Origin: a virus
Virus record (IMG/VR): IMGVR_UViG_3300045918_000170
Coordinates: 1 to 32,044 of that record
Length of the DNA stretch: 32,044 bases
Direction: 5' to 3' (one strand)
Below the pieces are notes generated by a model, which saw nothing but the letters and a program-made list of their open reading frames with translations, did no database searches and had not been told where the DNA came from. Below, piece after piece: positions 1 through 32,044 of this stretch; within the stretch, counting starts at the first letter, position 1, and every line of letters starts with the position of its first letter. The position numbers were made by a program, and so were the translations under genes.

Positions 1-1445
1 TAGGCCAGTACCGGGGCCAGTTTGGGGTCACGCTCCAGGATCAATATCACCATCTTGCGTGATGCCAGCCAGCGCTTGTTGCCCTTGTCGTAATACGGCA
101 CCAGCCAGTCAGGTATCTGGCGGCTGCCAATCATCGTAAAACCATCGTCGCCAGAATCACCGTCCCCAGTGCCAACGAGACCGTCGATTTTTTTTGCTGC
201 AGTTGCTTTCGTGTTGGCAGCAGCGGAAGCCTCATCCACCCCAACCAACAGGGGCTGTGCTCGGCCAAACAAGGCCAGCACACGTGTAGCGTCCCAGCCA
301 TCAGTGTCAATCGCATCAGCACAGTCCCAGCCATCAGGCACAGTCAACGGCTCAGGAATCGGAAGCATCGACACCGTGCAAGCGTGTGTGTCACGCAGTA
401 GCGCACCAATGCCCAGCATGGCAGACATGCCTGGCTGCTTTTCAACTGCGAGCAAGGGTTGCATGGCTTGGGCAATGTCGCGCGCGGCATCATCCAGGCA
501 AGCGTCCCGCTCTTTCTTGCTCAGGGGCTCACGCTTGCCGTCGCAGTCGGGCCACAGCAGCACGGTGCAGCCATTCAGCCAAGACCAGTCGGCTTTCTTC
601 CAGGCCTTGCAGCCGCCCACCCAACTAGCCACCAGGTACACGCCAGGCGCATGGGCATCAAGCAAAGTTTGCAAGATACCCGCTTTCTTTTCACCCTCAA
701 CCAAAATCACCGTGGGCAAGCCGCCATCAGGCTCCACTGCGGCCATAGGTGACTTGCCACCAGGGAAATACAGCGGCTTGGGGTTATCCCATGATCTCCA
801 GTGCCATTTGCAAGCGCCATCTTTGGCGCTCAGGCACCAGGTATAGGGCAGCGTTTCTTTTTTGCCTTCACTTGTCATGAAGCGCACCACATAACCATAC
901 AAGGCACCATCAATTGCGTATTTGGCCAAATGTGCAATCGGGTCTTTGTGGGTCTCACTGTTGCGGTACTGGTGCCAAAACGAGGGCGTGGGCGCGAAGT
1001 CTGGCACAGGTGTCACGGTGCGCCACCCTTCGTCCTGGCGCGGGGTGCTGACCACCACTGGTGGCGGGCGCACTGGCTTGGGTGCGGGCTCAGGGTTTGA
1101 TCCAGATCGGGCGGGTTGCACGCCGGCCACGTCTTCCAGGCCTTCCTCGCGGGCCACTTGCACCGCAGCCTTGCCCATGGTCAGGTCGTTGATCGCGGCA
1201 TACAGGCTGACCAGGTCATTGCCTTTTTCGTCAGCCGCAAAGTCAGCCCAACGGCCATTGGTCAGGTTCACGCTGCAGCTGGTGCCACCGCCACCTGAGA
1301 GCGACCCGCACACGTATTCGTGGCCCCGCTTGACGCCACCAGGCAACCATGCGGCCACCAGGGTGTCAGCCCGGCTTAGCAGCGCATCAGCCAGCGCGGT
1401 GAAGTTTATGGGTGGCAGCGGTGTGCCGTGGTTGTACTCAGCCAT
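1..1445 (-). CDS. Toprim primase (primase-helicase), 3' end cut by window edge
   Basis: Hand translation of the minus strand from ATG 1445 stays open for 481 codons to the left edge, so the gene is truncated. The N-terminal part (about residues 20-90) contains a small Cys-poor CHC2-like region with WADFAADEKGNDLVSL, typical of phage primase N-termini. A Toprim core follows: LPTVILVEGEKKAG supplies the catalytic glutamate and LLWPDCDGKREP the DxD. The last visible part (LILERDPKLAPVLA) resembles the start of a VapE/DUF5906-type helicase module, which would lie outside the window. It would make primers and probably unwind DNA at the phage origin. It is the last visible gene of the leftward early operon after two regulators. 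A G9 tract lies just before the start. The Toprim assignment is firm; the helicase part is inference. Confidence 0.85.
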   Translation of the reverse strand, partial: MAEYNHGTPLPPINFTALADALLSRADTLVAAWLPGGVKRGHEYVCGSLSGGGGTSCSVNLTNGRWADFAADEKGNDLVSLYAAINDLTMGKAAVQVAREEGLEDVAGVQPARSGSNPEPAPKPVRPPPVVVSTPRQDEGWRTVTPVPDFAPTPSFWHQYRNSETHKDPIAHLAKYAIDGALYGYVVRFMTSEGKKETLPYTWCLSAKDGACKWHWRSWDNPKPLYFPGGKSPMAAVEPDGGLPTVILVEGEKKAGILQTLLDAHAPGVYLVASWVGGCKAWKKADWSWLNGCTVLLWPDCDGKREPLSKKERDACLDDAARDIAQAMQPLLAVEKQPGMSAMLGIGALLRDTHACTVSMLPIPEPLTVPDGWDCADAIDTDGWDATRVLALFGRAQPLLVGVDEASAAANTKATAAKKIDGLVGTGDGDSGDDGFTMIGSRQIPDWLVPYYDKGNKRWLASRKMVILILERDPKLAPVLA

Positions 1446-1518
1446 GCGCCCCCCCCCAAATGCAGCGGGCAGTTTTCCTAACCGGCGGCACCACCACCGG
1501 GGTCAAGTTGGGTTTCAT
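1438..1518 (-). CDS. Possible 26-residue ORF overlapping the primase start
   Basis: A short frame opens at ATG 1518, ten bases after the upstream gene, and ends at TGA 1438-1440, seven bases inside the primase gene. It runs through the G9 tract at 1449-1457. If the tract had eight (or eleven) Gs this frame would fuse directly to the primase frame and give the primase a longer N-terminus. It is therefore either a small coupling ORF, the misread N-terminus of the primase, or chance. I recognise no domain. Confidence 0.25.
   Translation of the reverse strand: MKPNLTPVVVPPVRKTARCIWGGAHG
1449..1457. repeat. Nine-base homopolymer (C on plus, G on minus) in the primase leader
   Basis: Nine consecutive Cs on the plus strand lie three bases upstream of the primase ATG, where the ribosome-binding site is expected. 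Tracts of this length are prone to slippage during replication and to miscounting during sequencing. Here length changes would alter the ribosome-binding region and the frame of the short upstream ORF. Confidence 0.6.
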
Positions 1519-1527
1519 GGGTGTGTG

Positions 1528-1824
1528 TTACCTGACCCAATCTGCCATGCACTGGCCTAAATCCACCCAACCGCAGCCCATCACAGGCGCATCGGCATCA
1601 ACTGGCGCGTATTCGGCCACCGGCCTATTGCGGTAATCCACCCGGCGCTCACCCACAATCTGCAGGTGGCCCCGGCTCTTGAGTTTGGGAATGTGGTCGC
1701 GGGCAGTTTGGCGGCCTATGCAGGCACGGTCTGCCAGCTCGGCCAATGTGGCACCCCGGCCACTGGCTGCAAATTCATGTGCGGCCGCAATGATGGCCCG
1801 GCCAATCTCGCCGCCCGGCCTCAT
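1528..1824 (-). CDS. Small winged-helix/HTH phage DNA-binding protein
   Basis: The 98-residue protein has a clear helix-turn-helix around residues 25-55 (TLAELADRACIGRQTARDHIPKLKSRGHLQIV), followed by a wing-like strand pair (RRVDYRNRPVAEYAP). Such proteins often sit between cII-like genes and replication genes in Burkholderiales prophages. The start ATG 1824 overlaps the stop of the upstream CII-like gene by four bases (ATGA), indicating translational coupling. Role inferred: regulation of, or loading onto, the replication region, comparable in position to lambda O. No catalytic motif is seen. The HTH is well supported; the precise role is unknown. Confidence 0.65.
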   Translation of the reverse strand: MRPGGEIGRAIIAAAHEFAASGRGATLAELADRACIGRQTARDHIPKLKSRGHLQIVGERRVDYRNRPVAEYAPVDADAPVMGCGWVDLGQCMADWVR

Positions 1825-2201
1825 GCTGTCACCGCCTTGAGCGATGCCACTAGGCCAGCCAATTCAGCGGAAAGCGACTCCACCCTGGCCAGTGCCCGGA
1901 TCTGGCGCGACTTGTCGCTGCACAGGTACTTGGAAGCCAAATACTCAATCGCCGCCGTGTCACCCGTGACATGAATGTAATGCTCAAGGTCATCCACATT
2001 GAAGCGCTGCGTGTCGCCATCGCCCGGGCTCAGTTTGCGTGACAGCATGCTGGGGCTCATGTCCATGTCCGCCGCGATCGTCTTGGCGGGCTTTGCCTGC
2101 ACCTGGACGCGATGTGCCAGGTAGTCGCGCAGAGTACGGAATCGCTCTGGCAGCGCAGGCTCAAAGTTGAGCGTCAATTGGGAGTCTGGAGCAGATGGCA
2201 T
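1821..2201 (-). CDS. CII-like phage regulatory protein (CP76-type)
   Basis: The 126-residue protein contains an HTH near residues 35-60 (AKTIAADMDMSPSMLSRKLS). The segment FNVDDLEHYIHVTGDTAAIEYLASKYL is characteristic of the phage regulatory CII/CP76 family (Phage_CP76). A heptad-like C-terminus (residues 100-124) could oligomerise. By family and by position after the Cro-like gene it should be a transcription activator or regulator of the lysis-lysogeny choice. It is the second recognisable gene of the leftward operon and overlaps the next gene by four bases. The start is the first ATG and has a poor ribosome-binding site. Confidence 0.75.
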   Translation of the reverse strand: MPSAPDSQLTLNFEPALPERFRTLRDYLAHRVQVQAKPAKTIAADMDMSPSMLSRKLSPGDGDTQRFNVDDLEHYIHVTGDTAAIEYLASKYLCSDKSRQIRALARVESLSAELAGLVASLKAVTA

Positions 2202-2251
2202 GGTGTGTTGCGGTCTGTTGCCGTCTCAAAAGTGGAGAAAAAAAGGAAGAT

Positions 2252-2344
2252 TCACCCTATGACAAAAAGCACCACCCACCGCCACACGCCGCAAACCGCT
2301 GCTTGCACTGTCAGGCAAAGCATCATGGCCACAAGGGAGAACAT
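2252..2344 (-). CDS. Possible 30-residue single-pass membrane peptide
   Basis: In the 189-base gap between the Cro-like and CII-like genes, one minus-strand frame (ATG 2344 to TGA 2252) encodes a very hydrophobic peptide (MFSLVAMMLCLTVQAAVCGV, then WRWVVLFVIG). It has no strong ribosome-binding site and I recognise no family. The gap could instead be an untranslated leader carrying antitermination or small-RNA signals. A 54-residue frame in another register is also open. Kept at low confidence. Confidence 0.22.
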   Translation of the reverse strand: MFSLVAMMLCLTVQAAVCGVWRWVVLFVIG

Positions 2345-2390
2345 GGCTCGAAAGACAGGCGGGGTGGGCTCGGTGGGTGGCTTGCATAAA

Positions 2391-2636
2391 TCAGGCAGCC
2401 GGTGTTTGCTCGGAGGCAGTGGCCAGCTCGGGCCAGTATTTATGCCAATCGTTAGGCCTCATTTCTTGGCAAGTTACCTGCCCACCAGAAAATGCCTCAA
2501 TGGCTTTGCAATGCTGCGCTGGAATAGCCTTTTCTCCGCTGGTCATCTTCGACACGAAAGACTGGGGCACATCAATGAGCTTTGACACCGCCATCGCTCT
2601 GCCGTATTCGGATTCGACCCATGTTTTGAAATTCAT
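2391..2636 (-). CDS. YdaS/Cro-like HTH regulator
   Basis: An 81-residue protein read from ATG 2636. An upstream extension of the frame would run through the operators and is not used. The HTH is at about residues 12-35 (AMAVSKLIDVPQSFVSKMTS). It is followed by the YdaS signature: a Glu-Lys-Ala-Ile-Pro segment, a Cys near residue 43, AIEAFSGGQVT and MRPNDWHKYWPEL. YdaS proteins act as Cro-type repressors or antitoxins in phage immunity regions. This is the first gene downstream of the leftward operator-promoter at 2643-2671 and is divergent from the repressor gene at 2722. No YdaT toxin partner is recognised nearby. Confidence 0.8.
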   Translation of the reverse strand: MNFKTWVESEYGRAMAVSKLIDVPQSFVSKMTSGEKAIPAQHCKAIEAFSGGQVTCQEMRPNDWHKYWPELATASEQTPAA

Positions 2637-2642
2637 GGGCGC

Positions 2643-2671
2643 TAGTTTATCCCTTGGATATGACTTGTCAA
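2643..2671 (-). promoter_or_regulatory. Leftward early promoter of the cro-like operon
   Basis: A perfect TTGACA (-35, minus strand of 2666-2671) sits exactly between operator sites one and two. Sixteen to eighteen bases downstream is an A/T-rich -10 candidate inside and after the operator (GATAAACT, 2643-2650). The block closely resembles the rightward early promoter at 4044-4087: by my hand alignment 35 of 44 positions match. A protein bound at either flanking site would block polymerase. Confidence 0.7.
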
Positions 2672-2708
2672 TACCCCTTGGGAAATATGAAAGCTTGCCC
2701 CTCGGATA
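2648..2708. promoter_or_regulatory. Tripartite operator (OR-like), three 13-bp sites at 24-bp spacing
   Basis: Three related 13-bp dyads start at 2648, 2672 and 2696, exactly 24 bp apart. Read on the minus strand they are TATCCAAGGGATA, TTCCCAAGGGGTA and TATCCGAGGGGCA. They fill the gap between the divergent Cro-like and repressor genes, as OR1-3 do in lambda. The first is identical to a site at 4068-4080. The spacing and the repeated sequence are directly visible; binding by the repressor or Cro-like protein is inferred. Confidence 0.8.
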
Positions 2709-2721
2709 TTTAATTGGCACA

Positions 2722-3111
2722 ATGCAAACCGTTTTTGAAACACGCCGTACGCGACTTCGGTTGCTTGTGGAGCAGCATGGCAGTGTTGCAAATTTGAACA
2801 GGGCGCTGGGTTGGGAGGACAACAACGCCAGGCTTTACCAAATTCACAATCGAAGTATGCGGTCAGACCGTGGCACCCCTTATGAAATGGGCGACCCTAC
2901 GGCAAGAGAAATAGAAGAGAAGCTGACGTTGGGTCTCGGCTGGATGGACACCCCACCCAGCTATGCAGAATTGCATGGTGAAGACGATCCGCGCACCAAG
3001 GCTATGCTGTTGATGGAGGCCATGTCCCCAGATCAATGGCCGACCGCGGTGCGCTTACTGGGTGCTCTTGCGCAACCAAGCCAGGCCAATGGAACGCAAG
3101 GCAAGCAATGA
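2722..3111 (+). CDS. CI-like phage repressor without a peptidase domain
   Basis: A 129-residue protein read from ATG 2722, 13 bases after the third operator. The N-terminus MQTVFETRRTRLRLLVEQHG is followed by an HTH-like segment (SVANLNRALGWEDNNARLYQ). Then comes PTAREIEEKLTLGLGWMD, which is typical of short XRE-type repressors of Burkholderiales prophages. No S24/LexA-like autocleavage domain is present, so induction should not depend on RecA-stimulated self-cleavage of this protein. The very short leader after the last operator resembles lambda cI expressed from PRM; a TATTTA -10 candidate at 2707-2712 would give a nearly leaderless mRNA. The first of three lysogenic-operon genes. Longer in-frame starts are rejected because they overlap the opposing gene. 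Confidence 0.78.
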   Translation: MQTVFETRRTRLRLLVEQHGSVANLNRALGWEDNNARLYQIHNRSMRSDRGTPYEMGDPTAREIEEKLTLGLGWMDTPPSYAELHGEDDPRTKAMLLMEAMSPDQWPTAVRLLGALAQPSQANGTQGKQ

Positions 3112-3133
3112 CACACTTTTTTAGGGAGGGAAG

Positions 3134-3439
3134 ATGCAATACCAATGGAAAGCAGCCTTTACATTTTTGGTAGTCTTGTTAACGACAGCGGCATATGCCA
3201 GTGAATCAGCTGCACGAGACGTGTGCAAACAGTTCATTGAGCGCAGTGGTTATTCCGTGAAAGATTGGGGGCAATACTGGAATTGGACAGCCATCGACAA
3301 TGGCGATGGGTCATGGAGCGTTGGAGCCCGGTTCATTGGTATGCCTCCAGGTGGAGGCTTGACAAATCTTTATGTCACCTGCATTGCACAAAAGCGTGGT
3401 GACAATTGGAAGTTGGAAAAATTGTCCCGATTGCAATAG
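3134..3439 (+). CDS. Small exported protein of the lysogenic operon
   Basis: A 101-residue protein with a good ribosome-binding site (GGGAGGGAAG before ATG 3134). A typical signal peptide occupies residues 1-22: positively charged start, hydrophobic core FTFLVVLLTTA, likely cleavage after AYA. The mature part is rich in Trp and Gly and has two Cys (in RDVCKQFIER and YVTCIAQKR) that may form a disulphide in the periplasm. No family is recognised. It lies between the repressor and a membrane protein, before a terminator, so it is probably expressed in lysogens. It is a candidate for lysogenic conversion or superinfection exclusion, which is inference from location only. Confidence 0.7.
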   Translation: MQYQWKAAFTFLVVLLTTAAYASESAARDVCKQFIERSGYSVKDWGQYWNWTAIDNGDGSWSVGARFIGMPPGGGLTNLYVTCIAQKRGDNWKLEKLSRLQ

Positions 3440-3457
3440 AGAAAACAAGGGTGCAAG

Positions 3458-3952
3458 ATGTCGACCGTGTTACTAATCGCGCTGCTTATCATTGTCTGGT
3501 TCACAATAAAAAGCACAGGAAACCGCAGCAAAAGCAGATCGCCCAACGGCAATACAAAGACTGTTTCAGCCCCACCATTACCGGTGGCTGCATATGCCTG
3601 GCCAGCGCTTGACGAATATGATTTTGAAGTAGTTGGTGAAAGCAACTATCAACACATCCTGAGCGCACTCTCTGAAACAGCAAATCCGAATGATGAAAAA
3701 ACGGGGCTCGCTATTCTGGTACCGGAAGACACCAACCCTTACGACAACAAAGCAGTAAAAGTTACCATGCAAGGGCTCACGATTGGCTATCTGTCGAGAG
3801 AAGACGCCCGAAGCTACCGGCGGCGGTTGGCGACCAAAAAGCTAGGCATGGTTGCGGCGAGTTGTGGTGTGCTGATTACAGGCGGACACATGCTCAAGGA
3901 TGGAACTCGCGCTCACTTTGGAGCACAACTTGATATGAAGCCTTTTGACTGA
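3458..3952 (+). CDS. Membrane-anchored HIRAN-like protein
   Basis: A 164-residue protein. The N-terminus is a transmembrane anchor (residues 3-18, VLLIALLIIVWF) followed by a basic, Ser-rich linker. From about residue 52 the sequence fits a HIRAN domain: FEVVGESNYQHIL, then LVPEDTNPYDNKAVKV, then GLTIGYLSREDARSYRRRL. HIRAN domains bind DNA ends or damaged DNA in SNF2 and nuclease proteins, but small stand-alone and membrane-linked versions occur in phages and bacteria. It is the last gene of the repressor operon, directly before a terminator, so it is probably expressed in lysogens. A role against incoming DNA or other phages is possible but not shown by sequence. Confidence 0.68.
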   Translation: MSTVLLIALLIIVWFTIKSTGNRSKSRSPNGNTKTVSAPPLPVAAYAWPALDEYDFEVVGESNYQHILSALSETANPNDEKTGLAILVPEDTNPYDNKAVKVTMQGLTIGYLSREDARSYRRRLATKKLGMVAASCGVLITGGHMLKDGTRAHFGAQLDMKPFD

Positions 3953-3980
3953 ATACAGCAAATCTCACGAATCAGCAACC

Positions 3981-4001
3981 ACCCGCTTCAGCGGGTTTTT
4001 T
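3981..4001 (+). terminator. Rho-independent terminator of the repressor operon
   Basis: Perfect 6-bp stem ACCCGC/GCGGGT (3981-3986 and 3991-3996) with a TTCA loop, followed by a T tract to 4001. It lies 29 bases after the HIRAN-like gene and isolates the lysogenic operon from the next promoter. Confidence 0.88.
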
Positions 4002-4043
4002 ATCGCCAATGGATAGTTAATTCTGGAAAAACTAATAAAACTT

Positions 4044-4087
4044 TATCCCAAGGGTATTGACAATACATATCCAAGGGATAAATAATC
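4044..4087 (+). promoter_or_regulatory. Rightward early promoter with two repressor operators (OL-like)
   Basis: Two 13-bp dyads, TATCCCAAGGGTA (4044-4056) and TATCCAAGGGATA (4068-4080), are again spaced by exactly 24 bp. TTGACA (4057-4062) fits precisely between them. A -10 candidate (TAAATA or AATAAT, 4079-4086) overlaps the second site. Transcription would start near 4093 and serve the plus-strand early operon beginning at 4128. The arrangement mirrors the leftward promoter at 2643-2684, so one repressor would silence both early operons. Confidence 0.8.
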
Positions 4088-4127
4088 TACTCCAACCCGC
4101 CACCGTCAGGCGGTCAAGGAGTGATAA

Positions 4128-4301
4128 ATGGTTTACCGCCAAGCCTTTGACAGATTAGGCAACCCCGTTGCCCGCCGCGTGCGCTTCCCCTTCCTGCGCC
4201 GCATTGCCGAGTCAACCGATGCCGATGGCATTTTCATCATCGTCGTGGTCGTCAGCATCATCGCCATCGTTGGCCTGTGGATGAGCGGGGTGCACCTGTG
4301 A
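4128..4301 (+). CDS. 57-residue single-pass membrane protein, first gene of the rightward operon
   Basis: Short frame from ATG 4128 to TGA 4301 with an excellent ribosome-binding site (AAGGAG at 4116-4121). Residues 1-30 are basic and Arg-rich (RRVRFPFLRRIAEST). Residues 34-53 form one strong transmembrane helix rich in Ile and Val (GIFIIVVVVSIIAIVGLW). It is the first product of the operator-controlled early operon and overlaps the exonuclease start by four bases (GTGA). No family is recognised. Its position resembles that of small PL-operon membrane proteins in other phages; the function is unknown. Confidence 0.72.
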   Translation: MVYRQAFDRLGNPVARRVRFPFLRRIAESTDADGIFIIVVVVSIIAIVGLWMSGVHL

Positions 4302-4864
4302 GCCACGACATCATGATTGACCTTGAGACGCTGGCCACCACAGCTGATGCCATCATCTTGAGCATTGGCGCCGTGCGCTTTGACCTGGAAGCCGGGCTTG
4401 TTTTTGACGAATTTGAGTCCGTGTTTTACCGCAGCATCGCCATCGACAGCCAACCCGATCGCAAGATCAGCGGCAGCACCCTTGCCTGGTGGATGATGCA
4501 AAGCGACGAAGCCCGCGCCGTGTTTGTTGAGCCAACCAGCAGCATCCTGGAAGCGCTGATTGATCTGACCCGATGGGTTGACCCACAGCCCGGCAGTCAG
4601 CCCAACGTGTGGAGCAATGGCGCCGATTTTGATTTGCCCATGCTCAACCATGTCTATGAGCAGGAAAGCTGGGAACCACCGTGGAAGCCCTATTCAGGCC
4701 GCTGCTACCGCACTTACAAAAACCTGCCAGGCGCGCGCGGCGTCAAGGTAGTGCGAATAGGCCTGCACCACAACGCGTTGGATGACGCCATTTTCCAGGC
4801 CAAGCACCTGTGCGCCATTCACCAAGCGCTGTTTCCAGCCACCACAGCCGAGGTGACGCCATGA
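4298..4864 (+). CDS. 3'-5' exonuclease, DnaQ-like (DexA/Rv2179c type)
   Basis: A 188-residue protein starting at GTG 4298 that overlaps the previous stop (GTGA). The DEDD fold motifs are visible: ExoI MIDLETL (Asp and Glu), ExoII NGADFDLPMLNHVY (Asp), and ExoIII HNALDDAIFQAKHL (Asp of DDA). The whole resembles the DexA/Rv2179c-like exonuclease family seen in phage recombination or nucleotide-metabolism modules. It would degrade single-stranded DNA or RNA 3' ends in the cytoplasm. The position at the head of the early operon fits a recombination or host-takeover role. An in-frame GTG at 4277 is possible, but 4298 is coupled to the upstream gene. Confidence 0.85.
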   Translation: MSHDIMIDLETLATTADAIILSIGAVRFDLEAGLVFDEFESVFYRSIAIDSQPDRKISGSTLAWWMMQSDEARAVFVEPTSSILEALIDLTRWVDPQPGSQPNVWSNGADFDLPMLNHVYEQESWEPPWKPYSGRCYRTYKNLPGARGVKVVRIGLHHNALDDAIFQAKHLCAIHQALFPATTAEVTP

Positions 4865-5028
4865 ACGAATTCGACGACCTGGACGAACTCGCACTAACCC
4901 CTTGGGAGCGCGGCGCCCTGATCTGCGCCCTGGCCATGATCATCCTGTTTGTGGTCGGCTGCATTAGCTTTACCACCGGGTACGCCTGGGGCTACCTGCA
5001 GGCTGGCATTTTGGCTGTGTTGGGCTAG
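4861..5028 (+). CDS. 55-residue membrane protein
   Basis: Start ATG 4861 overlaps the exonuclease stop (ATGA). The protein has an acidic N-terminus (MNEFDDLDELALTPWERG) and then hydrophobic stretches at about residues 19-38 (LICALAMIILFVVGCISF) and 42-54, so one or two membrane segments. No family is recognised. It is the second small membrane protein in this operon. Coding is supported by coupling on the left and a three-base gap to the next gene. Confidence 0.65.
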   Translation: MNEFDDLDELALTPWERGALICALAMIILFVVGCISFTTGYAWGYLQAGILAVLG

Positions 5029-5031
5029 GCC

Positions 5032-5373
5032 ATGAAGCCCGCCGCAAGCAACACCGCCCTGCTGGAATACACCGGCACCCTGATCCACGCTGCACAGGCG
5101 CGTGCCCAGGTGCTGGATGCCGAAGGCCACACCGTGCCGGTGCTGTGCCTTGACATCGAACTTGACAACGCCCTGCACAACCTGATGCATGTAGAGCAAC
5201 CCTTCCCGTTTGACCACTTCCCCCAGGCGCAGGCCGCTGCCCACCGCCTCAAAAAAGGCATGCGCGTCACTGTGCAAGCCCCACCCATTGATCTGCGGCT
5301 AATTGCACGCAACGCCGCGCATATCCACGTTATTAACCCTGCAATCTCAACCCCAGCACAGGCCACAGCATGA
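5032..5373 (+). CDS. Conserved-looking phage early protein, possibly OB-fold
   Basis: A 113-residue soluble protein. The sequence alternates beta-like segments (ALLEYTGTLIHAAQARAQVL, HTVPVLCLDIELDN) with a helix-like middle (HFPQAQAAAHRLKKGMRV), then more strand (VTVQAPPIDLRLI, AHIHVINP). This pattern is compatible with an OB-like single-strand-binding protein, and its place between an exonuclease and a ParB-like gene fits DNA metabolism. I do not recognise a family with certainty, so function is left open. It starts three bases after the previous stop and overlaps the next gene by four bases. Confidence 0.7.
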   Translation: MKPAASNTALLEYTGTLIHAAQARAQVLDAEGHTVPVLCLDIELDNALHNLMHVEQPFPFDHFPQAQAAAHRLKKGMRVTVQAPPIDLRLIARNAAHIHVINPAISTPAQATA

Positions 5374-5666
5374 ACACGCCCACCCCAATCAACCCCGAAC
5401 AAATCACCGCCGAGGCGCAAATCTCAGCCTTCATGTACGACACCGTGTTGCAAGCCTGCCCCTACCCCTTTGGCAGTCTGGCCGCCCAGGTGTTTACGCA
5501 GGCTTTTAATGATGCCAAAAAAGCCATGCTTGATAGCTATGTGCCGCCACCCAAAGTAGCTGCGCCCAATTTGAACAAGATGGCAGGCACCTACACCTCA
5601 ACACAGGACGCCTATTACCGTAACGACGGCAATCCGCACGTGCCCAGCCGTGGTGTGGGGTGCTGA
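5370..5666 (+). CDS. Hypothetical early phage protein
   Basis: A 98-residue protein with ATG 5370 overlapping the preceding stop. It looks soluble, with a helical middle (AAQVFTQAFNDAKKAMLDSY) and a Pro-rich segment (VPPPKVAAPNL). No domain or catalytic motif is recognised. Operon position and ATGA coupling support that it is real. The gene ends just before the frameshift-interrupted gene at 5670. Confidence 0.62.
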   Translation: MNTPTPINPEQITAEAQISAFMYDTVLQACPYPFGSLAAQVFTQAFNDAKKAMLDSYVPPPKVAAPNLNKMAGTYTSTQDAYYRNDGNPHVPSRGVGC

Positions 5667-5669
5667 GCC

Positions 5670-6246
5670 ATGACACGCGAGAAATACACCCCCCCGCAAA
5701 GGCAGCATTGCGGAAGTAGTGGTTGACTACTTTCGGCGCAACCCGCTTGAGACCATCACCGCTGATGACATGTATGTCAAATTCAGCCTACGCCGTGCAG
5801 CCAACATTCGCATGGAGCTTTTGGACGCCTACAGCACCGACACACTTGCCCGGCGTGAGGTCAACGGCGAATATGAGTATTCGGCAGGCAAACGCCTGTT
5901 GGCTGAATTGGCTGACACAGCCACCACCAAACCTGCCCGCAAAGCCGCCAGCCGCAAGACCACCAACCTGCCCGCCAGCGCCAAACCCGCAACCGTGGCG
6001 GACTTCCCTGACCCGCTGGCCGTGCCAATCGAGTCTGGCATACCCCACACCTCACTGCGCGGCGTGCGTGCGGACTGGACACTGCTGCTGGCCCGCCTGC
6101 AGGTCGACCAAAGCGCCAAGCTGCCATGGCGCTGCTACAGCACGCTGGGCAAGACCATCACCGAGTGGCACAAAACCAATGCCGCCAAGTTCATCACCAA
6201 AAAGTACCCGGATACGCAAGAGCTGCGCGTCTGGCGCGTTGCATAA
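5670..6246 (+). CDS. Hypothetical early protein, frame broken at a C7 tract near the start
   Basis: An open 175-residue frame runs from 5719 to 6246, but the natural start appears to be ATG 5670, whose frame stops after 18 codons. A run of seven Cs (5689-5695) lies between them. Removing one C joins the two frames: MTREKYTPRKGSIAEVVVDY continues straight into FRRNPLETITADDM. The N-terminal part looks like a small winged or helical DNA-binding domain (residues 10-60). The middle is Ala/Lys/Pro-rich and the C-terminus (LPWRCYSTLGKTITEWHKTN) is basic and aromatic. The break is a sequencing error, a real mutation or a slippage site. I do not recognise a family. Confidence 0.65.
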
Positions 6247-6260
6247 CCCAGGACACCACC

Positions 6261-8276
6261 ATGAGCATTGAATTCGCCAACCTGAAGCTGGCCAGCATCA
6301 TCCCCAGCCTGACCAACCCACGCAAAGTATTTGACGCCGACAAGCTCACTGAGCTGGCCACCAGCATCAAAACCAGTGGCGTACACACGCCCATCCTGGT
6401 GCGCCCACTGGCAGGTAGCCGTGTGGCCGACACCGACCGCGCCGTGCAGTTTGAACTGGTGTGCGGCGAGCGCCGTCTGCGTGCCAGCCAACTGGCAGGT
6501 TTGTCAGACATCCCGGCCATGGTGCGGGTCATGACCGACGACCAAGTACTTGAAGCCCAGCTTGTTGAAAATCTTCAAAGGGCCGACCTCACCGCGATCG
6601 AGGAAGCCGAGGGCTATGACGCCCTGATGCAGCATGCCAGCATCACCGCCGACCAGGTTGGCGAAAAAATCGGCAAGAGCCGCAGCTACGTCTATGGCCG
6701 CCTCAAACTACTGGACCTGTGCACCGAGGCCCGGGCCAGCCTGCACAGCGGCGCCATTGATGCCAGCCGCGCCCTGCTGGTGGCCCGCATCCCCGACCAC
6801 AAGCTGCAGATCAAGGCCATGAAGGAAATTGTGGATGGCCGCGGCTACGACAAAGAGCCCATGAGCTACCGGGCAGCGGCCAATCATCTGCAGGTGAACT
6901 TCATGCTGCATCTGAATGGCGCCAAGTTCCAACCCGATAACGCCGAACTGTTGCCCGCTGCGGGAAGTTGTACAACCTGCCCAAAGCGCACCGGCGCCAA
7001 TCCGGATTTGTTTGCCGACGTGACTGCTTCCAAGGGTGCAGACGTGTGCACCGACCCGCCCTGCTTCCACAAAAAGGAAGACGCCCACAGCAAGGCCCTG
7101 GTGAGCGCGGCCAAGGCCAAAGGCCAGACCATCATTGCTGGCAAAGAAGCCCTGGAGCTGATGCCAGAGAACAGCTACAACGCTAAGTTCAAGGGCTACA
7201 AGCGCCTGGACGTGGCCGCTGACAGCCCCACCGGCGTGCCCCTGCGCAAAATCATCGGCAAGCAAATGGCGGCCGAGGGCATTGCCGCCATCGTCATCGC
7301 GCACCCGTACCAAAAGGGCGAGCTGGTCGACGTGCTACCCAATGAAGTGGTGTTGCGCCTGCTCAAAACCGTGGAAGGCGCCGCCACTGAGGCTAAAACC
7401 GTTGACAAAGAAGTCAAAGCCCTGGTCGACCAGAAAAAAGCCAAGGCCGAGGCCAAAGCCAAAGCCCAGGTCGAGCAAGACTGGCGCAACCAGCTGGTGG
7501 CCCGCACCTGGAATGAACTGCGCCTGAGTGACGACCGAGGTGCGGCGTTTGACGCCACCGTACACCGCTTCCTGGCACTGCGCGCCGCCCACAACCTCAG
7601 CACCGATGACGCCACCGCCATCTGCCGCGTGCTGGAGATTGGCAAGGTGGCCACCCACAGCGCGCTGGTTGATTTTGTGAAGACCTGCAAAGAGCCCGAC
7701 ATGATCCACCTGCTGATGATCATGCAGCGTGACAGCAGCGCGGGTGACACGCACACCTACGGCGGCAATGTACCCAACGAAGGCATGCACCTGGTGGCTG
7801 GCATTGTGTGGCGTGACAAGCTGGCCGAGACCATCAAGCAGCTCAAAACCGAAGCGTTGGAAAAGTTCATGCCCGACGTCAAACCCAAAAAGGCCCCCGC
7901 CACCACGGCTCCGCTGCCGCAAGCAGAACAAGCGACCAGCTCCGCTAAAGCAGTACGTAAACCCAAAGCCAAGCTGAGCGAGACGGAAGCCAAATCAGGC
8001 ATCGCTGCCGCGATGCAGGACATGGAAGGGGCGGCTTGCGCTGACGCGTCTGCGCCACCCAGTCCGGCGGCAATGCGTGAGGCCTTGGGGATGTGCCTGG
8101 CCGTTGGTACCCGGGTCAAGGCGCTGGCAGGTAGTGCCAAAGGCAAAGAAGGCAAGGTGCTGCGCGACTGTGGTGAAGACATCGTGCTAGTCAAGTTCCG
8201 TGGCAACAGCCCCGCCATGTCATTCAGGGCCAGTCAGTTGTTGGTGGTTGGCGTGCCGGAAGAGGTGGTGGCATGA
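6261..8276 (+). CDS. ParB/Spo0J-like nuclease-domain protein, long phage form
   Basis: A 671-residue protein from ATG 6261; an in-frame start at 6126 overlaps the upstream gene and is rejected. Residues 8-110 are a ParB N-terminal domain with NPRK (19-22), GERRLRAS (69-76) and LVENLQRADL. Residues 115-160 form the ParB HTH (ITADQVGEKIGKSRSYVYGRLKLL). Residues 225-290 hold a small Cys group (CTTCPKRTG, CTDPPCFHKKED) that may bind zinc. A Lys/Ala/Glu-rich coiled segment lies near 380-410. The C-terminus (about 615-671, GTRVKALAGSAKGKEGKVL) looks like a KOW/SH3-like fold. No ParA partner is in view, so a role in transcription or DNA processing is as likely as partition. Confidence 0.85.
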   Translation: MSIEFANLKLASIIPSLTNPRKVFDADKLTELATSIKTSGVHTPILVRPLAGSRVADTDRAVQFELVCGERRLRASQLAGLSDIPAMVRVMTDDQVLEAQLVENLQRADLTAIEEAEGYDALMQHASITADQVGEKIGKSRSYVYGRLKLLDLCTEARASLHSGAIDASRALLVARIPDHKLQIKAMKEIVDGRGYDKEPMSYRAAANHLQVNFMLHLNGAKFQPDNAELLPAAGSCTTCPKRTGANPDLFADVTASKGADVCTDPPCFHKKEDAHSKALVSAAKAKGQTIIAGKEALELMPENSYNAKFKGYKRLDVAADSPTGVPLRKIIGKQMAAEGIAAIVIAHPYQKGELVDVLPNEVVLRLLKTVEGAATEAKTVDKEVKALVDQKKAKAEAKAKAQVEQDWRNQLVARTWNELRLSDDRGAAFDATVHRFLALRAAHNLSTDDATAICRVLEIGKVATHSALVDFVKTCKEPDMIHLLMIMQRDSSAGDTHTYGGNVPNEGMHLVAGIVWRDKLAETIKQLKTEALEKFMPDVKPKKAPATTAPLPQAEQATSSAKAVRKPKAKLSETEAKSGIAAAMQDMEGAACADASAPPSPAAMREALGMCLAVGTRVKALAGSAKGKEGKVLRDCGEDIVLVKFRGNSPAMSFRASQLLVVGVPEEVVA

Positions 8277-8755
8277 CCCGCCTATCTTTCATCCCTGCCC
8301 GCAACAAGCCCCTCACCATGCTGGCCCGCAACCCCGTGTTCAAAGTCTTCGCGGCGGGCAAGCACATGGCCCAGCCACAGCAAACCAACCTCGCGCTAGA
8401 TGCTAGAGAAGCCTTTGACAGCGTCGAACACGGCACCGGTGACGCCTACCACCGCGACATCCTGGCAGGCACCGCCAACGTGGTCATGGTGCTGGCCGAA
8501 AAGCACTGTGCCCCGCAAGACCTGGACGCAGCCAAAGCCGCCCAAAGCGCCCTACTGCGGGCCGACTGCCGCCTGCTCATCGGCAAGCGCTGGAACTTTG
8601 ACGGCGAAGGCCGCACGGCCATCCTGCGCATGTTGGATGCGCACGAACAAATGCTGGCCACCTTTGGCCAAGCCGAGCTCACCGATGCCCTGCTGACCGT
8701 CATGGAGCGCCGCGCCCGTGGCCATGTGCATCGTGTTGAAAGGATCGCAGCATGA
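8273..8755 (+). CDS. Hypothetical early phage protein
   Basis: A 160-residue protein with ATG 8273 overlapping the ParB-like gene stop. Mostly helical by inspection: EAFDSVEHGTGDAYHRDILA, then VVMVLAEKH, then AAKAAQSALLRADCRLLIG, then AILRMLDAHEQMLATFG. The second half contains HEQMLATFGQAELTDALLTV. No enzymatic motif is recognised. Similar helical proteins are common in Burkholderiales prophages next to ParB-like genes, but I cannot name the family. It overlaps the next gene by four bases. Confidence 0.65.
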   Translation: MTRLSFIPARNKPLTMLARNPVFKVFAAGKHMAQPQQTNLALDAREAFDSVEHGTGDAYHRDILAGTANVVMVLAEKHCAPQDLDAAKAAQSALLRADCRLLIGKRWNFDGEGRTAILRMLDAHEQMLATFGQAELTDALLTVMERRARGHVHRVERIAA

Positions 8756-8961
8756 GAGCAAGCCCCACCGAAGTAGTGGAGATCGCCTGCGAGGTCAAGC
8801 GCCAGACCGACAAGGCCTGGCTGGTGTTTGACGGCGCGCGCGAGGTATGGATCGCCAAGTCACAGATCAGCGATTACGTCGAAGAGCAAGGCCTGATCAG
8901 CAAGAAAGTGACCAGCGTGTTTGTGCCGCTGTGGTTGGCAAATGAGAAGGGGTTGATATGA
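8752..8961 (+). CDS. Small hypothetical phage protein
   Basis: A 69-residue protein coupled on both sides by ATGA overlaps. The sequence (EIACEVKRQTDKAWLVFDGA, then VWIAKSQISDYVEE) reads as a compact beta-rich domain like the small phage proteins that bind or modify host factors. Such domains recur in early regions of many prophages. No specific function is recognised. Confidence 0.65.
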   Translation: MRASPTEVVEIACEVKRQTDKAWLVFDGAREVWIAKSQISDYVEEQGLISKKVTSVFVPLWLANEKGLI

Positions 8962-9167
8962 GCGAACTCGACAATTTGCGGGTGGTCCTTGCAAGGCAAT
9001 TTGATGAAATTGTGTGGTTGAAAGGCGAGGCTGGTGTGTTGCGTGGCCTACTCCGTCAAGCGCTGGCAGTTATTGAAACAATTGACGATGAAGAATCCGA
9101 TGAGTGGATGATGTTGGCCGTGCTCAAGACCAAGATGGAAGCTGCAATTTGTGGGGTGCCAACATGA
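8958..9167 (+). CDS. Small acidic hypothetical protein
   Basis: A 69-residue protein with ATG 8958 overlapping the previous stop. It has a predicted helical or coiled-coil N-terminal half (LDNLRVVLARQFDEIVWLKG) and an acidic stretch (ETIDDEESDEWMM). No family is recognised. It overlaps the following DUF4406 gene by four bases. Confidence 0.58.
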   Translation: MSELDNLRVVLARQFDEIVWLKGEAGVLRGLLRQALAVIETIDDEESDEWMMLAVLKTKMEAAICGVPT

Positions 9168-9490
9168 AGAAACGTTTGTACTTGGCTGGCCCAATGACCG
9201 GTCTGCCACAACTGAACTTTCCCGCCTTTCACGCTGCAGCGGATCACCTGCGCACCTACGGCTACACCGTGATCAACCCGGCCGAGATCAACCCTGATCA
9301 CAGCATGAGTTGGGAAGATTGCATGCGCAAAGACATTGCCGAGCTAGTGACCTGCGCGGCGATCTACCTGCTGCCTGGCTGGCAGAACAGTAAGGGCGCC
9401 ACGCTTGAGCACCACATTGCCGAGCGGCTTGGGTTGCACGTCATCATTGCGCCGCAAGATGTGGCACAGTTTTCGGAGGTGGTAGCGTGA
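9164..9490 (+). CDS. DUF4406 protein, nucleoside 2-deoxyribosyltransferase-like
   Basis: A 108-residue protein from ATG 9164 (ATGA overlap). Hallmarks of the DUF4406 family are all present: KRLYLAGPMTGLP at the N-terminus, FPAFHAAADHLRTYGYTVINPAE, the DCMRKDIAELVTCAAIYLLP segment and GWQNSKGATLEHHIAERLG. The fold is related to nucleoside deoxyribosyltransferases and TIR-like NAD-processing proteins. In phages it may act on nucleotides or nucleotide-derived signals, but no activity can be assigned from sequence alone. A longer upstream frame is rejected because it overlaps the previous gene. Confidence 0.85.
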   Translation: MKKRLYLAGPMTGLPQLNFPAFHAAADHLRTYGYTVINPAEINPDHSMSWEDCMRKDIAELVTCAAIYLLPGWQNSKGATLEHHIAERLGLHVIIAPQDVAQFSEVVA

Positions 9491-9729
9491 ATGACATCCT
9501 GACAGAAATTGAAGTGGCTAAGCTGCTGGATTGCGAACCCAGCACCGCCCAGGCCATGGCCCGCGAGGGCAAGGTGCCTGCCATTAAGGCAGGTCGCTCA
9601 TGGTTGTTCCCGAGGCAGGCGCTGATTGATTGGGCGAATGATCAGGCCCGAAAAAATATGGCTCGAGAGACCCCCGCGCCTAAAGTTGTCAAAGTCAAGT
9701 CGGTGCGGCCTTGTTTGGTGGGGTTGTGA
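9487..9729 (+). CDS. Excisionase-like helix-turn-helix protein
   Basis: An 80-residue protein starting at GTG 9487 (GTGA overlap with the previous stop). The sequence LTEIEVAKLLDCEPSTAQAM followed by AREGKVPAIKAGRSWLFPRQ is the MerR-like HTH_17 excisionase fold. A basic tail (APKVVKVKSVRP) could contact DNA. As the penultimate gene of the early operon, facing the integrase, it is the natural candidate for Xis, the directionality factor that favours excision. A general transcription regulator is the alternative. Confidence 0.75.
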   Translation: MNDILTEIEVAKLLDCEPSTAQAMAREGKVPAIKAGRSWLFPRQALIDWANDQARKNMARETPAPKVVKVKSVRPCLVGL

Positions 9730-9749
9730 ATTCTTGCTAGGATAGAACT

Positions 9750-9986
9750 ATGAAAACCCGCGCAGAAGTTGTAAAAATCATCTACACACAATTCTCAAAA
9801 GACCCGGATGACGGATCCGGCTTCGGTAAAACTATTTTATCTGGCAGAGCCAAAGGCGATCAGTTTCATTATGGTAGGCAAGATCTTCGTGATTTGCTTG
9901 ATTTCATCTATGGTGGACCACCCACAAATGATGATGAGTGTTTATTGCTTTTCAACCCAACCGCGCCGACAAATCCTCACCCCTGA
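9750..9986 (+). CDS. Hypothetical protein overlapping the integrase end
   Basis: A 78-residue protein with AGGATAGAACT before ATG 9750. It has a helical start (KTRAEVVKIIYTQFSKDP) and an acidic C-terminal half ending in a Pro-rich tail. No family is recognised. Its last 35 bases overlap the convergent integrase gene, so the Pro-rich tail may be an extension of little importance. It is the last gene of the rightward early operon. Confidence 0.55.
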   Translation: MKTRAEVVKIIYTQFSKDPDDGSGFGKTILSGRAKGDQFHYGRQDLRDLLDFIYGGPPTNDDECLLLFNPTAPTNPHP

Positions 9987-11091
9987 GTGATGCATATCTG
10001 AGCGCCATGCGCGTGTCGCTCCATCCCATGATGCGGCAGACTTCAATCTCACTGAACACCCACCGCCCCATCGCATCACGCAGCTCAAACCAATCACAAG
10101 TGGCGCAGTGGCGTAAATCATGCTCGGTGAAGTCGGGCACATTGGCATAAGCAAACAGCGTGGTAAAACGGGCAGACAGCCTGGTGGTACAGCGCGGCAA
10201 GTCTTCCGGCGTGCCATCCCAAAAGTCAAACACGCGCCCTACCCGGCGCTTGCACCACTTTTGCAACAGTGGGCGCATCGGTTTTACCAACGGCACCACC
10301 CGCGGCTTGATGGCACCCCGGTGGCCCTTGCTGCCATCCACCTTGATCACCCAGCGCGTCAAGTCGATCTGATCCACCCGCAGGCGATAGGCTTCGCTCA
10401 AACGCATGCCGGTGGCCAAGATCAATTCAAACAGCAGGGTAAAGCCCGCGTCATCGCCCCAGGCCCGCTGCCGATCGGGCCGCACCTTACCGGCCAGGGC
10501 ATCGCGTATGCGCACAAGCTCTGTGCTGTCCAGCCGCCGATTGCGCTCCACATCACGTTTTTGCTCCAAGCCAGCAGCAGCCAGTGTTGCCAGCTCGGCC
10601 GTAGTTGGGCTGGCATAGCCGCGTGGCATTTGACGCAAAGGGTTGGTCACCGTCTGGCCGCGGCGACGGTGATGCCAGTCAATGGCACGGGCAAGCACCT
10701 CGACCCGCTTTCTGATGGTGCTGGGCGCCAGGTGGTCAGTCACTTTCAGCCGACTAACCCATAAATCGGCCCAGGTTGCGTTTATATCGCTCAGCTTAGT
10801 ATTGCCCTCAACCTTGCTTACCAAAGCCAGCACCGGGCGATCTGACGGGGCGATATTTGAGTTGGCCAGGTAGCCGGTGATGATCTTGCTCAGGCGGGTG
10901 TTGTCGGTGCGGGTTTGGTCTTGCACCAGCAGCTCAACAGGCACCATGCCGCGGTCTAGCAAACCCTCAAGCGTGGCGCCGTAGGCCTTGGCCTCGACCT
11001 CGGAATCAAACGTGCTGAAAAACGGTTTAGGCAGCAGCTTGTGGACCACCCGAAGCTGCCACCGACTGCCACGCGGTTGAATGCTGGCCAT
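9952..11091 (-). CDS. int: Tyrosine-family site-specific integrase
   Basis: A 379-residue protein from ATG 11091; a TTG seven codons earlier is possible. The N-terminal arm-binding region (MASIQPRGSRWQLRVVHK) is of the phage shufflon type. The catalytic domain starts near residue 185. Active-site residues visible: Arg230 in ATGMRLSEAYRL, Lys255 in VDGSKGHRG, His324 and Arg327 in EHDLRHCA, Trp357 in MGWSDTRMA at the usual His/Trp position, and nucleophile Tyr366 in ALRYASL. It recombines attP, about 190 bp upstream of its start, with a chromosomal tRNA-Cys gene. It is convergent with the early operon, whose excisionase-like gene is nearby. All catalytic residues are intact, so it should be active. 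Confidence 0.93.
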   Translation of the reverse strand: MASIQPRGSRWQLRVVHKLLPKPFFSTFDSEVEAKAYGATLEGLLDRGMVPVELLVQDQTRTDNTRLSKIITGYLANSNIAPSDRPVLALVSKVEGNTKLSDINATWADLWVSRLKVTDHLAPSTIRKRVEVLARAIDWHHRRRGQTVTNPLRQMPRGYASPTTAELATLAAAGLEQKRDVERNRRLDSTELVRIRDALAGKVRPDRQRAWGDDAGFTLLFELILATGMRLSEAYRLRVDQIDLTRWVIKVDGSKGHRGAIKPRVVPLVKPMRPLLQKWCKRRVGRVFDFWDGTPEDLPRCTTRLSARFTTLFAYANVPDFTEHDLRHCATCDWFELRDAMGRWVFSEIEVCRIMGWSDTRMALRYASLRGEDLSARLG

Positions 11092-11107
11092 GGCCGCATT
11101 GTGCGCC

Positions 11108-11141
11108 AAACTCGCCTAGACGGGCAAACTCGACCAGACGG
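11108..11141. repeat. Direct repeat pair upstream of int, containing a core-like motif
   Basis: Two near-identical 16-bp units, AAACTCGCCTAGACGG (11108-11123) and AAACTCGACCAGACGG (11126-11141), are offset by 18 bp and match at 14 of 16 positions. The first contains CTAGACGG, which also begins the att core at 11309-11316. They are plausible integrase or excisionase binding sites controlling int expression. Confidence 0.5.
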
Positions 11142-11160
11142 ACACCTTGGAAAAACCAAA

Positions 11161-11257
11161 AGTAGCATGCTACTAATTTGGGCCTAAAACGAACTCATTT
11201 GAGTAAAGTTTCAGCACTTCCTTACACCAAAATGCTACACACTTTGTAGTATGTAGC
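11161..11257. promoter_or_regulatory. Palindromes in the attP arm region
   Basis: A perfect 14-bp palindrome AGTAGCATGCTACT lies at 11161-11174. An inverted repeat GCTACA/TGTAGC lies at 11234-11239 and 11252-11257, sharing the GCTAC half-site. No convincing gene occupies 11092-11519. These dyads lie between int and the att core, where arm-type integrase, Xis or IHF sites are expected. Function is inferred from position only. Confidence 0.4.
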
Positions 11258-11280
11258 GCTTGATTTATAAGGGAAATTAC

Positions 11281-11333
11281 TGGAGGCGCGACCCAGAGTC
11301 GAACTGGGCTAGACGGATTTGCAAGGCGTCTAG
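11281..11333 (-). other. attP: 3' half of a tRNA-Cys gene with inverted core arms
   Basis: The minus strand of 11281-11324 reads as the 3' half of tRNA-Cys: anticodon loop TTGCAAATCCG, TCTAG variable region, T arm CCCAG-TTCGACT-CTGGG, acceptor strand TCGCGCC and terminal TCCA. The matching 5' half (a GGCGCG strand and D arm) is absent upstream, so this is not a functional tRNA. Seven-base inverted arms, CTAGACG (11309-11315) and CGTCTAG (11327-11333), flank an 11-base spacer containing the anticodon, the usual geometry of a tyrosine-integrase core. Int lies on one side and late phage genes on the other. Confidence 0.8.
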
Positions 11334-11433
11334 CACCCCGCAAAGCCAATAAAAATGCGGGTTTCCAGCCTATGGATAACGTGCTATTCGGATCAAACCT
11401 TACAGTACCGTTTTCAATGTAGCGCGCCAATGC

Positions 11434-11464
11434 AAAAAGCCCCCAACCCGTGAGGGCTGGGGGC
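11434..11464 (-). terminator. Rho-independent terminator at the end of the late operon
   Basis: On the minus strand GCCCCCAGCCC (11464-11454) pairs with GGGTTGGGGGC (11449-11439) around a TCAC loop with one mismatch, followed by TTTTT (11438-11434). It lies 56 bases after the holin-like gene and is the first strong terminator after the long run of tail genes, protecting attP and int from late transcription. Confidence 0.85.
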
Positions 11465-11519
11465 GGTTGATATCCATTATCCGGGCACCCGGATAACAAA
11501 GCGAAAGTCGATGTGAAAG

Positions 11520-12107
11520 CTACTTTGTAGGCACCTGCTGCGCCACCGCCTTGGCCAGATCACTGCTCACCTGGCGGCTTGACGGACTTGAGCCAAAAAA
11601 GAAGCCGTTGGCCTGGCTACTGTTGCTCATGATCCACTGCACCACCGCGCCGATCACGCTGCCCACCATCGCGGCCAGACCGGGGTCGATGGCCAGCTTG
11701 GTGCCGGTCAGCACCATAAAGCAGCCGTACAAGATGCCCGCAATGCTGATGTAGCTCAACACGTTGATGCCATAGCCCAAGATCAAAATGCCGTGGGTGT
11801 TGGCGTTGAACTTGCGGGCATCGCCCACGTCGGCGATGTAAGCGGTCTCGACGCTGGCGGCAATCTTTTTGTCTTCGGTATCAAGCTGGCGAAACTTGAT
11901 CTTCAGATCCGCGTCTACTGTCTTGATGGCCAGCAGCTGCTCAGGTGTGGCGGACTTGATGGCGGCATCGATCCCGTCGGTGGTGGGCGGCACCGGCGTG
12001 CCCAGGGCATCACTCACGGCAGCCGCAGCCGCAGCAATCAATGCGGGCACACCGCCGGTGGCAATGGCGCCAATGAATGGTAGGGTTTTTTTCCAATCGA
12101 AGTCCAT
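11520..12107 (-). CDS. 3TM-type holin-like membrane protein
   Basis: A 195-residue protein. ATG 12107 is chosen because AAAGGA lies six bases upstream; an ATG two codons earlier touches the Shine-Dalgarno. Hydrophobic segments lie near residues 8-30 (LPFIGAIATGGVPALIAAAA), about 108-135 (ILILGYGINVLSYISIAGIL, YGCFMVLTG) and about 145-165 (GLAAMVGSVIGAVVQWIMSN). The soluble, charged stretch between the first and second segments resembles the 3TM holin family of gene transfer agents and siphophages. As the last late gene it would permeabilise the inner membrane at lysis. No partner endolysin is obvious nearby. Confidence 0.7.
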   Translation of the reverse strand: MDFDWKKTLPFIGAIATGGVPALIAAAAAAVSDALGTPVPPTTDGIDAAIKSATPEQLLAIKTVDADLKIKFRQLDTEDKKIAASVETAYIADVGDARKFNANTHGILILGYGINVLSYISIAGILYGCFMVLTGTKLAIDPGLAAMVGSVIGAVVQWIMSNSSQANGFFFGSSPSSRQVSSDLAKAVAQQVPTK

Positions 12108-12109
12108 GG

Positions 12110-12334
12110 TCATTCCTTTGTGAAATCGCGGTGCCACTTATCCCGCTTGATTTCGTTTTTGCGAATCTCATCAAGATCATCATCATCAAACGCCGTGCAC
12201 TGATCCAGCGGCACAGTGTCTGCAAATGATTCTTTCCACGCCCGGTCACGTTTGTCCAACAGTTCTTGCAATGCCTGAAGCTGCTGCGTCAGGGTGTGGG
12301 GTGTAATCGTTGGCTTTTCAAAGGTGTAGTTCAT
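12110..12334 (-). CDS. Hypothetical late protein
   Basis: A 74-residue hydrophilic protein starting at ATG 12334 with GGGAG seven bases upstream. It is helical (TLTQQLQALQELLDKRDRAW), then has an acidic centre (AFDDDDLDEIRKNEIKRD). No signal peptide, lipobox or membrane segment is seen, so it does not look like a spanin. It ends three bases before the chosen holin start and shares a lysis-region neighbourhood with two membrane proteins. Function unknown. Confidence 0.6.
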   Translation of the reverse strand: MNYTFEKPTITPHTLTQQLQALQELLDKRDRAWKESFADTVPLDQCTAFDDDDLDEIRKNEIKRDKWHRDFTKE

Positions 12335-12379
12335 AGCAACTCCCGAAATATCATGGATCTTGAATGATGTCGTTGAAAT

Positions 12380-12742
12380 TCACTTGCGATCCAATATGCG
12401 ATCCAGCTTGGCATCGAGCTTGTCAAACTGCGCCCTCATTGAAATAATGGTGTCTTTCAGGTTATCTCCATCCATAGCCATGGCTGCATGTATAACTGCG
12501 TTATCAGCCTTGATCAGGTCAAGCTGACCTTGCGTCTCTGCTTTGAAACTAGCCCCCATCCAGATAAACCAAACAAATTGACCAACCACTGTCAATATCA
12601 GTGCAATTGGGATTTTGCGATCCAGACTCCAATGACTACTTCCGTTGTCTCCCCTACGTCGCATTTTGTCTACTTGAATATCAACACGCTCGTTTACTTT
12701 GGCGTCTAAAGCAGCAAAGTCGGATTTGGTTAGATCGGTCAT
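12380..12742 (-). CDS. Membrane-anchored late protein with coiled coil
   Basis: A 120-residue protein with ATG 12742 overlapping the previous stop (ATGA). The N-terminal 40 residues are charged, then one transmembrane segment (about 46-64, PIALILTVVGQFVWFIWMG). The C-terminal half is a charged helix likely to form a coiled coil (MRAQFDKLDAKLDRILDRK). The topology, a central anchor with a long helical tail, is typical of small lysis-cassette proteins (holin- or spanin-associated) in Burkholderiales phages. No specific family is recognised. Confidence 0.62.
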   Translation of the reverse strand: MTDLTKSDFAALDAKVNERVDIQVDKMRRRGDNGSSHWSLDRKIPIALILTVVGQFVWFIWMGASFKAETQGQLDLIKADNAVIHAAMAMDGDNLKDTIISMRAQFDKLDAKLDRILDRK

Positions 12743-13059
12743 AGGGTTAACTTTCTAAAAGCTTCTTTTTCAGTCAAGGCGGAGTCATATTTAATTAACC
12801 ACGTGGTTGCTTGAAGTGCACTCAAGTGCCCGCCAGTAATCTGAGCTTTGTAAGCTCTTACCTCGGCAGCAATACGAAAGGATTTTGATAGCCAGTAGCG
12901 AATCAACCAGATAGGTGTGATCCATGCCTGCTCACGGTAATGCACCATCTCGTGTACGAGGATTCCAGCATCGTCGGCGTACTCTGGTCTGACCACAATA
13001 AACGGCCAAGCGGTGAATGCCCAGAATGGCTTTAGGATGAGGTTAGATTTGAGGATCAT
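12739..13059 (-). CDS. Small HExxH putative zinc metalloprotein
   Basis: A 106-residue protein with the gluzincin motif HEMVH at residues 36-40 and a downstream Glu66 in AAEVRAYKAQ, a plausible third zinc ligand. The N-terminal strand-like part (LILKPFWAFTAWPFIVVRP) leads into the active-site helix. Many siphophages carry such minimal metallopeptidase-like proteins between tail fibre and lysis genes. The role is uncertain: processing of a virion or host protein, or peptidoglycan attack. It is coupled downstream to the membrane protein gene (ATGA) and follows the fibre gene by two bases. Motif firm, activity unproven. Confidence 0.68.
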   Translation of the reverse strand: MILKSNLILKPFWAFTAWPFIVVRPEYADDAGILVHEMVHYREQAWITPIWLIRYWLSKSFRIAAEVRAYKAQITGGHLSALQATTWLIKYDSALTEKEAFRKLTL

Positions 13060-13061
13060 GG

Positions 13062-13739
13062 CTACCGCAACTCATTCCAGGCTCCACCATTCAAAGTGCC
13101 TGATGTAGTGGTTATCTTGTACGTTGCGCCATCAGGAATAATAAGAAAATGTGTGGCTGCTGTCGGGAATGTGCCACAAGAAAAATATGTGATTTGAACT
13201 CCGTTGATCCATCCACCAGACATGTCATAAGCAGCAGCGTGCAGTGGAATTACTGATATACAAATTGGTCTTCCAGTGCTGTTTGTGTAGGTTGTACCGA
13301 CAACCCGTGCCGCTCCCATGACCTGCCAAGTTTGTCCAACTCCAGGCACATTCGCCGCAGTTGTGGCTGTGGCTGCATTGCCTGAGCAAGCCGCCGATGT
13401 GCCTGCGCTGGTAATCCACCCGCCATAGTTCCCAAGGTCGTTGGTGAATGAGGACAGCGCAGTTGGTCGGCCTGAAACACTAGACCAGGCAACAGACCCC
13501 GCTGACCCACTGATGTTGATCCCATAGGTAGCCGCCAGAGCCGCCCATGATGTGCCGTTGTACTTTTCCCAAAGGCTAGTACCTGCATTCCATCGAATTG
13601 CATTTGTCGGTGTACTGGTATGTGAACCTGTAGCCGTTGGTTCAAGCCCTTTTGCCAGGTCGTTGATTGCCGTGACGATACCCGGCAACAGGGTTGCATA
13701 GGCGTCTGTGACTACAGGTTTTGTGAAATCGGTTGACAT
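13062..13739 (-). CDS. Tail fibre-like protein
   Basis: A 225-residue protein following the J-like gene. The N-terminal helix region (ATLLPGIVTAINDLAKGLEP) is followed by a strand-rich segment with the phage-fibre phrase GSAGSVAWSSVSGRPTALSS, then FTNDLGNYGGWIT, and a Ser/Thr/Ala/Gly-rich stretch. The C-terminal third (VGTTYTNSTGRPICISVIPL onward) resembles a receptor-binding tip domain. It probably trimerises at the tail tip for host recognition. Start and stop abut both neighbours. It carries no template-repeat copy, so it is not the DGR target. Confidence 0.72.
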   Translation of the reverse strand: MSTDFTKPVVTDAYATLLPGIVTAINDLAKGLEPTATGSHTSTPTNAIRWNAGTSLWEKYNGTSWAALAATYGINISGSAGSVAWSSVSGRPTALSSFTNDLGNYGGWITSAGTSAACSGNAATATTAANVPGVGQTWQVMGAARVVGTTYTNSTGRPICISVIPLHAAAYDMSGGWINGVQITYFSCGTFPTAATHFLIIPDGATYKITTTSGTLNGGAWNELR

Positions 13740-16700
13740 TTAATATCCCCTAACTGACCATGAAAAATTGCCAGTGGTGAGAGCACCCGCCAGCGTGTAA
13801 AGGTAGACCGTGAACCCCGTTGGGTTGGCGCCACCCACATACACCACCACCGGGATCAACGGTGTGGCTCCGTTGGGCTGAACAATCGGCGTGTCAGCAG
13901 CTATAAATGGATAACCAAACGTGACCGCTGCGCCTGTGCCTGCCACAGCTACGGCGCCAGATCCTGAGTCGCCGCGCTGTTTGACTGAGAGCTTGATATT
14001 CAGCGCATTGATTTGCATCAGATTGGCACCGCCCGTCGCGGTAAAGGTGTAAATCACTTGCACCCAACGGAAGTTTGCCGCCAATGCGGATGTAGCCCCT
14101 GCCGGTGCACTGGTCCACGGCCCGGTGCTGCTGGTGTTGCTGTAGTTGATCTGACAACTTGCGGCCACCGTGCCCGCAATAGCCGTTGTATTCAAAACAA
14201 CGGTAATGGTGGTGCTTGGGAGTGTGCTGCCGTAGTCGATGAGTTCTGTGTAACTGGCCGTGGTTAGACCCGGCTCAATATAAATCGGGTTCCCGGCGGT
14301 GATTTGCGCCTGCGGTGTGGCATAGCCATTGTTGGAATAATGCTGCGCCCAAGTCTCGGTGGTATTGATCGGCAAAATCATGCCGCCGCTGTACGCCAGG
14401 GCATTGACTTTTGTTCCTGAAAAGTCGCTGTTGATGTTAGCGCGAAACACATAATCTGGCGGCTGGTTAATGACCGCCGCCACACTGATTGCTGTGCCCA
14501 CGCTGCCCGCAGAATCAACCGCTGCCACCCAATAGTTATAGGTACCTGCTTGCTGCTCAAACACCGTGGTAAAGGTGCTGTTGCCGTTGGAGCCTATCAC
14601 CGTGCCTGCCGCCCAGCTTGCGCCCTTGCGCACCTCATAGCGGTCCACAGGCAAGCTGCCGGTGACGGGTGCGCCCCAATAGATCAGGGCGTTGTTGTCT
14701 ACCACCTGGGCCAGCAGCCCAGTCACAACACCGGGGATAGTAATCACTGCTGTGACGCTTCCCGCCGTGCCCACGTTGCCTGCTGCATCGATGGCGGCTA
14801 CCCAATAGGTTTTGGATGCGCTGTAGTCCACCTTGCGCTTGTAGCCGGTGGCCTTGGTGGTATCCACAAACACGCCTGCTGCCCAGCTTGCACCACTGCG
14901 GATTTCATACCGGTCCACCGCAAAGCCGCTGGTGGGTATGGTCCATGTCAGGATTTCATCAGGGCCACTGATGGCATAGGTGACGGTGGGCGCACTTGGC
15001 GCGGTGATGGTGACGGTGGTGCTGCTGGCAGTTGCACTGTAGTTACCCGTGGTGTCTATGGCCTTGATGCGCACCGTGATGCTGCCGCTGGTTTGTATCT
15101 TCCAGGTGTAGGCATCACTTGAGGCCACAGCCAACACTGTGTCGCCCGTGCCCCAGGCGCTGCCACCAGTGCGAATCTCGTAACCCGCCAGATCCGCATC
15201 GGCAATACCCACCCAGCTCAGATAAATGCCAAAGCTCTGAATGGTGTAGCTGATGGCCCCGGTGTCGCTGGGTGGTGCGGTCTTGCCTATCACTTGGTGC
15301 AGTACCTGCGCCGTCCAGTCGCTGACTGCCAGTTTGGTCTTGCACCGGGCGCGAACGATATAGCTTTGGTAGTCTTGCACCTCGGTGGTGGCCACCGTGG
15401 TTTCATCCCCCGGCACCACCAGGCTGGTCCATGCGCCGCTGCTGCCCGCGCTGCGGTATTGCACCTCGACTTGGCCCGCCTGCTGCACGCTGATGTCGGC
15501 CACTTGCGCCCAGGTGACGCGCATGCGGCTTTGCACCGTGCCGTCTACCTGTTTGATCAGCTCGTTGGTGCCGCTGGTGATGGTGAGTGTGCCCACCACA
15601 CCAATCTGCCACGGCTTTGGCAGGTTGGTGTTGCTGGCAAAGCCCTGGGCGCTGAAACCTGCGTCCATTTGCGTAATGGCGGCGCTGGTTTCCTTGAGAG
15701 TCAGCGCCAGGGTGCCGTCTGCGTTCCACACACGCCCCAAAATCATGAATGTCTTGGCCGCCCATCCGTAGCGACTGAGGGTCAGGCTCACGGTATCGAA
15801 CAGCTCAAGCGGGTAGGCCCGCAGTTTGAAGGGCAGCTCTACGGTGAGCGGGTCACGCGCATCGCGCATCATGATGCCGGCCACATGCAGGGCTTGGGGT
15901 GCGTAGCCAATGGCTGGGTAAGTGACCTCTTGCACCAGTTCAACGCCGTCGCGTGTCACCAAGGCGCTGCCCACCAGTGGGGTGAGTTCAGACTGTTTGA
16001 AGTCTTGCGCCTGGTCCCAAATCTTGACCTTGACGGTGTTGTACTTTTGGGCGCGTTCTTTGTGCACGCTGATGGCGATTGGCTTTTGCGATTCTGCTGC
16101 GCCATTGCGCTGCACCACAGCCAGATCGTCGTCGCCCAAACTCAAAACTGGCGCGGTGTAAACGCCTGCTTTCAGATAAATCTCACCACCCGCAAAGGCC
16201 CAACTTCCCCCCATGGCCTGCGCCAGATCGTCAAACGCATCTTTGGCGGCCGCACCATAGGGCAGCACCAGACTGCCTTTATACAGCGCCTGTGCTGCCT
16301 GTGCCGCGCCGCCCACGGTGTAGGTGGTGCTGGTGTCACACGCGTTGGCGGCTGCAATAAATCGGGCGTCCTCTGCGGACGTGATGCTGGCCTTGCCAAA
16401 CTTGGCATGCGCATACACATGGCGCAGCATCAGCGCCGGGTTTTCTGACCAGGTGGTGGTACCGGTGCGCGGGTCATACAGCTTGGCACCACGCAACACC
16501 ACGGTCAGGTTGGGCGCACCACTGGGGAACGATGCCTCAGAGTAAGTGAGCTTGGCCACCACGTAGGCCAGACCTTGAGCAACATTGGTGCTGGCCCAAT
16601 CAGACGGGAATGCGGCCAGCAGGTCGGCATCTACCGTTTGGCCTGCAGCGCCCAGGTGCTGGGTGATTTTGACGTTGCTGCCAGATACGCTGTACTGGTA

Positions 16701-17318
16701 ATGCACGGTTGCTTGCGCTTCGTCGGCGGTGACCACCAGCCCGACCTGACTCCAACCAATAGCGCGGTCACGGTAAATGGTGGGGCCGCTGGTGCCATAG
16801 GCGCCATACGCGGTGACTTGCACGCTGCCCACCACATAGTTGGCGGGCAAGGTGGCAGTAAATCCAGCGCCTGTGCTGAGGGTGCCAGTGAGTGTTGCAC
16901 CCGTGGCGTAGGGTGCGGTGGTCACAAAGCCGCTGCCGTCTACCATAACCAGTTCGTCATTGAGGTAATAGGCCTCAATGGCATCAATCTCATGGCCCGC
17001 CAGGACAATCACAAGGTACAAGTCTTTTTGGTATGCGCCCGTGCTGGCTTTGTAGGCAATCATGCCGCCCTTGCGTACCCGGCCCATGCATAAGTCGCGC
17101 GGGGCGATGGCGCTGGTGATGTTGACCATGCGGTCAACCTGGGCGGCGTTGTAGGCGTCACGCGCCTGATTTTTTGCCTGGCGCGACTTCATGGACGCAT
17201 AAGCCAAGCCGCCTGCAATCATGATGGCGGTAGAAATTTCCACCGCATACATGATCAGTACCGCAGAGCCAATCTCTGCGCCAATCCAGGCTACGGCCCA
17301 AGCAATGGCGGGGGGCAT
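13740..17318 (-). CDS. Tail tip attachment protein J-like (host specificity)
   Basis: A 1192-residue protein, from ATG 17318 in a TAATG junction with the preceding stop; an earlier start at 17336 is not favoured. The N-terminus (5-42) is very hydrophobic (AWIGAEIGSAVLIMYAVEIS), and is followed by DRMVNITSAIAPRDLCMGRV, typical of the tail-tip TipJ N-terminus. Residues 90-560 are the hub region (phage-tail domain). At least four fibronectin-III-like modules follow: about 570-680, 681-773, 774-861 and 862-951, each with YEIR/YEVR and WVAAVD-like motifs. The last 240 residues are Thr/Ser-rich, likely the receptor-facing end. Position after the NlpC-like gene matches lambda J. Confidence 0.88.
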   Translation of the reverse strand: MPPAIAWAVAWIGAEIGSAVLIMYAVEISTAIMIAGGLAYASMKSRQAKNQARDAYNAAQVDRMVNITSAIAPRDLCMGRVRKGGMIAYKASTGAYQKDLYLVIVLAGHEIDAIEAYYLNDELVMVDGSGFVTTAPYATGATLTGTLSTGAGFTATLPANYVVGSVQVTAYGAYGTSGPTIYRDRAIGWSQVGLVVTADEAQATVHYQYSVSGSNVKITQHLGAAGQTVDADLLAAFPSDWASTNVAQGLAYVVAKLTYSEASFPSGAPNLTVVLRGAKLYDPRTGTTTWSENPALMLRHVYAHAKFGKASITSAEDARFIAAANACDTSTTYTVGGAAQAAQALYKGSLVLPYGAAAKDAFDDLAQAMGGSWAFAGGEIYLKAGVYTAPVLSLGDDDLAVVQRNGAAESQKPIAISVHKERAQKYNTVKVKIWDQAQDFKQSELTPLVGSALVTRDGVELVQEVTYPAIGYAPQALHVAGIMMRDARDPLTVELPFKLRAYPLELFDTVSLTLSRYGWAAKTFMILGRVWNADGTLALTLKETSAAITQMDAGFSAQGFASNTNLPKPWQIGVVGTLTITSGTNELIKQVDGTVQSRMRVTWAQVADISVQQAGQVEVQYRSAGSSGAWTSLVVPGDETTVATTEVQDYQSYIVRARCKTKLAVSDWTAQVLHQVIGKTAPPSDTGAISYTIQSFGIYLSWVGIADADLAGYEIRTGGSAWGTGDTVLAVASSDAYTWKIQTSGSITVRIKAIDTTGNYSATASSTTVTITAPSAPTVTYAISGPDEILTWTIPTSGFAVDRYEIRSGASWAAGVFVDTTKATGYKRKVDYSASKTYWVAAIDAAGNVGTAGSVTAVITIPGVVTGLLAQVVDNNALIYWGAPVTGSLPVDRYEVRKGASWAAGTVIGSNGNSTFTTVFEQQAGTYNYWVAAVDSAGSVGTAISVAAVINQPPDYVFRANINSDFSGTKVNALAYSGGMILPINTTETWAQHYSNNGYATPQAQITAGNPIYIEPGLTTASYTELIDYGSTLPSTTITVVLNTTAIAGTVAASCQINYSNTSSTGPWTSAPAGATSALAANFRWVQVIYTFTATGGANLMQINALNIKLSVKQRGDSGSGAVAVAGTGAAVTFGYPFIAADTPIVQPNGATPLIPVVVYVGGANPTGFTVYLYTLAGALTTGNFSWSVRGY

Positions 17319-17722
17319 TACGCAAGCCTCCAGCACAGGCTAATGTCAGCCATGGGCAGCACTGCCAGGCCATGCGGCCCAGGCGCAATGCAGGTGGCGC
17401 CATTACAGACGGCCAGCATGTCACGCCCGCCTGCTTTGGTTAGCACCACATCCCCCACCTGCGCGGTACTGGCGGGCACAGGTTGGCCCAATGCGGCAGT
17501 GGCAATACCAAGCACACCGCCGTGCCGTTTAAGCAGCCTAGCGGCCTGCCTTTCGGTGGCATGCCTGCGGAAAGCTGGTAACGCCACATCGACGCCAGTG
17601 ATGGCGTGCACACAGTCAGCGGCAAAGATGGCGCAATCATTGGTGCCCCAGGTGAAAGGTTTGGCAGTGCGGGCGGCAATGAAGGCTTCAAACCGCACCT
17701 GCCAGTCGTGTCGTTTGTTCAT
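17318..17722 (-). CDS. NlpC/P60-like tail tip protein (DUF6950-like)
   Basis: A 134-residue protein. FTWGTNDCAIFAADCVHAIT places the candidate catalytic Cys at residue 30, as in DUF6950/NlpC-like phage proteins. The middle has an RRHATERQAARLLKRHGGVL helix. The segment GDVVLTKAGGRDMLAVCNGA is the usual second part with beta strands, and GPHGLAVLP may supply the histidine. In this family the domain cuts peptidoglycan or assembles the tail tip (lambda K equivalent). ATG 17722 overlaps the preceding stop by four bases, and its stop overlaps the J start. Confidence 0.82.
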   Translation of the reverse strand: MNKRHDWQVRFEAFIAARTAKPFTWGTNDCAIFAADCVHAITGVDVALPAFRRHATERQAARLLKRHGGVLGIATAALGQPVPASTAQVGDVVLTKAGGRDMLAVCNGATCIAPGPHGLAVLPMADISLCWRLA

Positions 17723-18294
17723 TGGTAGAAGAAAGCGCGTTGAGGCCAGACCAACGGTTTGTCAATTTGGTCAATGGCGTATTTGAAAAAGCCGTCAGCG
17801 GCGTTGATGGTCTTTTGATCCGCGTCGCTGTACATCATGGGCGTGCCGCGCAGCAGGTCAACTGCCTTGGATTCAGCGGTGACACGGATGCTGCACTGCT
17901 GGCCGTCTTCGGCAATGCCCATGGTGTCAAGCGTGCCAAGCCACTCGATTGGCGCGTCCAGAATGGTGTAGTCAGCCAGGCTGATGATGGCGGTGCGGAT
18001 GGTGAGCGGCGTGCCCTGCACTTGGTCGGCGCTGTCCAATGCCAAAGCAATTGTGGCCGAGTCGCCACTGATCAACTCAAGTGTGAGGCCGGTGACCTCG
18101 CCCGGCTTGTCAGTCACAGCGCTGACACTGCCCAGACCGTAGGCGCCCTTGTACACGTTGCCGCCGTAGGTCAAATCCCAATTGCTGGTGTTCAGGTACA
18201 TGGGTGTGGTGCTGAAGCCAAAGGCGATCAACTGCACAATACCCACACCAGCACCAGCCAGGGCAGTCACGGCGGGAGAGGCCAGGGTTTTCAT
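17719..18294 (-). CDS. Minor tail protein, tail-tip hub type (DUF2163/gpL-position)
   Basis: A 191-residue protein. Features include a beta-rich N-terminus (LIAFGFSTTPMYLNTSNWDL, TYGGNVYKGAYGL), the VTDKPGEVTGLTLELISGDS segment, TIRTAIISLADYTILDAPIE, and a C-terminal RVTAESKAVDLLRGTPMMYS, then PLVWPQRAFFYQ. This is the sequence style of the DUF2163-like distal tail/hub proteins next to NlpC-like genes. It would form part of the tail tip between the tape measure and J. Coupled on both sides by ATGA overlaps. The exact family name is less certain than the role. Confidence 0.68.
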   Translation of the reverse strand: MKTLASPAVTALAGAGVGIVQLIAFGFSTTPMYLNTSNWDLTYGGNVYKGAYGLGSVSAVTDKPGEVTGLTLELISGDSATIALALDSADQVQGTPLTIRTAIISLADYTILDAPIEWLGTLDTMGIAEDGQQCSIRVTAESKAVDLLRGTPMMYSDADQKTINAADGFFKYAIDQIDKPLVWPQRAFFYQ

Positions 18295-18884
18295 ATGGCC
18301 TCACCAAAATCAAATGTCGCCGCCTGCGCAATGGCGGGCTCGTAACCCACGTCGCTGGTGGCCAGTAAGCGGGCGGTCATGGTGGGTTTGTCCCATATGA
18401 CAGCAGCGCCAGATGACAATGCCTTGCGCAAGGCGTTGGTAATGGGCACAGTGATGACACCCGCCACAGCGGTGCAGTCACTGGCCACCATCAGCATCAG
18501 GCCAGACACGCCCAGCATGTCGCCTGTCTTCAAGGTGCCGGTAGCCGGGCTGCAGCCGGTGACCACAATGCTGCTGGCACCCTGGGCCGCGGCTGCATTC
18601 AGGGTGAGCGTGCCGCGCACGGTGCCTGCCGGTGCTGGCCTGGCAAAGTGGTAAACGCTGGTGGTGTTGGTCTGGCCGCGCAGGGAGCCAATGAAGGCTT
18701 CAAGCCATGCGCCATCAGCCAGAGCACGTGGGGGCAATTCGCAGTGCATCAGCCAGCGGTCATTGAGCAAATCCACAGCTTGTTCTGAACCACCAAAAGG
18801 TGCAGCCGATACGCGCTGATTGACTGCCAGGCGCAGGCTACAGGTGCGTGGTTTGAATGCAGTTGGCATTGTGATCAAGCTCAT
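18291..18884 (-). CDS. Minor tail protein (distal tail-like)
   Basis: A 197-residue protein encoded immediately after the tape measure gene, overlapping both neighbours by four bases. The N-terminal half reads PRTCSLRLAVNQRVSAAPFG, then AVDLLNDRWLMHCELPPRAL, then WLEAFIGSLRGQTNTTSVYH, as in phage distal tail proteins that close the tube. A Gly/Thr/Ala-rich insert (TLNAAAAQGASSIVVTG, with GTLKTGDMLGV) resembles a small beta-sandwich. Role: tail-tip structural protein, inferred from gene order. Confidence 0.65.
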   Translation of the reverse strand: MSLITMPTAFKPRTCSLRLAVNQRVSAAPFGGSEQAVDLLNDRWLMHCELPPRALADGAWLEAFIGSLRGQTNTTSVYHFARPAPAGTVRGTLTLNAAAAQGASSIVVTGCSPATGTLKTGDMLGVSGLMLMVASDCTAVAGVITVPITNALRKALSSGAAVIWDKPTMTARLLATSDVGYEPAIAQAATFDFGEAI

Positions 18885-20740
18885 GCGACAGCCCCACCGT
18901 AGTTTTGTGACCGAGCAAAGGCGCTGACGATCTGGCGCTGGCTGGTGGCCACCGCCTGGCGCACCATGCTGATGCTGGCGACATCGCCCACGGTGAAGTT
19001 TTGCACCACGGTGACGGCCGGGCCGCCGGCGCGTTGGCCTTTGGTATGGTCGACCACGGTTTCTTGCGGGTGCAGCATGGCCATGAAGCCGCCTTTACCG
19101 TCCAGACCACCGGCGCGGGCGGAACTTCCGGTATAGCCACCACCATCAAACCCCAATATGCTGGTAATTCCGGCAGATAAGAAAGCGCCCACGGGCTCTG
19201 TCACGCTCTTGCGGATCATGATGCGCAGAATGTCTTGCTCGATGCCTTGCAAAACTTCGTCGAAACTCTTGCCGCCCACAATCGCATCCTCAAACGCGCT
19301 GGTAAAAGTCAGGCCAAGTTCTTCGGCCAGGCTTTTGGTGTTTTGCACTTTTTCACCTACCAGGTCCAGGCGGCTGGTGACGGCTTCGAGATACAGGGTT
19401 TCGCTGATGCGCCCGGCCTCAAACTCTGCGGTCAGCAGCTGCACGTCGTTGCGCTGGCTTTCCAGGTTGGCTGTGGGTGTAGCGGCCAACAGACGGGCCA
19501 GCAGTGCCTGGTATTCCTCATTTGACTTGGCTACCGCGTTACCAGCTTCAATGCTGGCCTGGCGTTTTTGTTTGAGAACTTCAATCAGGTCTTTTTCGGC
19601 TTGGGATTCGGCGTGAATGGTGTCTATCTTTTGTGCCAGCTGCACCAGGTTGTTTTGTTCATCAACAGTTAACTTGCCGGCTCGGCCCGCCACAATGTCA
19701 AAGCCAAGTTGCTGCACGGCAGTCAAATCTTGGGCTTTTTCAAGCTGTTTGGTCAGGGTTTCAAGGTAGCGCTCGGCTTCAGACTGGCGGGCAGCACCAG
19801 CTGTTCCGTCACCCCCCAGCCTGTCTGGAAGTCTGGGAAGGACTGGCGTGCCCTCTTGACGCAACAGTCTGGCATTGCTCTGCGCATTCATCAATGAGCC
19901 ATCAACTAGGCCAGATGCCTCACGCTTGTTGGTGTTAGGCATCTGACCGTAGATCTTGCGTATGTTGGCCAAGTAGTTTTCAAAACCAACTTCCCAAAAG
20001 CCCTTGCCCGCTTTTTCGCCTTCTTTGAACTTGTCAATCAGTTGATTGATGGACGTGATCATTGGGCCAGCCATGTCACGGGCCACGTCTTGCATGTTCT
20101 TTTGCAGCGTGAAAAGTTGGATATTGAACTTTTCAGCTTGTTTGGCCTGTTCGGTGGTCACGGTAGCCACCAGACCGCCCGACTCGGCCAGGTCTTTCAG
20201 CAGCGGGGCTACTTCTTTGAGCGACTTGCCAAACAGCTCTTGCACGAGTCGGGCTTTGTTGCCGTCATCCGCAAAGCCTGCCAAAGCCACAGCGGTTTGG
20301 CGCAAGGCCTCTGCCGGGTCCAGCGCTTTGAGCTTTTCTACGTTTAGGCCAATGGCTTCAATGGCCAGGGCTTGTGGGCTGTCTTTTTTGGCTGAGTTGA
20401 GCGCGGCATTAAATTTAATAAGTGCGGTTTGCACACCTTCAAAACTGGTACCGGTGCGGGCGGCTACATCCTGCAGGGCGCTGATGTTCTCTATGCTGGC
20501 ACCGGTGGCATCAGATAGGTCATTCAATGCGTCCAGGCTATCGATAGTGGCTTTGGCAAAAGCTACAAGACCACCAAGACTCACCCCAGCGGTCAGAGTC
20601 TTTAAACCGGATGTGATGCTGCCAAAGGCAGCATTCATTTTGGCGGCATTGCTCTCGGCCGCGCGGGCGGCTTTGCCCAGGTCTTGCTCAAAGCTCGCCA
20701 TCTTGGCGACCAGGTCAACCGACAGGGTAGCAAGTGCCAT
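18881..20740 (-). CDS. Tail tape measure protein
   Basis: A 619-residue protein, short for a tape measure, starting at ATG 20740 in a TAATG overlap with the frameshifted chaperone stop. The N-terminus (MASFEQDLGKAARAAESNAA) and SITSGLKTLTAGVSLGGLVA, then AKATIDSLDALNDLSDATGA, are typical. Long Ala/Gln/Glu-rich helical stretches run through about 130-420. A C-terminal Gly-rich segment (GFDGGGYTGSSARAGGLDGK) with MLHPQETVVDHTKG matches the usual tape-measure end. It sets tail length; by length I would expect a tail of roughly 90 nm using about 1.5 angstrom per residue, which is inference. It lies directly after the chaperone genes, as in lambda. Confidence 0.88.
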   Translation of the reverse strand: MALATLSVDLVAKMASFEQDLGKAARAAESNAAKMNAAFGSITSGLKTLTAGVSLGGLVAFAKATIDSLDALNDLSDATGASIENISALQDVAARTGTSFEGVQTALIKFNAALNSAKKDSPQALAIEAIGLNVEKLKALDPAEALRQTAVALAGFADDGNKARLVQELFGKSLKEVAPLLKDLAESGGLVATVTTEQAKQAEKFNIQLFTLQKNMQDVARDMAGPMITSINQLIDKFKEGEKAGKGFWEVGFENYLANIRKIYGQMPNTNKREASGLVDGSLMNAQSNARLLRQEGTPVLPRLPDRLGGDGTAGAARQSEAERYLETLTKQLEKAQDLTAVQQLGFDIVAGRAGKLTVDEQNNLVQLAQKIDTIHAESQAEKDLIEVLKQKRQASIEAGNAVAKSNEEYQALLARLLAATPTANLESQRNDVQLLTAEFEAGRISETLYLEAVTSRLDLVGEKVQNTKSLAEELGLTFTSAFEDAIVGGKSFDEVLQGIEQDILRIMIRKSVTEPVGAFLSAGITSILGFDGGGYTGSSARAGGLDGKGGFMAMLHPQETVVDHTKGQRAGGPAVTVVQNFTVGDVASISMVRQAVATSQRQIVSAFARSQNYGGAVA

Positions 20741-21365
20741 TACAAAAGTCCTTTGATTTCGGTCATCACATCAATCAGTTGGTGCCAGTCGTCCACCTCA
20801 TACAGCGCGGCATATACCGGCCAGTTAGAGGGCTGCCAGCCGCCACAAAAATTCCAGCAGTGCATTGCGCGGGCGCCTAAAGAATCAAGCGGCGGGCATG
20901 GTGCCAGCGCACCGCCAAAGCCAGCGTCGGCAAGTTTTTGCGCCTCTTCGCTGGATTTACCCCAGGCAATGCGCTCGGCTAGTTTTTTGCGGCTGTATCC
21001 TCAACACCACGGCGCTTGTTGAGCGCATCGATCAGGGTGTCGGTAAGCAATTGCTCCCACTCGGGTTGGGCATCGAGCAGCAGCTCCACCGCATCTGGCG
21101 AGTAGGGCAAGTCATCGGTGTCTGGTTGGCCCTCAAGCACAGCACTAAGGGGCACGCCAGACCAGCCCACCACCGCCAAAAGCAGCAGCGCCCGCCAGTA
21201 CCTCAGCAAAGTGGCGCCGCGCAATGTGCCGCCGCCACCGGCTTCCATGTAGGCAATGCTGATTTGCAGTTTGGTGGGCACTTGTAGGGTGAATGCACCT
21301 GGGCCCGCCTTGACGCCGATCTGACGGGCCGCCTTGGCCAGGCGTTTGATGTCGTCCAGTTCCAT
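20740..21365 (-). CDS. gpGT-like tail assembly chaperone made by -1 frameshift
   Basis: Reading the zero frame from ATG 21365 to the slippery site at 20988-20982 and slipping back one base gives a second frame that continues for 80 codons to TAA 20742-20740. The extension begins LAERIAWGKSSEEAQKLADA and ends with WPVYAALYEVDDWHQLIDVM, a compact Trp-rich domain resembling gpT extensions (DUF1799-like). The total is about 208 residues. Such fusions recruit the tape measure while the short form binds tail tube subunits. The extension frame has no good start of its own and its stop overlaps the tape measure ATG, as expected. Frameshifting itself is inferred from the site. Confidence 0.82.
20979..21365 (-). 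CDS. gpG-like tail assembly chaperone (short form)
   Basis: A 128-residue protein ending at TAG 20981-20979 directly after the slippery heptamer. It is helical and has a hydrophobic middle (LRYWRALLLLAVVGWSGVPL). The C-terminal half is acidic (DTDDLPYSPDAVELLLDAQP, LLTDTLIDALNKRRGVEDTA). Position between the tail tube and tape measure genes, together with the frameshift extension, identifies it as the tail assembly chaperone. It starts two bases after the tail tube stop. Confidence 0.82.
   Translation of the reverse strand: MELDDIKRLAKAARQIGVKAGPGAFTLQVPTKLQISIAYMEAGGGGTLRGATLLRYWRALLLLAVVGWSGVPLSAVLEGQPDTDDLPYSPDAVELLLDAQPEWEQLLTDTLIDALNKRRGVEDTAAKN
20982..20988 (-). promoter_or_regulatory. 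Programmed -1 frameshift site A AAA AAC
   Basis: On the minus strand the zero-frame codons GCA AAA AAC TAG contain the canonical X XXY YYZ heptamer A AAA AAC, immediately followed by the zero-frame stop. Slipping by one base opens the 80-codon gpT-like frame. The adjacent stop codon may itself stimulate slippage; I did not identify a clear downstream pseudoknot by eye. Confidence 0.85.
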
Positions 21366-21367
21366 GT

Positions 21368-22018
21368 TCAGGTCGCGTAACGAACTGGATCAGCCAGCGA
21401 GCTGAAGCCAATGGTGGCCGTCAAAGGCGCATTGGCAGCCACCGTTGGGGTTTTCTGCAGTGAAAAATAGCCGTTGGCCACCAGGCGCGAGTTGTTGGGG
21501 AACACGATTCGGTAGCCAGTGGCAATGGAGCCATCAGATGCAGCCAGCACCACGGCGTACCAGCTCAGGCTGGGGTCATCAAACACCGTCATTTGGATCT
21601 GCTGCGGGCTGCGGGTGGTGGGGATCTGCTTTTGCGTGCGGTCAGTGATGGTGGTGATGTCGGCAAAGGCCTGATCGCCGCCAGAGGTAGACAAGCCCTG
21701 CACCTGGGTGATGGGCGTCCAGGCGGTAATGCGCCGAATGGTGCCGGTGCCAGTGCCTGCGGGATAGTTGGTGGTGCTGGTGGTGTTGATGGACTCAAAC
21801 GTGACGTCGTTGGTGACCACGGTTTTGACCCGCACAATCTTGCCGGTAAGCAAGTCCCAACCCGAAGTGATTTCAAGAAAGTCGCCCACCACCACGCCGT
21901 GGGCTGCGGCCAGGGTGGCCACCGCTTCAGTTGCGTTGGTGAGTGCAGACATGACCACGGCCGTGCCGTAGGTGCTGGCGATGGCAACTTGTGTGCCGGT
22001 TGCTAAGGTAATGGACAT
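21368..22018 (-). CDS. Major tail tube protein
   Basis: A 216-residue protein in the canonical place between connector genes and chaperone. Its sequence is beta-rich with the pattern of TTP_11-type tail tube proteins: MSITLATGTQVAIASTYGTA at the start, TEAVATLAAAHGVVVGDFLE, and then GWDLLTGKIVRVKTVVTNDV. The end reads LTATIGFSSLADPVRYAT. The QGLSTSGGDQAFADITTITD segment with ITDRTQKQIPTTRSPQQIQM is very typical of siphophage tubes. It polymerises into the tail tube around the tape measure. A terminator-like hairpin precedes the gene at 22037-22061, perhaps setting its dosage apart from the upstream genes. Confidence 0.85.
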   Translation of the reverse strand: MSITLATGTQVAIASTYGTAVVMSALTNATEAVATLAAAHGVVVGDFLEITSGWDLLTGKIVRVKTVVTNDVTFESINTTSTTNYPAGTGTGTIRRITAWTPITQVQGLSTSGGDQAFADITTITDRTQKQIPTTRSPQQIQMTVFDDPSLSWYAVVLAASDGSIATGYRIVFPNNSRLVANGYFSLQKTPTVAANAPLTATIGFSSLADPVRYAT

Positions 22019-22036
22019 TTCAGGGTTCCTTTGGAC

Positions 22037-22061
22037 AAAAAAAACCCACTCAAAAAGCGGG
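22037..22061 (-). terminator. Terminator/attenuator before the tail tube gene
   Basis: On the minus strand CCCGC (22061-22057) pairs with GTGGG (22049-22045), allowing one G-U pair, around a seven-base loop. Eight Ts follow (22044-22037). It is a modest hairpin with a strong U tract located in the gap between the DUF3168-like and tail tube genes. Partial termination would adjust tail gene expression; a separate promoter for the tail tube gene was not recognised. Confidence 0.6.
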
Positions 22062-22105
22062 CTGGGTTAAGCCGGTGTTACCCGGAGAAAAACACGGGTG
22101 GCGGG

Positions 22106-22462
22106 TTATTCCCACCACTCCACAGAAAGCAGGGTGGCCTCTAAATCAAGCTCACCGTCATAAGCGCTTGAGCGCTGTACAACCATTTGTGTGGTGGTGC
22201 CACGCACCGCCGCAGCCACTGCATTGGCCAGCGCATCGGCCTGGGCACGGGTGTCGGCCCAGCATTGCACATCGAGCGCGACCTGGCTGGCCAGCAACTG
22301 TTTGTCAATCGTTTCATACGGGGTGGTGCCGCTGCGGCTGAACACCACAAATGGGCGGGTTGCACCTTGTTCAATGCGGTCAGCCGCCACACGGGTGCCC
22401 ACCAGGCTGGTGACCGCAGTGGTAGCCAGCAGCAGTGTGCGCAAATCGGTCTCGGCACTCAT
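22106..22462 (-). CDS. DUF3168-like tail completion (terminator) protein
   Basis: A 118-residue protein of the gp17/DUF3168 type: DLRTLLLATTAVTSLVGTRV at the start, RPFVVFSRSGTTPYETIDKQ, then VALDVQCWADTRAQADALAN, and AVAAAVRGTTTQMVVQRSS, with a C-terminal YDGELDLEATLLSVEW. These proteins cap the tail at the connector end and stop tube growth. ATG 22462 overlaps the gp10-like stop by four bases, as expected for head-tail joining operons. Confidence 0.84.
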   Translation of the reverse strand: MSAETDLRTLLLATTAVTSLVGTRVAADRIEQGATRPFVVFSRSGTTPYETIDKQLLASQVALDVQCWADTRAQADALANAVAAAVRGTTTQMVVQRSSAYDGELDLEATLLSVEWWE

Positions 22463-22932
22463 GGGATGATCTTTCCGGTAGCGTTTACTTTGTCAATCCA
22501 GCGGCCCACTTGGGTCTGGAAGATGGCCAGTGCATCATTGAGTTTGGCTGCGGCCGGTTTCAAAAAGCTGCGGGCCGACATCTTGCGAGTGCCAAACTCA
22601 AGAAAGCGCCAGTAAAACGGGTCAGAGTTGCTTTTGGCACCACGTAGGCCGGCCTTGGCGGGCTTGACGTTGACAAATACACCCACATCACCCGCACGGC
22701 GGGCTTGCTTGCTGGAGCGCACCCGAATGGCAGAGCGCAAGGTGCCGGGCTTACGGTAAGGCGCATTCACGGAAGGTGACAGCACTGGCGCATTGCGCTT
22801 GGCTTCATCACGCACCAGGCGGGCGCCGGCGCTCAGAGCGTTGCGCACCACACGTTTGCGCATGGCGGGCACCAGCTCGCGCAGTTTTTTGACCAGGTCG
22901 TCAACGCCTTCAAGTTTGATTTCAGCGGCCAT
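22459..22932 (-). CDS. HK97 gp10-like neck/minor tail protein
   Basis: A 157-residue basic protein. Signature parts are EIKLEGVDDLVKKLRELVPA, then VVRNALSAGARLVRDEAKRN, the APVLSPSVNAPYRKPGTLRS segment, and FYWRFLEFGTRKMSARSFLK with PAAAKLNDALAIF. This is the HK97 gp10 family, which acts at the head-tail junction. It starts at ATG 22932, overlapping the preceding adaptor gene by 11 bases, and is coupled to the DUF3168-like gene downstream. Confidence 0.88.
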   Translation of the reverse strand: MAAEIKLEGVDDLVKKLRELVPAMRKRVVRNALSAGARLVRDEAKRNAPVLSPSVNAPYRKPGTLRSAIRVRSSKQARRAGDVGVFVNVKPAKAGLRGAKSNSDPFYWRFLEFGTRKMSARSFLKPAAAKLNDALAIFQTQVGRWIDKVNATGKIIP

Positions 22933-23248
22933 CTTTGACCCCTTGCAGGCACATGAGCTCTAACATCTCTTTTCGGCCTACGGGCACCACACCCGTGATG
23001 TCGTGCGCCCTGCCCTGCCACACCAGGCGGGTGAGTGTGCTTACGTCTGCACGGTAGCGGATGCGTACTTTGATGGTTTGCTCTTGCTGCACCTGCGCCG
23101 CGGCAAAGAATTCACGCCCACGCACGGCCTGACACTGCGCCCACACGGTGGCAATGGGCACCCAGGTGATGGTGTCCTGGCCAAAGCCGTCAGTGACGAC
23201 GCTGCGGGCCTGCAGGGTAACGCGCTGATCGAGGTCGCCAATGTTCAT
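22922..23248 (-). CDS. Head-tail adaptor (SPP1 gp16-like joining protein)
   Basis: A 108-residue protein from ATG 23248, which overlaps the previous stop (ATGA); a GTG three codons earlier is less likely. The pattern MNIGDLDQRVTLQARSVVTD, then WVPIATVWAQCQAVRGREFF, then VQQEQTIKVRIRYRADVST, followed by RLVWQGRAHDITGVVPVGRK is that of the phage head-tail joining family (Phage_H_T_join). It forms a ring at the stopper position between connector and tail. Confidence 0.88.
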   Translation of the reverse strand: MNIGDLDQRVTLQARSVVTDGFGQDTITWVPIATVWAQCQAVRGREFFAAAQVQQEQTIKVRIRYRADVSTLTRLVWQGRAHDITGVVPVGRKEMLELMCLQGVKDGR

Positions 23249-23814
23249 AGTTTCCACACCCGGTAACGGTCCAGCAGCCGGTCGGCAAAGCCCAGGCTGT
23301 AGGTTTGTTTGACGCCTTCGAGCTGGCGGCTCTCGTACATGGCGCCGATCATCAGTTTGATCCAGGCCTTGATGCCCTCTGGCACGCTGGCGGCATCTGC
23401 ATAGCCTGCCACATAGCGCAGGACCACAGCATTGATCTGGTCGCGGGTGTCTGGCCAGATTCCGGCGTAGACCGGCACCACGTAGGCCAGGCCTGCGTCG
23501 TCAGCCGAATCAAGCGTGTACAGGGTATTGCTCAGGGTTTGCTGTACGCCGGTGCTGTCGTTGTATTTAAGGCTGGTAACGCTGGCCACCGGAACGCGGG
23601 TGAGTTCAAACGCCGTTGGGAAGGCGTCGAGCGTGAGCTCCCAGGTTTGCGGCATGAGGGCCCGGCCGGTGATTTGTTCAGCGGCCTCGGTGGCGGCCGC
23701 GGTGTAGGCGGTGATGAGCGCATCTTCGTCAGACACGTCAACCCGCAGGTGCAGCTTGGCGTCAACCAGGCTGACAGCCGGAGTACTTGCGGCGGTGATG
23801 AGTTTGAGTGACAT
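23245..23814 (-). CDS. Head-tail connector protein (gp6/phiE125 gp8-like)
   Basis: A 189-residue protein starting at ATG 23814, not at an upstream start in the same frame, which would overlap the repeat-protein gene. Typical parts: SLVDAKLHLRVDVSDEDALI, then YTAAATEAAEQITGRALMPQ, then WELTLDAFPTAFELTRVPVA and VTSLKYNDSTG, and a C-terminal VPEGIKAWIKLMIGAMYESR. This is the phage gp6-like head-tail connector (phiE125 gp8 relative), which docks below the portal. It follows the repeat-protein gene by two bases and is coupled downstream. Confidence 0.88.
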   Translation of the reverse strand: MSLKLITAASTPAVSLVDAKLHLRVDVSDEDALITAYTAAATEAAEQITGRALMPQTWELTLDAFPTAFELTRVPVASVTSLKYNDSTGVQQTLSNTLYTLDSADDAGLAYVVPVYAGIWPDTRDQINAVVLRYVAGYADAASVPEGIKAWIKLMIGAMYESRQLEGVKQTYSLGFADRLLDRYRVWKL

Positions 23815-23816
23815 GC

Positions 23817-24743
23817 TTACCTTTTTGTCGTTTCCAGGTTGGCACGCCTTGGTGCAGACGTTTGCACACCACGCGTGCCACCTTGTTGATCTAACCTGCT
23901 GCCGCCAATACATTCAGGGCGGCTTGATGTGAATGCTGTTCTACCGACTTGTGCACCAGGCACGATGACCGCCACGTTGCCTTGGGTCAGTGTGGGCGCG
24001 TGGCCAGCGTAGGCCAACACGCCTTTAATAGGAGCCAAAGCAACGTTTGTTGTGCGTGCCAGTGTTGGCACCTTACCCGTGATCGTCAACACACCCTTGG
24101 CTGGGGCCAGCGTCACGCCACTGGTGCGTGTAACTGTCGGAACCTTGCCTGTCAGCGCCAAAGAACCTTTGACCGGCGCCAACGCCTTGTTGGTGGTTTG
24201 CACCAGTGTGGGCGTCTTGCCTGTGGCTGTCAGACTCCCTTTGATTGGGGTCAGCATCAAGCCTGACGACTGTGTGACTGTCGGAACCTTGCCCGTGACC
24301 GTCAAACTTCCCTTGACCGGGGCCAGAGCCACGTTCGCGGTTCGGGCCAGCGTGGGCACCTTACCTGTGAGGGTCAGACTGCCTTTGGCCGGGGCCAGAG
24401 TTAGCCCAACCGACTGTGTAACTGTTGGCGTCTTACCTGTCAGGGCTAACGCGCCTTTGCTTGGTGCCAGCGCCACATTCGCGGTTCTGGCGACTGTCGG
24501 AACCTTGCCTGTGGCGCTCAGTGAGCCTTTGACCGGGCTGAGTGCGACATTGGCTGTGCGGGCCACGGTGGGCACTTTGCCTGTTGCCGTCAGGCTACCT
24601 TTGACCGGGGCCAGGGTGACGCTGCTGCCACCCGTTTGCACCAGCGTGGGGGCGTGGCCCGTGGCGGTCAGTGCACCTTTGGTTGGTGACAGTGAAACAC
24701 CGCCGCCTGCTGCTGCCGGGGCAAGTAATAGCAGCAAAGACAT
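23817..24743 (-). CDS. Virion-like protein with ten tandem 24-residue repeats
   Basis: A 308-residue protein. After a hydrophobic start (MSLLLLLAPAAAGGG) residues 16-256 are ten head-to-tail repeats. Copies two to nine are exactly 24 residues; the first is 26 and the last 23. The repeat reads approximately VALAPVKGSLTATGKVPTVA plus RTAN, with invariant Pro at position 5, Lys-Gly at 7-8, Gly at 14 and Pro-Thr at 17-18. A 52-residue non-repeated, basic tail follows. The regularity suggests a beta-solenoid, fibre or surface-decoration protein. The gene lies among head proteins between the DGR and the connector genes. DNA repeats of 72 bp could change copy number by recombination. Function is not recognised. 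Confidence 0.72.
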   Translation of the reverse strand: MSLLLLLAPAAAGGGVSLSPTKGALTATGHAPTLVQTGGSSVTLAPVKGSLTATGKVPTVARTANVALSPVKGSLSATGKVPTVARTANVALAPSKGALALTGKTPTVTQSVGLTLAPAKGSLTLTGKVPTLARTANVALAPVKGSLTVTGKVPTVTQSSGLMLTPIKGSLTATGKTPTLVQTTNKALAPVKGSLALTGKVPTVTRTSGVTLAPAKGVLTITGKVPTLARTTNVALAPIKGVLAYAGHAPTLTQGNVAVIVPGAQVGRTAFTSSRPECIGGSRLDQQGGTRGVQTSAPRRANLETTKR

Positions 24744-24744
24744 A

Positions 24745-25488
24745 TCAAGCTACCGCTGTAAATTCGGTCCAGTCTGCGCTAACTATCCACATGTCAGTCA
24801 CCGGGTTCTGTGTTGCCAGCACGTAGTCCAACACGGCAATAACACCCTCGCCTTCGCGCAACAGCACATACTCGTCGGGTCCGTCCATGAGACTGAGTTT
24901 GGCGATCATGTCAAAGCCAGCGGCGGTAATCATCCTGGCAGCGAACTGAGCAGTGAGTGCCCCACCGACAGGTGTTGCAGTCAGGGCTGTTGCAGACGAT
25001 GTTCCGTCCGCAGAGGCGTCGAATAAAATAGCTACGCTTGCACTCGATGATTTAGCAGAATCTTTTGGCACCTTAGTCGCCGCTGTTCCGTTGGTGGGTG
25101 CCGCCGTGACGCGATAGAGGCGAACCATCGGAGGCAATACCGTGACGGCTTTGATGACTGTGGCAGTCAAATGAATATGCACTTCTTCTAGCTTTACCAG
25201 TAAGCCAGAGCCTGTGGTGTTGAATATGCTGAAAATCTTTTGACCAGCGGTTCCCGCCCTGCCGGGCATACGGAAGCTGCTTGCGCGTCCGTCATAGGAC
25301 ACTAGCTCAGCGCCGTCTAGAGTAACAGGCAGTGGGTAAGCACCTGATGTGTCCCTGGCAGAGTTATCTGCGCCCCATACAGGCTTCATCCGTTGAACCA
25401 GAATACCTGATGATGCAGAGCCGTTTAAGGTTGTGACGTCATCCGCCGCAATCGTGGCTGTGCCGTTTTGTGTCGTGTTGTCTACCAT
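24745..25488 (-). CDS. Putative virion structural protein
   Basis: A 247-residue protein. The start (NTTQNGTATIAADDVTTLNG), GILVQRMKPVWGADNSARDT and SGAYPLPVTLDG match a widespread group of phage structural proteins whose N-termini describe a head or fibre anchor. The centre (EEVHIHLTATVIKAVTVLPP) is beta-rich and the end reads VTDMWIVSADWTEFTAVA. No membrane segment or enzymatic motif is seen. It lies one base after the upstream structural gene's stop region and directly before the repeat-protein gene. Probably a capsid decoration or fibre-like component. Confidence 0.62.
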   Translation of the reverse strand: MVDNTTQNGTATIAADDVTTLNGSASSGILVQRMKPVWGADNSARDTSGAYPLPVTLDGAELVSYDGRASSFRMPGRAGTAGQKIFSIFNTTGSGLLVKLEEVHIHLTATVIKAVTVLPPMVRLYRVTAAPTNGTAATKVPKDSAKSSSASVAILFDASADGTSSATALTATPVGGALTAQFAARMITAAGFDMIAKLSLMDGPDEYVLLREGEGVIAVLDYVLATQNPVTDMWIVSADWTEFTAVA

Positions 25489-25490
25489 GA

Positions 25491-25955
25491 TCAGATCAGA
25501 TCAAACCAGCCTGTTGCGGGCTGCGTCACGGTGATCGTATTTCCCGCCGTGGTCAGCGGGATGTCTGCCGGAGTTGCATCACCTAAGAAATACCCGATCA
25601 GCGGATTGACCTGCCCCCACACGGTGCCAAGCAGATACATGACGTAATAGCGATGCGCCGGGATGCCCGTGCCCGATGCCGTCCACACCGGGGGCGCACC
25701 TGCCAGGAAATAGCCGTTGGATCCTGCTGCGGCTGTGGCTGCTGCGCCCGTGAGGGTGACGCCGCCAGTGGTGTAGCCTTGGCCATTGGCGATTTCGTTG
25801 GCCGACACATCAGCCCATAGAGCATGGCCTGCAGTGGTGATGTTGGGCGTGTAGGCGCTCGAGACCAAGGCCAGTTTGATCGTGGCACCAACAATGTCAT
25901 TGATGCGGTAGTCGTCTTTGTTTTTGGCAAAGAGTGTGAAAGCGCCTGCGGCCAT
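25491..25955 (-). CDS. Putative virion/decoration protein
   Basis: A 154-residue protein. It has DYRINDIVGATIKLALVSSA then YTPNITTAGHALWADVSANE, and GQGYTTGGVTLTG, which are typical of small phage structural proteins found near head genes. PLIGYFLGDATPADIPLTTA near the end, with a strand-rich terminus (NTITVTQPATGWFDLI), suggests a beta-sandwich. Such proteins often decorate capsids or form short fibres. It directly precedes the 247-residue protein with a two-base gap, consistent with co-assembly. Role inferred. Confidence 0.62.
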   Translation of the reverse strand: MAAGAFTLFAKNKDDYRINDIVGATIKLALVSSAYTPNITTAGHALWADVSANEIANGQGYTTGGVTLTGAAATAAAGSNGYFLAGAPPVWTASGTGIPAHRYYVMYLLGTVWGQVNPLIGYFLGDATPADIPLTTAGNTITVTQPATGWFDLI

Positions 25956-25958
25956 GAT

Positions 25959-26111
25959 TTAGTCCTTCATTTCAAATCTGTTAATACGAACCAGCGCCCA
26001 AGCCACGCACCAGCCACCAATCCACAAAAGCACCCAGCTTGTAAGAAAGCAAGCGGCCCACCAGGCCACAGTAAAGCCTAGAAAAAACAGGATGCGCTCT
26101 AAAGTGCTCAT
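25959..26111 (-). CDS. 50-residue membrane protein
   Basis: ATG 26111 opens a 50-residue frame, MSTLERILFFLGFTVAWWAA followed by CFLTSWVLLWIGGWCVAWAL and a short basic tail. Two hydrophobic, Trp-rich segments are likely, giving a hairpin in the inner membrane. A longer upstream frame reads into the preceding gene and is rejected. The gene is three bases upstream of the next start. A hydrophobic protein in a structural cluster is unusual; it might be a small accessory of infection or assembly. Function unknown. Confidence 0.55.
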   Translation of the reverse strand: MSTLERILFFLGFTVAWWAACFLTSWVLLWIGGWCVAWALVRINRFEMKD

Positions 26112-26121
26112 GGCAGGCGCA

Positions 26122-26577
26122 TCAAGCCAGGCCAAGTTTTGCCCGCTCGGCACGGCCCCAGGCGCGGGCGGCTTCAACGAATTCACCAAAGGCAAGCAGT
26201 TCGTCTTGTTCGCCTGGCTTGAAAGCGTAGGCGCCCAGCGCCACACCCACGCCAATGCGGGCGTATTTGGCCTCGTCACTCTGGCTGTATATGCTGCGAA
26301 TCAACTGCTCGGTGCGCTCGTAAATCAGCGCCACATGCACACTGGCGGCCTTGATTTGCTCTTTGAGATCATCGGTGAGCGTCACGTCTGTGATGGTGAT
26401 CTCTGGGTGCTGTTCTGGCAGCGTCAATTCGTCAGGCACAGCCACATAGGTCACGCCATCAAGCGTGCACAGTTCGGTGCAATAGACGGCGTCATCCACA
26501 CCTTGCGAGTCGGGCAGGCGCATTTGCAGCACGGTGAGCGCTTGTAAAACTTTGCGGTAGCTTTTGATAGAGGTCAT
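26122..26577 (-). CDS. Hypothetical structural-region protein downstream of the RT
   Basis: A 151-residue protein from ATG 26577 with AGGA eight bases upstream; the first 86 bases overlap the end of the RT gene in another frame. It is helical at both ends (SYRKVLQALTVLQMRLPDSQ, LLAFGEFVEAARAWGRAERA) with a strand-like centre (VTYVAVPDELTLPEQHPEIT, then ITDVTLTDDLKEQIKAASVH). No family is recognised. The long overlap with RT indicates tight coupling or a trimmed RT terminus. It may be a structural or assembly protein, since the surrounding genes are of that type. Confidence 0.6.
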   Translation of the reverse strand: MTSIKSYRKVLQALTVLQMRLPDSQGVDDAVYCTELCTLDGVTYVAVPDELTLPEQHPEITITDVTLTDDLKEQIKAASVHVALIYERTEQLIRSIYSQSDEAKYARIGVGVALGAYAFKPGEQDELLAFGEFVEAARAWGRAERAKLGLA

Positions 26578-27529
26578 GGTGGTGTTCCTGTAGGTGCGTC
26601 ATGAGGGGTTGAAATGAACAGGTGTGCCGGGCATGGCCCAGGCGCGAAACAACGCCGGGCAGATGCCTGCGCCGGGCATCGGTGCGCAGTGCACCAATCA
26701 CATGGGGGCGCACAAAGCGGGCGGTCGACCAGGTGCGAAAGCCTACAAAGTTGGCGCCGCGTTTGATTGGGTGCAGGCTGTAGTGGCTGATCTCCAACCC
26801 CAACACCAGCATATGGGCACGAATGGTTGCCAGCCACAATAAGCCCTGGGCGCGGCTGTTGGCAAGCATGATGGCATCGTCCATATAGCGGCCATAGTGG
26901 GGCACCTTGAGGGTCCGTTTGCAATACTGGTCCAGGCTGTTGAGGTAAACATTGGCAAAGGTCTGGCTCAGCAGGTTACCTATCGGCACGCCCTGTGGTG
27001 CATCACGGTGCGCAAATTGTGCCAATAGGTGCAGCATGCGCTGGCACTTGATGACCTTGGCCAACAAGGCCTGCAGCACCGTGCGATCGATGCTGTAAAA
27101 GAACTTGCGAGCATCCACATGCAGCACCCAGTCGGTGCGCGGTGCGGCTCGCATGCATTTTTGCAACCAGTCTGCCGCCTGGTGGGTTCCCCGGCCCACA
27201 CGGCAGGCAAAGCTGGTGGTGATGTATCGGGCTTCAAACAGCGGGGCCAGCACGGCGTAGGCGGCATGCTGCACCACCAGGTCACGAAACGCGGGGGCTT
27301 CAATGAGTCGCGGTTTGCGGCCATCAGTGACCCAAAAACTATTGCATGGGCGCGGTATGTAAGAGTAATCCGACAGCTCGGTGTGCAACAGGTGCAGGTT
27401 CTCGCCCAGGTTGCGGCCAAATTCATAACAGGCCCGGTGGCTGCGTTTATCCTGGCGGGCACGCAGATAGGCTGCATGTAGCGCCTCGGTGCTGCAAATC
27501 TGCGGGTACAGGTTACCGCTACGGCGCAT
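26492..27529 (-). CDS. Diversity-generating retroelement reverse transcriptase
   Basis: A 345-residue protein from ATG 27529, chosen for AGGA six bases upstream; an in-frame TTG at 27562 is weaker. RT motifs in order: RKPRLIEAPAFRDLVVQHAA (fingers), DWVLHVDARKFFYSID with Asp139 (motif 3/A), QGVPIGNLLSQTFANVYLN at 179-197, the DGR-typical IGxxxSQ form of motif 4, and YMDD at 215-218 in GRYMDDAIML (catalytic Asp217 and Asp218). The thumb-like part follows, with a basic C-terminus (RTDARRRHLPGVV). There is no maturase or endonuclease domain, unlike group II intron RTs. It copies the TR RNA with adenine-specific errors. It is preceded by the TR and the Avd-like gene and overlaps the next gene by 86 bases. 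Confidence 0.95.
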   Translation of the reverse strand: MRRSGNLYPQICSTEALHAAYLRARQDKRSHRACYEFGRNLGENLHLLHTELSDYSYIPRPCNSFWVTDGRKPRLIEAPAFRDLVVQHAAYAVLAPLFEARYITTSFACRVGRGTHQAADWLQKCMRAAPRTDWVLHVDARKFFYSIDRTVLQALLAKVIKCQRMLHLLAQFAHRDAPQGVPIGNLLSQTFANVYLNSLDQYCKRTLKVPHYGRYMDDAIMLANSRAQGLLWLATIRAHMLVLGLEISHYSLHPIKRGANFVGFRTWSTARFVRPHVIGALRTDARRRHLPGVVSRLGHARHTCSFQPLMTHLQEHHHDLYQKLPQSFTSAHRAANAPARLARCG

Positions 27530-27816
27530 GGCGGATCCTGGTGAAAGATGCAGCAGCACCAATTTTCATGGCGGAGCACCCAACATGGGATGCGGCCACT
27601 ACCAAAGGGCGCTGCCGCCTAACATTTCGCCGTACAGCACGACAGGGGCTCCCTCTTTGCCAGTCAGCACACGCTGCATAAGGCATGTTTGGCATAGAGT
27701 CGGCACAAAACCCCACGTTGTTGTTCGCGTTGTTCCGGGCATTGTTGAGGTTGCGATTGCGCACACCAGCGTTGCCGCCGTTGTTCCAATTGCCACGCGA
27801 AATCACACAAAGCATG
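27530..27816 (-). ncRNA. DGR template RNA region (TR plus spacer to the RT)
   Basis: No convincing gene lies between the Avd-like stop (27817) and the RT start. The span holds the TR at its 5' side and a spacer of about 171 bases before the RT, matching the layout in which RT-Avd uses an RNA made of TR and flanking spacer. A frame is open through it, but it lacks plausible protein character and overlaps avd and RT. The RNA boundaries are not visible and are inferred from the layout. Confidence 0.7.
27701..27813 (-). repeat. DGR template repeat (TR)
   Basis: A 113-base repeat matching 28290-28402. On the coding (minus) strand it has 27 adenines, of which 26 are the first two bases of 13 AAC/AAT codons in the target's frame. 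All 14 differences from VR are at these adenines (10 A-to-G, 3 A-to-C, 1 A-to-T); none of the other 86 positions differs. It begins three bases after the Avd-like stop. This pattern is the defining signature of a DGR template. Confidence 0.97.
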
Positions 27817-28242
27817 TCAAGCCCCCACCGCATTCGGGGGTTCACACCCCTGAATTTCTGTGTTGAGCCAGCCGCCAATCATGCGTCCCAGCTCATCCAC
27901 CATTTTTAACAGCGTCAGAAACCGGTGGTCAGCCGGGGCCTGCGCATCTTTGCGCCCTGCATCAAACCCAAATAACCCAAGCTCATGGGCCAGGTGGATC
28001 ATCATGCGCAACTGCTCGTGGCGCACGTCGAGCGCTGTAAGAGCAGTCTTTTTGTAATAACGCTTTTGTGCCTCGGTCACCAGGTTGTACACATCCAGAA
28101 ACGCCTGGCGGATGCCCTGCGAAAGTGTGTATTTATGGCAATTTGGGAAATGCGCCAGATACCCCTCAAGCTGCACAGCAAACAACACCAGCTTGCGGTG
28201 CAAGCCCGCTTCGGCGTGAATGGATTTTTTCTGCGTGGTCAT
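27817..28242 (-). CDS. avd: Avd-like DGR accessory protein
   Basis: A 141-residue protein with AGGACG before ATG 28242, between target and TR exactly where avd sits in Bordetella phage-type DGRs. The sequence HRKLVLFAVQLEGYLAHFPN, then YTLSQGIRQAFLDVYNLVTE, then LDVRHEQLRMMIHLAHELGL and FLTLLKMVDELGRMIGGWL forms four amphipathic helices, the bAvd four-helix-bundle pattern. Avd forms a basic pentamer that binds RT and template RNA and is needed for mutagenic cDNA synthesis. The stop is three bases before the TR. The family assignment rests on pattern and context. Confidence 0.88.
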   Translation of the reverse strand: MTTQKKSIHAEAGLHRKLVLFAVQLEGYLAHFPNCHKYTLSQGIRQAFLDVYNLVTEAQKRYYKKTALTALDVRHEQLRMMIHLAHELGLFGFDAGRKDAQAPADHRFLTLLKMVDELGRMIGGWLNTEIQGCEPPNAVGA

Positions 28243-28248
28243 GTCGAC

Positions 28249-28272
28249 GTCCTATCGCTATCGCTCAAGGAC
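28249..28272. promoter_or_regulatory. Inverted repeat just downstream of VR (possible DGR homing hairpin)
   Basis: GTCCT (28249-28253) and AGGAC (28268-28272) form a perfect five-base inverted repeat with a 14-base loop. It lies 17 bases past the VR end and between target stop and avd start. Hairpins directly after VR support target recognition in several DGRs. This one has a short stem and a long loop, so the call is tentative. Confidence 0.35.
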
Positions 28273-28275
28273 ACA

Positions 28276-30012
28276 TCACAAATACGAGGCGGCACAAAAC
28301 CCCACGCTGACGCCCGCGCTGGCCCGGGCACTGTTGAGGGCGCGAGTGCGCACACCAGCGTTGCCGCCGTTGCTCCAACTGCCACGCGAAATCACACAAA
28401 GCTGATCCAATATGTACTGGTAAAACTCATCAGACCCAAACAGGCTGATGCCTGCAGCACTGGTGCCACCCGCTGCAGGTAAGCCCAGCATGGTCAGGGC
28501 GCGGCCGTTGGCGGTGCTCATGTCAAACACTGCATTGGTACCGTTGCCAAATTTTGTGCTGTTGGTATTGGCTGCAGCAGCTGTGGTGAAGTTGACCGTA
28601 ACTGCATCAAACTGGGCGGCCACACCCGCAGCACCCCAATGGTCGGTGGCGGTGCTCGCGCCACTGGTGACAGCGGCAATGTCTACCGAGGTTTTGAGCG
28701 TATAGAAGATGCCGGTGTTGCCTGTGCCACCAGATGTGTAGGCGGTGTAGCCAGTGCCATCCACACCGTCGAGTGTGTAGGTGTTGGCATCAACCACCGT
28801 GACGGTGTAGAAGCGGTCGTTGATTTGCGTCATACCCACCACAGAGCGGATGTTTACCACCGTGCCGGTGACATAACCATGCGCTGCGCTGGTAATGCTC
28901 ACCGGGTTGGCTTGGGTAGCTGCTGTGATGGCCTTGCTCACAGCAATGCTGGTCATGCCAGGATTGATTTTGTAGATGTTGCCATTGGTGTCTGCAATAC
29001 CGCAGGCCTGGCCGTTGTGGGTGGTTTTGGCAAAGGGTGAGCCTGAGCCGGTTTGGGCCATGTTGGGCTGGCTGCTGGCACCTGCGGTGATATAGGTCAC
29101 CGTTGTGTCGTTGATGTCTTTCAGGGCGTTGTTGTTGTTGCCTTTGACAAAATTGGTTATGCCGGCGGCGTCGTACCACGCACAGAATGTGGCAGCCTTG
29201 CTGGCTTGGGCGTGGGCTTCGCTGATTCGCGCCAATGCATCAGCCATGAACACGGATTCAGGGAAGAACTTGGCGCCACGCGATTTGGCAGCCTGCAATG
29301 CCCCGTAATAGGCGTTGACAGGGGTTTGCCCATTGGCGGTGCAGCCGGTAAAACCGACCTGCCCCGCACCAGGTGCGCTGACCATGGGCATGGCCCGCGC
29401 AATGGAGCTGGCAACCGTGCCGTTTTGCGAGCAGTCGTATTTGTCCCGGAAAAAACCAATCTGATTGGCCCCGGCGTTCACAAAGGCACGGTGCAGGTAA
29501 TAGCCTTGCGCGTTAGCTGCGGCTTCATTTGTAAAAAAGCCTGGTGATTTGACATCGATGCTGTTGGCACCATAGGTGGCAAAGGTCGGGTTCTGGGTAT
29601 GCCCAAGCCTGAAATAAAAGGCGGGCACCCACACCATGATGGATCCATCGGAGTATTGGTAGTTACCATAGTTGTCGCCCGCAGGGTCTTGCGTACCGTA
29701 CAGGGCGCTGTAGCCGGTGGGCAGGACGGGACAAATACCAACACCGAAGCCTTGCTGGCCGGGGGTGCCGATATCGTTTGACGGGTGTGCTGTAACCATT
29801 ATGGGACCGGCCAAAAAGTTGGTGGTACCGTTTGCTGCAGCTACAGCAACTACGGGTTGTGCATCAAATTCAAACTGGCCAGTTCCCATCAATTGATAGG
29901 CTTCAGCATCAGGGCGCCACTCTGCTTGCGCAATTTTCCAGACTGATTGCTTGCCGGTATATGCAAGTTCTGAGAAGTTTTCAGAACTCCCGATGTATTT
30001 GATTTTAGGCAT
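28276..30012 (-). CDS. DGR target protein with C-terminal variable C-type-lectin-like domain
   Basis: A 578-residue protein whose residues 538-574 are the VR. N-terminal part (1-120): MPKIKYIGSSENFSELAYTG and a strand-rich segment like phage virion anchors. Middle (125-340): IMVWVPAFYFRLGH and GYYLHRAFVNAGANQIGFFR, typical of formylglycine-enzyme/C-type-lectin-like DGR targets. Residues 361-430 are an inserted FCCH-like domain (ITSAAHGYVTGTVVNIRSVV, NDRFYTVTVVDANTYTLDGV). The end (FGSDEFYQYILDQLCVISRG, WSNGGNAGVR, VGFCAASYL) is the lectin-fold binding face. Residues 545, 547, 556, 558, 561, 564, 565, 567, 568 and 569 differ from those the template would encode. It is probably a receptor- or surface-binding virion protein displayed on or near the head. 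Confidence 0.92.
   Translation of the reverse strand: MPKIKYIGSSENFSELAYTGKQSVWKIAQAEWRPDAEAYQLMGTGQFEFDAQPVVAVAAANGTTNFLAGPIMVTAHPSNDIGTPGQQGFGVGICPVLPTGYSALYGTQDPAGDNYGNYQYSDGSIMVWVPAFYFRLGHTQNPTFATYGANSIDVKSPGFFTNEAAANAQGYYLHRAFVNAGANQIGFFRDKYDCSQNGTVASSIARAMPMVSAPGAGQVGFTGCTANGQTPVNAYYGALQAAKSRGAKFFPESVFMADALARISEAHAQASKAATFCAWYDAAGITNFVKGNNNNALKDINDTTVTYITAGASSQPNMAQTGSGSPFAKTTHNGQACGIADTNGNIYKINPGMTSIAVSKAITAATQANPVSITSAAHGYVTGTVVNIRSVVGMTQINDRFYTVTVVDANTYTLDGVDGTGYTAYTSGGTGNTGIFYTLKTSVDIAAVTSGASTATDHWGAAGVAAQFDAVTVNFTTAAAANTNSTKFGNGTNAVFDMSTANGRALTMLGLPAAGGTSAAGISLFGSDEFYQYILDQLCVISRGSWSNGGNAGVRTRALNSARASAGVSVGFCAASYL
28290..28402 (-). repeat. DGR variable repeat (VR)
   Basis: A 113-base copy of the TR at the 3' end of the target gene, ending 14 bases before the stop codon region. 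It keeps all TR bases except 14 that are adenine in the TR. The invariant 3' block (GTGGGGTTTTGTGCCG) is the likely initiation-of-mutagenic-homing region. It encodes the ligand-facing residues of the C-type-lectin-like domain. Confidence 0.96.
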
Positions 30013-30079
30013 GGTTGACCTTTGAAGTTACTCTGAAATGCGTTGCAGGCTGCAGCGCATTGCGCAGCATTGGCGGGGG

Positions 30080-30286
30080 TTACTCTGCCGCTGGGTCAGC
30101 AGTGGATTGGGTGTCTTCCTTGGACGCTTTGGCTTTGGAATCTTTGACTTCAGCAGCCCAACCCTCTTCGCAAGCGACGCGGATCAGGTCTTCGTCTTCG
30201 GTCTCAATGACTTCACCAGCGGTGTGCTGTTGCACATTCACATGTTGGTGTGCCCAAGTAAATGTTTTTTTGACTTCGAGTTGCAT
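30080..30286 (-). CDS. Small head-region protein
   Basis: A 68-residue protein from ATG 30286 with TTGGAG seven bases upstream; the TTG at 30298 is rejected. The sequence QLEVKKTFTWAHQHVNVQQH followed by TAGEVIETEDEDLIRVACEE, then GWAAEVKDSKAKASKED, is a well-known small protein of siphophage head modules located after the capsid gene. It is acidic with a Lys/Ala/Ser-rich tail. Possible roles are capsid completion or minor head protein; I cannot say which. It lies between the MCP terminator-like hairpin and the DGR target. Confidence 0.68.
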   Translation of the reverse strand: MQLEVKKTFTWAHQHVNVQQHTAGEVIETEDEDLIRVACEEGWAAEVKDSKAKASKEDTQSTADPAAE

Positions 30287-30301
30287 GGTTTGCTCCAAAT
30301 G

Positions 30302-30335
30302 AAAGGCCCTTTGAAATGACTCTCAAAGGGCCTTT
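30302..30335. terminator. Strong hairpin between major capsid and small protein genes
   Basis: AAAGGCCCTTTGA (30302-30314) and its exact complement (30323-30335) form a 13-bp perfect stem with an eight-base loop. On the minus strand the hairpin is followed by CATTT, not a long T tract, so it is a weak terminator or an mRNA-stabilising/attenuating structure. It lies 13 bases after the capsid stop, a common place for a hairpin that keeps capsid mRNA abundant. Confidence 0.65.
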
Positions 30336-30347
30336 GTGGGTTAAAAA

Positions 30348-31733
30348 TCAGGCAGCGGCGATCTTCAGCAGCTTGATGGCCTGGGTGTTGCGCAGCTTGC
30401 CACCCACACGCTTGCGGATGTAGAACTTGACGTAACCAGGCGTGGTGACTTCGTCACGGGTCATGCGCATGCCAACACGATCGGCAATGAGGTAGCCTTC
30501 TTTGAAGTCACCAAACGCCAAGGGGAAGGCATTGGCTGCAACCACCGGCATGTCTTCCGCCTCTGTAACACCATAACCCATGAAGGTGGCGGGCTGACTG
30601 GCCACCAGGCTTGGCTGCCACAGGTATTGGTTCTGGGCATCTTTGTATTTGCGCATGGCAGCCAGCACAAGTTTGCTGGTGAGCCAGTTGGCGTTGTTCC
30701 GATACCTGGCACGCAAACTGTAGACGATGTCGTAAAACAAGTCTGCGCTGGTTGGCATGGCCGCTGCGCCACCGGATGCGATGTATTGCAGGGTGCCAAA
30801 TGCACGCGATGCGTCTGCCGTAGCCACTGGAGCTGGTCCACCCAAAATGCCGGTGGGTTTTTTGGTGCCGTTACCAGCAACAAAGGCTGCGCCCTCACCC
30901 TGTGCAATGGCTTCGGATGCGCTGTCAATCAACCAGCCCTCCACATCAAAGAAGAGGTCATCAAGCGACTCTTCAGAGGCTTGTGGCTTGGCGCTGGCCA
31001 TGCCAAAAGTCGGCGCAATTTCAGCCAGGTCAGGTGTGTTGGTCTGGTTGCGTGCGTCGGTTTCACCCAACCACTCAAAGCCTGCGCCGTTAATGTCAAA
31101 AAGCTCTTTATAGTCAGAACTGCCAACCGTGCGGACCATGGCCAGTTGGCGAAGAGGGGAAATGTCAACCGACAGGCGGGCAATGGTGCGCTCAATAATT
31201 TCAGGCAACGCATAACCACCAGCAGCCACCACGTTGGTGACCGTCGCGGCCGACCGGGTTTCCAAAGCGTCGGCTTTCCTTTTGGCTTCCAGGGCTTTTT
31301 GGGTGACGCTGGCACGTTGTTGACGCTCTTGGTCACCAGGTGCACGCACCCAGTCAAAGAAGGCGTTTTTGTAGGCGATGGCCTCAGCAGACTCGCGTTG
31401 CTCGCGGTCACCATGCATGGCGCCGGGGCGATTCATCTTGGCTTCGAGCTTTTCCAGCTTGGTCTTGGCTTCGTTGATCGAGTCAATGTGCTCATCCATG
31501 CGGGCCAGTTTGGCATCCAACTCAGCCGTGCCCTTGCCGGCCTTGATGGCTTCGATGCGGGTGTCGTTGGTCTTTTTGTATTCATCAAACGCAGTGGCGA
31601 TCTTGTCGAGCGCATCAGCCACAGATTTGATGGAAGGGTCTTCGCGCTTTTCGTAGACGCCGAAGGTTGCAGCTTTGGCTTGGAAAGCAGCAAAGTGCGC
31701 GGCCATGATGGCCAGGGTGGCAAATTTTTTCAT
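30348..31733 (-). CDS. HK97-fold major capsid protein with N-terminal scaffold domain
   Basis: A 461-residue protein. Residues 1-25 look like a hydrophobic leader (ATLAIMAAHFAAFQAKAATF). Residues about 30-110 form a coiled-coil delta/scaffold domain (VADALDKIATAFDEYKKTND, KLARMDEHIDSINEAKTKLE). The HK97 body starts after the likely protease cut site near 110-165. Body motifs: AAGGYALPEIIERTIARLSV, SPLRQLAMVRTV, FEWLGETDARNQTNTPDLAE, EGWLIDSASEAIAQGEGAAF, GNGTKKPTGIL and YGVTEAEDMPVVAANAFPLA near the end. It builds the icosahedral head. The preceding gene encodes the protease. It directly precedes the DGR cassette via the small protein gene. Confidence 0.93.
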   Translation of the reverse strand: MKKFATLAIMAAHFAAFQAKAATFGVYEKREDPSIKSVADALDKIATAFDEYKKTNDTRIEAIKAGKGTAELDAKLARMDEHIDSINEAKTKLEKLEAKMNRPGAMHGDREQRESAEAIAYKNAFFDWVRAPGDQERQQRASVTQKALEAKRKADALETRSAATVTNVVAAGGYALPEIIERTIARLSVDISPLRQLAMVRTVGSSDYKELFDINGAGFEWLGETDARNQTNTPDLAEIAPTFGMASAKPQASEESLDDLFFDVEGWLIDSASEAIAQGEGAAFVAGNGTKKPTGILGGPAPVATADASRAFGTLQYIASGGAAAMPTSADLFYDIVYSLRARYRNNANWLTSKLVLAAMRKYKDAQNQYLWQPSLVASQPATFMGYGVTEAEDMPVVAANAFPLAFGDFKEGYLIADRVGMRMTRDEVTTPGYVKFYIRKRVGGKLRNTQAIKLLKIAAA

Positions 31734-31755
31734 GATGGTTTCTTTCAGGGTGTGA

Positions 31756-32044
31756 TTACTGGGATGACAGGGAAGCGATCAGCCGCTGGGCTGACTTGAG
31801 GGCTTTGGCGGTCGAATCCGCGGAATCACTCCGCTCTTCTCCCATCCGCATGACGCGAGACACAAGTGCCGTTGCGTCGGCTTTGCTGAATCCAGAATCT
31901 CTCAGGATTCGCTCGGCATCTTTGGGTGTAGCCATGTCACCAGCAGACTTGATGGTGGTGACACGGGCTTTTTCATTCGCTGGAAATGTGACCAGGGAGA
32001 CTTCCCACAGGTCAATTTCGGTGAGGGTACGCACATCGGTGGTT
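31756..32044 (-). CDS. HK97-family prohead protease, 5' end outside the window
   Basis: The frame runs off the right edge, so only the last 95 or so residues are seen: VRTLTEIDLWEVSLVTFPAN EKARV and a C-terminal helical tail (ERILRDSGFSKADATALVSR, STAKALKSAQRLIASLSSQ). The LTEIDLWEVSLVTFPAN segment is the hallmark end of the prohead protease catalytic domain (U35/S78), which matures the capsid by cutting off the scaffold domain. It stops 22 bases before the capsid ATG, the standard order protease-capsid. The portal gene should lie further right. Confidence 0.9.
   Translation of the reverse strand, partial: TTDVRTLTEIDLWEVSLVTFPANEKARVTTIKSAGDMATPKDAERILRDSGFSKADATALVSRVMRMGEERSDSADSTAKALKSAQRLIASLSSQ

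What the first reader, a model, noticed from the sequence alone, without database searches (positions are those of the whole stretch)
26492..30012. Complete diversity-generating retroelement in a temperate siphovirus
Target gene with VR, Avd-like gene, TR and RT stand in one uninterrupted block. TR and VR align over 113 bases without gaps; all 14 mismatches are at template adenines and none at the other 86 positions. That bias is direct evidence of adenine-specific mutagenesis. The RT has an intact YMDD and DGR-type motif 4, so the element is probably active. DGR layout in this phage type is known in principle, but this copy and its target look undescribed here.
Basis: partly seen in the sequence, partly recalled or inferred. 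Interest (0 to 1): 0.96.

Follow-up and report, generated by a model that had tools for sequence, protein, structure and literature searches.

The report
Phage diversity-generating retroelement, Bordetella type
A temperate bacterial virus carries a complete and apparently working copy of a known mutation machine that rewrites the tip of one of its surface proteins; it is a well-documented kind of element in a phage group that lacks close cultured relatives.

Summary
On the minus strand at 30012-26492 lie a target gene with a 3' VR, an Avd gene, the TR and an RT. TR and VR align over 117 bp without gaps; all 15 mismatches are at template adenines and none at the other 89 positions. One of the 15 (GAC to GCC near the 3' end) recurs in the relatives and is best read as the IMH*/IMH difference, leaving 14 mutagenic changes. 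The RT groups with known DGR RTs and apart from three group II intron RTs. The Avd matches Pfam bAvd. The target model matches the Thermus DGR variable protein (Z 29). Order and spacing match Bordetella phage BPP-1. A GRNA-loop hairpin lies 13 nt past VR, and the TR-RT spacer has a conserved RNA fold. Relatives show recent activity: contigs with identical flanks differ at 13-15 VR positions, all at TR adenines. For this phage itself there is no such evidence: the one other contig differs at a single VR base, a non-adenine. Details not found in the few papers checked: a hairpin variant with tandem G.A mismatches, a conserved partner gene after the RT, a target beside the major capsid gene. New member of a known kind; modest interest.

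The parts
28276..30012 (-). DGR target gene, 578 aa; FGE-type C-type-lectin variable protein with an inserted FCCH-like domain
   Evidence: AF2 model pLDDT 81; VIA-align Z 29.0, rmsd 3.2, 303 aligned to Thermus DGR variable protein 5vf4; Mtd variants Z 11-12
28286..28402 (-). VR (variable repeat), 3' end of the target gene, residues 538-575
   Evidence: 117 nt ungapped to TR, 15 mismatches all at TR adenines
28286..28306 (-). IMH-like 3' part of VR; GCC here against GAC in TR
   Evidence: the same A>C difference is seen in the printed relatives' VRs; exact borders inferred
28249..28272 (-). hairpin GTCCT-T-GA-GC-GATA-GC-GA-T-AGGAC, GRNA loop with tandem G.A mismatches, 13 nt after VR and 3 nt after the target stop codon
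   Evidence: GRNA-loop hairpin after VR in 68 of 89 loci, 0 of 89 after TR, 2 of 1780 shuffles; arms covary, 0 of 10000 permutations. Single-strand DNA energy alone is not significant, z -0.69
27817..28242 (-). Avd accessory protein, 141 aa
   Evidence: Pfam bAvd E 2.9e-13, over cut-off; PHROG 3206; NCBIfam Avd 59 bits, below its cut-off of 80
27697..27813 (-). TR (template repeat), 28 adenines; no variable codon can become a stop
27530..27696 (-). TR-RT spacer with conserved RNA structure (template RNA 3' part)
   Evidence: 11 relatives, 44 pairs, 16 with a compensatory change
26492..27529 (-). DGR reverse transcriptase, 345 aa, YMDD, motif VPIGNLLSQ
   Evidence: PHROG 1423 E 7.2e-90; 8ub7 BPP-1 RT E 1.9e-45; tree
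28708..28947 (-). FCCH-like insert domain of the target (residues 356-435)
   Evidence: Pfam E1_FCCH E 1.4e-8; UBA6 FCCH Z 14.5; T1 tail tube 9l0f Z 10.5
26122..26577 (-). conserved partner gene after the RT, 151 aa, function unknown; overlaps the RT gene by 86 nt
   Evidence: downstream of the target or RT in most related loci, also where avd and RT are absent

Best explanation
This is a diversity-generating retroelement of the BPP-1 type in a temperate siphovirus, probably of a Rhodoferax-like Burkholderiales host. The TR is transcribed with the 3' end of avd and the spacer, the RT-Avd complex copies it while misreading adenines, and the mutated cDNA replaces VR from the IMH side, helped by the DNA hairpin behind VR. 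This rewrites up to 13 AAY codons in the lectin-fold tip of a virion protein that most likely binds the host. Shown here: parts, adenine-only TR/VR differences, RT clade, predicted target fold, hairpin and spacer conservation, recent adenine-only VR divergence in relatives. Inferred from BPP-1 work: cDNA priming, retrohoming, receptor binding, activity of this very copy.
For: TR/VR pattern; same gene order and similar spacing as BPP-1 fetched here, VR-avd gap 43 against 35 nt, spacer 167 against 144 nt; RT and Avd families; target fold; hairpin; spacer RNA; 88 distinct TR/VR pairs of relatives with 1334/2420 adenines but 45/7692 other bases changed; near-identical contig pairs with 13-19 VR differences, nearly all at TR adenines, and 0 differences in about 2,400-2,500 flanking bases; host from loci in Rhodoferax MAGs, RT 69%. 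Mechanism: Guo 2011 PMC3240598, PMC12875486.
Against: No reads or expression data. The one other contig of this phage carries the same VR except for a T>G at a non-adenine, so no adenine-only divergence is seen within this phage. The count over 88 pairs is inflated because the mining penalised non-A mismatches. The target's N-terminal 75 residues and its place in the virion are unknown.
Confidence: 0.95

Rival explanations
1. The element is a DGR that was active until recently but is now idle in this phage; VR is a frozen variant.
For: Two contigs share one VR apart from a non-adenine base. Relatives show that decay happens: avd and RT partly deleted in L068, L077, L117 and absent near the target in L078, L121 and others.
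Against: All four parts, the YMDD motif, hairpin, IMH and the spacer RNA are intact; RT and Avd are open frames. Two contigs may simply be one clone.
Confidence: 0.12
2. The repeat is an ordinary duplication within the target region with chance adenine bias, next to an unrelated RT.
For: Direct repeats alone are common in phages.
Against: P about 1e-11 for the adenine restriction; same pattern in 88 distinct pairs; conserved order in more than 70 loci.
Confidence: 0.005
3. The RT belongs to a retron, group II intron or defence system.
For: RVT_1 and PADLOC RT profiles match.
Against: Group II model 107 bits against a cut-off of 300; retron and DRT models far below theirs; IGNLLSQ motif and DGR clade. 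No retron RT was in the tree.
Confidence: 0.005

Closest known systems
BPP-1 tropism-switching DGR (mtd, avd, TR, brt), Bordetella phage
   Same: Gene order, strand, VR at the 3' end of the target, avd between VR and TR, TR next to the avd stop, spacer length, RT motifs, hairpin with GRNA loop
   Different: RT 37.5% identical over 79%; different target N-terminus; target beside the capsid gene; within the 117-bp repeat only one IMH/IMH* difference, where BPP-1 has four non-A TR/VR differences; hairpin has tandem G.A mismatches and a short outer stem instead of a perfect stem
Thermus aquaticus DGR variable protein TaqVP (5vf4)
   Same: FGE-type C-type lectin fold with VR at the C-terminus, Z 29.0 over 303 residues
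   Different: 20% identity; the window protein has an added FCCH-like domain and a longer N-terminus
Metagenomic DGR catalogue of Roux et al. 2021 (PMC8144416)
   Same: Viral DGRs with C-lectin targets, many of them tail proteins
   Different: Whether this copy or its relatives are listed could not be checked

Membership tests
Diversity-generating retroelement | TR and VR repeats differing only at template adenines | tested here: met
   15 of 15 mismatches at 28 adenines, 0 of 89 elsewhere
Diversity-generating retroelement | RT of the DGR clade with the SQ-type motif 4 and an intact catalytic motif | tested here: met
   VPIGNLLSQ, YMDD; one group with BPP-1, VHML and Nostoc DGR RTs, 100/99 against group II intron RTs; retrons not sampled; BPP-1 RT best in PDB
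Diversity-generating retroelement | Accessory protein Avd | tested here: met
   Pfam bAvd 50.7 bits over cut-off 40; NCBIfam equivalog 59.3 below cut-off 80
Diversity-generating retroelement | Target with C-type lectin fold carrying VR | tested here: met
   predicted model against 5vf4 Z 29.0; Mtd Z 11-12
Diversity-generating retroelement | IMH/IMH* difference at the 3' end of the repeats | tested here: met
   A>C at the same place in the relatives printed; borders not tested by experiment
Diversity-generating retroelement | Hairpin 3' of VR with GRNA loop (Guo 2011: 7-10 bp GC-rich stem, 4-34 bp from VR) | tested here: inconclusive
   GATA loop and 13-nt distance fit; the stem is 5 bp plus a G.A-interrupted inner part, so the stem rule is not met to the letter; conserved form in relatives
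Diversity-generating retroelement | Adenine-specific mutagenic retrohoming in vivo | not testable with these tools
   population traces in relatives only
Temperate siphovirus | Integrase and long-tail genes without a sheath | tested here: met
   Phage_integrase, tape measure, tail terminator, major tail protein; no sheath family matched among the proteins scanned

The most novel reading that the evidence does not exclude
A sub-family of DGRs whose target-site hairpin is built on tandem G.A mismatches (core GAGC-GRNA-GCGA with a covarying outer stem), and whose diversified protein depends on a small dedicated partner, encoded right after the RT and kept when the RT is lost. In this phage the diversified protein may sit on the head or neck instead of the tail tip.
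Probability: 0.25. Interest if true: 0.5.

Novelty: new member of a known kind. Interest (0 to 1): 0.3.

Why it matters
As a single element it is ordinary. Its relatives form a large environmental family with several sets of near-identical contigs that differ only in VR, a natural record of DGR activity. The G.A-mismatch hairpin and the conserved gene behind the RT give two specific tests of how DGR target recognition works and how lectin-fold fibres are built.

Tried and rejected
Two pattern scans of viral contigs for further VR or TR variants of this phage found only contig L003. No Rfam family fits the TR or spacer; one chance match in the RT gene on the other strand. Folding the hairpin as plain single-strand DNA gave no significant energy; the nearest-neighbour model may treat tandem G.A poorly, so conservation was used instead. 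The partner gene 26122-26577 gave no consistent Pfam family over 53 members and no PDB fold under E 0.001; in BFVD one match, A0A516LIE3, with E 6.4e-5 and no name. No isolate phage in the collection holds the whole target; Campylobacter phages match residues 75-354 only. No isolate match for the partner gene. The target's first 80 residues gave no family.

Full report
Observation. The minus strand of the window holds, in order, a target gene (30012-28276), avd (28242-27817), TR (27813-27697) and RT (27529-26492). An unbiased repeat search returned the TR/VR pair as the longest repeat of the region. The two align over 117 bases without gaps; 15 mismatches fall on 15 of 28 template adenines and none on 89 other bases, P about 1e-11. 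The last mismatch (GAC in TR, GCC in VR) recurs at the same place in the relatives printed, so it is best read as the IMH*/IMH difference rather than a product of mutagenesis; 14 mutagenic changes remain. These hit 10 of 13 AAY codons, all with amino-acid change; no variable codon can become a stop, and the possible repertoire is about 10^16 proteins.

Proteins. The RT matches PHROG 1423 and, among solved structures, first the BPP-1 RT (8ub7, 159 bits against 64 for the next). It carries YMDD and VPIGNLLSQ, and groups with the DGR RTs of BPP-1, VHML and Nostoc with 100/99 support against group II intron RTs (three group II rows, no retron rows, long branches warned of). Avd passes the Pfam bAvd cut-off but not the stricter NCBIfam one. 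The target model (49 sequences, pLDDT 81, first 75 residues unreliable) matches the Thermus DGR variable protein at Z 29.0 over 303 residues and the BPP-1 Mtd variants at Z 11-12. Residues 356-435 form an inserted domain that matches the FCCH domain of ubiquitin E1 enzymes and phage tail-tube proteins; most relatives align without it.

Cis elements. A hairpin with a GATA loop starts 13 nt after VR (28272-28249). A test written after inspection of the sequences finds a GRNA-loop hairpin behind VR in 68 of 89 loci, behind TR in none, and in 2 of 1780 shuffles. Thirty-nine loci, the window among them, have the form GAGC-GRNA-GCGA or close to it, with tandem G.A mismatches inside an outer stem whose arms covary (own pairing 5.06 against 3.64 when swapped, 0 of 10000 permutations). 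The loci are related, so these counts are not independent. Guo et al. 2011 (PMC3240598) describe 7-10 bp GC-rich stems with GRNA loops 4-34 bp from VR; the loop and distance fit, the stem differs. BPP-1 itself has the perfect stem. The 167-nt TR-RT spacer has a shared RNA fold in 11 relatives, 16 of 44 pairs with compensatory changes, as expected of the structured BPP-1 spacer (PMC12875486).

Activity. In relatives, contigs with no difference in about 2,400-2,500 flanking bases differ in VR at 13-15 positions, all at template adenines (L022, L024, L027), or at 15-19 positions with one exception (L014/L061, L030/L031). Over 88 distinct pairs, 1334 of 2420 adenines but 45 of 7692 other bases differ; the mining favoured this, so the ratio is an upper bound. 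For the window's own phage the only second contig (L003) is identical over 11,550 bases except one: window 28297, in VR, T>G at a template thymine, Phe to Leu. One random difference would fall in VR with about 1% chance. It may be an error, a plain mutation or a rare non-adenine change; it is no evidence for adenine mutagenesis.

Context. The phage has an integrase, a repressor-like gene (PHROG) and siphovirus tail genes. Its nearest RT relatives in bacterial genomes lie in Rhodoferax and Burkholderiales MAGs, so a Comamonadaceae host is likely, by inference. The target lies directly after the HK97-type capsid gene; of seven related contigs with a recognisable capsid gene this holds for two (L003, which is the same phage, and L075), while in five the target lies about 9-16 kb away. 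The target's N-terminus differs between relatives; in L075 and L094 it resembles T4 gp9/10 and, weakly, Mtd. A separate tail-fibre gene lies at 13740-17336. The target is therefore a modular virion protein, most likely receptor binding; head, neck or tail placement is open.

Partner gene. The 151-aa gene behind the RT (26577-26122) follows the RT in most related loci and follows the target directly, by 4 to 160 nt, in L078, L085, L098, L102, L121 and L124, where no avd or RT lies between. It is thus tied to the target more than to the RT. Its fold is predicted with high confidence (pLDDT 95) but has no good match in PDB. A chaperone or a co-assembled subunit is the likeliest role (inference).

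Verdict. A genuine, complete DGR of BPP-1 architecture; new member of a known kind. Confidence 0.95 for the class, lower for present activity of this copy.

Noticed in passing
26122-26577 (-): Conserved 151-aa gene of unknown fold behind the RT; stays with the target where avd and RT are gone.
   Followed up: partly
28249-28272 (-): Target-site hairpin with tandem G.A mismatches around a GRNA loop, the commoner form in this DGR family.
   Followed up: partly
28297: Only difference from contig L003 in 11,550 bp: T>G in VR at a non-adenine template position.
   Followed up: partly
L068, L077, L117: DGRs that seem to decay by internal deletion (avd 5' part, in L068 and L117 with the RT 3' part) while the target stays open; the VR hairpin is kept in L077 and L117.
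   Followed up: partly
28708-28947 (-): FCCH-like domain inserted into the lectin-fold target, weakly similar to the phage's own major tail protein (36% over 75 residues).
   Followed up: partly
23817-24743 (-): Gene of unknown function with two 144-bp internal repeats, about 75% alike (24128-24425).
   Followed up: no
6126-8276 (+): 716-aa ParB-like protein with ParB_N and HTH_ParB domains, long for a phage ParB.
   Followed up: no
9104-9490 (+): 128-aa protein matching nucleoside 2-deoxyribosyltransferase and MazG-like families (PHROGs).
   Followed up: no
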